Shown here piece by piece: positions 1 through 64,000 of a stretch of DNA of 64,000 bases. This DNA is from a virus. Location of the stretch: positions 186,001-250,000 of the IMG/VR virus record IMGVR_UViG_3300021197_001489; one strand, written 5' to 3'. Positions within the stretch are counted from its first letter, which is position 1; the number at the start of each line of letters is the position of its first letter. The notes under the pieces are model-generated. The model saw only the letters and a list, made by a program, of their open reading frames with translations, was not told the origin of the DNA and made no database searches. Both the position numbers and the translations under genes were made by a program.

Positions 1-1
1 C

Positions 2-1471
2 ATGGCGGCTGTTGATGCAAGCAAAATGAACAAGCAGGCAAACTATACGCCGTTTAGCGACAAACAAAGTCCAGATGGGTTACCAGAGAAGAAAAAAGAT
101 AACAAGATGTTTGAAAAAGAGTCTGATGTTGAAAGAGATGATCGTGCAGAAAAAGCAGGACGTGAAGTAAAGCGTGATGCAAAATATGATCACTATCGGC
201 ATGCTGGTAAAGATGGCAAGTCAGTAACCAAAGACATTGAGTATGATGAGAAGCATGACAAAGATGGAATGCACGAAGCTCAAGGCTATGACGATAAAGA
301 AGACGAGTCAATGGGTATGCGTACTGGCAAAGAGTCAGACAAAAAGCAGTCAATGAAAGATCGTAGAGATGATTCCTATGGGAAATTTGGCAAACGTGAT
401 AAAGAACACGAAGATGGAAAGATGCACATGGGTGAAAACTCAGGCACACTTAAAGACGCAGCCAGACAAGGCGTGTTAGCACGTTTAGCAGAACTAGCCG
501 GTGTACCAGCACAAGAAATTGAAGAAGCACTAGGTACTCCACAAGAGATTGCAAACAAGATTATGTCTGAAAATCCACTTGATGAAGCAGACGTCGAAGA
601 AGGTAATGCATTCTCAGGTGCTATGGCACAAGCTAAAAAAGATGGCAAAGATGATTTTGAAGTTGACGGCAAGAAGTACAAAGTATCTGAAGCTGAGATG
701 GAAGAAGATCACATGGACATGAAAACACTCAAATGTAAAGAGTGTGGTGATATGCTTGGCATGCCAACTACAGATTGTGAATGTGACAGTATGGATCCAA
801 AAGGTGACAACTGGATTATGGTTGATGTTGACAATGATGGCGATATGGATATGGCAGTTGCAAACGAAGCAGCCAAGCCAGATTTTGCAGATATTGACGG
901 AGACGGCGACAAAAAAGAAGATATGAAAAAAGCTGCCAAAGACAAAGCCAAGAACGAAGACAAAGTTGAAGAAACCACAGTAGCTGGAGCAATTGCAACA
1001 GATGCTAGCGGCAACGGAAAAGCATTATACAAGCAGGCAAGTGTTTATGAGTCAAACGAAATTGCCCGTGCAGCAAGCAAACTAATGGAAGGCATGGACA
1101 TCAATGTTAGTTTAAGTGACCGAGCTGGTCCCAGTCTAACCATTAATGCAACTGATGAAGATGCAATGAAATTAGGTGGATTGCTTAAACTAGCCGGAAT
1201 TGGTATGAACATGCAGAATGAAATGACTGAAGAGATGGAATTTGCAAATGGTGCAGATGATACTGCAACAGCAGATACAGACACATTGGTTAACGGTATT
1301 GCTGGCGGACTAAACGGTCCAAAGATGCAAGTGAACCCAAACAACATGGCTGATAATCCGCTTGCTATGAAAGGTATGAAAAATAACTCAGTCAACCTTG
1401 GTGAGTCAGAGCTTGAAGAAACAAGTGCAAGTCATTTAATGGAACTTTACAAGGAATACAAAGCAAAATGA
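2..1471 (+). CDS. Acidic structural/head-associated protein with EF-hand-like loops (5' end may lie outside window)
   Basis: The frame is open to the window edge, so the ATG at base 2 may be internal to a longer gene. The first 140 residues are extremely rich in Lys, Asp and Glu. Around residues 240-262 lies a cysteine cluster (CKECG and CEC), followed by two Asp-rich calcium-loop-like segments, DVDNDGDMD and DIDGDGD. A helical C-terminal part ends in a charged tail. It overlaps the next gene by ATGA. I do not recognise a named family; composition and neighbours suggest a virion or prohead protein. Calcium and metal binding are inferences. Confidence 0.6.
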   Translation: MAAVDASKMNKQANYTPFSDKQSPDGLPEKKKDNKMFEKESDVERDDRAEKAGREVKRDAKYDHYRHAGKDGKSVTKDIEYDEKHDKDGMHEAQGYDDKEDESMGMRTGKESDKKQSMKDRRDDSYGKFGKRDKEHEDGKMHMGENSGTLKDAARQGVLARLAELAGVPAQEIEEALGTPQEIANKIMSENPLDEADVEEGNAFSGAMAQAKKDGKDDFEVDGKKYKVSEAEMEEDHMDMKTLKCKECGDMLGMPTTDCECDSMDPKGDNWIMVDVDNDGDMDMAVANEAAKPDFADIDGDGDKKEDMKKAAKDKAKNEDKVEETTVAGAIATDASGNGKALYKQASVYESNEIARAASKLMEGMDINVSLSDRAGPSLTINATDEDAMKLGGLLKLAGIGMNMQNEMTEEMEFANGADDTATADTDTLVNGIAGGLNGPKMQVNPNNMADNPLAMKGMKNNSVNLGESELEETSASHLMELYKEYKAK

Positions 1472-2622
1472 GTCTAAAGAAATACATCACTGAGAGTGAA
1501 AGAGCGCAAGCCTTTATGGTCGAAGGCGATGTGTTTACAGTTGCAGTCAATGAAGAACTTGCACTGGAGTTTGATGTGGTTAGCCACACAGATGACAGCG
1601 TAGTTGTCGAAACAGATGACTTTGGGACAACAGTGCTTGAGCATTGCGGTTGCCACATGATTGCAGACGACGATAAGGAAGTTACAGAAGATACTATAGA
1701 CGAAGCAAGAAATTGTGGTTGTGGACAGACACCTTGTATAACATACGGTAATAAAAATGAATCAAATGAAGAAGTTGCTGAAGATCGTGAAGTAATGGTT
1801 AGAGCAAGAGACATTCGTTTTGCTGGGTCAGCACTTGATAAACTTCCAACAGACTTAAATGTAAAAGTAATGGCCAATCCTGGTGATGATGACGAAGCAA
1901 TTTATGATATGGTTGCAGATGAACTAGAAGATCGATATGGGGTCAAAGTAAGTGGCTTTCATATGCAGATGACAGAAGCTGAAGACAGTCATGTACACGA
2001 TGGTGACATGGACAAGGCTGCTGACTACAAGCGTAAATCAGCTTACCACAGGCGTATGGGCAACGATGACGCAGCCGACTTTTATAAGAAAAAAGTCGAT
2101 GCTATTTTTGCCAAGGGCCTAAACATAAATCGTGCATTAGACGAAGACGCTGACGATGCCGCAGATGCTATCAAGCGTAGAATTATGAACATGGAAGACT
2201 TCAGTGAAATGGTAAGAAACTACGGTATTGAGCGTATTGTTGATGCTATCAATGATGAAGCTGAAGATCACGATGATGATGAACTAGGTAGCAGTGATGT
2301 TAGCGCAATGGTTAACAGTGTGATCCGCTCATTGGAACGTAGCAAAACCAACGAAGCTGAATACCAAGGACGTAAAGTTAAACTTGGCAAGCCAACACGT
2401 GGCGATGTTAAAAAGTACAAAGTATATGTTAAGAATCCAAAGACAGGCAATGTTAAAAAAGTTAATTTTGGAGATCCAAACATGGAAATCCGCAGAGACA
2501 ACCCCAAAGCCCGCAAGAGCTTTAGAGCAAGACATAACTGTTCAGACAAAAAAGATAGAACAAAGGCTGGTTACTGGAGCTGCCGTATGTGGAGTTCCAA
2601 ACCAGTTAGCAAGATAGTATAA
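1468..2622 (+). CDS. Conserved T4-like structural protein, possible internal head protein
   Basis: A 384-residue acidic protein. It begins MSLKKYITESE, resembling the T4 capsid-targeting leader cut by prohead protease after an Ile/Leu-x-Glu site. A cysteine pair region (CGCGQTPC) lies near residue 87. The last 70 residues form a basic domain with FGDPNM, RKSFRARHNC and YWSCRMW motifs that recurs in marine T4-like phage proteins of unknown role. The start overlaps the previous stop (ATGA). Head localisation is inferred from the N-terminus and neighbours. Confidence 0.65.
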   Translation: MSLKKYITESERAQAFMVEGDVFTVAVNEELALEFDVVSHTDDSVVVETDDFGTTVLEHCGCHMIADDDKEVTEDTIDEARNCGCGQTPCITYGNKNESNEEVAEDREVMVRARDIRFAGSALDKLPTDLNVKVMANPGDDDEAIYDMVADELEDRYGVKVSGFHMQMTEAEDSHVHDGDMDKAADYKRKSAYHRRMGNDDAADFYKKKVDAIFAKGLNINRALDEDADDAADAIKRRIMNMEDFSEMVRNYGIERIVDAINDEAEDHDDDELGSSDVSAMVNSVIRSLERSKTNEAEYQGRKVKLGKPTRGDVKKYKVYVKNPKTGNVKKVNFGDPNMEIRRDNPKARKSFRARHNCSDKKDRTKAGYWSCRMWSSKPVSKIV

Positions 2623-2634
2623 GGAAAAAAATAA

Positions 2635-2925
2635 ATGGCTAGTCAAACAAACACATATGCAGGCGCAATATCAGCCCAAGCCTGGACAACAGACAAAGCA
2701 ATGATCTCAACCGGCGTGACCAGTGTAACAGCACAAGTCATACTTGCTGGTAAGCCAAATGAAAACACAGACACTATTTACAGTGCCGCAATTGTTATTC
2801 CGGCAAACAGTGTGCAATACATTTATGTAGGTGTTGGCAACCAACTTACCATTACTGGCGGTTCAGGAACAGCAACCGAAATGGGAACAGCATCAAGTGC
2901 AGACTCAGGCGTTTACCAAAGCTAA
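2635..2925 (+). CDS. Small beta-rich structural protein (hypothetical)
   Basis: A 96-residue protein rich in Thr, Ser, Ala, Val and Gly with predicted beta-strand character and no charged clusters, typical of small capsid decoration or tail proteins. It starts 12 bases after the preceding gene behind an AAGGAAA ribosome-binding site, and its TAA overlaps the next ATG. I do not recognise its family; it could be a decoration protein, but this is only composition-based. Confidence 0.6.
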   Translation: MASQTNTYAGAISAQAWTTDKAMISTGVTSVTAQVILAGKPNENTDTIYSAAIVIPANSVQYIYVGVGNQLTITGGSGTATEMGTASSADSGVYQS

Positions 2926-3302
2926 TGAGAGCTAGCGAATTCTTACAAGAAGAAAGAGGTCTGCGCCTCAAGCACAAAAAAGGCAAAGCGCCTCATGTGC
3001 ATCAGGCAGCAAGTCCTGGTCATGTAAGAAGTAAAGGTTACTACGACATGTATCGTGCTACCATGGCAATGGCAGGCATGGACTCAGACGGCAACAACGA
3101 AAACATGCCTGATCCAGAAAGTTGGATCGGCGGCGACGGTCTTGTTAATGCGTTAACTGACGAAGAGCGCAGCATGGCAAAGAAAGCATTTAGCGCACTT
3201 GGAATGCCCAGCAAGGAAGATAGTAGCCACACAGGCAGCCGCGAACCAGATGGAGTCAATTCAGGGTCACCAATAGTGGCATTCAAAGGCTACCCTCGTT
3301 AA
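2925..3302 (+). CDS. Conserved marine T4-like phage protein, possible internal head protein
   Basis: A 125-residue protein starting MRASEFLQEE, close to the T4 internal-protein capsid-targeting leader with a Leu-x-Glu site at residues 7-9. Residues 40-125 carry YYDMYRATMAMAG, PESWIGG and a C-terminal GVNSGSP motif seen in other marine T4-like phages. It overlaps the upstream stop codon (TAATG). Function unknown. Confidence 0.6.
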   Translation: MRASEFLQEERGLRLKHKKGKAPHVHQAASPGHVRSKGYYDMYRATMAMAGMDSDGNNENMPDPESWIGGDGLVNALTDEERSMAKKAFSALGMPSKEDSSHTGSREPDGVNSGSPIVAFKGYPR

Positions 3303-3308
3303 TAAATA
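3300..3308 (+). promoter_or_regulatory. Late promoter box TAATAAATA before the nuclease gene
   Basis: TAATAAATA matches the T4 late -10 box TATAAATA at seven of eight aligned bases (TAATAAATA read as nATAAATA). By T4 spacing, transcription would start near 3314, inside the loop of the hairpin at 3306-3327. Confidence 0.5.
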
Positions 3309-3327
3309 CTCCTAATAACAGGAGTAT
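3306..3327 (+). promoter_or_regulatory. Hairpin sequestering the nuclease ribosome-binding site
   Basis: ATACTCC (3306-3312) pairs perfectly with GGAGTAT (3321-3327) around an 8-base loop, burying the only Shine-Dalgarno sequence (GGAG) of the gene at 3331. The left arm overlaps the late promoter box, so a late transcript would lack it. Confidence 0.6.
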
Positions 3328-3330
3328 AAC

Positions 3331-3777
3331 ATGTACGAGTACAGAGCAAAACTAATAAACATAGTTGACGGAGACACAGTAGACGTAGATATCGATCTTG
3401 GGTTTGGTATCTGGATGAGAGACGAGCGTGTGAGAATCATGGGCATTGACACACCTGAAAGCCGCACAAGAGATTTAATAGAAAAAAAGTTTGGATTAGC
3501 AGCAAAAAAACGCATGGCTGAACTATTAGGCGAAGCCGACGTTGTTCTCAAAACACAAATTGCCAGAGATGGTGAAGATATGAAAGGCAAGTTCGGGCGT
3601 ATCCTAGGCGACTTTGATGTGTATTATAGCCCACAAGATCGTACAATGCGGGTTACTGAAATTATGATGCTAGAAGGACATGCAGTACCTTACATGGGCG
3701 GCAGCAAAGAAGAACTGCTAGAACAGCACATGGCTAACAGAGCAAAACTAATTGCAGAAGGTGTAGTGGAAGCATGA
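3331..3777 (+). CDS. Staphylococcal-nuclease-family (SNase/thermonuclease) protein
   Basis: A 148-residue single-domain nuclease predicted to cut DNA or RNA with calcium. IVDGDTVDVDIDL (residues 11-23) is the metal-binding strand, RVRIMGIDTPE (33-43) supplies the Arg, Asp, Thr and Glu of the active site, and GKFGRILGD (86-94) supplies the second Arg. The size matches a lone SNase domain, and no signal peptide is seen. In a phage it could degrade host DNA or help nucleotide scavenging. Its ribosome-binding site is inside a hairpin that overlaps a late promoter. It overlaps the next small gene by ATGA. Confidence 0.88.
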   Translation: MYEYRAKLINIVDGDTVDVDIDLGFGIWMRDERVRIMGIDTPESRTRDLIEKKFGLAAKKRMAELLGEADVVLKTQIARDGEDMKGKFGRILGDFDVYYSPQDRTMRVTEIMMLEGHAVPYMGGSKEELLEQHMANRAKLIAEGVVEA

Positions 3778-3914
3778 TTGCAAGTGTAAACTTTGGAGGA
3801 TTAGGCAAACCGGCACCCAACGTAGCACCACTTGTTGCACCAACTCCCCCAGAACACAAGAAGCCTAAAATGCAACATATAAAAAACACCTATCCTAAGC
3901 AGATCGACGAGTAA
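3774..3914 (+). CDS. Small proline-rich protein (46 aa), hypothetical
   Basis: An ATG overlapping the nuclease stop (ATGA) opens a 46-codon frame ending at TAA 3912-3914. The product is rich in Pro, Ala and Lys, with a PAPNVAPLVAPTPPE segment. Its last 20 bases overlap the 3' end of the convergent HNH gene. Coupling to the nuclease makes translation plausible, but length and low complexity keep confidence moderate. Confidence 0.45.
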   Translation: MIASVNFGGLGKPAPNVAPLVAPTPPEHKKPKMQHIKNTYPKQIDE

Positions 3915-4461
3915 CAATCACATTTTTAACACCAAGGTATTGCTCCCAACTAGGATGCGGTACATGCATTGTTACACTTTGGATATTTTTTACAACACGC
4001 CAGTAGTCAGGCTGTGAAGGTTGTTTAATAGGTTTCCATCCTTTGCTACTGCCTTTAGCAATATTGCAAGTTCGGCATGCAGTTACACTGTTTTCCCAAG
4101 TAGTTTTCCCGCCACGACTAATAGGAATCACATGATCCAGTGTAAGTTCTTTGCCGCTTACTGTATCTTCACAATACTGACAGGTGTACAAATCACGCAA
4201 ATAAAGATTCTGTCTGCTAAAACGCATCTTGCCTCTATCACGCTTGAAGCCACGCTTTGCAACTACTACAGCAGGCACACGCATATCCAGTTTAGCACTG
4301 TGAACAATCCAGTCGTCGTGCCACTCTAACACAGTTACCTTGTCAAGAAAGAACAGTTTGACAGCTATTTGCCAACTGACCGTACTAAGCGGCAAATAAC
4401 TGACCGGTTGATAGTCCGGTGCTAATACTAGTGTGCTACCCATACTGGTATTTAACAACAT
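3895..4461 (-). CDS. HNH endonuclease
   Basis: A 188-residue protein with a C-terminal HNH domain. Zinc-ligand pairs CQYC (94-97) and CRTC (129-132) flank the catalytic LDHVIPISRGG (108-118) and the Asn-Ala-Lys of the third element. The N-terminal 80 residues match the usual extension of the stand-alone bacterial and phage HNH family. It is transcribed against its neighbours between the nuclease cluster and terminase. It could be a free-standing homing endonuclease or a packaging-associated HNH; no intron or intein is visible. Confidence 0.85.
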   Translation of the reverse strand: MLLNTSMGSTLVLAPDYQPVSYLPLSTVSWQIAVKLFFLDKVTVLEWHDDWIVHSAKLDMRVPAVVVAKRGFKRDRGKMRFSRQNLYLRDLYTCQYCEDTVSGKELTLDHVIPISRGGKTTWENSVTACRTCNIAKGSSKGWKPIKQPSQPDYWRVVKNIQSVTMHVPHPSWEQYLGVKNVIVTRRSA

Positions 4462-4471
4462 AGGGCAGGTG

Positions 4472-4489
4472 CTAATACATAAGTATTAG
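4472..4489. promoter_or_regulatory. Perfect palindrome in the divergent spacer
   Basis: CTAATAC and GTATTAG form an inverted repeat around ATAA. It occupies most of the 29 bases between the divergent HNH gene and the gene at 4491. It could be an operator or an RNA hairpin next to the start codon. Confidence 0.4.
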
Positions 4490-4490
4490 T

Positions 4491-5366
4491 ATGGTTAATA
4501 TTTGGTTAAGTTTTGTTCCCGGCAGTGCTGCCAGCACCATAGAATTAATATTGCGTAGTTGTACAGATCTCGATACGTTACCTCTTAACGCAGATATTAC
4601 ACTTAATAATAAGGATCCTGATGCAGTAAACGGGCACGGATACAAACAGTGGCATCCTTTAGATAAACAACAGTTAATGCATCCAACCTTTGAACCGGCA
4701 GCTAATAATATATTTACGCCCATAGTTCCTATGTTAGATTTTAAAGGAAAAGAAATATTTGAATACATTTCGCAATCATATACAACTGAACAACGTTTTT
4801 TTTATCTAGGTCCTAGCAATGCTACCAGTAGTGAATTTGCACTAATTACTCAACAAAAAACTGGAAAAAATATAACAAACTTTAAAGACGCAATGAAATC
4901 AGACACAGGAAACTGGTCTGAAAAAGAGTTAGATCACTGGGAATGGAGAGAATACTTTAGTTTAACTATTCCACAGTGGTGGTTCCCTGAGATGCAAGCC
5001 CAATGGGACTTGGCAAAAAGTTTAGGATTTTATTGTATTGATACACAGGATATATTTGATAATTTTAAAAAGATTAATCTTGATGTTATAGAGCACATCG
5101 GGTGTAATATAGTTGACGATAATTCGTTTGAACAAAAAATAAATCAATGGCAACATGGTCAAAATAAAATTTGGAAACAATGGGAAAATTATATACAATA
5201 TAAAGATACTATACTAGGCAAGGCTAAGTACGATGTAGACTTGTTTGGAGACTTAGTTCTTGAAAGTTTGATACAATATCATTTGCGAGAAGTTGGAATC
5301 GAATTAAAGTGTGATGGTTTAAATAGATTTCCTACCAGCGGAGAAATTAAAAAATATTATGAGTAA
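4491..5366 (+). CDS. Sulfotransferase-like accessory protein, paralogue of 29457-30206
   Basis: A 291-residue protein whose N-terminus (SFVPGSAASTIELIL) has the shape of a sulfotransferase phosphate-binding loop. It is related along its whole length to the product at 29457: both have a W-x-x-R-E-aromatic segment in the middle and end in a Q-x-x-LR-x-x-G-x-E-x-x-CDGL-x-x-FPT motif before YE. The gene is visibly AT-rich compared with terminase and overlaps it by 8 bases. It lacks a clear Shine-Dalgarno. Transfer of sulfate or another group is only a fold-level guess. Confidence 0.6.
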   Translation: MVNIWLSFVPGSAASTIELILRSCTDLDTLPLNADITLNNKDPDAVNGHGYKQWHPLDKQQLMHPTFEPAANNIFTPIVPMLDFKGKEIFEYISQSYTTEQRFFYLGPSNATSSEFALITQQKTGKNITNFKDAMKSDTGNWSEKELDHWEWREYFSLTIPQWWFPEMQAQWDLAKSLGFYCIDTQDIFDNFKKINLDVIEHIGCNIVDDNSFEQKINQWQHGQNKIWKQWENYIQYKDTILGKAKYDVDLFGDLVLESLIQYHLREVGIELKCDGLNRFPTSGEIKKYYE

Positions 5367-6918
5367 AAGCCTGGATGGGGTACTGGTAAAAAGTGCCTAT
5401 AAAAAACAAGAATTTACTGAACAGCAACTTCAAGAGTTTGCTGCTTGTGCCGATCCGGTAACAGGACCTGAATATTTTATGAGAAATTTCTTCTATATTC
5501 AGCATCCAGTGCAAGGAAAAATGAAGTACGATCCTTGGGAGTTTCAAGAAAGGCTGATCAGTACCTATCACAACTATAGATTTTCAATATCAATGATGCC
5601 AAGACAGACTGGCAAGAGTACAAGTGCTGCTGGATATCTATTGTGGTATGCAATGTTTAGACCAGATAGTACCATATTGGTAGCAGCACACAAGTATGCA
5701 GGCGCACAAGAAATTATGCAGCGTGTTCGTTATGCGTACGAAGACTGCCCTGATCACATCCGCGCTGGCGCTACAAGTTACAATAAAGGGTCGATTGAAT
5801 TTGACAATGGTTCAAGAATAGTTGCGCAAACCACAACTGAAAATACCGGACGTGGTATGAGTATTACACTGCTATACTGTGATGAGTTTGCATTTGTGAG
5901 ACCTACAATTGCCAAAGAATTTTGGACATCAATATCTCCCACATTGAGTACAGGTGGTGGTGCTATTATTACTAGTACACCTAACAGTGACGAGGATCAG
6001 TTTGCGTTTATTTGGAAAGGTGCAAACAAAACAGAAGACAACTACGGCAATGAAACAGAGCTAGGTGTAAACGGCTTTAAAGCCTTCAGAGCATACTGGG
6101 CAGAACACCCTGACAGAGATGATGACTGGGCCGACGAACAGCGCAATATACTAGGTATCGAACGTTTTCGTAGAGAGATGGATTGCGAGTTTATTATCAA
6201 CGATGAAACACTTATCGCGCCAACCAAACTGATTGACCTTGAAGGAATAGAACCACAGTATAGAACAGGACAAGTACGTTGGTATAAACGTCCTGAACTA
6301 GGAAAAATCTACGTTGTTGGACTTGATCCAAGTCTTGGCACAGGCGGAGATCCTTGTGCCATACAGGTATGGGAAGCAAACAGTAATGTGCAGATTGCTG
6401 AATGGAAACATAACCGAACAACCATCCCAGAGCAAATACGCATCCTAGCTGATATTTGCAAACACATCAACGAAACAGTCAAACATCCTCCAAGTATCTA
6501 CTACAGTGTTGAAAACAATACTATTGGCGAAGCAAGTTTGATATCAATTAGAGATTATGGTGAAGAAAACATACAAGGATACTTTCTCAGCGATATTGGC
6601 AAAGGTCGTAGCGGTCGCAAAGGATTTAATACCACACACAAAGTTAAACTAGCCGCATGTGCAAAGTTCAAAAACCTACTAGAACAAGATAGATTAAAAA
6701 TTAACAGCCTAAGTTTGATCAGCGAACTCAAAAACTTTGTGGCACATGGTACTAGCTATGCTGCAAAACCTGGCGAAACAGACGATCTTGTAATGGCAAC
6801 TTTGCTAGTGGTGCGTATGATGCAGGTATTGCAAAGTTATCACAATGAATTAGACGGGCAAATGACTGATCATGAAGATATGGGTATTGAACCTATGCCG
6901 TTTGTGGCAATGTTTTAA
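5359..6918 (+). CDS. gp17: Terminase large subunit (T4 gp17-like)
   Basis: The packaging motor ATPase-nuclease that translocates genomic DNA into the prohead and cuts concatemers. Walker A is MMPRQTGKST (about residues 79-88), Walker B is LLYCDEF (171-177), and ITSTPN follows as the coupling motif. The C-terminal RNase H-like nuclease starts at VVGLDPSLGTGGDP (about 318) and ends with a TDDLVMA-type acidic motif. At 519 residues it is slightly shorter than T4 gp17. It overlaps the upstream gene by 8 bases. No small terminase was recognised nearby. Confidence 0.95.
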   Translation: MSKSLDGVLVKSAYKKQEFTEQQLQEFAACADPVTGPEYFMRNFFYIQHPVQGKMKYDPWEFQERLISTYHNYRFSISMMPRQTGKSTSAAGYLLWYAMFRPDSTILVAAHKYAGAQEIMQRVRYAYEDCPDHIRAGATSYNKGSIEFDNGSRIVAQTTTENTGRGMSITLLYCDEFAFVRPTIAKEFWTSISPTLSTGGGAIITSTPNSDEDQFAFIWKGANKTEDNYGNETELGVNGFKAFRAYWAEHPDRDDDWADEQRNILGIERFRREMDCEFIINDETLIAPTKLIDLEGIEPQYRTGQVRWYKRPELGKIYVVGLDPSLGTGGDPCAIQVWEANSNVQIAEWKHNRTTIPEQIRILADICKHINETVKHPPSIYYSVENNTIGEASLISIRDYGEENIQGYFLSDIGKGRSGRKGFNTTHKVKLAACAKFKNLLEQDRLKINSLSLISELKNFVAHGTSYAAKPGETDDLVMATLLVVRMMQVLQSYHNELDGQMTDHEDMGIEPMPFVAMF

Positions 6919-6924
6919 TAAATA
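6916..6924 (+). promoter_or_regulatory. Late promoter box TAATAAATA directly before a start codon
   Basis: The box overlaps the terminase stop codon and lies exactly five bases before the ATG at 6930. T4 late spacing would put the transcript start on that A, giving a leaderless mRNA. Confidence 0.4.
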
Positions 6925-6929
6925 GTATT

Positions 6930-15239: not shown

Positions 15240-15972
15240 AAAACACAAACACAGTTTGAAAAATGTACTGAGTTACATGTATGAATATGATGATTTTATG
15301 GACAGTGTTGGGCGTGTTATTGATCTTGGTTGCGACGTTGAAGCAACCGATATGCTGTGGTGGGCAAGTGCTACCACAAGAGATGAAGCAAAAACTCCGC
15401 TAGGCATTAAATGCGTTGGTGTTAACACATTTAAAAGACTTAATAGTAGTCACAATAGTATATCATACCAAAATCACAACATCGAATCTCTAAACCGTGT
15501 TAAAAAATCATTTGATATAGTATATTGCTACGATCAATTGCAGTATTTGTTAAACCCGTACCAAGCATTGTCAAATTGGTGGCATATTGCAAACAAAGAT
15601 GCTATGTTGGTACTGGCAGTGCCGCAAACTGTTAACACAGAATATCACATTCAAGAATACAACCTAGCCTTGGATCACAAATATCATTACACAATGCCGC
15701 AGTTAATCTATATGCTGGCTGTTAGTGGCTGGGATTGTCGTGATGGATTTTTTAAGAAAACACCTGGAGATCCGTGGCTGTATGCCATTGTGTACAAGAG
15801 CAACATCGAACCAATGAATCCTCAACAAGTTAACTTGTATAATCTTATAGAAGAAACTGAATTGTTACCGCAGTGTGCAGTGGATGGAATTAACAAATAC
15901 GGAAAGTTAAGACAGCGTGATCTTGTACTTCCGTGGTTAGACAAAAGCCTTATGGTTATGGAGCAACACTAA
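15214..15972 (+). CDS. Class I SAM-dependent methyltransferase
   Basis: A 252-residue product with a Rossmann-type start GRVIDLGCDVEATD (motif I), FDIVYCYDQLQYLLNP (motif IV, acidic residue then hydrophobic strand) and LVLAVPQ (motif VI region), as in ubiquinone/glycan-type methyltransferases. It is coupled to the glycosyltransferase upstream and to the cupin gene downstream (TAATG). It probably methylates a sugar or small molecule. Confidence 0.65.
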   Translation: MSSFTSPHEKHKHSLKNVLSYMYEYDDFMDSVGRVIDLGCDVEATDMLWWASATTRDEAKTPLGIKCVGVNTFKRLNSSHNSISYQNHNIESLNRVKKSFDIVYCYDQLQYLLNPYQALSNWWHIANKDAMLVLAVPQTVNTEYHIQEYNLALDHKYHYTMPQLIYMLAVSGWDCRDGFFKKTPGDPWLYAIVYKSNIEPMNPQQVNLYNLIEETELLPQCAVDGINKYGKLRQRDLVLPWLDKSLMVMEQH

Positions 15973-16331
15973 TGGGAATCAAAGCAGGAAAAATATGGGG
16001 TAAGACCGAGCTTATCCACGCCAATGGCGTACTAGAGTTTCATCGTATAGAATTTAAAAAAGGATACAAGTGTAGCGAACACGAACATTCCTACAAATGG
16101 AACGGTTTCTTTATTGAGTCGGGTAAGATGATTGTGCGTGTGTGGCAAGATGGTGAGCAACAAGGGTTAGTTGATGAAACTGTGCTTGAAGCTGGAGATT
16201 TTACACAAGTAAAGCCAGGCAAGATACATCAGTTTGAGGGTCTGGAAGATGGAGTAGCCTTTGAACTGTATTGGGCAGAATTTTGCCATGATGACATCAA
16301 ACGGCGCAGTGTTGGCACCAAAGCTAAATGA
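15972..16331 (+). CDS. Cupin-fold protein (mannose-6-phosphate isomerase type II-like)
   Basis: A 119-residue single cupin. HEHSYKWNGFFIESGKM contains the H-x-H metal motif, and GDFTQVKPGKIHQFEGLEDG contains the second His motif. This resembles the isomerase cupin domain of GDP-mannose enzymes. The ATG at 15972 overlaps the previous stop; a longer reading upstream is unlikely. It may bind or isomerise a sugar phosphate, or act as a lectin-like cupin. Confidence 0.7.
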   Translation: MGIKAGKIWGKTELIHANGVLEFHRIEFKKGYKCSEHEHSYKWNGFFIESGKMIVRVWQDGEQQGLVDETVLEAGDFTQVKPGKIHQFEGLEDGVAFELYWAEFCHDDIKRRSVGTKAK

Positions 16332-16341
16332 GTGAGGGATC

Positions 16342-16533
16342 ATGACTAAAAACGTGCAAGAAAGAATGGAAGAACTTTGCAAACCAATTGATAGACAAAT
16401 TATGATGTGTGACGATAGAGAAGATATTCTAATGATGGCATGTGCAATGCTTATGAAAGTGAAAACAATGTTGGACGCACAAATAGGTACCGAAGGCCGT
16501 AAAATCATAATAGCAGATTCTAACAAAGACTGA
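16342..16533 (+). CDS. Small conserved helical protein (63 aa)
   Basis: A 63-residue protein behind GAGGGATC. The sequence VQERMEELCKPIDRQIMMCDDREDILMMACAMLMK reads as two amphipathic helices rich in Met and Cys. It resembles a small protein common in marine T4-like genomes whose role is not known. It sits inside the glycan island, so it may be a core phage gene around which cargo was inserted. Confidence 0.6.
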   Translation: MTKNVQERMEELCKPIDRQIMMCDDREDILMMACAMLMKVKTMLDAQIGTEGRKIIIADSNKD

Positions 16534-16540
16534 TACAGCT

Positions 16541-17092
16541 ATGAAAAACAGTGAAGAATACACAAAACAATTAGAAAAACTACACTCACGCAAGAGCTTT
16601 GGTACCGCAACCGGTGCGCCAAATATACTCACTGACTTTTTAAAGGACCATCCAGTAAATAGCATACTTGATTTTGGTTGCGGCAAAGGCACACCATTGG
16701 ATAGTTTGAAGTCAGATACAATGGACATATACAGCTATGATCCTATAACACATCCAATTGAACTACCAGAACAAGTTGATCTTGTGTACAGTCGTGATGT
16801 ACTTGAACACATTGAACCAGAGCAGATTGACGCTGTGTTAGAAGAACTATTTGAAATTGGCACAAAGTATCAGCATCATTTTATTGCGTGTCATCCTGCA
16901 AAGAAACGACTCAGTGACGGACGGAATGCACATCTTATCATTGAAGACCCACAATGGTGGAAAGACAAAATTGAACAGATACCAGGTTGGAAAATTATAC
17001 ATGAAAACATCAATGGCCCAAAGCAGTTTGTACGAGGTAATCTTACAATAGATATTGTGAAATACACAGTGATACTAGAGAGGCAAGACTAA
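16541..17092 (+). CDS. Class I SAM-dependent methyltransferase
   Basis: A 183-residue methyltransferase with motif I ILDFGCGKGTP, an acidic end of strand 2 (YSYDP) and VDLVYSRDVLEHIEP (motif IV to helix, with the DVLEH signature). The C-terminal strands end in KYTVILER. It is distinct from the methyltransferase at 15214. Substrate unknown, probably a glycan intermediate. Confidence 0.75.
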   Translation: MKNSEEYTKQLEKLHSRKSFGTATGAPNILTDFLKDHPVNSILDFGCGKGTPLDSLKSDTMDIYSYDPITHPIELPEQVDLVYSRDVLEHIEPEQIDAVLEELFEIGTKYQHHFIACHPAKKRLSDGRNAHLIIEDPQWWKDKIEQIPGWKIIHENINGPKQFVRGNLTIDIVKYTVILERQD

Positions 17093-17094
17093 TC

Positions 17095-17679
17095 GTGAAA
17101 ATTTTAGCAGTTGGGTGCAGTTTTATGTGTAGACACGAACACGTGATTCCTCAATGCGAAGTAGTTGCAAAACGTTTAGGTGCAGATATAGACAACAGGA
17201 GCAAAGCAGGTAATGGAAACACTCATATAGTTTACAACACGATTGATGCTTTGTTAGAAAACAGTTATGATTTAGTTTTAGTTGGATGGAGCAATGCTCT
17301 TAGATGGGATTATATAACTGCACCACACAAGTGGTTTTCATTTAAAGTAAGCGATAATTTATCATCAGTGAAAGCCGGTATAGATGTTGAAGGATCAATG
17401 TACAGACACTGGAGTAGTAAGGTAATACTGTTAGTTAATTATTTTCGCACCAAAGGCATTTCTTTTGTAATGTGGAATAGCTTGGATTGTTGGCATTACG
17501 AAGATACTATGTTGAACAAAGAGTTAAAAAATATAAAAGAATTTATAGATATAGAAACAAGTCAAATTACCGACTTACGAAGTAAAGCACAATGGTTTTC
17601 TACAGATGATCACCATCCTAATCAACAAAGCCAAGATGAATGGGCAGATAAGATATTAGAAAGAGTAATAGGATGTTAA
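17095..17679 (+). CDS. SGNH-hydrolase-like protein (GCS type)
   Basis: A 194-residue product with block I AVGCSFMCR (Gly-Cys-Ser in place of Gly-Asp-Ser), a strand DLVLVGWSNALRWD and block V TDDHHPN containing Asp-x-x-His. This is the layout of SGNH esterases. It is one of five such paralogues in the window (others at 35747, 37859, 39572 and 40258). GTG start. It could remove or add acyl groups on glycans. The altered block I leaves catalysis uncertain. Confidence 0.55.
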   Translation: MKILAVGCSFMCRHEHVIPQCEVVAKRLGADIDNRSKAGNGNTHIVYNTIDALLENSYDLVLVGWSNALRWDYITAPHKWFSFKVSDNLSSVKAGIDVEGSMYRHWSSKVILLVNYFRTKGISFVMWNSLDCWHYEDTMLNKELKNIKEFIDIETSQITDLRSKAQWFSTDDHHPNQQSQDEWADKILERVIGC

Positions 17680-18350
17680 TGAGAAACGGAAATTGGTGGA
17701 CACCAAAAGGCACTGCCGGCAAATCTGGTGACCAGATCAGGGAAGAAAATTTCAGTTGCATTGAGCCTATAAAAAAAGCAGTGGCCTATTGTACAAAACA
17801 TGAAAATGCAATTGATGTAGGTACATGGATAGGTGACAGTACAGTGCTCATGGCTGGCTTATTTACGAATGTAATTGGATTCGAACCGCATCCGATAGTG
17901 CATGTTTGTTGCGAAAAGAATTTACAAGAACGCGGCATAGATAATGTTGCAGTGTATAATATAGCACTAAGCAATGAAAACAAGTTGATTGATTTGCATA
18001 CTGGTAAAAGCACATTTATGGGATGGGTAAGTGATAAAGACGAAAAGCCAAAGGATATTGCAGTACACAACACACAGAAAGTACAAAGTTTATACTTAGA
18101 CAGTTATGATTTTGAAGACATAGACTTTATCAAGATAGATGTTGACAGTCACGAAGGATATCTATTGCAAGGCGCGCAGAACTTTTTTGAAACTAATTCA
18201 CCTGTGGTTTTGATAGAATATAAACAAAGAATAATACTAGACAGACAACCAGAAGATACGCCCGATGCATTTGAATTATTGAATAGTTACGGGTATTCAT
18301 TGAAGGAAAAAGTGGAAAAAGCAGACTGGGTGTTTACTCGTGATAAATGA
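17679..18350 (+). CDS. FkbM-family methyltransferase
   Basis: A 223-residue product with NAIDVGTWIGDSTVLMAG (motif I), VIGFEPHP (acidic strand 2 end, the FEP signature of FkbM), VQSLYLDSY and IDFIKIDVDSHEGYLLQGA (FkbM KID-x-EG signature), and VVLIEYK. The ATG at 17679 overlaps the previous stop and has AGGA at the right distance; a start six bases earlier is possible. FkbM enzymes O-methylate sugars and polyketides. A paralogue lies at 22019 on the other strand. Confidence 0.8.
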   Translation: MRNGNWWTPKGTAGKSGDQIREENFSCIEPIKKAVAYCTKHENAIDVGTWIGDSTVLMAGLFTNVIGFEPHPIVHVCCEKNLQERGIDNVAVYNIALSNENKLIDLHTGKSTFMGWVSDKDEKPKDIAVHNTQKVQSLYLDSYDFEDIDFIKIDVDSHEGYLLQGAQNFFETNSPVVLIEYKQRIILDRQPEDTPDAFELLNSYGYSLKEKVEKADWVFTRDK

Positions 18351-18371
18351 TAATAAGGACCACGGATTACA

Positions 18372-18548
18372 ATGACTGAAATGACTGAAACAAAACAATC
18401 TAAAATGGAACGTATCTTTGCATTAGAAGATGAAATTGCCTATGCACAAACACAACTACAGCCACAAGATACTGGATGGATCAGCACTGGAATAAGTTGG
18501 CTGCGGCACCGGGTGCGTGAATTGAAGGAAGAACTAGATGGTAGATAA
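18372..18548 (+). CDS. Small helical protein (58 aa), hypothetical
   Basis: An ATG behind AAGGACC opens a 58-codon frame ending at TAA 18546-18548. The product is a likely two-helix protein with a hinge at Pro-Gln-Asp-Thr-Gly and a basic SWLRHRVRELKEEL helix. It overlaps the start of the cytidylyltransferase-cupin gene by 11 bases, so translation is probably coupled. No family recognised. Confidence 0.55.
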   Translation: MTEMTETKQSKMERIFALEDEIAYAQTQLQPQDTGWISTGISWLRHRVRELKEELDGR

Positions 18549-19398
18549 TAGAAGACAGCCCAAGTCGGAACCCGGAGAATTTCTTCCAGGCGTGAAATTT
18601 AAAGATATTGATTATACTATTGTGCTAGTAACAGGTGGATTTGATCCACTACATACTGGACACATTGAATATTTTAAAGCGGCAGCAACTTACGGCAACA
18701 TACTGCTAGTAGGTGTTAATTCAGATAGTTGGCTCGAACGCAAAAAAGGGCGCAGCTTTATGCCCATTGCTGAACGTGCAGACATTATTGGTCATTTAGG
18801 AATGGTTGGCGGTGTCGTGAGTTTTGACAACGAATTTGATGCTGACGGCAGTGCAAAAAAGTTTATACAAACAACATTGGACAACTATCCAACAGCCAAA
18901 GTGGTATTTGCCAATGGCGGTGACAGAACAGACAACAACATTCCAGAAATGGATATCCAAGATCCAAGATTGAAGTTTATTTTTGGTGTGGGTGGAGAAA
19001 ACAAAAAGAACTCAAGTTCCTGGATTCTCAAAGAATGGGAAGCACCAAAAATAGAACGCGAATGGGGACACTATAGAGAACTTTACAGTGGCGAAGGCTT
19101 TCAAGTTAAGGAATTGGTTATTGCTCCGCATAGTAAACTTAGTATGCAGCGGCACAAACACCGTAGCGAAACTTGGAATTTGGTAAGCGGCGTTGCACAT
19201 GTACTAACCAGCACCAACAACAGTGATCCTTTAGACGGTGCACAAAGACAAATATTGACCCCGCCTAATCCTGTAGACATTCCCAAGGGTGTGTGGCACC
19301 AAGGAGTTAATGACAGCGACGAACCAGCCCACATTGTTGAAGTGTGGAAGGGTGTAAGCCCATTATTATCAGAAAGTGACATTGAAAGATGGAATTAG
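18538..19398 (+). CDS. Cytidylyltransferase-cupin fusion protein
   Basis: A 286-residue two-domain protein. Residues 20-150 form a nucleotidyltransferase with VTGGFDPLHTGHIEYF (HxGH motif, RfaE/TagD type) and a C-terminal SSSWILKEW segment in place of the usual ISSTxI. Residues 175-286 are a cupin with MQRHKHRSETWNLVSG and a second His motif near IPKGVWHQG, as in mannose-6-phosphate isomerase type II. It may activate a sugar or polyol as a CDP derivative. It overlaps the genes on both sides. Confidence 0.75.
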   Translation: MVDNRRQPKSEPGEFLPGVKFKDIDYTIVLVTGGFDPLHTGHIEYFKAAATYGNILLVGVNSDSWLERKKGRSFMPIAERADIIGHLGMVGGVVSFDNEFDADGSAKKFIQTTLDNYPTAKVVFANGGDRTDNNIPEMDIQDPRLKFIFGVGGENKKNSSSWILKEWEAPKIEREWGHYRELYSGEGFQVKELVIAPHSKLSMQRHKHRSETWNLVSGVAHVLTSTNNSDPLDGAQRQILTPPNPVDIPKGVWHQGVNDSDEPAHIVEVWKGVSPLLSESDIERWN

Positions 19399-21071
19399 AA
19401 TTGCTTACAGTTTATATTGGATGGGATAGTAGAGAACCTATTGCTGCAGATGTTTGTCGACACAGTATCCTTGAACACGCAAGTATACCAGTTAATATTG
19501 TTATGCTAAAGCAAGATGAACTACGTGAAAGAGAGCTGTATTGGCGTGATGTTGATAAACTAGCAAGCACTGAGTTTACGTTTACTAGATTCCTTGTTCC
19601 TGAACTTAACTGCTTCGAAGGTACAGCTATATTCATGGACAGTGATATGATTATTACTACAGATATTGCTGAATTAATTGCAGATGTAGACCCTAACAAA
19701 GCAGTTAGTTGTGTGCAACATGACTATACTCCGCCAGAAGGTGTTAAGATGGACGGACAACAACAGTTGGCCTATCCACGTAAAAACTGGAGCTCAATGG
19801 TTGTGTGGAACTGTGCGCATCCTGCTAACCAGCAAGTAACCAAAGAATTAGTAAATGATCCTGAAATTACTGGTGCATACTTACATAGGTTTAGTTGGCT
19901 TGAGGATGACTATATTGGATTGCTTGGGCCACAATGGAACTGGCTTGTAGATTGGTATGTTGAAGGCAGAGATGGTTCACCTTTATTGTTACACTACACT
20001 GAAGGCGGTCCTTGGTTTCCAAATCACGAAAATTGTGGTTATGCAGACGTTTGGAACAACTATCATAATGATTACTTAATGTCAAAACCTCAGGCAAGTG
20101 TAAGTATTAAAGATTTAAGTTTGCCAGAAGAAATTACGAATACCCTACACAACATTTTAGAATCTGCAAAAGATCCGTTTAATATCTACACAGATGGAAG
20201 TATGAAACAGTATATGAAGGATCTGACATTCCAGTATGAACAACAAAAGGTTGTAGGTATAGTTGATGCAGGGCTTGTTCCCAAGGAGGATGAAGTGGTT
20301 AAAGAACCTAAAAAAGATGCAATACTTGATAATTTTCTCACAGGAGCTCAAGGAGTTTTTGCTGGTAGTAAACACTTAGATGACTTAGACACTAAAACAC
20401 CTATAGTGGTTCGAGGCATTGCAAAAAAGAAAGTAATGCATAAAGCCCTCAAAGATGGCAGAGACTTTTATTATATTGACACAGGATACTTTGGAAACCA
20501 AAAAACGAAATTGTATCACAGATGTGTAAAAAATGGATTGCAGTTTAATTTGCCAATTTGGAAAGATTGTCCAGACGACAGGTTCATTAGAACTAACACA
20601 ACAATACGTAGAAAAAGCTCAGGTAGGAATATACTTGTATGTCCGCCAAGCCAGAAAGCATTGAGCTATTGGGGAGTAAATTTGCAAGAATGGTTAGAAT
20701 CTACCAAACAAGAAATAGCAAAACACACTGACAGACCGATTGTAATACGTGAAAAACAAAAACGTCATGTGCGTACAAACGAAGACACTATGGAAATGGC
20801 ACTGCAACGTGATGTACACTGTTTGGTTACATACAATAGTATTGCCGCAGTTGAAGCACTAATAATGGGTAAACCAGTTTTCACAATGGGGCCTAATGCT
20901 GCAGAACCTTTAGCAAACACTAGTTTGAAACGTTTAGACAACCCATTAATGCCTACCGTGGAAAGAATAAGACAACTCTGTTGTAATCTTGCATATGGAC
21001 AGTTTACACCCGCTGAAATGGTCGATGGTACTGCTTGGAGAATACTCCAGGAGTTCAATGAACGAGAGTAA
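19389..21071 (+). CDS. Bifunctional glycosyltransferase (GT-A plus GT-B-like domains)
   Basis: A 560-residue protein. Residues 1-240 are a GT-A domain with VYIGWDSREP, the metal motif FMDSDMI (Asp-x-Asp) and a DDYIGLLGPQWNW acceptor region. From about residue 310, a second domain (TPIVVRG, FYYIDTGYFG, then ILVCPPS, PIVIREKQ, VTYNSIAAVEALIMGKPVF) is homologous to the stand-alone proteins at 21074 and 23905. The two activities could make consecutive sugar linkages. It overlaps the preceding gene by 10 bases. Confidence 0.7.
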   Translation: MELELLTVYIGWDSREPIAADVCRHSILEHASIPVNIVMLKQDELRERELYWRDVDKLASTEFTFTRFLVPELNCFEGTAIFMDSDMIITTDIAELIADVDPNKAVSCVQHDYTPPEGVKMDGQQQLAYPRKNWSSMVVWNCAHPANQQVTKELVNDPEITGAYLHRFSWLEDDYIGLLGPQWNWLVDWYVEGRDGSPLLLHYTEGGPWFPNHENCGYADVWNNYHNDYLMSKPQASVSIKDLSLPEEITNTLHNILESAKDPFNIYTDGSMKQYMKDLTFQYEQQKVVGIVDAGLVPKEDEVVKEPKKDAILDNFLTGAQGVFAGSKHLDDLDTKTPIVVRGIAKKKVMHKALKDGRDFYYIDTGYFGNQKTKLYHRCVKNGLQFNLPIWKDCPDDRFIRTNTTIRRKSSGRNILVCPPSQKALSYWGVNLQEWLESTKQEIAKHTDRPIVIREKQKRHVRTNEDTMEMALQRDVHCLVTYNSIAAVEALIMGKPVFTMGPNAAEPLANTSLKRLDNPLMPTVERIRQLCCNLAYGQFTPAEMVDGTAWRILQEFNERE

Positions 21072-21073
21072 AA

Positions 21074-22030
21074 ATGACAACATGGGATTATGATGTTGTC
21101 GTCTACTTGGGCACTTTACCAAAAATTAGAAATCACAACATCAAAGTACAAGTTATGAGAGCTTTTGGAACAGGCGCTGCTAAATGCGGAGTGCGTTGTC
21201 TTGTTGACGATAATTTACAAAATAGGCAAGTGTACAATACAAGACTAGCAGTCATACTTGGATGGGTTGGCATGAGCTACAGTGGTCCTCATATATACTT
21301 TCGGGAAGCAATAATACAGCAGCAGGAACGAACTGGCGCCAAAGTGATGAGTATAGACGGCAGTTGTTTCAAGTTTCATAAAGATCACGAAAACATGTGG
21401 TTAAGATACAGTCTTGACAATGTGTTTTGGAACAGTGGCAACTATGCCAACCGTAATAGTACTAGCAAACACTGGGACATGGTTAAGAGCAGTTTGAACC
21501 TTGTTGAAAAACCTTGGCGCAATGATGGTGATAACATCCTTGTGTGCTTGCAAAGGGACAACGGATGGAATGCAAAAGGTTTTGATCAAGAAGCGTGGCT
21601 TAAGAAGACTATTAAAAAGATACGTCATCTTACTGACGAACCAATTAAAATCAGAGCTCATCCTGGAGATCTAAACCCAAGTGGCAAAAAATCAAAACGT
21701 GATTGGAGTTGGGTAAATCAGTTTTCTGGATGCGAACTTGTTGATAGTATGCACACAACATTACATCAAAGCATGAAGACTGCAAGATGCGCAGTATATT
21801 ATAATAGTTCGAGCAGTGTATTGAGTGTGCTAGAGGGAATACCAACGTTTGTAAGTGAAGAAGGTGCAGTTACTTGGGACGTAGCAAATCACAACATTAA
21901 GAATATTTTAAATCCATTTATGCCTGATCGTACACAATGGTTTAACGACTTAGCACAAGCACATTGGACACTAAAGCAAAGTCAAAATGGTGAAATATAT
22001 CGCCACTTTGCACAGTATCTACCAACCTAG
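21074..22030 (+). CDS. GT-B-like glycosyltransferase, paralogue of 19389 C-domain and 23905
   Basis: A 318-residue protein. The C-terminal half has NILVCLQRD, WLKKTIKKIR, PIKIRAHPGD, AVYYNSSSSVLSVLEGIPTFV and NPFMPDRTQWFNDLA, the same series as in the protein at 23905 and in the second domain at 19389. The N-half contains LAVILGW and KVMSIDGS. The pattern suggests a nucleotide-sugar-binding C-domain of capsule-type transferases. It starts two bases after the fused gene. Convergent with the FkbM gene, overlapping by 12 bases. Confidence 0.6.
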   Translation: MTTWDYDVVVYLGTLPKIRNHNIKVQVMRAFGTGAAKCGVRCLVDDNLQNRQVYNTRLAVILGWVGMSYSGPHIYFREAIIQQQERTGAKVMSIDGSCFKFHKDHENMWLRYSLDNVFWNSGNYANRNSTSKHWDMVKSSLNLVEKPWRNDGDNILVCLQRDNGWNAKGFDQEAWLKKTIKKIRHLTDEPIKIRAHPGDLNPSGKKSKRDWSWVNQFSGCELVDSMHTTLHQSMKTARCAVYYNSSSSVLSVLEGIPTFVSEEGAVTWDVANHNIKNILNPFMPDRTQWFNDLAQAHWTLKQSQNGEIYRHFAQYLPT

Positions 22031-22669
22031 TATACAATCATCGCGCACTTGCGCAAGTTTACTAGCACCCCAACTTTGTAACAAATCAACGCAATTATAT
22101 TGCGTATCTTTGGTAATACCTATGTCTTTGTGCAATTTTTGTTCAACTACAATTACAGGTTTGTGATGCTTGATAGTTTCTTGAGCACCTTCTAGTATTG
22201 ACAATTCATAGCCTTCACAGTCAATCTTAATATAGTCAATTCTTTCAAATTCCAAACCGTCTAAACGCCACATTTTAATGTTGCCTGTGCCAATAGTGCT
22301 GTTGTCAACATGACTGTGTCCAGTATTACCTTCGGTAACAATCATATTGATAGTTGTGTCGGTGGATCCTAGTGCATAAGGACGTATGTCAATATTACTA
22401 GCAGTAGCATTTTTAATCAAGCAGTTGCGAAAGTCTGCTACAGGTTCAAATGCAATAACCTTTTTGAACTGTTGTGCAAGATCTCTGCTCCACAATCCAA
22501 TGTTTGCACCAATATCCAGTGCAACATCTTTTTGTTTTACAAATTGCAAACTTTTTGTACGCACTGGCTCCTGATATACAGGACCGCCGCCTTTTTTAAT
22601 ATTTTTTGTCAGCATTGCTGCAAAGTGTGTATCCTGATCAGGAAACCACCAACCATGTTTTTCATACAT
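22019..22669 (-). CDS. FkbM-family methyltransferase (minus strand)
   Basis: A 216-residue product with VALDIGANIGLWSRDLA (motif I), VIAFEPVADF (FEP signature), WRLDGLEFERIDYIKIDCEGYELSILEGA and IVVEQK. It is more canonical than the FkbM enzyme at 17679 and only distantly similar. The ATG at 22669 overlaps the upstream stop (TGATG). Likely O-methylation of a glycan. Confidence 0.8.
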   Translation of the reverse strand: MYEKHGWWFPDQDTHFAAMLTKNIKKGGGPVYQEPVRTKSLQFVKQKDVALDIGANIGLWSRDLAQQFKKVIAFEPVADFRNCLIKNATASNIDIRPYALGSTDTTINMIVTEGNTGHSHVDNSTIGTGNIKMWRLDGLEFERIDYIKIDCEGYELSILEGAQETIKHHKPVIVVEQKLHKDIGITKDTQYNCVDLLQSWGASKLAQVRDDCILGW

Positions 22670-23061
22670 CAAAAATCAATCTCCAATCCAAGGCCTATAT
22701 TGTCACTGGCAGCTTTGCTGTGTACAATAGTGGTAAAAGACAAACTCCATTTATCCCAAGGATCTGGCAAGTATCGTGCCATCTGGTAGTTCAGCATTGT
22801 CCTGGCAACAAAGTACTTATTTACATCGCCTCTACTGGGATGACGCCCAAGTAGGGGATTTGTCTCATGGTAGTTTTCGTCATATCGTTCTGTTAAGTTT
22901 AGTGTACTACCCCAGTCGGCTGCAATTGCAATATTGCTAGCAACAAACACAGTGCGTTTTTCTGTATCCCACTCTTTCCAGTTACTGGCGTGTGTGCTAC
23001 ATCCTGCTAATGTGATGCACACCAGCAGAAATGCTATGCAATATTTAAAAATGTAGGTCAC
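22669..23061 (-). CDS. Predicted lipoprotein
   Basis: A 130-residue protein starting at GTG. A hydrophobic signal segment (FKYCIAFLLVCITL) is followed by the lipobox LAGC, with acylation predicted on the Cys at about residue 21. The mature part has FVASNIAIAADWGSTLNL, ETNPLLGRHPS and a C-terminal beta-like LGLEIDF. It lies between an FkbM gene and a glycosyltransferase with overlapping starts and stops. A phage lipoprotein in the host envelope could serve superinfection exclusion or envelope remodelling; that is inference. Confidence 0.65.
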   Translation of the reverse strand: MTYIFKYCIAFLLVCITLAGCSTHASNWKEWDTEKRTVFVASNIAIAADWGSTLNLTERYDENYHETNPLLGRHPSRGDVNKYFVARTMLNYQMARYLPDPWDKWSLSFTTIVHSKAASDNIGLGLEIDF

Positions 23062-23888
23062 TTGGGTTTTATACTTTTCCAGTATGCATTATTTTCGTGT
23101 AGCTTCATATCACTGCGTTCGGAGTGGCCTTGTTGTTTCCTGTCACCCTTCATGTGATCTATGTACTTGCCTAACTCACTGTTGATAAACGGATGGCCAG
23201 CCAGTCCTTTGGTGTCGGGTTGCGGGTTAAGATCATGAAAAACAGCGCCTTTGGTATCTCTGTACAGTTTACGCTGAACGTCGAACAAGTAACTGTCGTG
23301 CCACTCTTTTTGTTCAAACATAGTATCGTTGATATACATGTTAGCAAAGTCGTTTACAAAGTCAATACCCAACGGATGTCTGCGATTATACCCTACCCAA
23401 CCACATTCGCTATGGTACATGTCTGTTCTTCCTAGGTGTGTTGCAACACATGAGTCATTGCTCACTGTGTCAAGAAAGTTTTCTGGTATTGGTGTGTGGG
23501 TCCGAGTATCAGCATCCAGCCAAATAATCCAATCACTGTCAATGTTGTTTACTGCATGATGCACTGCAAAAACCTTGTAACAAAATCTTAAACCTTGCCA
23601 TTTAAAATGTTTATTTGGTTTCCAAATACGTTCGTTATGAGGGCCGAGACCACCGTTTGCTTCTGGATTGTTTTTGTGCCGTTTTGTAAACCGTTTGCAA
23701 TGTTTGCTGTTGGCAATTAAATCTATGCAACGAACATTACGCTTGGAAACAACAGGTGTACAGTTTTCTGTATACACTACTAAATCAACACTGTTAGGCC
23801 AGAACTGTTCAAATGTATTGATCATTCGTTGGCCATACAATTTCAAGCCTTCCTTGTGAAATGTGGTAACTACAGTATAACGTTTCAT
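23058..23888 (-). CDS. GT-A glycosyltransferase (minus strand)
   Basis: A 276-residue product from MKRYTVVTTFH. WIIWLDADTRTHTPIP holds the Asp-x-Asp metal motif of GT-A enzymes, and YHSECGWVGYN and HDSYLFD follow in the acceptor region. An in-frame ATG eight codons earlier lies inside a late promoter box, so the start at 23888 is preferred. That ATG sits five bases after TATAAATA. The lipoprotein gene follows with a 4-base overlap. Confidence 0.7.
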   Translation of the reverse strand: MKRYTVVTTFHKEGLKLYGQRMINTFEQFWPNSVDLVVYTENCTPVVSKRNVRCIDLIANSKHCKRFTKRHKNNPEANGGLGPHNERIWKPNKHFKWQGLRFCYKVFAVHHAVNNIDSDWIIWLDADTRTHTPIPENFLDTVSNDSCVATHLGRTDMYHSECGWVGYNRRHPLGIDFVNDFANMYINDTMFEQKEWHDSYLFDVQRKLYRDTKGAVFHDLNPQPDTKGLAGHPFINSELGKYIDHMKGDRKQQGHSERSDMKLHENNAYWKSIKPK

Positions 23889-23893
23889 ATGAG

Positions 23894-23901
23894 TATTTAT
23901 A
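23894..23901 (-). promoter_or_regulatory. Late promoter box TATAAATA (minus strand)
   Basis: A perfect TATAAATA on the minus strand, five bases before the ATG at 23888. This predicts a leaderless transcript for the minus-strand operon of glycosyltransferase, lipoprotein and FkbM genes. Confidence 0.6.
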
Positions 23902-23904
23902 GTC

Positions 23905-24774
23905 GTGATCATTAACTGTGCATATTATCCAGAGCAGTGTGCTAAGAACAGCCCTACAGTTTTGCAAGCATTTCTAAACAGCCTTAGAGTTGCTGGTATT
24001 ACTCCAGTGGAAAACAGTTTGGATTGTGATGCTGTGGTTATATGGAGTGTGCTGTGGAACGGTCGTATGGCAAAGAACCAAAGTGTGTACGAACACTATC
24101 GCATGCAGGGCAAGCCAGTAATTGTAATTGATGTAGGCGCACTTAAACGTGACACAACTTGGAAAATTGCAATTAACAATATAAATGCTGATGGATACTA
24201 CGGGCATCAACAAAATCTTGATTGGGATCGTCCTGCAAAACTGGGATTCCAACTACACGATATTCCTTACAGGAAGCGTGACAGCATACTGATAGCAATG
24301 CAACACACAAAAAGCCTCCAGTGGCATAATATGCCTGCTCCTATTGAATGGCTGAAAGATACAGTAAACAAGTTGCGACAGTACACTGAGCGTCATATTA
24401 GGGTTCGACCGCATCCACGCAGTCCAGTGTTTATTCCTGTACACAGGTTTGGCATGGCAAATTTAGATAATTGCAGCTTGGAAGAACCAATGAGGATCAA
24501 TGATACATACGACCAGTATGATATTGACTATGAATATCATCTGGTGGTCAATCATTGCAGCGGACCCGGAATCAAGGCTGCAATTGACGGAACATCTGTA
24601 CTTACAGATCCAAGCAGTCTTGCGCACCCTGTAAGTACACGTTTAGAATATGTTGAAAACCCTCCACCACCAACAAGAGATCAGTGGTTTGTGGAAATAT
24701 GCCACACTGAATACACTGTGGAAGAAATAGAACAAGGTTTATGGCTAAAAAGATTAAGCGACTCTCTGGAGTAG
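23905..24774 (+). CDS. GT-B-like glycosyltransferase, paralogue of 21074
   Basis: A 289-residue product read from GTG. It shares with the 21074 product an N-half strand DAVVIWSVLW and KPVIVIDVGA, and a C-half SILIAMQHTKSLQW, WLKDTVNKLRQ, IRVRPHPRSP, LVVNHCSGPGIKAAIDGTSVL and NPPPPTRDQWFVEI. Its 5' end abuts the divergent glycosyltransferase at 23888, leaving 16 bases between start codons. No good Shine-Dalgarno is visible. It overlaps the next gene by 34 bases. Confidence 0.6.
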   Translation: MIINCAYYPEQCAKNSPTVLQAFLNSLRVAGITPVENSLDCDAVVIWSVLWNGRMAKNQSVYEHYRMQGKPVIVIDVGALKRDTTWKIAINNINADGYYGHQQNLDWDRPAKLGFQLHDIPYRKRDSILIAMQHTKSLQWHNMPAPIEWLKDTVNKLRQYTERHIRVRPHPRSPVFIPVHRFGMANLDNCSLEEPMRINDTYDQYDIDYEYHLVVNHCSGPGIKAAIDGTSVLTDPSSLAHPVSTRLEYVENPPPPTRDQWFVEICHTEYTVEEIEQGLWLKRLSDSLE

Positions 24775-25496
24775 ATGACGTTATTGACTGTGCTTGTCTA
24801 ATACATGACAGACTCTATGACTGGACATACGTCGATAGGCTTTACAAAAGTCTATGTCGCAATCTCACACCCACAGTGCGAATGCATGTGTACACAGAAA
24901 GCAACAGGCCAGTACCAAATCCTTATATTAAACATGATTTACAAGAGTGGGATGGTGTGCGAGGACCAAAGCGTTCATGGTGGTACAAAGTGCAATTGTT
25001 TAATCACAAACACTGGGCCAGAGGCTACACCAAAATGCTTTATTTTGATTTAGATACTGTGATTGTTGGCAACATTGATTGGCTATGGCAAAAGCCAGAC
25101 ACCAAGTTTTGGGCAGCACGAGATTTCAAATACCTTATGAAAGGTTCTCGTTGGTGTATTAATAGCAGTGTAATGTGGTTTGATCCTGTAAAGTATAATT
25201 ATGTATACAGCGAATTCGATGTGAAACAGATAGTGAATAACCCCCGGTGTCTATGGCATGGCGATCAAGACTATATTTTTAGCAAAATAAAAGATGATGT
25301 TGCTTATTATAGCACAGATCAGATATTAAGCTACCGCTGGCAGGTAATGGAAGGCGGATTTGATTTTCGCTACAGAAAACACCTAGACCCTGGCGGGCCT
25401 TCGGTGCTACCAAGTGATGCAAGCATACTGATATTTCATGGCAATCCCAAGCCACTCGAAGTTAAAGATAATATAATATCCCAACACTGGCGATAA
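24741..25496 (+). CDS. GT-A glycosyltransferase
   Basis: A 251-residue transferase. MLYFDLDTVIVGNIDWLW carries the Asp-x-Asp metal motif, WCINSSVMWFDP the acceptor-site strand, and WHGDQDYIF and ILIFHGNPKP the C-terminal His and phosphate-contact segments typical of GT8-like enzymes. It closes the glycan island. Its long 5' overlap with the preceding gene suggests translational coupling. Confidence 0.72.
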   Translation: MAKKIKRLSGVDDVIDCACLIHDRLYDWTYVDRLYKSLCRNLTPTVRMHVYTESNRPVPNPYIKHDLQEWDGVRGPKRSWWYKVQLFNHKHWARGYTKMLYFDLDTVIVGNIDWLWQKPDTKFWAARDFKYLMKGSRWCINSSVMWFDPVKYNYVYSEFDVKQIVNNPRCLWHGDQDYIFSKIKDDVAYYSTDQILSYRWQVMEGGFDFRYRKHLDPGGPSVLPSDASILIFHGNPKPLEVKDNIISQHWR

Positions 25497-25499
25497 ATA
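25492..25499 (+). promoter_or_regulatory. Late promoter box GATAAATA
   Basis: It overlaps the stop codon of the preceding glycosyltransferase and would start a transcript near 25505, giving a leader of about 116 bases for the gene at 25621. Confidence 0.5.
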
Positions 25500-25504
25500 T
25501 GTTT

Positions 25505-25620
25505 AGTTACAGTGTGTGGCCGCAGTTACACATTGTCATTGATTATTTCCGGGTATGCTATGCAAATGCGGCTGCCTAATACTGCGGTAAGTTAAACATA
25601 AAACAAAAGGAAATAATTTT
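25505..25620 (+). promoter_or_regulatory. Structured leader with competing stems
   Basis: This 116-base leader contains GCCGCA (25519-25524) that can pair with TGCGGC (25567-25572), or, shifted by one base, CCGCAGT (25520-25526) that can pair with ACTGCGG (25581-25587). The two pairings exclude each other. A 26-codon frame from ATG 25499 crosses it but has no ribosome-binding site. Confidence 0.35.
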
Positions 25621-26112
25621 ATGGGAACAAAAACTCTTATTTTAGACGGTGAAAACCTGGTTGCAGATAGCAATGTTACAGTATTGTGTGATGGCGTATC
25701 AGTTGCTTCTGGCGCACTTTCAAAAGCAGTTACTAGCGGCAATGGCGACAACATAGGCGAATTAGCTACTTGGACAATTGACGTACCTACTGTAACAGAA
25801 TGGTCCTCTTCTCTTAAAACGGATGGTTGGCCTACTACTGATCACAGTATCAGTATTTCAGTTGTTAGCGGAAGTGTCAACGTTGGCTCAATCAGAATAA
25901 TTAACCCTCAAAACTCCAATCCTGTACTTACCACGTGGGATTATAAGGACCAGCGGAAAAACGTTTTACTTGATGGTTCAGCACCTACAGATCCAACTGA
26001 GGCAGATTTTGAGGGCGAGGTTTGGACTCTGAGCGCAGGCGAAACGCTAACTTGCGTTGTCACAGTTACAAGTAATTCCACCCTTCTAAGCCCTGATCCA
26101 GCATACGCTTAA
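25621..26112 (+). CDS. Beta-rich probable virion protein (hypothetical)
   Basis: A 163-residue protein rich in Ser, Thr, Val and Asp without Cys pairs or membrane segments except one Cys-containing VTVLCDGVSVASG strand. The composition suggests a beta-sandwich decoration or fibre protein. AAAAGGAAA precedes the ATG. It forms a single transcription unit between a late promoter and a strong terminator, implying separate, probably high, late expression. No family recognised. Confidence 0.6.
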   Translation: MGTKTLILDGENLVADSNVTVLCDGVSVASGALSKAVTSGNGDNIGELATWTIDVPTVTEWSSSLKTDGWPTTDHSISISVVSGSVNVGSIRIINPQNSNPVLTTWDYKDQRKNVLLDGSAPTDPTEADFEGEVWTLSAGETLTCVVTVTSNSTLLSPDPAYA

Positions 26113-26126
26113 TTTGTTGGAACCTT

Positions 26127-26155
26127 AAAAAGCACCCAATAGGGTGCTTTTTTTG
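26127..26155 (+). terminator. Rho-independent terminator
   Basis: AAAAAGCACCC and GGGTGCTTTTT form an 11-bp stem around AATA, followed by further Ts. It separates the late gene at 25621 from the early cassette. Confidence 0.9.
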
Positions 26156-26176
26156 TGGCCAAACTGTAGAAAACGG

Positions 26177-26204
26177 TTGACCTTTTATCTATATGTGTTA
26201 TACT
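26177..26204 (+). promoter_or_regulatory. Sigma70-type early promoter 1
   Basis: TTGACC (26177-26182), a 16-base spacer and TATACT (26199-26204), with an extended -10 TG. It shares GGTTGACCTTTT with the promoters at 26558 and 27313, and an ACAGTTAG leader segment with the second. Confidence 0.85.
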
Positions 26205-26233
26205 GTATGTACAGTTAGAAAAAAGGAGCAGAC

Positions 26234-26539
26234 ATGCGCTACGCAGATACACCAGAACTTCAAGCCGCAATTGATACAATTCGTGCTATTAAAACCCAAG
26301 CAGATCTCAATGTACTTGCTGATGTATGGAAACAGCAGATGACTTTTATTGGGCGTCAAGCAAGTTCAGGACTGGCTAAAGGCGACACAATCACTTGGGA
26401 ATATGGCGGCATTGTTAAGCAAGGTATCATTACAAAAATGAACCGCAAAACTGTTGAAGTTGTTAACGCAGGTGCAACTCCATTTGGCGCAACTCGCACT
26501 AAGATCCATAACAGCATGATTACTGGAAAAATTTCTTAA
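26234..26539 (+). CDS. Small early protein (101 aa), hypothetical
   Basis: A 101-residue protein behind AAAGGAGCAG. The first half is helical (LQAAIDTIRAIKTQADLNVLADVWKQQ reads as two helices) and the second half beta-rich (GDTITWEYGGIVKQGIITKMN), resembling a small SH3-like or KOW-like barrel. It is transcribed from its own early promoter. Function unknown; probably a host-takeover or accessory early gene. Confidence 0.6.
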   Translation: MRYADTPELQAAIDTIRAIKTQADLNVLADVWKQQMTFIGRQASSGLAKGDTITWEYGGIVKQGIITKMNRKTVEVVNAGATPFGATRTKIHNSMITGKIS

Positions 26540-26557
26540 AAAAGTTGCATTTAGAGG

Positions 26558-26586
26558 TTGACCTTTTTGTAAATATCGGTTATACT
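26558..26586 (+). promoter_or_regulatory. Sigma70-type early promoter 2
   Basis: TTGACC (26558-26563), a 17-base spacer and TATACT (26581-26586), followed by an ACAGTTAGGAAATAGGAGC leader very similar to that of promoter 1. Confidence 0.88.
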
Positions 26587-26616
26587 ATATATAACAGTTA
26601 GGAAATAGGAGCTAGT

Positions 26617-26967
26617 ATGCAACACGAAATTAGAAAATTGATCCAAGATATTGTTAAAGATTATGCTAATTGGCAGGGACTTTGTGCTGCAAATCGTGCA
26701 GACACTTGTAGCAAAGTGCAAAAAGACATGTTTGATCGCTTTAAGTCTCGTATTACTTTCAAAGAAGGTAACAAGTATATTAAAATCTTCTCTGAAGGCG
26801 GAAGTGTTTGGGGATTTGTTGTTAACACTGATAAAGATAACAAGTTCCGCAAAGGTGATATTCTTAAAGCAGCTGGTTACAATGCTCCAGCTCGTAACCA
26901 AGCACGTGGTAACATCTTAGATGGTGATTATACAATCGAGTGGACAGGTCCACTTTACTTAAACTAG
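26617..26967 (+). CDS. Small early protein (116 aa), hypothetical
   Basis: A 116-residue protein behind ATAGGAGCTAG. The N-terminal 45 residues are helical with one Cys pair, and the C-terminal part is beta-rich (YIKIFSEGGSVWGFVVNTD, KGDILKAAGY, DYTIEWTGPLYLN). It is followed by two further small genes before the next promoter. Function unknown. Confidence 0.6.
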   Translation: MQHEIRKLIQDIVKDYANWQGLCAANRADTCSKVQKDMFDRFKSRITFKEGNKYIKIFSEGGSVWGFVVNTDKDNKFRKGDILKAAGYNAPARNQARGNILDGDYTIEWTGPLYLN

Positions 26968-26975
26968 GAGACAGT

Positions 26976-27161
26976 ATGTCAGATAAAAAAATTATTGCTA
27001 GCGATCCTGAAGACCAAGCCGCCTATGATGAGTTTTTTGCCAAGGGCGGCAAGGTTACAGTGTGCGATACAAATGCTCGCACAGAAGATTTGGTAATTAA
27101 TCCTTGGCAGCGCGGCCGCGGTCGTCCAAAAGCTAAGCCAGAAGCAAAGGCAAAAAAATAA
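26976..27161 (+). CDS. Small early protein with basic tail (61 aa)
   Basis: A 61-residue protein from the ATG behind CTAGGAGAC; longer in-frame starts lie inside the previous gene. The first part is acidic and mixed, and the last 20 residues are basic (GRGRPKAKPEAKAKK), with a GRP core like an AT-hook, suggesting DNA contact. Its stop overlaps the next ATG (TAATG). Confidence 0.55.
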   Translation: MSDKKIIASDPEDQAAYDEFFAKGGKVTVCDTNARTEDLVINPWQRGRGRPKAKPEAKAKK

Positions 27162-27316
27162 TGTATTATGTAATTGGAGAAGATGAAAACGGCGAGTTTG
27201 ATGCATGGGAGCATCTTACTGCTGAACAGGCAATGGCAGTTAGAAATGAGTACATGCTGCTAGGACGTGAAAATAGATTGGGTAAAATGCCTGACCAAAT
27301 TCAACAAACTGGTTGA
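27161..27316 (+). CDS. Very small early protein (51 aa)
   Basis: A 51-codon frame coupled by TAATG to the gene above, ending at TGA 27314-27316, which overlaps the -35 box of the next promoter. The product begins MYYVIGEDENGEF and then has one helix (AEQAMAVRNEYMLL). Tight coupling and normal codon use support it; no family recognised. Confidence 0.5.
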   Translation: MYYVIGEDENGEFDAWEHLTAEQAMAVRNEYMLLGRENRLGKMPDQIQQTG

Positions 27317-27341
27317 CCTTTTGTAAAAACTGTCGTATAAT
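27313..27341 (+). promoter_or_regulatory. Sigma70-type early promoter 3
   Basis: TTGACC (27313-27318), a 17-base spacer and a consensus TATAAT (27336-27341). It drives the AAA+ ATPase. Confidence 0.9.
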
Positions 27342-27382
27342 CAATTATAAGCTGAAAAAGCAAACACATTGAGGAGCTAGAC

Positions 27383-28195
27383 ATGCGTAATGCAAAACAA
27401 GAATCAAAAACTATCAAATTTGAAACAGACGAGCAGGTAATCAAGCGTATTGCTACTCGCTTTAATATTCTACATGACATGACCAAAGCAGTTATTGCAG
27501 GCGATGTCCGTGCAATGATTGTAACTGGTCCTCCGGGTGTGGGCAAAAGTTACGGTGTAGAGCAAGAACTTGACAAAAGTTCTATGCTGGATCAAATTGC
27601 CGGACGTGGCATAAAGTTTGAAGTTGTTAAAGGTGCAATGACTGCACTGGGTTTGTATGCCAAACTGTACGAGCATGCAGACAAGAACCATGTTATTGTG
27701 TTTGACGACTGTGACAGTGTGCTTATGGACGAACTTAGCCTTAACATACTCAAAGCTGCACTGGATTCAGGCAAGAAACGTACACTACATTGGAATGCAG
27801 ACAGTGCAAAACTTCGTGCAGAAGGTATTCCAAACAAATTTGAATTCAAGGGTGGTGTTATCTTTATTACCAATGTTAAGTTTGAGAACATCCGCAGCAA
27901 AAAACTGCAAGACCATCTTGAGGCACTGCAAAGTCGTTGTCACTATCTAGATCTTACACTGGATACAATGCGGGACAAGTTTTTGCGTATTAAACAGATC
28001 TGCGCTACAGGTGAACTGTTTGCGGGTTATGATATCAGCACAGACCAACAAAACGAAGTGCTTGACTTTATGAATGAAAAGAAAGATATACTTCGTGAAA
28101 TGAGTTTGCGTATGGCGCTAAAGATAGCTGATCTTACCAAAGTCTCTCCTAATTGGAAAGAACTTGCTGAGAATACAGTAATGCGTCGTAGGTAA
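27383..28195 (+). CDS. AAA+ family ATPase
   Basis: A 270-residue single-domain ATPase. Walker A is GPPGVGKS (about 49-56), Walker B is HVIVFDDCDSVL (about 108), and sensor 1 is GVIFITNV with an Arg-rich segment (SKKLQDHLEALQSR) after it. It belongs to a type often seen in marine T4-like phages; its task is unknown and may involve remodelling of host or replication complexes. The ribosome-binding site GAGGAGCTAG is complementary to the loop of the RNA hairpin just after its own stop codon. Confidence 0.8.
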   Translation: MRNAKQESKTIKFETDEQVIKRIATRFNILHDMTKAVIAGDVRAMIVTGPPGVGKSYGVEQELDKSSMLDQIAGRGIKFEVVKGAMTALGLYAKLYEHADKNHVIVFDDCDSVLMDELSLNILKAALDSGKKRTLHWNADSAKLRAEGIPNKFEFKGGVIFITNVKFENIRSKKLQDHLEALQSRCHYLDLTLDTMRDKFLRIKQICATGELFAGYDISTDQQNEVLDFMNEKKDILREMSLRMALKIADLTKVSPNWKELAENTVMRRR

Positions 28196-28197
28196 AA

Positions 28198-28237
28198 CGG
28201 ATTGTCATTTAAACAGATCTAGCTCCTGGACAATCTG
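28198..28237 (+). promoter_or_regulatory. 3' hairpin with anti-Shine-Dalgarno loop
   Basis: CGGATTGTC (28198-28206) pairs with GACAATCTG (28229-28237), nine pairs with one G-U. The 22-base loop contains TCTAGCTCCT (28218-28227), complementary to the ribosome-binding sites AGGAGCTAGA of the ATPase gene (ten bases) and AGGAGCTAG at 26617 (nine bases). A terminator follows seven bases later, so this could be an RNA regulator or the 3' end of one. Confidence 0.5.
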
Positions 28238-28243
28238 AACCTT

Positions 28244-28278
28244 AGTGGGCAGTTGAAACATACTGCCCACTCTTTTTA
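28244..28278 (+). terminator. Rho-independent terminator
   Basis: AGTGGGCAGT (28244-28253) and ACTGCCCACT (28262-28271) form a perfect 10-bp stem with an 8-base loop followed by CTTTTT. It ends the early cassette. Confidence 0.92.
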
Positions 28279-28294
28279 CAAGATAAGTATTTGT

Positions 28295-29455
28295 ATGCCA
28301 TACTGTCATTCCCCATGGACAAACTTAGATATTGACCCCCAAGGCTATATGTCGCCTTGCTGTAAATTTGACTACAGTAAATATGATGATAGTCCTCTCA
28401 ATATCAAGGACAACAGCATCAATGACTATCTTAACAGCAATGTTGTGCTACAAGCCAAGGAAGATTTTGAAAACAATCGCTGGCCTGCTGGCTGCATACG
28501 CTGTAAAATAGAAGAAGAAAGCAATGTGCAAAGCAAGCGCCAACTGGATTATGAACGCTGGCAAGACCAATATAACAATTATGCAAAAGAGCAGAAACTT
28601 ATTACTGCGAGTATTGCTTTTGGTAACACTTGTAATTTAAAATGCATTACATGCGGCCCAGGTTCAAGCAGTAAGTGGTACAACGAGTCACAAGCAATAA
28701 ACAAAAAAACTCCAGAAGTAAAGCATTTTTATGCCAATAACAAAGCAAATCATTTTTATAAACAAAACTTTGTAGAAAACTTTTTAGCACAGACACCTAA
28801 TTTAAGTCATCTTGACATACCAGGTGGGGAACCGTTCTTGAGCGGTGTAAAGCAACAAAAAGATCTATTAGGCTGGTATATAAAAAACAATCAGGCAAAA
28901 GACATTAGTATTCATTACACAACCAATGCACAGTTATATCCAGATGATGAATGGTGGAATCTATGGCAGCATTTCAAAGAAATTGACATACAACTTAGTA
29001 TTGACGGTATTGATGCAAGGTACGAATATATCAGATTTCCTGGAAACTGGAATAAATTTATTGAAAACTGTAAACAATTCCAAACAGCCGAAAAGTCAAA
29101 TAAAAATATCAGGCTTAGTTTAAGTCATACGTTAAGTGCCTATAATATTTACTATCTTGATGAATTCTTTACATGGTGTGAATCTATGCATTTGCCAAGA
29201 CCGTGGGTTGGCAGGGTTCAAAACCCTCCGCACATGAGGGTTAGTGTTTTTCCAACTGATATAAAGAATCTGATTGTTAGCCACTTGTCTACTTCTCAAT
29301 TCGATGACGTAAAAACTTGGGCAAAACATCTCAATGAGACTGATGATAGTACATATTACAAAGACTTTCTCACACGTTTAGAAGCACATGATGAATATCG
29401 TAGTATCTCTTTTCAAAATACGTTTCCTGAATTAGCCAAAATACTTGCTAATTAA
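28295..29455 (+). CDS. Radical SAM protein with N-terminal cysteine module, paralogue of 12243
   Basis: A 386-residue product from ATG 28295; an upstream in-frame TTG lies in the terminator stem and is unlikely. N-terminal YCHSPW, PCC and CIRC form a cysteine module matching the one in the 12243 product. CNLKCITC at about residue 116 is the radical SAM cluster, and IPGGEPFLSG the SAM-binding segment. The architecture is the same as in the paralogue. It lies directly before the sulfotransferase-like gene and uvsW. Substrate unknown. Confidence 0.75.
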   Translation: MPYCHSPWTNLDIDPQGYMSPCCKFDYSKYDDSPLNIKDNSINDYLNSNVVLQAKEDFENNRWPAGCIRCKIEEESNVQSKRQLDYERWQDQYNNYAKEQKLITASIAFGNTCNLKCITCGPGSSSKWYNESQAINKKTPEVKHFYANNKANHFYKQNFVENFLAQTPNLSHLDIPGGEPFLSGVKQQKDLLGWYIKNNQAKDISIHYTTNAQLYPDDEWWNLWQHFKEIDIQLSIDGIDARYEYIRFPGNWNKFIENCKQFQTAEKSNKNIRLSLSHTLSAYNIYYLDEFFTWCESMHLPRPWVGRVQNPPHMRVSVFPTDIKNLIVSHLSTSQFDDVKTWAKHLNETDDSTYYKDFLTRLEAHDEYRSISFQNTFPELAKILAN

Positions 29456-29456
29456 G

Positions 29457-30206
29457 ATGATACATGTAACTTGGCAACCAGGATGTTATGGTAATTATGT
29501 CATGCAATCGATATATGCATACAGTAATCTTAGCAACGGTACTGATATACATATCGAATCCACTGGTAGTAGTCATGGATTTAATATTCGGAACAAATTT
29601 TTTATATACGATCATAGTTGCAGTCCAACAGCAGATGTAATTATTTCAGCAAATTGTAGACATCAACTTGACTACGCAAATAACCAACTTGTGAAATTTT
29701 TTTACAATGATATTCACAACTATGTGGAAAGGTCCTTTCCTAATTATTCAATGGACTCTAATGGACTCTGGCCACACGGTAGTAGATGGGCAACGCGAGA
29801 ATGGATTAGTTTTTGGTTAGTAGATGCATTGGAAAATGCATACGGCACTATAGAAGGTCACTTTGATACTGTCGACTTATTTGATGACAATGTTTTTCCT
29901 GCATTAATTAACCGTTTGGGCTTGACTATGGCCGTTGATAATGCTACAATGAAACTCAATCAAGCAAGATGGGTTGAACAACAACGTTTCCATAATTCGC
30001 AACAACGGTGTGAACTATGGATACAGGACATTAGATATCAGTTATCTTCAGACTCACCTTGCCAAACTTTATTAGATGAAGCATATGTACAACATCGTTT
30101 AAGACAACAAGGATATGAAATACGCTGTGATGGACTTGATGTTTTTCCGACAAACAGTAGAGATTTACGAGAATTAATTTATGAGAACAGCCACACTAAT
30201 AATTAA
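29457..30206 (+). CDS. Sulfotransferase-like accessory protein, paralogue of 4491
   Basis: A 249-residue product. TWQPGCYGNYVMQSI at the N-terminus has the shape of a phosphate-binding loop. RWATREWISFWL in the middle and the C-terminal QHRLRQQGYEIRCDGLDVFPT match the 4491 product. The ATG at 29457 starts two bases after the radical SAM gene; a TTG four codons earlier is possible. It overlaps uvsW by 26 bases. The biochemical role is unproven. Confidence 0.6.
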   Translation: MIHVTWQPGCYGNYVMQSIYAYSNLSNGTDIHIESTGSSHGFNIRNKFFIYDHSCSPTADVIISANCRHQLDYANNQLVKFFYNDIHNYVERSFPNYSMDSNGLWPHGSRWATREWISFWLVDALENAYGTIEGHFDTVDLFDDNVFPALINRLGLTMAVDNATMKLNQARWVEQQRFHNSQQRCELWIQDIRYQLSSDSPCQTLLDEAYVQHRLRQQGYEIRCDGLDVFPTNSRDLRELIYENSHTNN

Positions 30207-31644
30207 TGATGAGGTAAACCTAAAAGTATCAGGCTTAGAACTTGATGTTCGCAAAAAGCTGGTCAATACATTTAAGTATGATGTTCCACATGCACGTTAC
30301 TTGCCAGCAGTTCGTCTTGGCCGCTGGGATGGCAAAGTTGCATACTTTCAGATGGGCGGCAGCACATATTTAAACTTGCTTCCTAACATTATTCCTATCC
30401 TGGAAGACTTTAACTATGACATTGAAGTAGAAGACAACAGAGACTATCAAACTGTGTTCAAGTTTGAGCCTATTACTGAAGATTCATACAGCGATATACT
30501 TTGGCCAAAGAACCACCCAGCTGCTGGGCAACCAGTTATGTTGCGTGATTATCAAGTTGAGATTATAAACAGCTTTTTGGAAAACCCACAGTGCATACAG
30601 GAAATTGCAACTGGCGCAGGCAAAACTATCATGACTGCGGCATTAAGTGAGCGTGTGGAAAACTATGGTCGTTCAATTGTTATTGTGCCAAACAAAAGTC
30701 TAGTGACACAAACTGAAGCAGACTATGCAAACATGCAACTGGATGTTGGTGTGTTCTATGGTGACAGAAAAGAGTTTGGGCACAAGCACACTATTTGCAC
30801 TTGGCAAAGTCTAAATGTGCTGTTAAAGAATACTAAAAATCAAACTGTAGATATTACTATACATGAATTTTTAGAAGACGTTGTATGTGTAATGGTAGAC
30901 GAAGTACATATGGCCAAAGCAGATGCACTCAAAACACTGCTAACAGGTGTAATGAGCAAGATACCCATGCGTTGGGGATTGACAGGCACAATACCCAAAG
31001 AGCCATTTGAGTTTCAAGCACTGCATTGCAGTTTAGGTCCTGTTATCAATCAACTTGCAGCCAGTGAATTGCAAGACAAAGGTGTGCTTGCAAACTGTCA
31101 TGTAAATGTTGTGCAGTTGATTGATCACGCCGAATTTTCAAACTATCAAAGCGAATTAAAATATCTTTTTGAAGAAAAAGGCAGACTTGATACAATTGCA
31201 GGCTTGGTTGCAGAAGTAAATAAAACTGGTAATACACTTGTGCTGGTAGACAGAATATCAGCAGGACAAGAACTGTTAAGCAGACTGGGCGATGATGCTG
31301 TGTTTGTAAGCGGCAGTACCAAAGCAAAAGCAAGGCAGGATGAATATGATGAAGTGGCTACTGCGACGGGTAAAATCATTGTTGCAACATACGGTGTCGC
31401 TGCCGTTGGCATTAATCTACCACGTATTTTTAATCTTGTATTACTGGAGCCAGGTAAAAGTTTTGTACGGGTTATACAAAGTATTGGTCGCGGTATTCGG
31501 AAAGCGGAAGACAAAGACCACGTCCAAATCTGGGACATAACAAGCACCTGTAGATTTGCCAAGCGGCATTTAACAAAACGCAAAGCATTTTATCGAGAAG
31601 CAAACTATCCATTTACTGTAGAAAAGTTGGATTGGAATGGGTGA
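30181..31644 (+). CDS. uvsW: UvsW helicase
   Basis: A superfamily 2 helicase that unwinds branched DNA and R-loops, switching T4 replication from origin- to recombination-dependent. An N-terminal UvsW domain (residues 1-95, LPAVRLGRWDGKV) precedes motif I TGAGKT (about 144-149), motif II DEVH (240-243), motif III LTGTIP and motif VI QSIGRGIRKAE. At 487 residues it matches T4 UvsW (about 500). Confidence 0.93.
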   Translation: MRTATLIINDEVNLKVSGLELDVRKKLVNTFKYDVPHARYLPAVRLGRWDGKVAYFQMGGSTYLNLLPNIIPILEDFNYDIEVEDNRDYQTVFKFEPITEDSYSDILWPKNHPAAGQPVMLRDYQVEIINSFLENPQCIQEIATGAGKTIMTAALSERVENYGRSIVIVPNKSLVTQTEADYANMQLDVGVFYGDRKEFGHKHTICTWQSLNVLLKNTKNQTVDITIHEFLEDVVCVMVDEVHMAKADALKTLLTGVMSKIPMRWGLTGTIPKEPFEFQALHCSLGPVINQLAASELQDKGVLANCHVNVVQLIDHAEFSNYQSELKYLFEEKGRLDTIAGLVAEVNKTGNTLVLVDRISAGQELLSRLGDDAVFVSGSTKAKARQDEYDEVATATGKIIVATYGVAAVGINLPRIFNLVLLEPGKSFVRVIQSIGRGIRKAEDKDHVQIWDITSTCRFAKRHLTKRKAFYREANYPFTVEKLDWNG

Positions 31645-32221
31645 TTGTTACAAACAGGTAAAGAACTATGTAAACAACAGTCACAGTGGAATTGTATTAG
31701 AAATAGGCAGTGATCGCTACGAAGGTTCCAGTGCATACTTTGCTGAAATTGCCGAACAGTTAGGCACACAGTTTATTACACTGGACTTGGATGAAAATAT
31801 GCCACGCAGATTGGCACAGTGCATCCCGGCTCATCTAAAACCCATTACAGAATTTATCCATTGTGATGGAACAGAGTGGACAAAGACTTGCAAACACCAA
31901 ATTAGCGTGTTATATTTAGATAACTTCGATTGGGACTGGGAAGTTGGTACCCAAGACAAAATGATTAAAGACCAACGTGCTTGGTATCAAGAACGCGGAA
32001 TTGAAATGAATAATGTTAACTGTCAAGTTGCACATTTAACACAGATGCAAAATTTATTACCGCATATGACTGACAATTGTGTTGTATGCTTAGACGACAC
32101 CTACTTACACAACGGCGTGTATATAGGCAAAGGAGGGGCTGTTGTACCATACTTATTGGTCAATGGATTTGAAATTTTACTAACTCAAGACTACGGAGTT
32201 ATTATGGGTAGGACTACATGA
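31637..32221 (+). CDS. Class I methyltransferase (TylF/macrocin-O-methyltransferase-like)
   Basis: A 194-residue product with GIVLEIGSDRYEGSSAYFAEIA (motif I variant), FITLDLD (strand 2 end), ISVLYLDNFDWDWE and CVVCLDDTY, the pattern of metal-dependent O-methyltransferases acting on sugars or small molecules. It overlaps uvsW by 8 bases and the next gene by 4 bases. Confidence 0.6.
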   Translation: MGDCYKQVKNYVNNSHSGIVLEIGSDRYEGSSAYFAEIAEQLGTQFITLDLDENMPRRLAQCIPAHLKPITEFIHCDGTEWTKTCKHQISVLYLDNFDWDWEVGTQDKMIKDQRAWYQERGIEMNNVNCQVAHLTQMQNLLPHMTDNCVVCLDDTYLHNGVYIGKGGAVVPYLLVNGFEILLTQDYGVIMGRTT

Positions 32222-32718
32222 GAATATTAACACTGGACAACACTGTATTTGATTTGGATACACTGCCAGAAGAAATTGATGATTTGCGTTTTGCAATTTT
32301 TGATAACAGTGATCCTAACAATCCAGATCACATGTACATTCCTTTAATCTTCTTGGAAACATTCAATAGCCCAGCATTGGTTTTAAAGATTGGCGACAAC
32401 ATTATGAAGATGCCAATTGATTGGCAAGTGCTAATTGGAGAAGAAGAAGTTGGCGATCTTGAAATGCTAGCAATGACCAGTATCAATGACAGAGGATTTA
32501 AAACTTTTGAATTTAATCCGCTAACCAGCTTCTCTCCAACATACATGCCCATTGAGATTATTGACGTATACCAAGACGTTACTTGGTATGTGCCTAAACT
32601 GAAAAATGGGCAGATGTTAGCTGTACCAGTCGAAGACAAAGATAATCCACGTTGTGTGTACTTTGTTAAAGACATCAGTCGCAACTGCGAAGTGGTAGAT
32701 TACAACAAAGCATGGTAG
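32218..32718 (+). CDS. Conserved marine T4-like phage protein (166 aa)
   Basis: A 166-residue soluble protein with alternating strands: YIPLIFLETFNSPALVLKIG in the first half and a C-terminal YQDVTWYVPKLKNGQMLAVPV followed by CVYFVKDISRNCEVV. I believe close relatives exist in other marine T4-like phages next to uvsW, but no function is known to me. ATGA overlap with the methyltransferase. Confidence 0.6.
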   Translation: MRILTLDNTVFDLDTLPEEIDDLRFAIFDNSDPNNPDHMYIPLIFLETFNSPALVLKIGDNIMKMPIDWQVLIGEEEVGDLEMLAMTSINDRGFKTFEFNPLTSFSPTYMPIEIIDVYQDVTWYVPKLKNGQMLAVPVEDKDNPRCVYFVKDISRNCEVVDYNKAW

Positions 32719-32722
32719 GGTC

Positions 32723-32953
32723 ATGGAATTTACAAAAGGAATATTTAACGTAATAAAAAACAAGAGCAACACCAGTGCAGTTTTAGCATTGATTTATACC
32801 TGTGGTCATGTTATAATAGCAATGAATGTTGTATATTGGATGACTGGCGCAAGCATATGGGAGGCTGGCGCAGTGGCACTGGTTGAGCCTTGCATAAACG
32901 GTTTTTGGTTTTATATATTGCATAGAATGTGGACAAAATACAGTGAGCGATAA
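32723..32953 (+). CDS. DUF2061-like small membrane protein
   Basis: A 76-residue protein with two predicted membrane helices (about residues 18-40 and 45-68) and the motif TCGHVIIAMNVVYWMTGASIWEAGAVALVEPCIN followed by FYILHRMW split across those helices, matching the DUF2061 pattern (helix, TG, Ala-rich helix with Glu, aromatic-HR-x-W end). Membrane location is clear; the function of this family is unknown. Confidence 0.65.
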   Translation: MEFTKGIFNVIKNKSNTSAVLALIYTCGHVIIAMNVVYWMTGASIWEAGAVALVEPCINGFWFYILHRMWTKYSER

Positions 32954-33392
32954 ACTAAACATAGCAAACGAAATGCGCTGTTTTGACAGCAAGGATCGCA
33001 GTTTCTATGACAGCCTCACTGATGAGGAACGCAAGAAGTTTTCAAACTATCTCATGGTACGTTGGGGCAGTGCAGTACAAGGTCCTAGTGAACTGCAAGA
33101 ATACTATTTGGTTGCCTGCAATGAAAGATTGAACAAATATTTCTTTGACATCAACCGGCATCCCAAGTTACAATGGTTATGTGCTACAAGTGTTAGTCCC
33201 GGAATGGGCAATCACAGGCACCAATGGATTGCACCAAAGAAGAAAGAAAAAGGCAACAACGAAGGCAAGAAAATGCTTATGGAACTGTATCCTGCAATGA
33301 AAGCAGACGAGATAGAACTGTTAAGCAAGCTCATGACAAACAAAGAACTAAAGGAATACATGCGTGACAGCGGAGTTGCAGACAAAAAGTGA
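32943..33392 (+). CDS. Conserved T4-like protein, weakly clamp-loader small-subunit-like
   Basis: A 149-residue product read from GTG. The order FSNYLMVRWGSA, an ACNERLN helix, HPKLQWLCATSV and HRHQWI, followed by a Lys-rich linker and a helical C-terminus (ADEIELLSKLMTNKELKEY), recalls the layout of phage gp62 clamp-loader subunits. Identity is too low to call it. Overlaps the membrane protein gene by 11 bases. Confidence 0.5.
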   Translation: MSDKLNIANEMRCFDSKDRSFYDSLTDEERKKFSNYLMVRWGSAVQGPSELQEYYLVACNERLNKYFFDINRHPKLQWLCATSVSPGMGNHRHQWIAPKKKEKGNNEGKKMLMELYPAMKADEIELLSKLMTNKELKEYMRDSGVADKK

Positions 33393-33393
33393 A

Positions 33394-34065
33394 ATGTATG
33401 CATGCAAGTATTGCGGACGCGAGTTTAGACGCGAAAGCACACTGGCAGTTCATGTTTGCGAACAAAAGAAACGTTTCCAAGAAGAAAAAGAAGTAGGCGT
33501 GCAAATTGGTTTGCAGGCTTATCTGCGCTTCTATACTGTAACACAAGGCAGTGCTAAACTGAAAACATACAATGACTTTGCAAAATCACCGTACTACAAA
33601 GCGTTTGTAAAGTTTGGCAGGTACACTGTAGACATTAACGCTATCAATGTGCCAAAGTTTTTAGATTGGCTGCTTAAACACAACAAGAAAATTGATCACT
33701 GGGCCAGAGACAGTGTGTATGACGAATACTTGTTGCACTACATCAAAATTGAAGCACTACAAGATGCACTTGAAAGAGGAATCCAACATTCAATAAAGTG
33801 GAGCGAAGACACAGGAAATCCAGCACATGACTTCCTACGCTATGGAAATGAAAACAGGATTGCATTTGCTATAAGTACTGGGCGTATCAGCCCGTGGTTA
33901 TTGTTTAACAGTGAATCAGGACAGGCATATTTGGCTAACATGAATCCAGATCAAACAAAAATAGTTATGCCCTGGATTGATCCAGATTTTTGGACTAAAA
34001 AGTTTAGAGACTATCCAGCAGACCAAGTCTACTGCGAAGAAATACTAAAACAGGCAGGATGGTAA
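33394..34065 (+). CDS. C2H2-type zinc-finger protein
   Basis: A 223-residue product from the ATG one base after the previous stop. Residues 4-22 (CKYCGREFRRESTLAVHVC) form a single C2H2/C2HC finger. The rest is a helical domain with YNDFAKSPYYKAFVKFGRY and a Trp-rich C-terminus. Related proteins are found in marine T4-like phages. Probably binds nucleic acid or protein; role unknown. Confidence 0.65.
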   Translation: MYACKYCGREFRRESTLAVHVCEQKKRFQEEKEVGVQIGLQAYLRFYTVTQGSAKLKTYNDFAKSPYYKAFVKFGRYTVDINAINVPKFLDWLLKHNKKIDHWARDSVYDEYLLHYIKIEALQDALERGIQHSIKWSEDTGNPAHDFLRYGNENRIAFAISTGRISPWLLFNSESGQAYLANMNPDQTKIVMPWIDPDFWTKKFRDYPADQVYCEEILKQAGW

Positions 34066-34066
34066 A

Positions 34067-34909
34067 ATGGAACAACATGGTAATGGTAATATCCGAACAA
34101 ATTTATTACTCAATGATTTCTTAAAATATAATGAACACATGATAAAAAACAAAACAGTGTTAGATTTAGCATGTCACGATGGTGTATCCACTGGTAACAT
34201 AAAAAACCTTGGCTCCAAATACATATATGGAGTTGAAGCAAGAAAAGAATTAATCGACACTGCAAAAAATAATGTTCAGGAAAATGTTGAATTTTTTGTT
34301 GGCGATATACAGGACGACAGCTTAATAAGTCCATTGGTTAAAAAAAGTGATACTGTCATAGTACTGGGTGCATTGTATCATTTGTATAATCATTTTGGGT
34401 TTTTTTCTTTAATATTAAAACCTAATATCGAACATGTATTAATTGAAACTATTGCTGGACCAGAAACGTTAAATCCAGAAATGTTTTGGGGATTTGAAAA
34501 AGTAGATTCAAGCAAGATGGGATGGCACGATACAGCTAATGTTATTCCAAATGGTACTCCAAATTTGTCTTGGATTTTACAGGCCGCCAAGGCATTTGGA
34601 TTTGATTGTGATTGGGTAAAATACTACGGATTTTTACGTCCAAAAACTAGATACACTGTAACATTAAGCGAGTATACAAGTATTAAAGACGAAAGTTGGC
34701 CAGACTATGCAGATTTTCTTACCAGAGATAGGTTACCAGATAATATTCTAAATGATATATCCACCTTGTTAGGAGACAACACCGATTCAGGATCATCTAA
34801 AAGGGTTTTAATACGATTGTACAATAAAAATTTAGTGAAGTCTACTCCGATAGATATAGAAAAACATTATGTTTGGGATCCGTCTGTTGACAAACAAGGA
34901 GATTTATAG
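34067..34909 (+). CDS. Class I SAM-dependent methyltransferase
   Basis: A 280-residue product with KTVLDLACHDGVSTGNI (motif I), IYGVEAR (acidic strand 2 end), VEFFVGDIQD (motif with Asp), and DTVIVLGALYHLYNH (motif IV region with YHL), like CmoB/UbiE-type enzymes. The gene is strikingly AT-rich next to its neighbours, which suggests recent acquisition. Its 3' end contains a consensus promoter for the next gene. Confidence 0.7.
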   Translation: MEQHGNGNIRTNLLLNDFLKYNEHMIKNKTVLDLACHDGVSTGNIKNLGSKYIYGVEARKELIDTAKNNVQENVEFFVGDIQDDSLISPLVKKSDTVIVLGALYHLYNHFGFFSLILKPNIEHVLIETIAGPETLNPEMFWGFEKVDSSKMGWHDTANVIPNGTPNLSWILQAAKAFGFDCDWVKYYGFLRPKTRYTVTLSEYTSIKDESWPDYADFLTRDRLPDNILNDISTLLGDNTDSGSSKRVLIRLYNKNLVKSTPIDIEKHYVWDPSVDKQGDL

Positions 34910-34915
34910 TATAAT
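34887..34915 (+). promoter_or_regulatory. Consensus sigma70 promoter
   Basis: TTGACA (34887-34892), a 17-base spacer and TATAAT (34910-34915). Both hexamers match the E. coli consensus exactly. The -35 box lies inside the end of the methyltransferase gene. Confidence 0.88.
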
Positions 34916-34961
34916 GTTTCACACAGATAGAATTACAATTTACATTCCAAAGGAGAAAAAA

Positions 34962-35186
34962 ATGGGATTGACAAGACCTAAAGTATCACAAGTTGAAAAA
35001 AAGCCCAAAAGCCAAGATGGACATTTTTGGGTAAGCATGGTAAAGAGTGTACTGCGACTGATTGGATGCTATGCACTGTGGACTGCCGCAACCGTAATTG
35101 GTGGTGTAGTAGCCGTTCCGCTAGTACTAGCAGCAGGGTTGTTTGCAGCCGCCGAAGTGCTAGGCATTGTTGAAGAATTGGTATGA
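34962..35186 (+). CDS. Small membrane protein (74 aa)
   Basis: A 74-residue protein from the ATG behind AAAGGAGAAAA. A basic N-terminal 25 residues precede two hydrophobic segments (about 29-45 and 47-68) rich in Ala, Val and Leu. It is expressed from a strong early-type promoter and coupled to the DnaE-like gene by ATGA. Function unknown; an early membrane protein could act on host envelope or exclusion. Confidence 0.65.
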   Translation: MGLTRPKVSQVEKKPKSQDGHFWVSMVKSVLRLIGCYALWTAATVIGGVVAVPLVLAAGLFAAAEVLGIVEELV

Positions 35187-35743
35187 GTGCTGACGTAGAC
35201 ATTGACTTTGCTGACAGACAGCAAATAATTGACTTGATTCGGTGTACACCTGCACGACAAAATGCAGATGGCCGCAAGCATAACAGTGGTGTCTACGTTA
35301 CTCCAATTCCACGAGATGCACAACATGATTGTGCTAGCATAACATACGAAGAAGCAGAAGATCGAGGATACTTCAAACTGGACTTGCTCAATATGAGTGT
35401 GTACAGTTTGATTCGTAACCAAGCACACTATGACAGTTTGCTAGCACAAGAACCACAGTGGCAGCTGATGTGGGAGCAACCAGGAATTGTTGAACAATTG
35501 GTACATGTGGGCAACTATGCACAACTGCTAAAAGAAATGCAACCAGACAGCATACAACGTATGGCTGCATTTATATCAATTATTCGTCCAGGAAAAGCAC
35601 ATCTAAAGAACAAGCCCTGGGACGAAGTGTTTGCCAGTGTGTGGGATGGTGATAGCACAGATGGATTTGTGTTTAAGAAAAGTCATGCAATTAGCTATGC
35701 AACGCTAGTAGCATTGCATCTCAACTTATTAACGGAAATATAA
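35183..35743 (+). CDS. Miniature DnaE-like (C-family polymerase) protein
   Basis: A 186-residue protein with, in order, ADVDIDFADR at the N-terminus (the two palm aspartates of C-family polymerases), GYFKLDLLN (about 63-70, the third palm Asp position), SIIRPGKAHL (the RPG motif) and FKKSHAISYA (the KSHA motif near the finger end). These motifs are spread over about 600 residues in DnaE, so this is a strongly condensed relative. PHP and most finger sequences are missing. I believe similar proteins occur in marine T4-like phages. Whether it polymerises DNA is unknown. Confidence 0.6.
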   Translation: MSADVDIDFADRQQIIDLIRCTPARQNADGRKHNSGVYVTPIPRDAQHDCASITYEEAEDRGYFKLDLLNMSVYSLIRNQAHYDSLLAQEPQWQLMWEQPGIVEQLVHVGNYAQLLKEMQPDSIQRMAAFISIIRPGKAHLKNKPWDEVFASVWDGDSTDGFVFKKSHAISYATLVALHLNLLTEI

Positions 35744-35746
35744 TTA

Positions 35747-36475
35747 ATGGCTATTCTTTACAGTAACGGTTGTAGTTTTACTGCTAACTTTGATGTTGAC
35801 CGCAGTATGCGATATCCAACACTAATTGGCAAACACTTTGTCTGGGAAGTGATTGATCATGCACTGCCTCAAAGTTGCAATAGCAAGATCATTAGGTGCA
35901 CAATACGTGATTGTTTGCAACTGCTGGACCGGAATGAAAAGATCACAGCATTAATACAATTAACGTTTCTTGAAAGATTTGAATATGCAGGCGACCCTAA
36001 TGGGGCAAACCAGTGGCAATACAGTAATGGTACAATAAGGGACGAGTTTGAAGTAATTAAATCTAACGATGACGCCAATTGGCCAAAAGAAATTAGAAAG
36101 TATGCTAACAGCATTTTTATGCATCAACGCTATAATGCATTATGTGCGCAACTATTTTCTAACTTAGTAGGATTGATTAGTTTCTTTAAGGCTAACAATA
36201 TCAAATACCGTATTTTTTCAGGACCTTCTCTTGTTAATGGTGTCAATCACAATGTGCCTATTAACCCGGTCAATAGCCGGGCTATTGAATGTAAAGACAC
36301 TATATTACAAGATGCGTTTTACCAGCATTGTATATCAAAAGATACTAATGTATTATCATTAATTGACTTTAACATGCTAAGTGTTGCAGACGCAAATGTG
36401 CCTGCACATCCAACACCCGAAGGCATGCAAAAAATAGCTGATTACTTTATTAATCTACTTTGCGAACAAGCGTAA
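35747..36475 (+). CDS. SGNH-hydrolase-like protein (GCS type)
   Basis: A 242-residue product with ILYSNGCSFTANFD at the N-terminus, a middle strand ITALIQLTFLERFEY and a C-terminal VPAHPTPEGMQKIADY that carries the block V His. It belongs to the five-member family in this window. The Asp of block V appears absent. It converges with a minus-strand gene, overlapping by 26 bases. Confidence 0.5.
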   Translation: MAILYSNGCSFTANFDVDRSMRYPTLIGKHFVWEVIDHALPQSCNSKIIRCTIRDCLQLLDRNEKITALIQLTFLERFEYAGDPNGANQWQYSNGTIRDEFEVIKSNDDANWPKEIRKYANSIFMHQRYNALCAQLFSNLVGLISFFKANNIKYRIFSGPSLVNGVNHNVPINPVNSRAIECKDTILQDAFYQHCISKDTNVLSLIDFNMLSVADANVPAHPTPEGMQKIADYFINLLCEQA

Positions 36476-36827
36476 TACTGCGTCGTTTAATTTTTTTGCG
36501 CGATAGTTCTGCTAAACTGGTAGCAGGTCCCAGAATGATATCCAAATCTTTATTGATAAACGTTTTAAGGAAGGGTCTGAACTGTTCCCAGTCTTGTTTG
36601 AGGAATATGTTGATAGGTATGCTTCTATTGCTTTCCCACCACCACTGATTTGCGTACTCCAAAAAGTCACGCTTTTGCTGGTCGTTGATAATGCCGCCAA
36701 AGTCATAGATTGTTGTGATTTGATCATCTCTGTTCTGAATCACACCCACGTACTCATTGCCTGCATAAGTGCAGAAAGTAATAAATGGGTATCGCTCAGC
36801 GATTTTTTCGAATAGCTCTACGCCCAT
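36450..36827 (-). CDS. Conserved marine T4-like phage protein on the minus strand
   Basis: A 125-residue protein with FEKIAERYPFITFCTYAGNEYVGVIQN (two strands), TTIYDFG, a WWWESNRSIPINIFL core and a basic C-terminal SLAELSRKKIKRRSITLVRKV split by a turn. It is flanked by plus-strand genes. I believe it has close relatives in cyanophages; function unknown. Its ATG overlaps the late promoter box of the divergent structural gene. Confidence 0.6.
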   Translation of the reverse strand: MGVELFEKIAERYPFITFCTYAGNEYVGVIQNRDDQITTIYDFGGIINDQQKRDFLEYANQWWWESNRSIPINIFLKQDWEQFRPFLKTFINKDLDIILGPATSLAELSRKKIKRRSITLVRKVD

Positions 36828-36832
36828 AAATA
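36825..36832 (+). promoter_or_regulatory. Late promoter box CATAAATA
   Basis: It precedes the structural gene at 36855 by 22 bases, with predicted start near 36838 and a CGGAG ribosome-binding site in the short leader. Confidence 0.6.
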
Positions 36833-36854
36833 CCTTGTAACCGGAGTTATATTA

Positions 36855-37850
36855 ATGTATTCTACCACCGTCTATTTATATCAGCAAAAGCAGCAGGTGC
36901 TATTACCTGACACGAGTGGTGCTTACTTTCAGAGGAGATGGCAACCAGTGTATGCTAAAAAACTTAAAGTAAACCGTGGTGTTGATAATGTCATATTGTT
37001 TGAATTTATCAACCAGGATCAAAAGCCTGTTAACATTTCAGGTAGTACAGTAACATTTAGAATGATGAGTACTGATGGCGATGAGTTGCTTATTGCAAAA
37101 GACTTAGTCACACTAAGCGCAGCCTACGGCAGAGCCAAAGTGACTCTTACAGTTGCAGAGCTTGACATAATTGAAGAGCAAACTGCAACCTGGAGTTTGG
37201 AACGTGCCAGTGGAGATTTGCATGAAGCAGTGTTCACAGATGCATACAGTGCTGGCAGAGGACAGGTTGATATCGTTGACAGTGTGTATCCAGACTATGT
37301 GGAAAGCACAATACTAGAACTACCAGAGCCAAACACATACGGCAACACTCCAGCAGAAAGCGCCGATAGAAATGTCACCAGCATAGCGTACACTGCCCAG
37401 AATACGTTAACCACCTTCCAACTTGATTTTGATAACTTCACTGGTAATGTCAAAGCACAAGGCAGCGACACACAACTTGGCCCATGGTACGATATTGGAT
37501 CACAAACAGTATACACAAATCAAGACACTCGTGCATTTATCAACGTCGACGGCAGACACAACTGGATGCGTCTTGAATACAATCAATACGGCTACAGTGT
37601 AGCGGCTGTTGCTAAAGTTTCTGGTGGTGCTGTAAGCTCAGTAACACTGAATGGCGGCGGAGTTGAGTTTTATGGCACAGGCAATCCGCGAGTCACGTTT
37701 GAAGGATTAGGCACTGGCGCCGCTGCAACAGCTACAGTGACAGGCAATGCAGTATCAACTTTAACACTGACAGCCAGCGGACAGGGCTATATAGAAGTAC
37801 CCACAGTTAAAGTGGATAATGGAGAAATTACACAGATTCTCTATAGATAG
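36855..37850 (+). CDS. Conserved virion structural protein
   Basis: A 331-residue beta-rich protein starting MYSTTVYLYQQKQQVLL. The N-terminal 150 residues (NRGVDNVILFEFINQDQKPV split over strands, VNISGSTVTFRM, AVFTDAYSAGRGQVDIVDSVYPD) match a structural protein shared by marine T4-like phages. The C-terminal part contains Gly/Thr-rich repeats typical of fibre or neck proteins. Late promoter and CGGAG upstream. Confidence 0.75.
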   Translation: MYSTTVYLYQQKQQVLLPDTSGAYFQRRWQPVYAKKLKVNRGVDNVILFEFINQDQKPVNISGSTVTFRMMSTDGDELLIAKDLVTLSAAYGRAKVTLTVAELDIIEEQTATWSLERASGDLHEAVFTDAYSAGRGQVDIVDSVYPDYVESTILELPEPNTYGNTPAESADRNVTSIAYTAQNTLTTFQLDFDNFTGNVKAQGSDTQLGPWYDIGSQTVYTNQDTRAFINVDGRHNWMRLEYNQYGYSVAAVAKVSGGAVSSVTLNGGGVEFYGTGNPRVTFEGLGTGAAATATVTGNAVSTLTLTASGQGYIEVPTVKVDNGEITQILYR

Positions 37851-37858
37851 GAGGACGA

Positions 37859-38602
37859 GTGTCAATCAAACGTGTTATAGCATTTGGCGATAGTTGGACA
37901 TATGGCGACGAGCTTGTTGATCCTGCGCTGCGCCACTTAGACGAAGACCAATTCCGAGATCATTATGACAGTAACAAACCATGGCGTCTGGCTAACTGCT
38001 ATGCTGGACTTGTTGCTGATCATTATGGCGTTGAACTAGACAACATGGCTTTTCCTGGCAGCAGTCTTGAAAGCATGCGCTGGACATTGCAATGGTTAAT
38101 CAAACACAGTGGGCAAGATTTGCAGGATGCATTGTTGCTTGTGGGACTAACTGATAGTAGCAGACAAAGTTGGTTTAATCCTTTACACGAATCCAGCATG
38201 AAAGATCCACCTTGGAACAGACACATGCACGGAACGTGGCTTACACAACCCAATTCAGATATAAATGATAACTGGTTTAAATTGCAAAAATTATGGTTAG
38301 GCATGAGTTATCACAAAGAGTGGAGCGAGTTCAACTTTCAACAAACAATTAATCTGTTTGATTATGCTTCAATGACCACTGGCGCTACTGTAATACAATT
38401 CAGTGTTCTTGAAAATAATTGGACAGCTAATGTACCAACACTGCTTTATCCAGGCATGAACTGGCGCACTATATTGCAGCAAAAAAAGATGTCTGAAGGT
38501 ATACAACCTTTTGCTTCGGGCGGCCACCCCAATGAAAAAGGACATGAAATTATATCAAAACACTTGATTGAACACATAAAGCATGCTAAAATAATAGCAT
38601 AA
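37859..38602 (+). CDS. SGNH-hydrolase-like protein (GDS type)
   Basis: A 247-residue product read from GTG behind AGGAGG. RVIAFGDSWTYGDE is a classical block I with the nucleophile Ser. Then come DALLLVGLTDSSRQ in the block III position and GGHPNEKGHEII in block V, where the His is present but the Asp is not obvious. It precedes the primase gene with a one-base overlap. Candidate esterase or deacetylase. Confidence 0.6.
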   Translation: MSIKRVIAFGDSWTYGDELVDPALRHLDEDQFRDHYDSNKPWRLANCYAGLVADHYGVELDNMAFPGSSLESMRWTLQWLIKHSGQDLQDALLLVGLTDSSRQSWFNPLHESSMKDPPWNRHMHGTWLTQPNSDINDNWFKLQKLWLGMSYHKEWSEFNFQQTINLFDYASMTTGATVIQFSVLENNWTANVPTLLYPGMNWRTILQQKKMSEGIQPFASGGHPNEKGHEIISKHLIEHIKHAKIIA

Positions 38603-39579
38603 TGATAGATGTTCTAAGTTACTTGCCTAATGAGCGTAAAGCTACAGTATCTGGCTGGGTCAGTTTCAATGGGCCTTGCTGTGTTCACAACGGCGAAAGT
38701 CAGGACAAACGCAAACGTGGTGGCATACGCCAACAAGATGATGAGTGGAGTTATCACTGTTTTAACTGTGGCTTCACTGCTAGTTTTACACCCGGGCGTC
38801 CAGTAAGCTACAAAGCAAGACGGCTACTTGAATGGTTAGGCGTTGACAGTGTAGACATTGAACGTCTTAACTTAGAAAGTCTCAAGCGTAAAAGTTTGCT
38901 GGATTTAACCACTGAACGCAACCAGATACGTCATGTAGATATCAGTTTTAACGAAACTGAAGTACCCGAAGGTGTGGAACTGATTGATCCTGAACTAGAG
39001 CAGCATCAACGCTATGTTGAGTACCTGGCAAACAGGGGCATAGTGTTAGAGTATCCATTTCTAGTTGATCGCAAACGTAAACCGCGTGATAGGATTGTGG
39101 TTCCGTTTACATACAAGAACAGAATTGTAGGACATACATCACGCTACTTGGACAATCGCATGCCCAAGTTTATCAACAGTCAGCAGCAGGGTTATGTGTT
39201 TGGTTATGATTTACAAAAGCCACATTGGACAAGTGCTATTGTTACAGAAGGCATATTTGATGCACTCAGTATCAGTGGTTTGGCTGTTATGCATGACACT
39301 ATCAGCCCACAGCAAGCACAGTTACTAAAACAATTAAAGCGCAAGATCATTGTTGTGCCAGATCAGGACAAGGCCGGGTTGAGTATTATAGACGCAGCAA
39401 TTGAAAATCGTTTTGCAGTAAGCATACCAGAATGGCCCAATGCTGTTAAAGATGTTAACGATGCTGTGGTAAAATATGGTGTTGCAAGTACAATGTTGCA
39501 GATACACAACAACGCAGAAACAAGCAAGATCAAAATTGAAATGTATAAGAAACGTCTGCAAAGGAAACTAAGTGAGTAG
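38602..39579 (+). CDS. gp61: DnaG-type DNA primase (T4 gp61-like)
   Basis: Synthesises RNA primers with the gp41 helicase. An N-terminal zinc module has Cys26, Cys27, His29 and CFNC (53-56). The TOPRIM domain shows IVTEGIFDAL (about 212, catalytic Glu) and IVVPDQDKAGL (Asp-x-Asp). Length 325 residues, near T4 gp61 (342). It lies two SGNH genes upstream of the helicase, instead of next to it. Confidence 0.88.
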   Translation: MIDVLSYLPNERKATVSGWVSFNGPCCVHNGESQDKRKRGGIRQQDDEWSYHCFNCGFTASFTPGRPVSYKARRLLEWLGVDSVDIERLNLESLKRKSLLDLTTERNQIRHVDISFNETEVPEGVELIDPELEQHQRYVEYLANRGIVLEYPFLVDRKRKPRDRIVVPFTYKNRIVGHTSRYLDNRMPKFINSQQQGYVFGYDLQKPHWTSAIVTEGIFDALSISGLAVMHDTISPQQAQLLKQLKRKIIVVPDQDKAGLSIIDAAIENRFAVSIPEWPNAVKDVNDAVVKYGVASTMLQIHNNAETSKIKIEMYKKRLQRKLSE

Positions 39580-40261
39580 ACTTTACATATTTGGAGATAG
39601 CTACAGCACACCATACTACTGTGTTGAACCGCAGCAAAGTTGGTGGGGGCTTATAGCGAAACAACTTGGTCTTCCGGTAAGCAACTACAGCTGGCCAGGC
39701 AACAACATTGACAGTATACAGCACATTATTGTTAGCAACCAAGATCAGTTTAACAAAGATGATTTTGTTATAATTGGAATACCACCTGTAGAAAGACAAA
39801 CCATATTTAAAAAAGACGCTGCTCCAAAATCTGTAACACATTTCAATAAAGACGTAGTACAAACACACATATCTGATGTATTAAGCCACCAGGGATTAGA
39901 TCAGTGTACCATGCACGAGATGGGCAAAGACATTGTTAATGTATACAATGTTAGTTGGCAAGAAGCCAAAATACTTAAAGATATAATTATGTTGAGTCAC
40001 TGGCTTGATTCAGTTGTGGACAAACATCTTATAGTGAATCTAAGTGTACCGTTTCAACAGCCCACTGAGTGGCCTACACTTAAACATTTACAAGATCAAG
40101 CACGGAAAAATAAAAACATAAAAGTGTTTGCTGACACTTACTACAGTGTTAACCACTCAGTGAACAAACCAGTAGATTATGATACACACGGTTGGTTTGG
40201 ACATCATGGTGCTGAAGGAAACGCATTATGGTATAACAGTGTACTTAGGACAATGATATGA
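39572..40261 (+). CDS. SGNH-hydrolase-like protein (GDS type)
   Basis: A 229-residue product read from GTG, overlapping the primase by 8 bases. LYIFGDSYSTPYYCVEP is block I, NYSWPGNNIDSI contains the block II Gly/Asn, DFVIIGIPPVERQ is the block III position and GWFGHHGAEGN is a His-rich block V. One of the five paralogues. Confidence 0.58.
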   Translation: MSRLYIFGDSYSTPYYCVEPQQSWWGLIAKQLGLPVSNYSWPGNNIDSIQHIIVSNQDQFNKDDFVIIGIPPVERQTIFKKDAAPKSVTHFNKDVVQTHISDVLSHQGLDQCTMHEMGKDIVNVYNVSWQEAKILKDIIMLSHWLDSVVDKHLIVNLSVPFQQPTEWPTLKHLQDQARKNKNIKVFADTYYSVNHSVNKPVDYDTHGWFGHHGAEGNALWYNSVLRTMI

Positions 40262-40911
40262 GATTTTATTTTAATGGATGTAGTATTACCCAAGGCGCTG
40301 GCTTTGCTAACGAAAAGTTAAATCCAAACATTTATCCTAACTTGATTGCAACTGATTATATCAATGATGCATCAGGCGGAGCAAGCAATTTAAAGATATT
40401 TTTACATTCAAGTAGAGCAATTATTGACAACTTGGCTGATATTTATATTGTGCAATGGAGCGCATTGCACCGTCATTGGGTTTATGCAGCACCAGATCAA
40501 GGTACCTATATAGGATCAGTGGCAGATTCACATCAATTAAAAGACTTTGTTGCTCAATATCAGTTGCTCAATCACGATTATGGTAATATACTACAACTAA
40601 TAGATTTTTGTCGTATTCTTCAGGCCTTGGCAAACAGTTGTAATGCCAAGTTGTTGTTTGTTAATGGACTTGTTGATTGGAGTAACAAAATTGATTGGAT
40701 GCACAAACTAGTAGAGGATGCTAGCAGTGATCATGAAAGATTTGTTGAAAACTTGCAAAACAATATGGAATTGGTAGATTGGAACTTGTGGATAAATCCC
40801 TGGAGCAGCATGTATGACAGTAGACTTGATGAAGCTAACGATGGATTACATCCAGGGCCGTTAACACATAAACACATAGCCGACCAAATAAGGGATAAAT
40901 TAATAGCATGA
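40258..40911 (+). CDS. SGNH-hydrolase-like protein (GCS type)
   Basis: A 217-residue product with RFYFNGCSITQGAGFA (block I with Cys for Asp), NDASGGASNLKI (block II Gly), IYIVQWSALHRHW (block III position) and EANDGLHPGPLTHKHIA, a good block V Asp-x-x-His. It is coupled by ATGA to both the SGNH gene before it and the helicase gene after it. Confidence 0.58.
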   Translation: MRFYFNGCSITQGAGFANEKLNPNIYPNLIATDYINDASGGASNLKIFLHSSRAIIDNLADIYIVQWSALHRHWVYAAPDQGTYIGSVADSHQLKDFVAQYQLLNHDYGNILQLIDFCRILQALANSCNAKLLFVNGLVDWSNKIDWMHKLVEDASSDHERFVENLQNNMELVDWNLWINPWSSMYDSRLDEANDGLHPGPLTHKHIADQIRDKLIA

Positions 40912-42314
40912 CTGATTACACATATGACGTACAAAAATTATTCCTAGAGATGATAATGCAAGATGCAGAAAGCTATCTGCGTGTGCAAAATATTTTCAAT
41001 GTGGAAAACTTTGACAGAGACTTACGCGATGCAGCCGAGCTTATTTACAACCACGCTGACCAACACAAAACACTTCCAGAACGCTCGCAGCTAAAAGCAG
41101 TAACAGGTACTGACTTGCTGGAGATTCCAGATCTCAATGAGGGCCACACTGATTGGTTTTTGGGAGAGTTTGAAGCATTTACTAGGCGCAGTGAACTAGA
41201 ACGAGCTATCTTAAAAAGTGCAGACTTGCTAGAAAAAGGCGAGTATGACCCAGTTGAAAAGCTAATCAAGGACGCAGTGCAAATAAGTTTAACAAAAGAC
41301 TTGGGCACAGATTATTTTGAAGATCCGAGAGCAAGACTTGCAGCACTCAAAGACAATAACGGACAGAACAGTACTGGCTGGAACAACTTAGACAAGTTGT
41401 TGTATGGCGGATTTAACAGAGGCGAACTACAGATATTTGCTGGCGGCTCTGGATCGGGTAAAAGTTTGTTTATGCAAAACCTAGCAGTGAACTGGATGGA
41501 AGCTGGACTAAGCGGAGTTTACATTACACTTGAATTAAGTGAAGGTTTGACTGCTATGCGTATTGATAGTATGTTGACAAATACGCCAAGTAAACAGCTA
41601 TTCAAAGATCTAGATACTGTTGAAATGAAAGTAAAGATGATGGGCAAGAAAGCAGGAGGTCTGCAAATAAAGTACATGCCTGCACAAAGCAACGTCAATG
41701 ACATAAGAGCATTTGTAAAAGAACTAAGCATCAAACAAGGCAAAAGCATAGACTTTATGTGCATTGACTACTTGGATTTGCTTATGCCAGTAAGTGCTAA
41801 GGTATCGCCAAATGATCTGTTTGTGAAAGACAAGTATGTATCAGAAGAACTGCGTAACTTGGCAAGAGAACTTAACATACTGTTTGTTACAGCATCTCAG
41901 CTGAACAGAGGTGCTGTAGAAGAAGTAGAGTTTGATCACAGTCATATATCTGGTGGTATTAGCAAGATCAATACTGCTGACAATGTGTTTGGTATCTTTA
42001 CAAGCAGAGCAATGCGTGAAAGAGGACGTTATCAACTACAGCTAATGAAGACCAGAAGTTCAAGCGGTGTTGGAATGAAAGTTGATTTGGAGTTTGATGC
42101 TGAAAGTTTGCGTATACGTGACTTAGGAGATGATGAAGAGTATCAACAGTTTAAGAAACAATCAAGTTCGATTTATGATCAAATAAAAGCAAAGTCGCTT
42201 GTAACAGACAGCGAAACAGAAGCAACTGTGGCGGATGAGCCTGGCAAGATTGTTGCTGACGTACAAAGCACAAAACTTAAACAGATGTTAGCTGGCATTA
42301 AGCAAAAAGGTTAA
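40908..42314 (+). CDS. gp41: Replicative helicase (T4 gp41-like, DnaB family)
   Basis: The hexameric 5'-3' helicase of the replisome. The N-terminal DnaB-type helical domain spans about 1-150; the RecA-like domain has Walker A GGSGSGKS (about 180-187), Walker B FMCIDYLDLL and the downstream ASQLNRGA sensor. At 468 residues it matches T4 gp41 (475). It ends 4 bases inside the convergent polymerase gene. Confidence 0.93.
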   Translation: MTDYTYDVQKLFLEMIMQDAESYLRVQNIFNVENFDRDLRDAAELIYNHADQHKTLPERSQLKAVTGTDLLEIPDLNEGHTDWFLGEFEAFTRRSELERAILKSADLLEKGEYDPVEKLIKDAVQISLTKDLGTDYFEDPRARLAALKDNNGQNSTGWNNLDKLLYGGFNRGELQIFAGGSGSGKSLFMQNLAVNWMEAGLSGVYITLELSEGLTAMRIDSMLTNTPSKQLFKDLDTVEMKVKMMGKKAGGLQIKYMPAQSNVNDIRAFVKELSIKQGKSIDFMCIDYLDLLMPVSAKVSPNDLFVKDKYVSEELRNLARELNILFVTASQLNRGAVEEVEFDHSHISGGISKINTADNVFGIFTSRAMRERGRYQLQLMKTRSSSGVGMKVDLEFDAESLRIRDLGDDEEYQQFKKQSSSIYDQIKAKSLVTDSETEATVADEPGKIVADVQSTKLKQMLAGIKQKG

Positions 42315-44005
42315 GCATACTGATCAATAGGCATTGCTTTTACGTTCTTGCGTTTTACTTTTAAAAAGTTGCTGTTGTCTTTGGTCCACATTTGTCCTTC
42401 GCCAACTATAACACTGTTACGAGCATACTTCACAGGACGGTCGACCACAAGATCAACATAACGCCCTTCGCCAACACCCAGTGTTATAAAATGTATGTAA
42501 TTTTTACTATCGCTTTTAAACACTCTACTGTTTGCTACTATTCCGGCAAACTGAAACTTGTCTAAAAACAAGTTTTGCAATCCCATGTTTGGCAAAAAGC
42601 CAGGGCTGTTCCATGCACCGTGCTCTTTGAAACTCTCAACAGGATCTTCTGTGATCCAGTTGTCAAAGCCTAAGTCACGTAGATCCCAGCCAGCACGTTT
42701 TGCTTCGTTGCGATATACCCAACGTGCATATGATCCTTGACAGTGCTTCAAGCAAGCACGCCAAAATTCTTTTGGATTGTGTACTTTATGATATGCCAAC
42801 GCCCATATAAGTCTACCCAAGTTAACTGCGTGTGCTCGGCACAAGCCAAATCCACTTAGGCTTTGCATTTGTTCGTAGATGTCATGCTTGTCTGGATGAT
42901 CACCTAGTTTTGCCATAAACTGCATCATCTTTTCTTCGTTCTTTTTGGCAAATGCTCGTCTGTACATGTCCGCTTCATAGGGATTGATGCCAATCAGTTT
43001 CATTATTTTGTGTATGGCATCGTCTTCATATACTATGGCATTCTTTTGTATGCCTTTTTCACTCCAGTCACGGAACCAACTGGCCTTGCGTCTACCTTCC
43101 ATAGCAACAGGACGTACCAAAGCACTAGCAAACACACAGTCTTCGACTCCTGTTGGCTGCAACGCTCGGAACAGTCTTTTCATGGTCGGCGATTCACCTT
43201 GTGTGACACCAAGTACATCGCCTCTGCACAACAAGTCACTGACTGCTTCATCTTGTTTTGGATATGAGTCTAGTCTTGTGTGAGGATCTATTTCTAATAG
43301 CTGTGATAATCCTCTGTTGGCCAGTATATCTACTTTCAAATGTTCCAGGTCTTCAACTTCGTTTTTGTCTAACAGTATGAGATTGTCGTCACGGAATAGA
43401 CTTTTGGGTAATGCTCTGTCAAACACAAGCACACCCCCACAGTGCTTGCTTATGCAACGTTTCTTGCCCATTAATTTGCGTTCAATGCGTTTTGCTTCTT
43501 TTTCGTCGACACCCAGTTTTGCATAATCTATGTCTTTTGGCAATCTGCCTTTTGCACCTAGACGTTTTGCTGCTTCGCGTTTTGCACTCTTTTCTCTGTA
43601 AAGCACATAGTTTGATATCCTGGCACTCTGTGTTGGCCATTTATCAAATACACGTTGCATTGCAAGTTCTTGTTTGTGATGCGGTATATCAATATCCACA
43701 TCAGGCAAGTCGTCTCTGTGTGGGTTTAAGAAACGTGCCAGTGGTATGTTCCACTCAATCGGATCAACATCAGTTATGCCCATGAGGTAGCAAACCAAAC
43801 TGCTACCAGCACTGCCGCGTGTCATGTGTGGTATGTCACTGTTGAGATCAAGTATAAGTCTTATTTTGAGAAAGTAATCTGTAAAACGCTGCTGAAGTAT
43901 AATTTCAAATTCTTCTGCTAGTCTATCTTGATATTCGTTGCCTACAGGAGTAGGTCTTCTAAATTGTTCTAATAATAATTCTATTTGCTCTAGTTCTGTT
44001 TTCAT
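42311..44005 (-). CDS. C-family DNA polymerase (DnaE-like, no PHP domain)
   Basis: A 564-residue protein starting within what is the palm region of bacterial DnaE. MTRGSAGSSLVCYLMGITDVDP (61-82, two segments) and DDLPDVDIDIPHHKQE (98-113) give the nucleotide-binding loop and two catalytic Asp. HLKVDILANRGLSQL gives the third Asp, ALVRPVAM the RPG-like position and GLCRAHAVNLGRL the KxHA motif. A C-terminal FAGIVANSRVFKSD segment resembles the OB fold. The PHP domain is missing. T4-like phages normally use a B-family enzyme; none is in the window. Leader shares a 42-base element with gp32. Confidence 0.8.
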   Translation of the reverse strand: MKTELEQIELLLEQFRRPTPVGNEYQDRLAEEFEIILQQRFTDYFLKIRLILDLNSDIPHMTRGSAGSSLVCYLMGITDVDPIEWNIPLARFLNPHRDDLPDVDIDIPHHKQELAMQRVFDKWPTQSARISNYVLYREKSAKREAAKRLGAKGRLPKDIDYAKLGVDEKEAKRIERKLMGKKRCISKHCGGVLVFDRALPKSLFRDDNLILLDKNEVEDLEHLKVDILANRGLSQLLEIDPHTRLDSYPKQDEAVSDLLCRGDVLGVTQGESPTMKRLFRALQPTGVEDCVFASALVRPVAMEGRRKASWFRDWSEKGIQKNAIVYEDDAIHKIMKLIGINPYEADMYRRAFAKKNEEKMMQFMAKLGDHPDKHDIYEQMQSLSGFGLCRAHAVNLGRLIWALAYHKVHNPKEFWRACLKHCQGSYARWVYRNEAKRAGWDLRDLGFDNWITEDPVESFKEHGAWNSPGFLPNMGLQNLFLDKFQFAGIVANSRVFKSDSKNYIHFITLGVGEGRYVDLVVDRPVKYARNSVIVGEGQMWTKDNSNFLKVKRKNVKAMPIDQYA

Positions 44006-44021
44006 TTATTTGCCTGTTTTT

Positions 44022-44063
44022 CTATGTGCCTACGAGTAGCAACTACTACTCTATCATTTGCCT
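44022..44063 (-). repeat. 42-bp leader element, copy 2 (before the polymerase)
   Basis: The reverse complement is identical to 10022-10063. It ends 16 bases before the polymerase ATG. AGGCAAAT (minus strand) occurs both at its start (44056-44063) and just after it (44008-44015), so this copy is flanked by an 8-base direct repeat. Confidence 0.85.
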
Positions 44064-44096
44064 TAATAGGTATATTTACTCCAAGAAATATGCTAC

Positions 44097-44104
44097 TATA
44101 AATA
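44097..44104 (+). promoter_or_regulatory. Late promoter box TATAAATA
   Basis: Perfect consensus; predicted start near 44110 with a 23-base leader containing AGAAGGA before the GTG at 44133. Confidence 0.75.
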
Positions 44105-44132
44105 TTTGCAGTTAGAAGGATAATAGATCGCT

Positions 44133-44756
44133 GTGATAGATCAAAATTTAATCAACGAAAATACTAACAGTATTATTCAATCATTGACTAATGGCTTCGA
44201 ACATGACAAAGGATTTATAGAACTTTACAATATAAATTGCAGTCTTGCAGCAGAAAAATTAGATCATTATCTTGCAACTGTGCCAGAAGACCAATGGATT
44301 CCTGAAACAACCACTAAAAAAGATAAAAACGTAAATCTGAGAAAAAAAATAAATTGGCAAAGTGATAGCATAATAGAAGAACTGCACCTTAGTTACGAAG
44401 CAGTAACTCCAATTATCAATCAACTTTTTACCCAAACCAAAGAGAAAGTTTTTATTGGATTAAATGTTTGGCAAGATATCGAAGGCTATAGAATGCCTAT
44501 GCACACTGATAATCCTATAATTGCAGTAGCATTACAAGCCTATCACGGTAATACTGCACCTGAAGATTGTGGTACAAGTTTTTGTGTGCAAGATTGTATC
44601 ATTGAAATACCGTACAAACACAACAATGGTTATATTCTTGAACAGTCTGATGATTTAACAAAACGCCTGTTACATGCACCTAGCAAAACTACACCTGCAG
44701 AAGCAAAACGTCAAAGCATTTATGCAGTATGGAGCTACCCAGAATTTAAGGATTAG
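44133..44756 (+). CDS. 2OG-Fe(II) oxygenase-like protein
   Basis: A 207-residue product read from GTG. MHTDNPIIAVALQAY (123-137) gives His124-x-Asp126; His181 (LLHAP) and Arg193 complete the iron/2-oxoglutarate set. The strand after His-x-Asp matches that of the 9392 product at 8 of 14 positions. It is expressed from a late promoter. Substrate unknown; protein hydroxylation is possible. Confidence 0.65.
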   Translation: MIDQNLINENTNSIIQSLTNGFEHDKGFIELYNINCSLAAEKLDHYLATVPEDQWIPETTTKKDKNVNLRKKINWQSDSIIEELHLSYEAVTPIINQLFTQTKEKVFIGLNVWQDIEGYRMPMHTDNPIIAVALQAYHGNTAPEDCGTSFCVQDCIIEIPYKHNNGYILEQSDDLTKRLLHAPSKTTPAEAKRQSIYAVWSYPEFKD

Positions 44757-45570
44757 TATCGTAATAGGAGTTGATTAACGATCCAATTCCCACTAGTTTT
44801 TCTTGATCTTTAACAACGTGAATAATTTTTGTTGGTTGCAAATTGAGTTGTTTACAAATTTCTTGGTGTGCTTTTCCGTATGTGTTCCAGTGATAGTCTC
44901 TAGGTATGCTGTTAATAATATGGTAGCCTGCACTAGCAACATTGATATTTGTTGTTGGATAATAATGATTGAGCATGGTTATGCTATCCATACGCCGTTG
45001 CCTAGACCACCTAAGGCCGCAGCGATTCCAGTCATTGGCATACTTGCTTAAACTCATTGCAACGCTTTTTATGCAAGGATGCGATAAATCAAGTTCAAAA
45101 TCCTTGCCAGCTAGCAGCCAAGCACAATCCAAATGTACATCAATGTTTTTTTGTTCGCATTCAAGTAAAATATCATTCCAGTCTTTGCGAATGTCAAGAT
45201 ATCTCCACTGCGGAATACTTACTAGCAACGGTACACCTGGTTCGAGATCACCCGGGTGCGTGGTGTTTATACCCATATAAGTGTATACACTATAATCATC
45301 AGGCAATACCTGAATTTTCCAGCCGTGAGCTCCTGCTGTGCTTTCAATAAAGTGTGTACACCCCAGTGTAAAATCAACACAGTCAAACTTATCCCAGCCG
45401 TGTACAGTGTTTAATTGTGTGCTTTTAAACCATTCGTCGGCTGCTGGGACAAAGGCTTTCATTGACAATGATTTATGTCCTTTGGCAAACCAATCTTGTT
45501 GAACACCAATTAGTAATTTATCTTTTATTGGGTTAAATCTGTTGTATTCTAAATTGTCACGAGTATACAT
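44746..45570 (-). CDS. PLP-dependent aminotransferase-like protein
   Basis: A 274-residue product from the ATG that overlaps the upstream stop (TAATG), with AAAGG at a good distance; a start six codons earlier is possible. PLLVSIPQWRY, VHLDCAWLLAG (conserved Asp that contacts the pyridine ring), SVAMSLSKYAND (Lys of the Schiff base) and CGLRWSRQRR (phosphate Arg region) appear in the order of fold-type I aminotransferases. It is shorter than usual (about 380), so it may be degenerate. Last of a three-gene minus-strand cassette. Confidence 0.5.
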   Translation of the reverse strand: MYTRDNLEYNRFNPIKDKLLIGVQQDWFAKGHKSLSMKAFVPAADEWFKSTQLNTVHGWDKFDCVDFTLGCTHFIESTAGAHGWKIQVLPDDYSVYTYMGINTTHPGDLEPGVPLLVSIPQWRYLDIRKDWNDILLECEQKNIDVHLDCAWLLAGKDFELDLSHPCIKSVAMSLSKYANDWNRCGLRWSRQRRMDSITMLNHYYPTTNINVASAGYHIINSIPRDYHWNTYGKAHQEICKQLNLQPTKIIHVVKDQEKLVGIGSLINSYYDTNP

Positions 45571-46037
45571 TATCTTGTACCTTTGCATAAATCAATAAGC
45601 CATTGGTAAAACAAACTACCAAATTCAAATTCCCAAGTTCCGTTATGTCCAAAAATGCATTCACCATATATTGGATTTTCTAATTCAATACCAGCTGCTT
45701 TTTGCTCACTGGCCCAAGGTTCAGGATAATCTGCGTAGTACAAACTGCGATGCCAGACAATGTCTCTCACACTTATACTGTCAATAATTACGTCTGCAAT
45801 TTTTGTGATTTGATCTTGCCCTGGTTCTTTTCCGGTCCGATTTACCGTTAATTTGTGTATTTTATTGGCATCAAGCGTTACTGTGAAATCTATGCTATGA
45901 TTGCCGTTGGGCAAAATTTCGTTGCAGAAACTTTGTTCGTTGAGCAAAATTTCTACCTTTGGCGCAGCGTCAGTGTAGGCACTGTCAAATACAACGCTTA
46001 CTGCAACAGTTTCTTGGATAATAGGATTTAAGTCCAT
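45570..46037 (-). CDS. Beta-sandwich-like protein, possible carbohydrate-binding (hypothetical)
   Basis: A 155-residue protein. Residues 10-75 read as alternating beta strands (VAVSVVFDSAYTDAAPKVEILL in two strands, GNHSIDFTVTLDANKIHKLTV), like carbohydrate-binding or immunoglobulin-type sandwiches. The C-terminal half is Trp- and Tyr-rich (LYYADYPEPWASEQ, FEFGSLFYQWL). It lies between the amidinotransferase and aminotransferase-like genes with overlaps on both sides. Family not recognised. Confidence 0.5.
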   Translation of the reverse strand: MDLNPIIQETVAVSVVFDSAYTDAAPKVEILLNEQSFCNEILPNGNHSIDFTVTLDANKIHKLTVNRTGKEPGQDQITKIADVIIDSISVRDIVWHRSLYYADYPEPWASEQKAAGIELENPIYGECIFGHNGTWEFEFGSLFYQWLIDLCKGTR

Positions 46038-47074
46038 TCGTCTATTATATATACTCCGTTACTGCCACGATCTGGCCAATAGTCTTCGCAAGGACCAACT
46101 CGATAAATGTCTGATGTACAACAATGAATTCCTGCATCCCAGTAATACTTGGTTTTAAAATCACTGACATGCGCATTGACACCAATGCTCTCCAAATACT
46201 TAGCAGTGCTGTCATTCAGTGCGCTTACTATTATGGTGTTTTCGTCGACGGCTAAGTTGTTTACATCAAACACTGTTTCTTCAGGCATACCAATCCACTC
46301 TTCGCTAATTGAAAGTAATTGCTCGTTGTATGCTGCATAATCAACGCCTGGTAACCACCAACGTTGTCCCACCCCGTGAAACTTTGGTACAACATTTTTT
46401 AAAAAGTATACATTCCAATTTGGAAAACTTTGTTGATAGGTTTGCTGATAGTGCGAACTTATCATATGTCCTGGCTTAAATGGAAAAAAGATTCCATCCT
46501 GATGGTCGCCTGTAGTACTAAGATGCACTCGATAATCCGCACTAAGTTTTTCAGCAAAAAGGTAAGCATTTACTTTTCTTTCGGCCACTGTTGGATCATA
46601 GTCTATAATAATATCTTTGCCGGCTCGCACCACACACGGAAATTCGACCCAGGCTATTGGGTCTTGATCACGGTCTGTGATTTTTACTTTTTGCCCATTG
46701 GCTCGATAACGATCAATTGCATGTTGATACGGATCTATTCCACTATGATATTGCGGTAAGACATGCAGTGTATCGTTTAGAGTTAGAGAAAAATCACAAG
46801 GAGATATTGGAGGTTTACCCAAGCGGTCTTCGTTGTCTAGATAATCGTCAACACGGTTAAACTGCGGTTCAACAACGCTTACACCTAATTGCTCAAGTGT
46901 GTTGCGTAATACCTTAAAATCTTCTCTAGTCAATTCATTTATGTGGCAAAAAATATCTTGTATTTTAGCTGAGTAATGATCAAAAAATTTATCAGGATAT
47001 ACACCGCCAATCCAAACTTCTTTTAGCGATTGCCATTGACTGTGACTAGAAATTTTGCTATACTGTGTATGCAT
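46028..47074 (-). CDS. Amidinotransferase-family protein (guanidino-group enzyme)
   Basis: A 348-residue product. SLKEVWIGGVYPDKF is the N-terminal strand of glycine/inosamine amidinotransferases, SPCDFSLTLNDTLHVLPQY matches the substrate-loop region, GDHQDGIFFPF carries the catalytic His-x-Asp, and DAGIHCCTSD (about 318) the nucleophilic Cys. Length is near GATM/StrB1 (350-420). Such enzymes move an amidino group from arginine to an amine. Start chosen at ATG 47074; a TTG lies one codon earlier. First gene of the cassette. Confidence 0.75.
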   Translation of the reverse strand: MHTQYSKISSHSQWQSLKEVWIGGVYPDKFFDHYSAKIQDIFCHINELTREDFKVLRNTLEQLGVSVVEPQFNRVDDYLDNEDRLGKPPISPCDFSLTLNDTLHVLPQYHSGIDPYQHAIDRYRANGQKVKITDRDQDPIAWVEFPCVVRAGKDIIIDYDPTVAERKVNAYLFAEKLSADYRVHLSTTGDHQDGIFFPFKPGHMISSHYQQTYQQSFPNWNVYFLKNVVPKFHGVGQRWWLPGVDYAAYNEQLLSISEEWIGMPEETVFDVNNLAVDENTIIVSALNDSTAKYLESIGVNAHVSDFKTKYYWDAGIHCCTSDIYRVGPCEDYWPDRGSNGVYIIDEWT

Positions 47075-47078
47075 CAAG

Positions 47079-47086
47079 TATTTACA
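47079..47086 (-). promoter_or_regulatory. Late-like box TGTAAATA (minus strand)
   Basis: TGTAAATA lies four bases before the amidinotransferase ATG, a third case of a late-type box placed directly on a start codon. Confidence 0.35.
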
Positions 47087-47093
47087 TATGTAA
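47082..47093. promoter_or_regulatory. Perfect 12-bp palindrome TTACATATGTAA
   Basis: It lies between the divergent amidinotransferase cassette and the late structural genes and overlaps the minus-strand late-like box. Possible operator. Confidence 0.35.
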
Positions 47094-47130
47094 CATAACC
47101 AGGCAATTTATTATTTAAAAAGCTACATGC

Positions 47131-47138
47131 GATAAATA
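47131..47138 (+). promoter_or_regulatory. Late promoter box GATAAATA
   Basis: Predicted start near 47144, 13 bases before the ATG at 47157, with AAAGGGA as ribosome-binding site. It would drive the head-gene run from 47157 to 53234. Confidence 0.6.
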
Positions 47139-47156
47139 CTTCAAAGGGATAAAGCA

Positions 47157-47417
47157 ATGCAAAAAAAGACTCGTAGCATCTTTGAAGAACTTGATGGTAT
47201 CTACACTGAACGTCACAGCAATCTGGCAGAACGCAAGTACATTGTGGAAAGCCGTGCAAGCAATGTTATTGTTAGTGCCGTACGTCTGATGGAACAAATC
47301 GAAGAGCTTTACGATACCGAGCAAGCTGAAAATCTGCACCGTAAATTGCTAAATGCAATTCGCCTGCGTGACCCTAACAAATTTTCAAGGTCAGTGAGAC
47401 GCGCAGATGAGAAGTAA
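47157..47417 (+). CDS. Small conserved T4-like helical protein (possible prohead core)
   Basis: An 86-residue protein, mostly helical and charged (TRSIFEELDGIY, ESRASNVIVSAVRLMEQIEELY, LHRKLLNAIRLRDPNKF). Similar short proteins starting MQKKTRS are, as I recall, common in cyanophages and of unknown role. It leads a run of Ala-rich structural genes, so a scaffold or head role is plausible. Overlaps the next gene by 11 bases. Confidence 0.6.
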   Translation: MQKKTRSIFEELDGIYTERHSNLAERKYIVESRASNVIVSAVRLMEQIEELYDTEQAENLHRKLLNAIRLRDPNKFSRSVRRADEK

Positions 47418-48432
47418 TGAACAACTGGTACAAGAAGCATTGCTAGCACAACTTAGCGAATATCAGCATCAACAACAGCAACAATTAGATGAAATCAATC
47501 CCTTCACTGGTGCTGCTAAAGCAGCTGGTGCAGTTTCGGGTGCAGTTAAAGGCGCTGGACAAAAAGTCGCAGGCACAGCAAAACGTGCAAAAAGTGCAAT
47601 AGGACAAGCCTATCAACAAGGACAAACTGGCGCACAAAAAGCAGTAGCCGGACAGGACTACAAAGCACCGGCAGCAAGACCAGCAGCCAGCGCAGCAAAA
47701 GCTGGTGGTTCTGCTGTAATGAAAGGCCTACAAGGTCTCGGGCGTGGCATTGGGGCATTAGGTGACCTCAAAGACAAAGTTGACGCATACGATGTTTCAA
47801 AAGGAACTGCTCTCCAGCAACGAGCTAGTGCTAATAACCTTACAGTGGCTCAGCAAAAACAAAAAGAAAAAGATGAAAAAGATGCCAAAGACAAAGCAGC
47901 AACGCCACAAGCACAGGCTGAACTTAAACGTAAACAAGACTTAGAAGCACAACTAGGAACAACTGGCGCAGCGGCCGCAGCTGGTAATGCTGCTGCTAAT
48001 GCTGCTAGGACAACAGCTCAAGCTGATAATAAGGCCATTAACAAAAGCATTGCTCGGCAACGAGCAAAAGTTGGTGCAACAGGCGTGCCAGGTCAAAAAT
48101 CAGCAAGCACTGGCACAACTCCAACTGCAACGCAAGTACCTGGACAACAACCAGCAAGCAGTGGCACAACCACAACAGCAAGCGGTCGTCCCGTAAATGT
48201 TAACGTTAACACTCCAAAAGCACAAAGTGACACAGCAAAAGATATTGCAGCAAAGACTGGCGCCACTGCTACAGCCAAGCAACCCAATTTAAAAATTGCT
48301 GGACAAAAAGTCAAGCCCGGTGATCCACTTTATGATAAGTTGGTTGCAATGATCCCAGCAGAAACACGTTCCAGTATCGATGGACTCAGCGACTTTGAAA
48401 AAGGCAGACTGAAAAAGGAGCTGTCAGCATGA
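47407..48432 (+). CDS. Ala/Gln/Lys-rich probable internal virion protein
   Basis: A 341-residue low-complexity protein. Residues 20-120 are rich in Ala, Gly, Gln and Lys with a glycine-zipper look; 150-300 are Ala/Thr/Gln/Lys-rich and probably disordered. The ordered C-terminal 50 residues contain KVKPGDPLYDKLVAMIP. MRSNEQLVQEALL at the start resembles a capsid-targeting leader only loosely. No family recognised. Confidence 0.6.
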   Translation: MRSNEQLVQEALLAQLSEYQHQQQQQLDEINPFTGAAKAAGAVSGAVKGAGQKVAGTAKRAKSAIGQAYQQGQTGAQKAVAGQDYKAPAARPAASAAKAGGSAVMKGLQGLGRGIGALGDLKDKVDAYDVSKGTALQQRASANNLTVAQQKQKEKDEKDAKDKAATPQAQAELKRKQDLEAQLGTTGAAAAAGNAAANAARTTAQADNKAINKSIARQRAKVGATGVPGQKSASTGTTPTATQVPGQQPASSGTTTTASGRPVNVNVNTPKAQSDTAKDIAAKTGATATAKQPNLKIAGQKVKPGDPLYDKLVAMIPAETRSSIDGLSDFEKGRLKKELSA

Positions 48433-50027
48433 AACTAACTGAAGCAAAAATCATTGAACAGCGTGTAGCCTATAACCAACTCGTCGAGTCTATCTGCAAG
48501 GGAATGGATACTTCACAGCGTAACACAATTCTCGAAGCCAAAGCCAGTGCAAAAAACATCAACCGCGTATTGCGTGAAGCACAACTTAGTGCAGCGCAAA
48601 TTAACACACTGTTTGGTGCTATTGAACAAAATGCAACGGATAGTGGTAGTAATCGCACAGTAGTCGGCAAGGGCAAAGACGTTGTGGATGCAGTCAATAA
48701 CGGTATTAACAAAGTTGGCAAAGCATTACAAAACACTGCACCAGTAAAAGCATTTGATCAAAAGTTTGAACAACTCAAAGATTCAGTGAGTGCTAAGTTT
48801 CCAGAATTAGAAAAACAACTAAGTTCAATAGGCGAGTATGCCAAACAAAACCCTGGCAAAACTCAAGCAATTGTTACTGCTCTTACAATACTTGCTGGTG
48901 TAGCAACAGGTGGCGTTGGCGGCGCTATCGCAGGTCAATTATTACGCGGTAGCTTAGAACTTGTGAAAGGTGAAAAACTTTCAACCGCAGTTGGCAAAGG
49001 TGCTAAAACAGCAGCCGTTGGTTTTGTTACTGGTGTAATCTCAGACAAGATTGGCGACATGTTCTCAGGCGATCCAGAAACAGTAGCACAAGTATCTGGC
49101 GGTATTACCAGCGATGACATGCAAGGTGTAAGTGGTCAAGGTATTGACTTTGCTACAGCTAGAGAAGTTCTTAAACTGGACGATGCAGGAGCACAAGATT
49201 ACATTATAAGTGTGCAAGCCAATCAATTGTCAGACAGCTTGGCAAGCAGCACAGGATCAGTGTCACTGGGCGGAGAAATGCTAGACAAGGTCAAAGATGC
49301 AATTGAATTTACAGGTGATGTAAACGGTGATTGGTCGACTTCACTTGATGGTAATTTTCTTAGAGGTAATTTGTTTTTAACACCAGATGAAATGGCAGCA
49401 TTTGATGCATCGGGTCTTGATATAATGAGCAGCGAAGCAACCAGTTGGTTGGCTGACAATGTAGAAGGCGCAGCTGATCAGTTTCGCGTAAACGCAGTGT
49501 ACGACAGTGTTGACTATTCTGGCAAGAATACACTGTCAGAAACAGCTATCTTCAAACTATTTACAGCCGTTGCATACAAGCAGCCATTGGTAGAATCACA
49601 GCAACTAGATGAAGCACCAATCGGTGACATGATCAAAAAAGGTGCAAGTGCAGTAGCCGGCGCAGCCAAGAGCGCAGCCGGTGCAGTAGCACAAAAAGCA
49701 CAAACAGTTGGCAAAAACATCACAACCAAAGTCACAGTTGACAAACTTATGACTGCATGGAAAAAAGCAGGCTCACCAAACAACGATGCAAAAATGGCAC
49801 AATTCCTTGCAGGCTTTGGCATTGAACCAAGAGCAGTACAATCAGCATTTAAGACTGCTAAACTTGAAGTTCCTAAAGAGATACCAATGGATCAAGTTGA
49901 TGTTATTGTGTCGCAGACCAAACAAAATTCAAAACTAAAAGATGCTATTATGGCATACCTTGAAGGACCGACTAAGCGAACACCAGACACTGCACTTGGG
50001 CAGCAACAACAAACGGCAACGGCATGA
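48429..50027 (+). CDS. Large probable internal virion protein with glycine-rich membrane-like segment
   Basis: A 532-residue protein beginning MKLTEAKIIEQ, close to a T4 capsid-targeting leader with an Ile-x-Glu site. Residues 140-205 contain long Gly/Ala/Val stretches (AIVTALTILAGVATGGVGGAIAG read in two halves) able to enter a membrane, a feature of ejected proteins. Helical C-terminal domains follow, with a second Ala-rich stretch near 400. ATGA overlap at the start, and at its end with the next gene. Confidence 0.6.
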   Translation: MKLTEAKIIEQRVAYNQLVESICKGMDTSQRNTILEAKASAKNINRVLREAQLSAAQINTLFGAIEQNATDSGSNRTVVGKGKDVVDAVNNGINKVGKALQNTAPVKAFDQKFEQLKDSVSAKFPELEKQLSSIGEYAKQNPGKTQAIVTALTILAGVATGGVGGAIAGQLLRGSLELVKGEKLSTAVGKGAKTAAVGFVTGVISDKIGDMFSGDPETVAQVSGGITSDDMQGVSGQGIDFATAREVLKLDDAGAQDYIISVQANQLSDSLASSTGSVSLGGEMLDKVKDAIEFTGDVNGDWSTSLDGNFLRGNLFLTPDEMAAFDASGLDIMSSEATSWLADNVEGAADQFRVNAVYDSVDYSGKNTLSETAIFKLFTAVAYKQPLVESQQLDEAPIGDMIKKGASAVAGAAKSAAGAVAQKAQTVGKNITTKVTVDKLMTAWKKAGSPNNDAKMAQFLAGFGIEPRAVQSAFKTAKLEVPKEIPMDQVDVIVSQTKQNSKLKDAIMAYLEGPTKRTPDTALGQQQQTATA

Positions 50028-51901
50028 AACTAAATGAGGGTGGCAACGTTTTCAAAACCGCTGAAGGCGCGCCTGCCACACAACGCATTAATCAAACTGA
50101 CATCAAGCCAACTGTACAGTGGCTAGAGCAAGTCACTGGGCTGCCACTCATGGACAACATGCTGGGCAGCACAGGACAAAAGCCAACATCAGGTGACCTG
50201 GACCTTGCAGTTGACAGTGCAGTGATCAGCAAAGATGAACTCAGCAACAGATTAACAAAGTGGGCAGAAAGTCATAACTTTGATCCCAACGAATGGACCA
50301 AAAAGTCGGGTATTAGTGTACACTTTAAAACACCTATTACAGGACGAGAGGAACGCGGTTATGTGCAAACAGACTTTATGTTTGTGCAAAAGCCAGAATT
50401 CAGCAAATTTATATTGCGCAGTGATCCACAAAGTGAATACAAAGGCGCAACAAGAAACATTTTAATTAATAGTATCGCGAAAGCTCAAGGGCTTAAACTC
50501 AATCAAAATGCAGGCTTGTTCCGTCGGAGTGACAATGCATTTATTACAGACGATCCTGATCAGATAGCAAAAATGTTGTTGAATAAGAGTGCAACACAAG
50601 TTGACCTGGGCAGTGTCGAATCTATATTAGGTCAGCTGAGATCTGATCCGCAGCGCGATGCTAAACTAGATGACTTCCGTGGCTATGCCGAACGCGAAGG
50701 TTTTCAATTTGAAGAAGTAAATGAAGGCGGAGCGCATTGGCTTGCACGTTTGCGTGATAGAATTGTTCACCAGGGCATGGAAGTCATCACAGAAAATCCA
50801 TACACACCATACAAACTCACTGAAGGCGTGCGCATTGAGCATCCAGAAGATCTGGTATTTGATTATGGTTCAAAGGGCATTACACAAGCACTTGCTGGCA
50901 TACAGCGGTCCGCAGCAGAGCCTGCCAAAACAAACACTATCAAGTGGGATGGCAAACCAGCAGTAATATGGGGACGTGACGATGCAGGTGAATTTGTACT
51001 TACTGACAAATCCGGCTTCCTTGCTAAAGGCTACAACGGCATGGCAAAGTCACCGCAGGATATTGAACGCATCATGAACATGCGCAAAGGAGATAGAACA
51101 GACTTAATTGGCATTTATGCTAAACTGTTTCCATTGCTTAGCCGCACAGTACCCAAAGACTTCCGTGGTTATGTGCAGGGAGACTTGCTGTACAGCGACA
51201 CACCTCCGGTGGAAAATGGCAATTATGTGTTTACTCCAAACACAGTAACATACAGAGTCAGTGCCGATACACCACTGGGCAAAGCAATTGGTTCTTCAGA
51301 AGCAGGTGTTGCAGTACACACAACCATTGATGCGCCGGGAGGCAGTGTAAAGCCTACAACCAGTGCTATACTGGACAAAGCACCAGGAGTGCTAATACTT
51401 GATCCTACAATGAAAGACACTGGCAGTGCAATAGAACTTAACAGTGATTTGGTCAAGCAGATACAAGATACCTATGCCAATTACGCTCCAGAAATTGACG
51501 CATTGTTCAACCCAGGCGAACTAAGAGCAAGAAGAATAACCAACACTCCTGCACTGCTAAAGCAGTATATCAATAGCAAAGTACGAGCAGGCAACTACAA
51601 CAACATGGTCAAGGACTTTGGTCCTTGGATAACTGCCAAAGAAAAAACCAAAGCACCTCGTATCATTGAATGGATGAACGAAAACAAAGGTGGTGTTGCA
51701 GCATTGTTTAGCAGTTTTATAAACATCAGTCAACTTAAAAATGATCTAGTGCGTCAACTGGATGCACAGGATCAAGACGTAAAAGCTGCAATTGGAGATG
51801 AACCTGGACACGAAGGGTATGTGGGCGCAGGTATGAAGTTTGTGGATAGAATGCGATTCTCACAGGCTAACTTCGCACAAAACAATCCGGGAGGTGCATA
51901 A
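50024..51901 (+). CDS. Two-domain nucleotidyltransferase-like protein (pol-beta type plus ligase-type)
   Basis: A 625-residue protein. Residues 48-64 (GSTGQKPTSGDLDLAVD) have the Gly-Ser and Asp-x-Asp of pol-beta-type nucleotidyltransferases. From residue 305, IKWDGKPAVIWGRDD contains Lys-x-Asp-Gly, the adenylation motif I of DNA/RNA ligases, followed by DKSGFLAKGY and a DFRGYVQGDLLYSD segment in the place of ligase motif III. A C-terminal helical part follows. The two domains suggest nucleotidyl transfer on RNA or DNA ends. It sits among structural genes. Confidence 0.6.
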   Translation: MKLNEGGNVFKTAEGAPATQRINQTDIKPTVQWLEQVTGLPLMDNMLGSTGQKPTSGDLDLAVDSAVISKDELSNRLTKWAESHNFDPNEWTKKSGISVHFKTPITGREERGYVQTDFMFVQKPEFSKFILRSDPQSEYKGATRNILINSIAKAQGLKLNQNAGLFRRSDNAFITDDPDQIAKMLLNKSATQVDLGSVESILGQLRSDPQRDAKLDDFRGYAEREGFQFEEVNEGGAHWLARLRDRIVHQGMEVITENPYTPYKLTEGVRIEHPEDLVFDYGSKGITQALAGIQRSAAEPAKTNTIKWDGKPAVIWGRDDAGEFVLTDKSGFLAKGYNGMAKSPQDIERIMNMRKGDRTDLIGIYAKLFPLLSRTVPKDFRGYVQGDLLYSDTPPVENGNYVFTPNTVTYRVSADTPLGKAIGSSEAGVAVHTTIDAPGGSVKPTTSAILDKAPGVLILDPTMKDTGSAIELNSDLVKQIQDTYANYAPEIDALFNPGELRARRITNTPALLKQYINSKVRAGNYNNMVKDFGPWITAKEKTKAPRIIEWMNENKGGVAALFSSFINISQLKNDLVRQLDAQDQDVKAAIGDEPGHEGYVGAGMKFVDRMRFSQANFAQNNPGGA

Positions 51902-52032
51902 TGGGTGACGCAGAAGCAGGAATAGAATTTATCTATCATATGAGAGAGCATCTTGTAGATGTTAGTATAGCCACTGTGTATTTGATTGCAGTGTATGCAA
52001 TAGTGCTGTGGATAAAGCGGAAGTTAAAGTAG
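51901..52032 (+). CDS. Very small membrane protein (43 aa)
   Basis: A 43-codon frame coupled by TAATG to the previous stop. The product has a soluble start (MGDAEAGIEF) and one membrane helix (VSIATVYLIAVYAIVLWI) ending in a basic KRKLK, an N-out/C-in pattern. It could be a small holin-like or inner-membrane protein. It ends at the probable start of the next gene. Confidence 0.55.
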   Translation: MGDAEAGIEFIYHMREHLVDVSIATVYLIAVYAIVLWIKRKLK

Positions 52033-53234
52033 TGGCTGTAACTCCTGTAGATATCAAACAACTGGAAACGTTTGCAGACAGAATGTTTGGCAAAGTAGGC
52101 ATTGACGTTGAATTTACACGGCACTTCCTAGACAGAGCCAATGACGAGCGCAATGACCGTGAGATTATGCCTGCTGAACTAACACGTTTGTTCAAACAGG
52201 AGTACAAGCGTTGGGCTAAACCTATTGCACAACTTGGACCAGACAGTGAAGCAGTAATGCGTGACACAGCTACAAATATCAACGTGCCGTTTGCACTGGT
52301 ATGGGATAACGAAAACCAAGAACTAGATCTAATTGCCAAAACTGTTATGCGCAAAGATGACTTCAAAACTGCTGATCAAGTTTTTGCTGTAGAAGATTCA
52401 CCGTTTGCAATTGCTAAACGCTATGTAATGCCAAGGATGTACGGCGGCAGTTATAAACAAGCAGCAGCAAGGTTGCACAGGATGTTAGCAGCACAAGGCG
52501 ATAAACTCAAACACGATCCGCGCTACTATGCAATGCAAATTGCAAGAACATTTGAAAAAATGGATACAAGAGCATTGTTTCAGTACTACAAAGAACAGTA
52601 TGGCAATGAAGCCATTACTGAAGCACCAGTTGTGATTGAGGAAGCTGAAGAAACTCCAGTGGAAGTAGTCGAGCAAAACATATTCCAAGAGCTCGACGAA
52701 AGTCGTATGTGGAAGCAGATCAAACAGCTAAATGGTTTGAAAATGAGCAAGGTTGGCGAATATGCATTTGAACAGTTGCTTGCATTGCAAATACTAGCCC
52801 AAAGTGATCCTGTATATGCTGCACGTCAAGCAGGGCAAATTATGAAACTGCAAAACTTTGATGGCTTCCGCACCAGTCAACCAGACCTTTACAATGTGCT
52901 TTGCGTCCTGCTAAAGCCGTCACAGTTCGACAAGCGTATTGATCAAGATGTAAAGATCACCATGCCTGAGCTACGCCTGAAACGTAATCTCAGAGCCATT
53001 GCCAAAGGTGAATTAAACAACAGTGATTACAGTTACATGATGCTGATGTTGCAGCGCGAAATGCAAGATTATTTGCCTGCTCCACTGGTGCAATTGCGCA
53101 GACAGGCTAGCAATTGGGATCGTATCGTGCCTTCGGATAGAAACACAATCACTGATAGACTGATGTTGCAAATGCGCGAAAAGGGTTTTCAGAACGAATA
53201 CTATGAACGATTGCGCACATCCAATTTCTCCTAA
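52032..53234 (+). CDS. Conserved marine T4-like structural protein
   Basis: A 400-residue product; the GTG at 52032 overlaps the previous stop and has GGAAG eight bases ahead. An alternative GTG at 52008 lacks a ribosome-binding site. The first 120 residues (VEFTRHFLDRANDERND, LTRLFKQEYKRWAK, LDLIAKTVMRKDDF) form a domain common in marine T4-like phages that recalls toxin-fold barrels. The rest is helical with a Glu-rich linker near 210. Function unknown. Confidence 0.65.
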   Translation: MAVTPVDIKQLETFADRMFGKVGIDVEFTRHFLDRANDERNDREIMPAELTRLFKQEYKRWAKPIAQLGPDSEAVMRDTATNINVPFALVWDNENQELDLIAKTVMRKDDFKTADQVFAVEDSPFAIAKRYVMPRMYGGSYKQAAARLHRMLAAQGDKLKHDPRYYAMQIARTFEKMDTRALFQYYKEQYGNEAITEAPVVIEEAEETPVEVVEQNIFQELDESRMWKQIKQLNGLKMSKVGEYAFEQLLALQILAQSDPVYAARQAGQIMKLQNFDGFRTSQPDLYNVLCVLLKPSQFDKRIDQDVKITMPELRLKRNLRAIAKGELNNSDYSYMMLMLQREMQDYLPAPLVQLRRQASNWDRIVPSDRNTITDRLMLQMREKGFQNEYYERLRTSNFS

Positions 53235-53238
53235 ACGG

Positions 53239-53246
53239 GCTAAATA
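53239..53246 (+). promoter_or_regulatory. Late promoter box GCTAAATA
   Basis: The same 8-mer precedes the tail spike gene (57227-57234). Predicted start near 53252. Confidence 0.55.
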
Positions 53247-53252
53247 AAAGTA

Positions 53253-53266
53253 GGAACTAAGGTTCC
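53253..53266 (+). promoter_or_regulatory. 5'-terminal hairpin of the 53290 transcript
   Basis: GGAAC and GTTCC form a 5-bp stem with a TAAG loop starting at or next to the predicted late transcript start. Such 5'-end hairpins protect mRNA from decay; that effect is inferred. Confidence 0.5.
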
Positions 53267-53289
53267 ACCATTATTAAGGAGAAATCAAA

Positions 53290-53643
53290 ATGGCTTCATT
53301 TACAAGAACACACGGTGACTTTAAACCAGTCCTACACCTTGATACAGCATCATACACTTCAGGTGCAATCAACCTTCCAACATCAGCTGCTACAGTTAAT
53401 CCAGCTGGTCCTAAGTTAGACTTTTTCACAATCGCGCTAGCTACTGTTGCTACAGACGGTACTGTTGCTAAGACAGCTATCGATGCAATCCAAGGCAAAG
53501 CTACTATTGCTATCATGGAATTCACTGATACAGGTACAGACACACTGGCTATTGCTGTTTACCCAACAGAAGCTTGGACAACAGCTACACTTGACACAGC
53601 TACAGGCGGAACAACTTCTGCTACAGCTACATTCACTAACTAA
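53290..53643 (+). CDS. Probable abundant small virion protein (decoration-like)
   Basis: A 117-residue protein rich in Thr, Ala, Asp and Ile with regular beta-strand alternation and no Cys. It starts MASFTRTHGDF behind AAGGAGAAA. It has its own late promoter, a 5' hairpin and a terminator, so it is a monocistronic late gene, the arrangement expected of a highly expressed coat or decoration protein. No family recognised. Confidence 0.65.
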   Translation: MASFTRTHGDFKPVLHLDTASYTSGAINLPTSAATVNPAGPKLDFFTIALATVATDGTVAKTAIDAIQGKATIAIMEFTDTGTDTLAIAVYPTEAWTTATLDTATGGTTSATATFTN

Positions 53644-53668
53644 TTTTAGTTACTGAATAATTTATTAA

Positions 53669-53698
53669 AACCCTAGTTATTGCAACTGGGGTTTTTTT
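53669..53698 (+). terminator. Rho-independent terminator
   Basis: AACCCTAGTT (53669-53678) and AACTGGGGTT (53684-53693) pair over ten positions with one G-U, loop ATTGC, followed by a run of seven Ts. Confidence 0.9.
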
Positions 53699-53714
53699 GT
53701 GACTAAGTAATAGT

Positions 53715-53939
53715 ATGGTAAAGACTAAATGGATATACGAAAGTCCAGACAAGGGGCAAACTGTTTATCGCAGACGTTTTGGTACACATCATAGGGAACT
53801 GGTAAGCAAAGCGCCAGAACCGCACAGTGTCGCAGCGCACATGAGTGAAATTGTTGCAGCAAGCGAACATGATACAGCGTTAAAAGAAATGCTGGACCAA
53901 CTAATGGTATATTGGAGATTGAAGCATGCAACTGATTGA
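53715..53939 (+). CDS. Small conserved phage protein (74 aa)
   Basis: A 74-residue protein starting MVKTKWIYESPDKGQTVYRRRFG, a start shared with small proteins of marine T4-like phages. The rest is helical with an acidic stretch. It directly follows a terminator with no obvious promoter or ribosome-binding site, so its expression is unclear. Overlaps the next gene by 14 bases. Confidence 0.55.
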   Translation: MVKTKWIYESPDKGQTVYRRRFGTHHRELVSKAPEPHSVAAHMSEIVAASEHDTALKEMLDQLMVYWRLKHATD

Positions 53940-54387
53940 TGTAGTAACACTGTTTGATTGCACTCCAACTGGCACAAAGAGTTACAGAAAATTATCAACG
54001 CCTGTGACAAACAATGTAGGAAAAAAAATTAAAACGCTAGATGATTGGAACTACAGTCGTAACCAACAACGCAACTGGGAAACTATCCTTCAGTGCATCA
54101 GTTTAAAAACACAAACTATTGAAGTAACAGAGCCAAACTGTTTTAGCAAAGACAATATCAACGTGTGGCAGTTTTCCTTTTGTATTGAACATCCTGGCAT
54201 CTTTGATGACGGAAACGATCCCTTAGGTTTATTGAAACAAGATGTACATGGTGTACCAATGATTGTTGGTCTGAGTGAAACCTATCAAGAAGGGTTTTTG
54301 ATGCCATATTTACTGTCAACTGGCGATAAAGCCAATGTGTATTTTAAGTTAATACAAGAAATACAAGACACTAGCCAAGATATTTAA
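53926..54387 (+). CDS. Conserved T4-like phage protein (153 aa)
   Basis: A 153-residue soluble protein with FDCTPTGT, SRNQQRNWETILQCISL and INVWQFSFCIEHPGIF segments. I believe relatives occur in marine T4-like phages close to baseplate or tail genes. No catalytic motif is seen. Function unknown. Confidence 0.6.
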   Translation: MQLIDVVTLFDCTPTGTKSYRKLSTPVTNNVGKKIKTLDDWNYSRNQQRNWETILQCISLKTQTIEVTEPNCFSKDNINVWQFSFCIEHPGIFDDGNDPLGLLKQDVHGVPMIVGLSETYQEGFLMPYLLSTGDKANVYFKLIQEIQDTSQDI

Positions 54388-54393
54388 ATTTTT

Positions 54394-54401
54394 GGTAAAT
54401 A
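54394..54401 (+). promoter_or_regulatory. Late-like box GGTAAATA
   Basis: Weak match (TAAATA core); predicted start near 54407, 23 bases before the ATG at 54430. Confidence 0.35.
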
Positions 54402-54429
54402 ATATTAACAAATTTATGTAGAGAACAGA

Positions 54430-54693
54430 ATGGCTGATACCACACCAATTGAAAAAAAGAGTTTAGAAGCGCACGTTGACTTATGCGCTGAGCGATATAA
54501 AGCAATGGCCAAAAACATTGAAACTTTGGATTCCAAAGTTGACCATTTAGAAATGCTAATTAACCAAGTGCATGTTATGGTTGAAAAAATGGCACAACGC
54601 AGAAATGACCAGCTTATCGGCTGGGGCACTGGCATAATTGCATCTCTTTTAGGAGTAGTTGGATGGTTGATAATAACATACGTGGTCGGGTAA
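54430..54693 (+). CDS. Coiled-coil protein with C-terminal membrane anchor (XhlA-like layout)
   Basis: An 87-residue protein. Residues 8-60 form a heptad coiled coil (ETLDSKVDHLEMLINQVHVMVEKM), and 63-86 one membrane helix (LIGWGTGIIASLLGVVGWLI). This layout resembles haemolysin XhlA and some lysis-associated phage proteins. A role as holin partner or virion membrane tether is possible. Overlaps the next gene by 31 bases. Confidence 0.5.
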   Translation: MADTTPIEKKSLEAHVDLCAERYKAMAKNIETLDSKVDHLEMLINQVHVMVEKMAQRRNDQLIGWGTGIIASLLGVVGWLIITYVVG

Positions 54694-55178
54694 CAGAAAA
54701 AGCCTCACGCCTATTACAACAAATTGCTGATGATATTTTAAATACCAATCCTAATGCAATTTTTAGGGATGGCAATAGTATTATGGCGTTTGCTGACTAT
54801 GAAATAGTCAAGTGTGAGGATTCAGTATACGAAATTTACAAACTTGATGACTACGCTGTTACCTTTAACAGTTGTCGGCTTGCACTTGCTTGGTGTATAT
54901 TTGACAAATACCAGCAGAGGCTGGATGCAAACAACTTGATATTGCTTGAATCAGATTTAATCCGCAAGCAAAGTGAAATGATGCACTATAGGCACTATAT
55001 AAACAGCAGGAAAATTACACAAATACAAAGAGAAGTTACTCTTGACAGATTGGATCTTGCAAAAGACCAACACCACCAACTGAGAAAACAAATTGATAAA
55101 TGCATAAATGTTGCTAAATACTGGCAGCAAAAAGGATTTGATAATGAAACTATTCGACCTAGAATCACCGCAGACTGA
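54663..55178 (+). CDS. Conserved T4-like helical protein (171 aa)
   Basis: A 171-residue protein. The first half is mixed alpha/beta (EIVKCEDSVYEIYKLDDYAV), and the second half is a long helical, possibly coiled-coil region (HYINSRKITQIQREVTLDRL). It begins inside the end of the membrane-anchored gene. Function unknown; neighbours suggest a structural role. Confidence 0.6.
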   Translation: MVDNNIRGRVTEKASRLLQQIADDILNTNPNAIFRDGNSIMAFADYEIVKCEDSVYEIYKLDDYAVTFNSCRLALAWCIFDKYQQRLDANNLILLESDLIRKQSEMMHYRHYINSRKITQIQREVTLDRLDLAKDQHHQLRKQIDKCINVAKYWQQKGFDNETIRPRITAD

Positions 55179-56130
55179 ACAGTCGCAGAAAGTTTTAGAG
55201 AGTTATTTTGGCAACAGTGTTGACTTTGCAAAAATGGCTCCAGTAGCAGCACAGAGCATGCTTACAAAAGTACGCAGTTTAATCAGTGAGCATCGCACAC
55301 ATACCAGTGAACGCGATCCTGGTTTTGTAAAACTGTTGGTTATGGAAAGAGGCCTTACAGCAAGACTTGCAATGCGTGAAGCAAACATTACACTTGAACC
55401 ACAAACAGGTGCAACACAGATCAAAGCTGATGGTGATGTAATCGGATCAACTGACGATCAAGCAACTGCTATGCAGTTCAAGAAAGATGTTGAAGATGGC
55501 AAAATTAAACTTGGTGAGAAAAAAGCAGACTACAGTGCAAAGAAAGCTGCCGCTGGTAAAGACATTGGCAAGCCAGGTAAAAACTTTTCCAAGATTGCTA
55601 AAAGTGCTGCCAAGAAATATGGATCAAAAGCAGCAGGCGAAAGAGTTGCCGGTTCAATCCTTAACAAGCTACGCAATGAAAATATAAAACTAAAAATGAA
55701 TGGCTCATATCTAACTGAAAATGAAGTACAGCAGGCTCAGGTCGTACTTGCTGCACAAGACATGGTCGATAGAATCCAGGACATGCTAGAAGACGTAACT
55801 GCTATGCAGTTTAAAGATCTGCCTGCGTTGAGTGCAAGTATCTCAAGCACAGTTGGCACAAACGAATCACAGGCTTTCAACAATGCTGCAAGTGCAGCAC
55901 TTGCTAGTCTAGTTGACGCAATCCAGTCTTCCAAAGTTGGCATGGAAACTGCACAAGGCACACTAACAGGACAAGAGCCTGTTGTGCCTGGAGCCGAAGA
56001 AGTTGCTACTCCAGTTGACCCAATGGCAGCTGATCCAATTGATGCAGTTGCTACTGATGTCGACGACGTTGAAGTTGATGTAGATGTTGAAGCACCAGCA
56101 GCAAACAGTCTAGGTAGAGCTCGCAGATAA
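55144..56130 (+). CDS. Conserved marine T4-like structural protein
   Basis: A 328-residue product from the ATG 34 bases inside the previous gene; an ORF start 12 codons earlier is less likely. The N-terminus is helical (QKVLESYFGNSVDFAK), a Lys/Ala-rich basic middle (about 120-175) includes KYGSKAAGERVAG, and the acidic C-terminal 60 residues are Val/Asp/Pro-rich. A mixed basic-acidic architecture fits a head or scaffold protein. Function unknown. Confidence 0.6.
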   Translation: MKLFDLESPQTEQSQKVLESYFGNSVDFAKMAPVAAQSMLTKVRSLISEHRTHTSERDPGFVKLLVMERGLTARLAMREANITLEPQTGATQIKADGDVIGSTDDQATAMQFKKDVEDGKIKLGEKKADYSAKKAAAGKDIGKPGKNFSKIAKSAAKKYGSKAAGERVAGSILNKLRNENIKLKMNGSYLTENEVQQAQVVLAAQDMVDRIQDMLEDVTAMQFKDLPALSASISSTVGTNESQAFNNAASAALASLVDAIQSSKVGMETAQGTLTGQEPVVPGAEEVATPVDPMAADPIDAVATDVDDVEVDVDVEAPAANSLGRARR

Positions 56131-56478
56131 ATGCAGATTCGCGAGTTTACTGAAAGATCGGACAGACCGTCTGCTCAACAGCTTACAGCACTCGCAGAAT
56201 ATCTGCTAGGTCGCACCGACGACACTGACAGCAACAAAACAGTGCCTATCAATGCATTTCTCAGTATGGCACACAATATGGGTGTGAACATCACAGACAC
56301 ACAACTGCGTACACTGGCTAGCGAAGATCCCCTTAAGAATATAATTGTCAATGTAACAGATGACGAAATCATACTTAGTGGTGCTGGCGAAAACGATGCA
56401 GAGGCAGATACTATGACTGTTGACCAAGCACAAGACACAGTTGCTGGCATGGCAAATTCGGCTAACGATCTTACATAA
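56131..56478 (+). CDS. Small protein with capsid-targeting-like N-terminus (115 aa)
   Basis: A 115-residue protein starting MQIREFTERSD immediately after the previous stop. The core is helical (AQQLTALAEYLLGRTDD, INAFLSMAHNMG) and looks like two small helical bundles with VNVTDDEIILSG. The acidic tail is probably disordered. Likely a head-associated protein given the start motif and position; unproven. Confidence 0.55.
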   Translation: MQIREFTERSDRPSAQQLTALAEYLLGRTDDTDSNKTVPINAFLSMAHNMGVNITDTQLRTLASEDPLKNIIVNVTDDEIILSGAGENDAEADTMTVDQAQDTVAGMANSANDLT

Positions 56479-56483
56479 ACTAC

Positions 56484-56511
56484 TTGACTTCTGTTGTGAT
56501 TCCTGTACAAT
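56484..56511 (+). promoter_or_regulatory. Sigma70-type early promoter for the exonuclease
   Basis: TTGACT (56484-56489), a 16-base spacer and TACAAT (56506-56511), six bases before the ATG at 56518. The transcript would start almost at the start codon, so a leaderless or very short leader mRNA is expected. Confidence 0.6.
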
Positions 56512-56517
56512 AGTATT

Positions 56518-57231
56518 ATGTTAATAGAAAAATTCCAATATAAATCTCTGTCCCGTACCAACATTGACGGTAAGCGGCATTATAAAACACCCACTGGTGC
56601 ACCTGTGCCCAGTGTTACCACAATACTTGATAAAACCAAAAGCAAGGAAAAAATGGAAGCCCTTGCTAACTGGCGTCGACGAGTGGGAGAGCAAAAAGCG
56701 CAAGCAATTACCACAGAAGCAGCCAACCGCGGTACAAGAATGCACACCTACTTGGAAAATTATTGTGTTGACGGAACTATCAAAGAGCGTGGCAATAATC
56801 CGTTCAGTTGGCAAAGCCATGCCATGGCTGAGACTGTGATACGTGAAGGCATGTGCAACGTTGACGAAGTATGGGGTGTTGAAGTTCCTATGTACTTTCC
56901 AGGCATATATGCTGGAACAACAGACTGCGTTGGAATACACAGCGGTGAACATGCAATCATGGACTTTAAGCAAAGCAACAAGCCCAAAAAAGAAGAATGG
57001 ATTGAGGATTACAAGCTGCAACTGTGCGCATATGCAGAAGCACACAATGAAGTGTATGGCACAAACATACGCAAGGGTGTAGTGCTTATGGCTGTAAAAC
57101 CTGAGGTTGATCAACAAGGACATCTCAAAAACAACCCTGTGTATCAGGAGTTTGTAGTTGAAGGTGATGATTTTGAACATTGGCGGCAGCAATGGTGGAA
57201 GAGAGTTGAACAATACTACACAAGCAGCTAA
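56518..57231 (+). CDS. PD-(D/E)XK exonuclease (Cas4/RecB-like)
   Basis: A 237-residue nuclease. PSVTTILD and RGTRMHTYLE contain the His-containing RecB-type motif; AGTTDCVGIHSGEHAIMDFKQS (two parts) gives the catalytic Asp, then Asp-x-Lys; YKLQLCAYA is the downstream Gln motif (QxxxY). No iron-sulfur cysteine set is visible. In marine T4-like phages it is annotated as exonuclease and probably helps DNA degradation or end processing. It is an early gene among late ones. Confidence 0.8.
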   Translation: MLIEKFQYKSLSRTNIDGKRHYKTPTGAPVPSVTTILDKTKSKEKMEALANWRRRVGEQKAQAITTEAANRGTRMHTYLENYCVDGTIKERGNNPFSWQSHAMAETVIREGMCNVDEVWGVEVPMYFPGIYAGTTDCVGIHSGEHAIMDFKQSNKPKKEEWIEDYKLQLCAYAEAHNEVYGTNIRKGVVLMAVKPEVDQQGHLKNNPVYQEFVVEGDDFEHWRQQWWKRVEQYYTSS

Positions 57232-57234
57232 ATA
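57227..57234 (+). promoter_or_regulatory. Late promoter box GCTAAATA
   Basis: It overlaps the exonuclease stop codon; predicted start near 57240 with CCGGAG in the leader of the tail spike gene. Confidence 0.55.
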
Positions 57235-57262
57235 CACTTAGATTCCGGAGTTTAGATAAAAG

Positions 57263-64000: not shown

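Follow-up and report, generated by a model that had tools for sequence, protein, structure and literature searches.

T4-like phages usually replicate with the B-family polymerase gp43, while cellular C-family polymerases carry a PHP domain together with clamp- and tau-binding parts. A 64,000-nucleotide stretch of virus DNA (the window; positions 186001-250000 of the 316-kb IMG/VR record IMGVR_UViG_3300021197_001489, here termed G000) had been described, in a sequence-only reading, as encoding a compact C-family polymerase in a T4-like replication setting, and the protein was proposed to be either the replicative enzyme or a second polymerase. The locus raises two questions: whether this protein is a genuine C-family polymerase, and what role it could have in such a phage. 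The features considered are collected in Table 1.

Table 1. Positions of the polymerase, helicase and primase features in the window (numbered from its first letter, or on the whole record where marked G000) and of the parts of the compact polymerase (residue numbers).
Feature	Position	Strand	Length	Evidence
One-piece compact C-family DNA polymerase	42311..44005	minus	564 aa	Pfam, 24-member alignment, AlphaFold model
Palm and thumb of compact polymerase	residues ~20-240			GS motif 64-65, D102/D104, D226
Fingers of compact polymerase	residues ~243-450			steric-gate H392
Linker, then predicted OB domain of compact polymerase	OB residues 480-560
Predicted C-unit of split minimal Pol III alpha	35183..35743	+	186 aa	phrog_11778 3.7e-56
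Predicted N-unit of split minimal Pol III alpha	G000:312704-313192		162 aa	phrog_11127 7.7e-43
Small conserved gene between C-unit and primase	36450..36827	minus		phrog_11637 1.1e-35; synteny
DnaG/gp61-type primase with Toprim	38602..39579	+	325 aa	phrog_47 3.5e-36, Toprim_2 1.4e-7
gp41/DnaB-type replicative helicase	40908..42314	+	468 aa	phrog_19 1.2e-64, DnaB_C 3.4e-20

The open reading frame of 564 codons is real, with the correction that it is encoded on the minus strand; across these positions the plus strand is full of stops. Analysis of the translated protein with Pfam identified DNA_pol3_alpha (PF07733; 2.6e-41, residues 18-229) and DNA_pol3_finger (PF17657; 1.1e-16, residues 243-367), with no further match at E ≤ 1 and hence no PHP and no HhH, and the PDB sequence matches were bacterial DnaE. 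When the window protein was aligned with DnaE of E. coli and of phages, its residues G64, S65, D102 and D104 corresponded to E. coli G363, S364, D401 and D403, while K224, D226 and H392 corresponded to K553, D555 and H760, the last of these being the proposed steric gate of E. coli DnaE (PMC8485763). All of these residues were invariant across 24 one-piece members, an alignment that contains relatives 39-88% identical to the window protein. The three palm aspartates noticed earlier are thus retained, none being lost anywhere in the alignment, and the protein has both a palm with the GS motif and three catalytic aspartates and fingers with the steric-gate histidine, as is expected of the C family. 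Values of dN/dS against four relatives ranged from 0.026 to 0.072, revealing strong purifying selection, and these values together with relatives in at least 551 candidate IMG/VR stretches indicate that the reading frame is not a chance one. Pfam, the alignment and an AlphaFold model agree that the product is a true C-family (DnaE-like) polymerase, as had been claimed.

The AlphaFold model, prepared with the 24-member alignment as input, had a pLDDT of 84.3 and a pTM of 0.83, and only residues 302-323 were unsure. The core of the model (residues 1-450) could be superposed on M. tuberculosis DnaE1 (5lew) with a Z-score of 33.4 and an rmsd of 4.9 over 442 aligned residues, and residues 6-559 on the eubacterial Pol III alpha ternary complex (3e0d_A) with a Z-score of 31.4 and an rmsd of 5.0 over 500 aligned residues. 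The segment 480-559 matched the OB folds of SSB and PriB (Z 7.4-7.9, rmsd 2.0-3.3, 71-84 aligned), and, since Z-scores below 8 may reflect a mere common arrangement, the OB assignment also leans on the 3e0d_A alignment, which runs through to residue 559. The predicted architecture is a C-family core at 1-450 with an OB fold C-terminal to it at about 480-560, consistent with the palm and the OB-like end expected from the letters. The sequence-only reading was also right that the PHP domain is missing, the palm beginning at about residue 20, and that most of the C-terminal clamp-binding part is gone. Only ~30 residues separate the fingers from the OB domain, the (HhH)2 and clamp-motif stretch of cellular enzymes is absent, and no clamp- or tau-binding part was recognisable. 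The alignment of members contained no conserved Q-x-x-[LM]-F-like clamp-binding motif. One candidate beta-clamp motif, LQNLF at about residues 476-480 of the window protein, was rejected, as it is not conserved and continues into the first strand of the OB fold. In the lineage (four loci) that resembles the homologue of LR756508, an uncultured huge phage of 484 kb, the compact protein has [LM]-E-K-F-F at its C-terminus, which is reminiscent of a PIP box for a PCNA-type clamp and is absent from the window lineage.

The gene families of G000 were searched one by one. An intact family-B gp43 of 886 aa was present at 25.8 kb (G000:25757), with ExoI FFDIE, ExoII NSEGYD and ExoIII YNRQDTAL as its exonuclease motifs and PolA DINSLYPS, PolB KINLNSLYG and PolC YGDTDS as its polymerase motifs. 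A gp43 elsewhere in the genome, for which the sequence-only reading had advised looking, does therefore exist, and because it is intact the compact enzyme is a second polymerase and gp43 has not been replaced; of the two roles first proposed, the second is supported and the first is not. An RFC-like clamp loader was found near 314.4-315.3 kb, and the second gene after gp43 is a candidate gp45 sliding clamp, unconfirmed by the profile libraries. Neither PHP (PF02811) nor a DnaQ-type RNase_T exonuclease was detected in G000, and no PF01612 exonuclease that could serve as a proofreading partner in trans and no family-A polymerase were found there. The Y-family ImuB-like protein (PF00817) gave no match in G000, in a related 328-kb genome (G001) or in LR756508, with controls positive. 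Such absences are weak evidence, since the G000 record is linear and may be incomplete. The single 886-aa frame of the G000 family-B polymerase differs from the situation in LR756508 (260.6-266.9 kb), PA5oct (217.6-221.4 kb) and Atu_ph07 (212.3-213.7 kb), where this polymerase extends over at least two open frames.

A further C-family gene in the window, the C-unit, was absent from the sequence-only reading. It begins exactly at a D-x-D-x-D motif (SADVDIDF) and contains the third aspartate (K65-x-D67) and fingers with H168, while the N-unit, encoded far away in the same genome, ends just before the D-x-D motif. Residues D4, D6, D8, K65, D67 and H168 were invariant across 16 C-units, and five N/C pairs (G000 and four cultured phages) agree. 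A model of the C-unit (pLDDT 88.3) aligned end to end with the palm and fingers of Pol III alpha (3e0d_A; Z 9.1, rmsd 4.5, 183 aligned), the next unrelated fold being at Z 3.3. Iyer et al. (2021, PMC7824862) described, in group 2.2 jumbo phages, a split minimal Pol III alpha that accompanies a family-B polymerase and has none of the other Pol III domains, and, judged by sequence, the N- and C-units of G000 are that enzyme. They occupy separate, distant genes, whereas the 564-aa protein is one chain. The compact polymerase is the second of two C-family polymerases in G000. Note that, within G000:312704-314113, the N-unit is near a gene whose product resembles a GroES co-chaperonin, and that in PA5oct, 121Q and Phosso the N-unit is located two genes before an annotated co-chaperonin.

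The relationship between the compact polymerase gene and its neighbours was also considered. The polymerase and helicase genes are convergent and their stop codons overlap by 4 bp (42311-42314). The claimed position next to the gp41 helicase is correct in full, while the gp61 primase, said to be adjacent as well, is ~3 kb away, with two genes intervening before the helicase gene. Both genes were confirmed in the cluster, the helicase being 49.7% identical to that of PA5oct, and the T4-like replication setting stands. PA5oct and Atu_ph07, neither of which has a compact gene there, share with the window the succession of C-unit, small antisense gene, primase and helicase. The small phrog_11637 gene keeps its place and strand in these two phages and in most relatives. 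Four genes interleaved with the C-unit, primase and helicase (35747-36475, 37859-38602, 39572-40261 and 40258-40911) have GDS/GCS-type N-termini (GDSWTYG, GDSYS, NGCSITQG and NGCSF, respectively) and by eye resemble SGNH/GDSL hydrolases; relatives carry differing subsets of them.

Of 154 distinct loci that contain the compact gene, 134 also had the helicase in the same stretch, and 49 had the split-polymerase C-unit. All 72 helicase-bearing loci of at least 77% identity had the convergent arrangement, while in the group of 60-66% identity the helicase was on the same strand in 39 loci and convergent in 23. As the gene remains beside the helicase despite this change of orientation, the data suggest that the compact polymerase is tied to the replication fork in the window's own lineages. 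In two deeper groups (53-58% and under 45% identity; 12 loci), no helicase was seen near the compact gene, and neither primase nor helicase was seen near it in deeper lineages including LR756508; the annotated neighbours in the deeper groups and LR756508 were carbamoyltransferase, endolysin, elongation-factor-like, tail and phosphate-transport genes. The fork tie is therefore lineage-specific and not universal. In LR756508, the translation elongation-factor-like gene (phrog_6880, 9.9e-127; 17208-19253 of the locus examined) is located close behind the compact polymerase.

The one-piece polymerase is carried by hundreds of IMG/VR contigs. Scans for stretches encoding relatives gave overlapping sets of 326, at least 551 and 372 confirmed, and the full-length members, counted from their probable starts, all had a length near 550-575 aa. 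A single scan of 84,980 bacterial species genomes confirmed no relatives, the degenerate patterns used being narrow and hence a weak test of bacterial origin. The LR756508 protein gave no close relatives by its own patterns, while an alignment query did give matches. The nearest matches labelled as 'Listeria', 'Staphylococcus' and 'Enterococcus' phages are unannotated contigs and were left out as evidence; one that was checked (H4) contains a 1073-aa DnaE frame. The one-piece form and the split C-unit were found together in G000, G001 and the 183-kb G004, with a family-B polymerase and the N-unit also in G000 and G001. LR756508 has a family-B polymerase and the one-piece form only, with no split C-unit found, and PA5oct and Atu_ph07 have a family-B polymerase and the split form only. 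Three genomes (G000, G001 and LR756508) were of sufficient length for a judgement, and in each of them the one-piece form occurs beside family B. A tree of the shared core placed 15 one-piece rows in one clade (100/100) and five split rows in another (100/100), and set the one-piece clade beside one ImuC and one Streptomyces plasmid DnaE (96/88), with long branches and few references. The tree itself separates the two forms; a joint compact-plus-split clade was not rejected (p-AU 0.225).

Comparison with known systems revealed both likenesses and differences. The split minimal Pol III alpha resembles the compact enzyme in being a C-family core without PHP, (HhH)2 and tau parts, in accompanying family B in T4-like jumbo phages and in sharing the primase-helicase neighbourhood; it differs in consisting of two genes whose units can hardly, if at all, accommodate thumb and OB, where the compact form is one chain that has both and belongs to a separate clade, with both forms coexisting in G000. 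Bacterial DnaE1 and DnaE2 share the palm-thumb-fingers fold, the catalytic triad, the steric gate and an OB domain after the fingers, while their ~1000-1160 aa include the PHP, (HhH)2, beta-clamp motif and C-terminal tau domain that the compact enzyme lacks. Phage DnaE-type replicases (PB1-like, Cronobacter phage Ss1, Rhizobium RHph_Y2 and Streptomyces Itza) are also C-family enzymes, 25-30% identical to the compact polymerase, and those compared here are much longer at 931-1161 aa. The homologue in LR756508, a one-piece protein with family B elsewhere in the genome, is 37% identical over 95% of the length; it differs from the window enzyme in that no split C-unit was found with it and in not being beside the helicase.

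The interpretation we consider probable is that the compact enzyme is an auxiliary, non-proofreading polymerase of the fork and that gp43 is the main replicase. The auxiliary part of this reading follows from the intact gp43 and the RFC-like clamp loader in G000, and the fork part from the helicase being present in most of the distinct loci and in both orientations; the failure to detect PHP and DnaQ-type partners in G000 also speaks for it. Points against it are the lineage-specific nature of the fork tie and the lack of a conserved clamp-binding motif. The enzyme is apparently catalytically competent and template-dependent, as judged from its conserved residues. It would synthesise DNA by the two-metal mechanism, its OB domain may grip the single-stranded template, and it would have low processivity and no proofreading of its own. 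Acting at the fork with primase and helicase, it could extend lagging-strand RNA primers for a short distance before handing over to gp43 on its clamp. By analogy, B. subtilis DnaE extends primers for PolC, and Pol alpha does likewise in eukaryotes. Such primer extension is the most likely single job of the enzyme, held at somewhat below an even chance at best, with lesion bypass next; nothing in the protein sequence shows a preference for RNA primers.

Lesion bypass would make the compact enzyme a non-proofreading translesion or repair polymerase of the DnaE2/ImuC type, which copies past lesions or fills repair gaps. This is an unlikely reading that nevertheless deserves weight, given that no PHP or DnaQ partner was found in G000, that the tree neighbours are the ImuC and the Streptomyces plasmid DnaE, that 'error-prone DNA polymerase' (PRK05672, 3e-52) is the top-scoring NCBIfam model and that the compact gene is away from replication genes in deep lineages. 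However, the NCBIfam scores were all far below the cut-offs with general DnaE models nearly equal, the tree placement involves long branches and few references, and the replicative helicase adjoins most members. The Y-family ImuB-like partner is also missing, and an ImuC complex as such was rejected on the PF00817 result for the same genomes, with the proviso that the record may be incomplete.

It is very unlikely that the compact enzyme is itself the main replicase, with gp43 vestigial or otherwise employed. The adjoining helicase and the complete active site would fit that role, but gp43 has all six exonuclease and polymerase motifs, the compact enzyme is missing its clamp- and tau-binding parts, and the same primase-helicase module occurs together with family B, but without the compact enzyme, in PA5oct and Atu_ph07. 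The presence of the C-unit and the compact gene in one module in 49 loci, and of both in G000, G001 and G004, could instead mean that the compact enzyme cooperates with the split units, as a scaffold lending thumb and OB, or that the two C-family enzymes copy different strands; we regard this as highly improbable, as each form is found alone (one-piece in LR756508, split in PA5oct and Atu_ph07) and both active sites look complete by themselves. Finally, the loss of several domains could point to a structural role for a DnaE homologue without catalytic activity, an extremely unlikely explanation given that the catalytic aspartates, GS motif and steric-gate histidine are invariant in 24 diverse members.

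Jumbo phages that have a minimal C-family polymerase in addition to family B have already been described (PMC7824862). PF07733 occurs in 51.9% of a marine jumbo-phage group as the one distinguishing gene, the form, split or one-piece, being unstated (PMC9123017). In the literature searched, no account was found of a one-piece enzyme that includes thumb and OB, or of such an enzyme occurring together with the split one; the key survey of replicases of viruses by Kazlauskas and Venclovas (2011) lies outside that literature and a prior mention is possible.

The G000 phage may divide the copying of its DNA among several enzymes. More tentatively, and less likely than not, a widespread aquatic group of T4-like jumbo phages could run three polymerases: gp43 for bulk synthesis, the one-piece enzyme for extending primers at the fork, and the two-protein C-family enzyme. 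If so, the phages would have made a division of labour of their own, comparable with that of Pol alpha with Pol delta or of DnaE with PolC, and the one-piece form would show the minimum size of a one-chain C-family polymerase. In hundreds of viral contigs, a chain of 564 residues that lacks the PHP, clamp and tau parts has kept its active site intact under strong selection. It is a small, testable C-family enzyme, and these phages provide a natural system for asking why family-B, split family-C and one-piece family-C polymerases are all retained in one phage.
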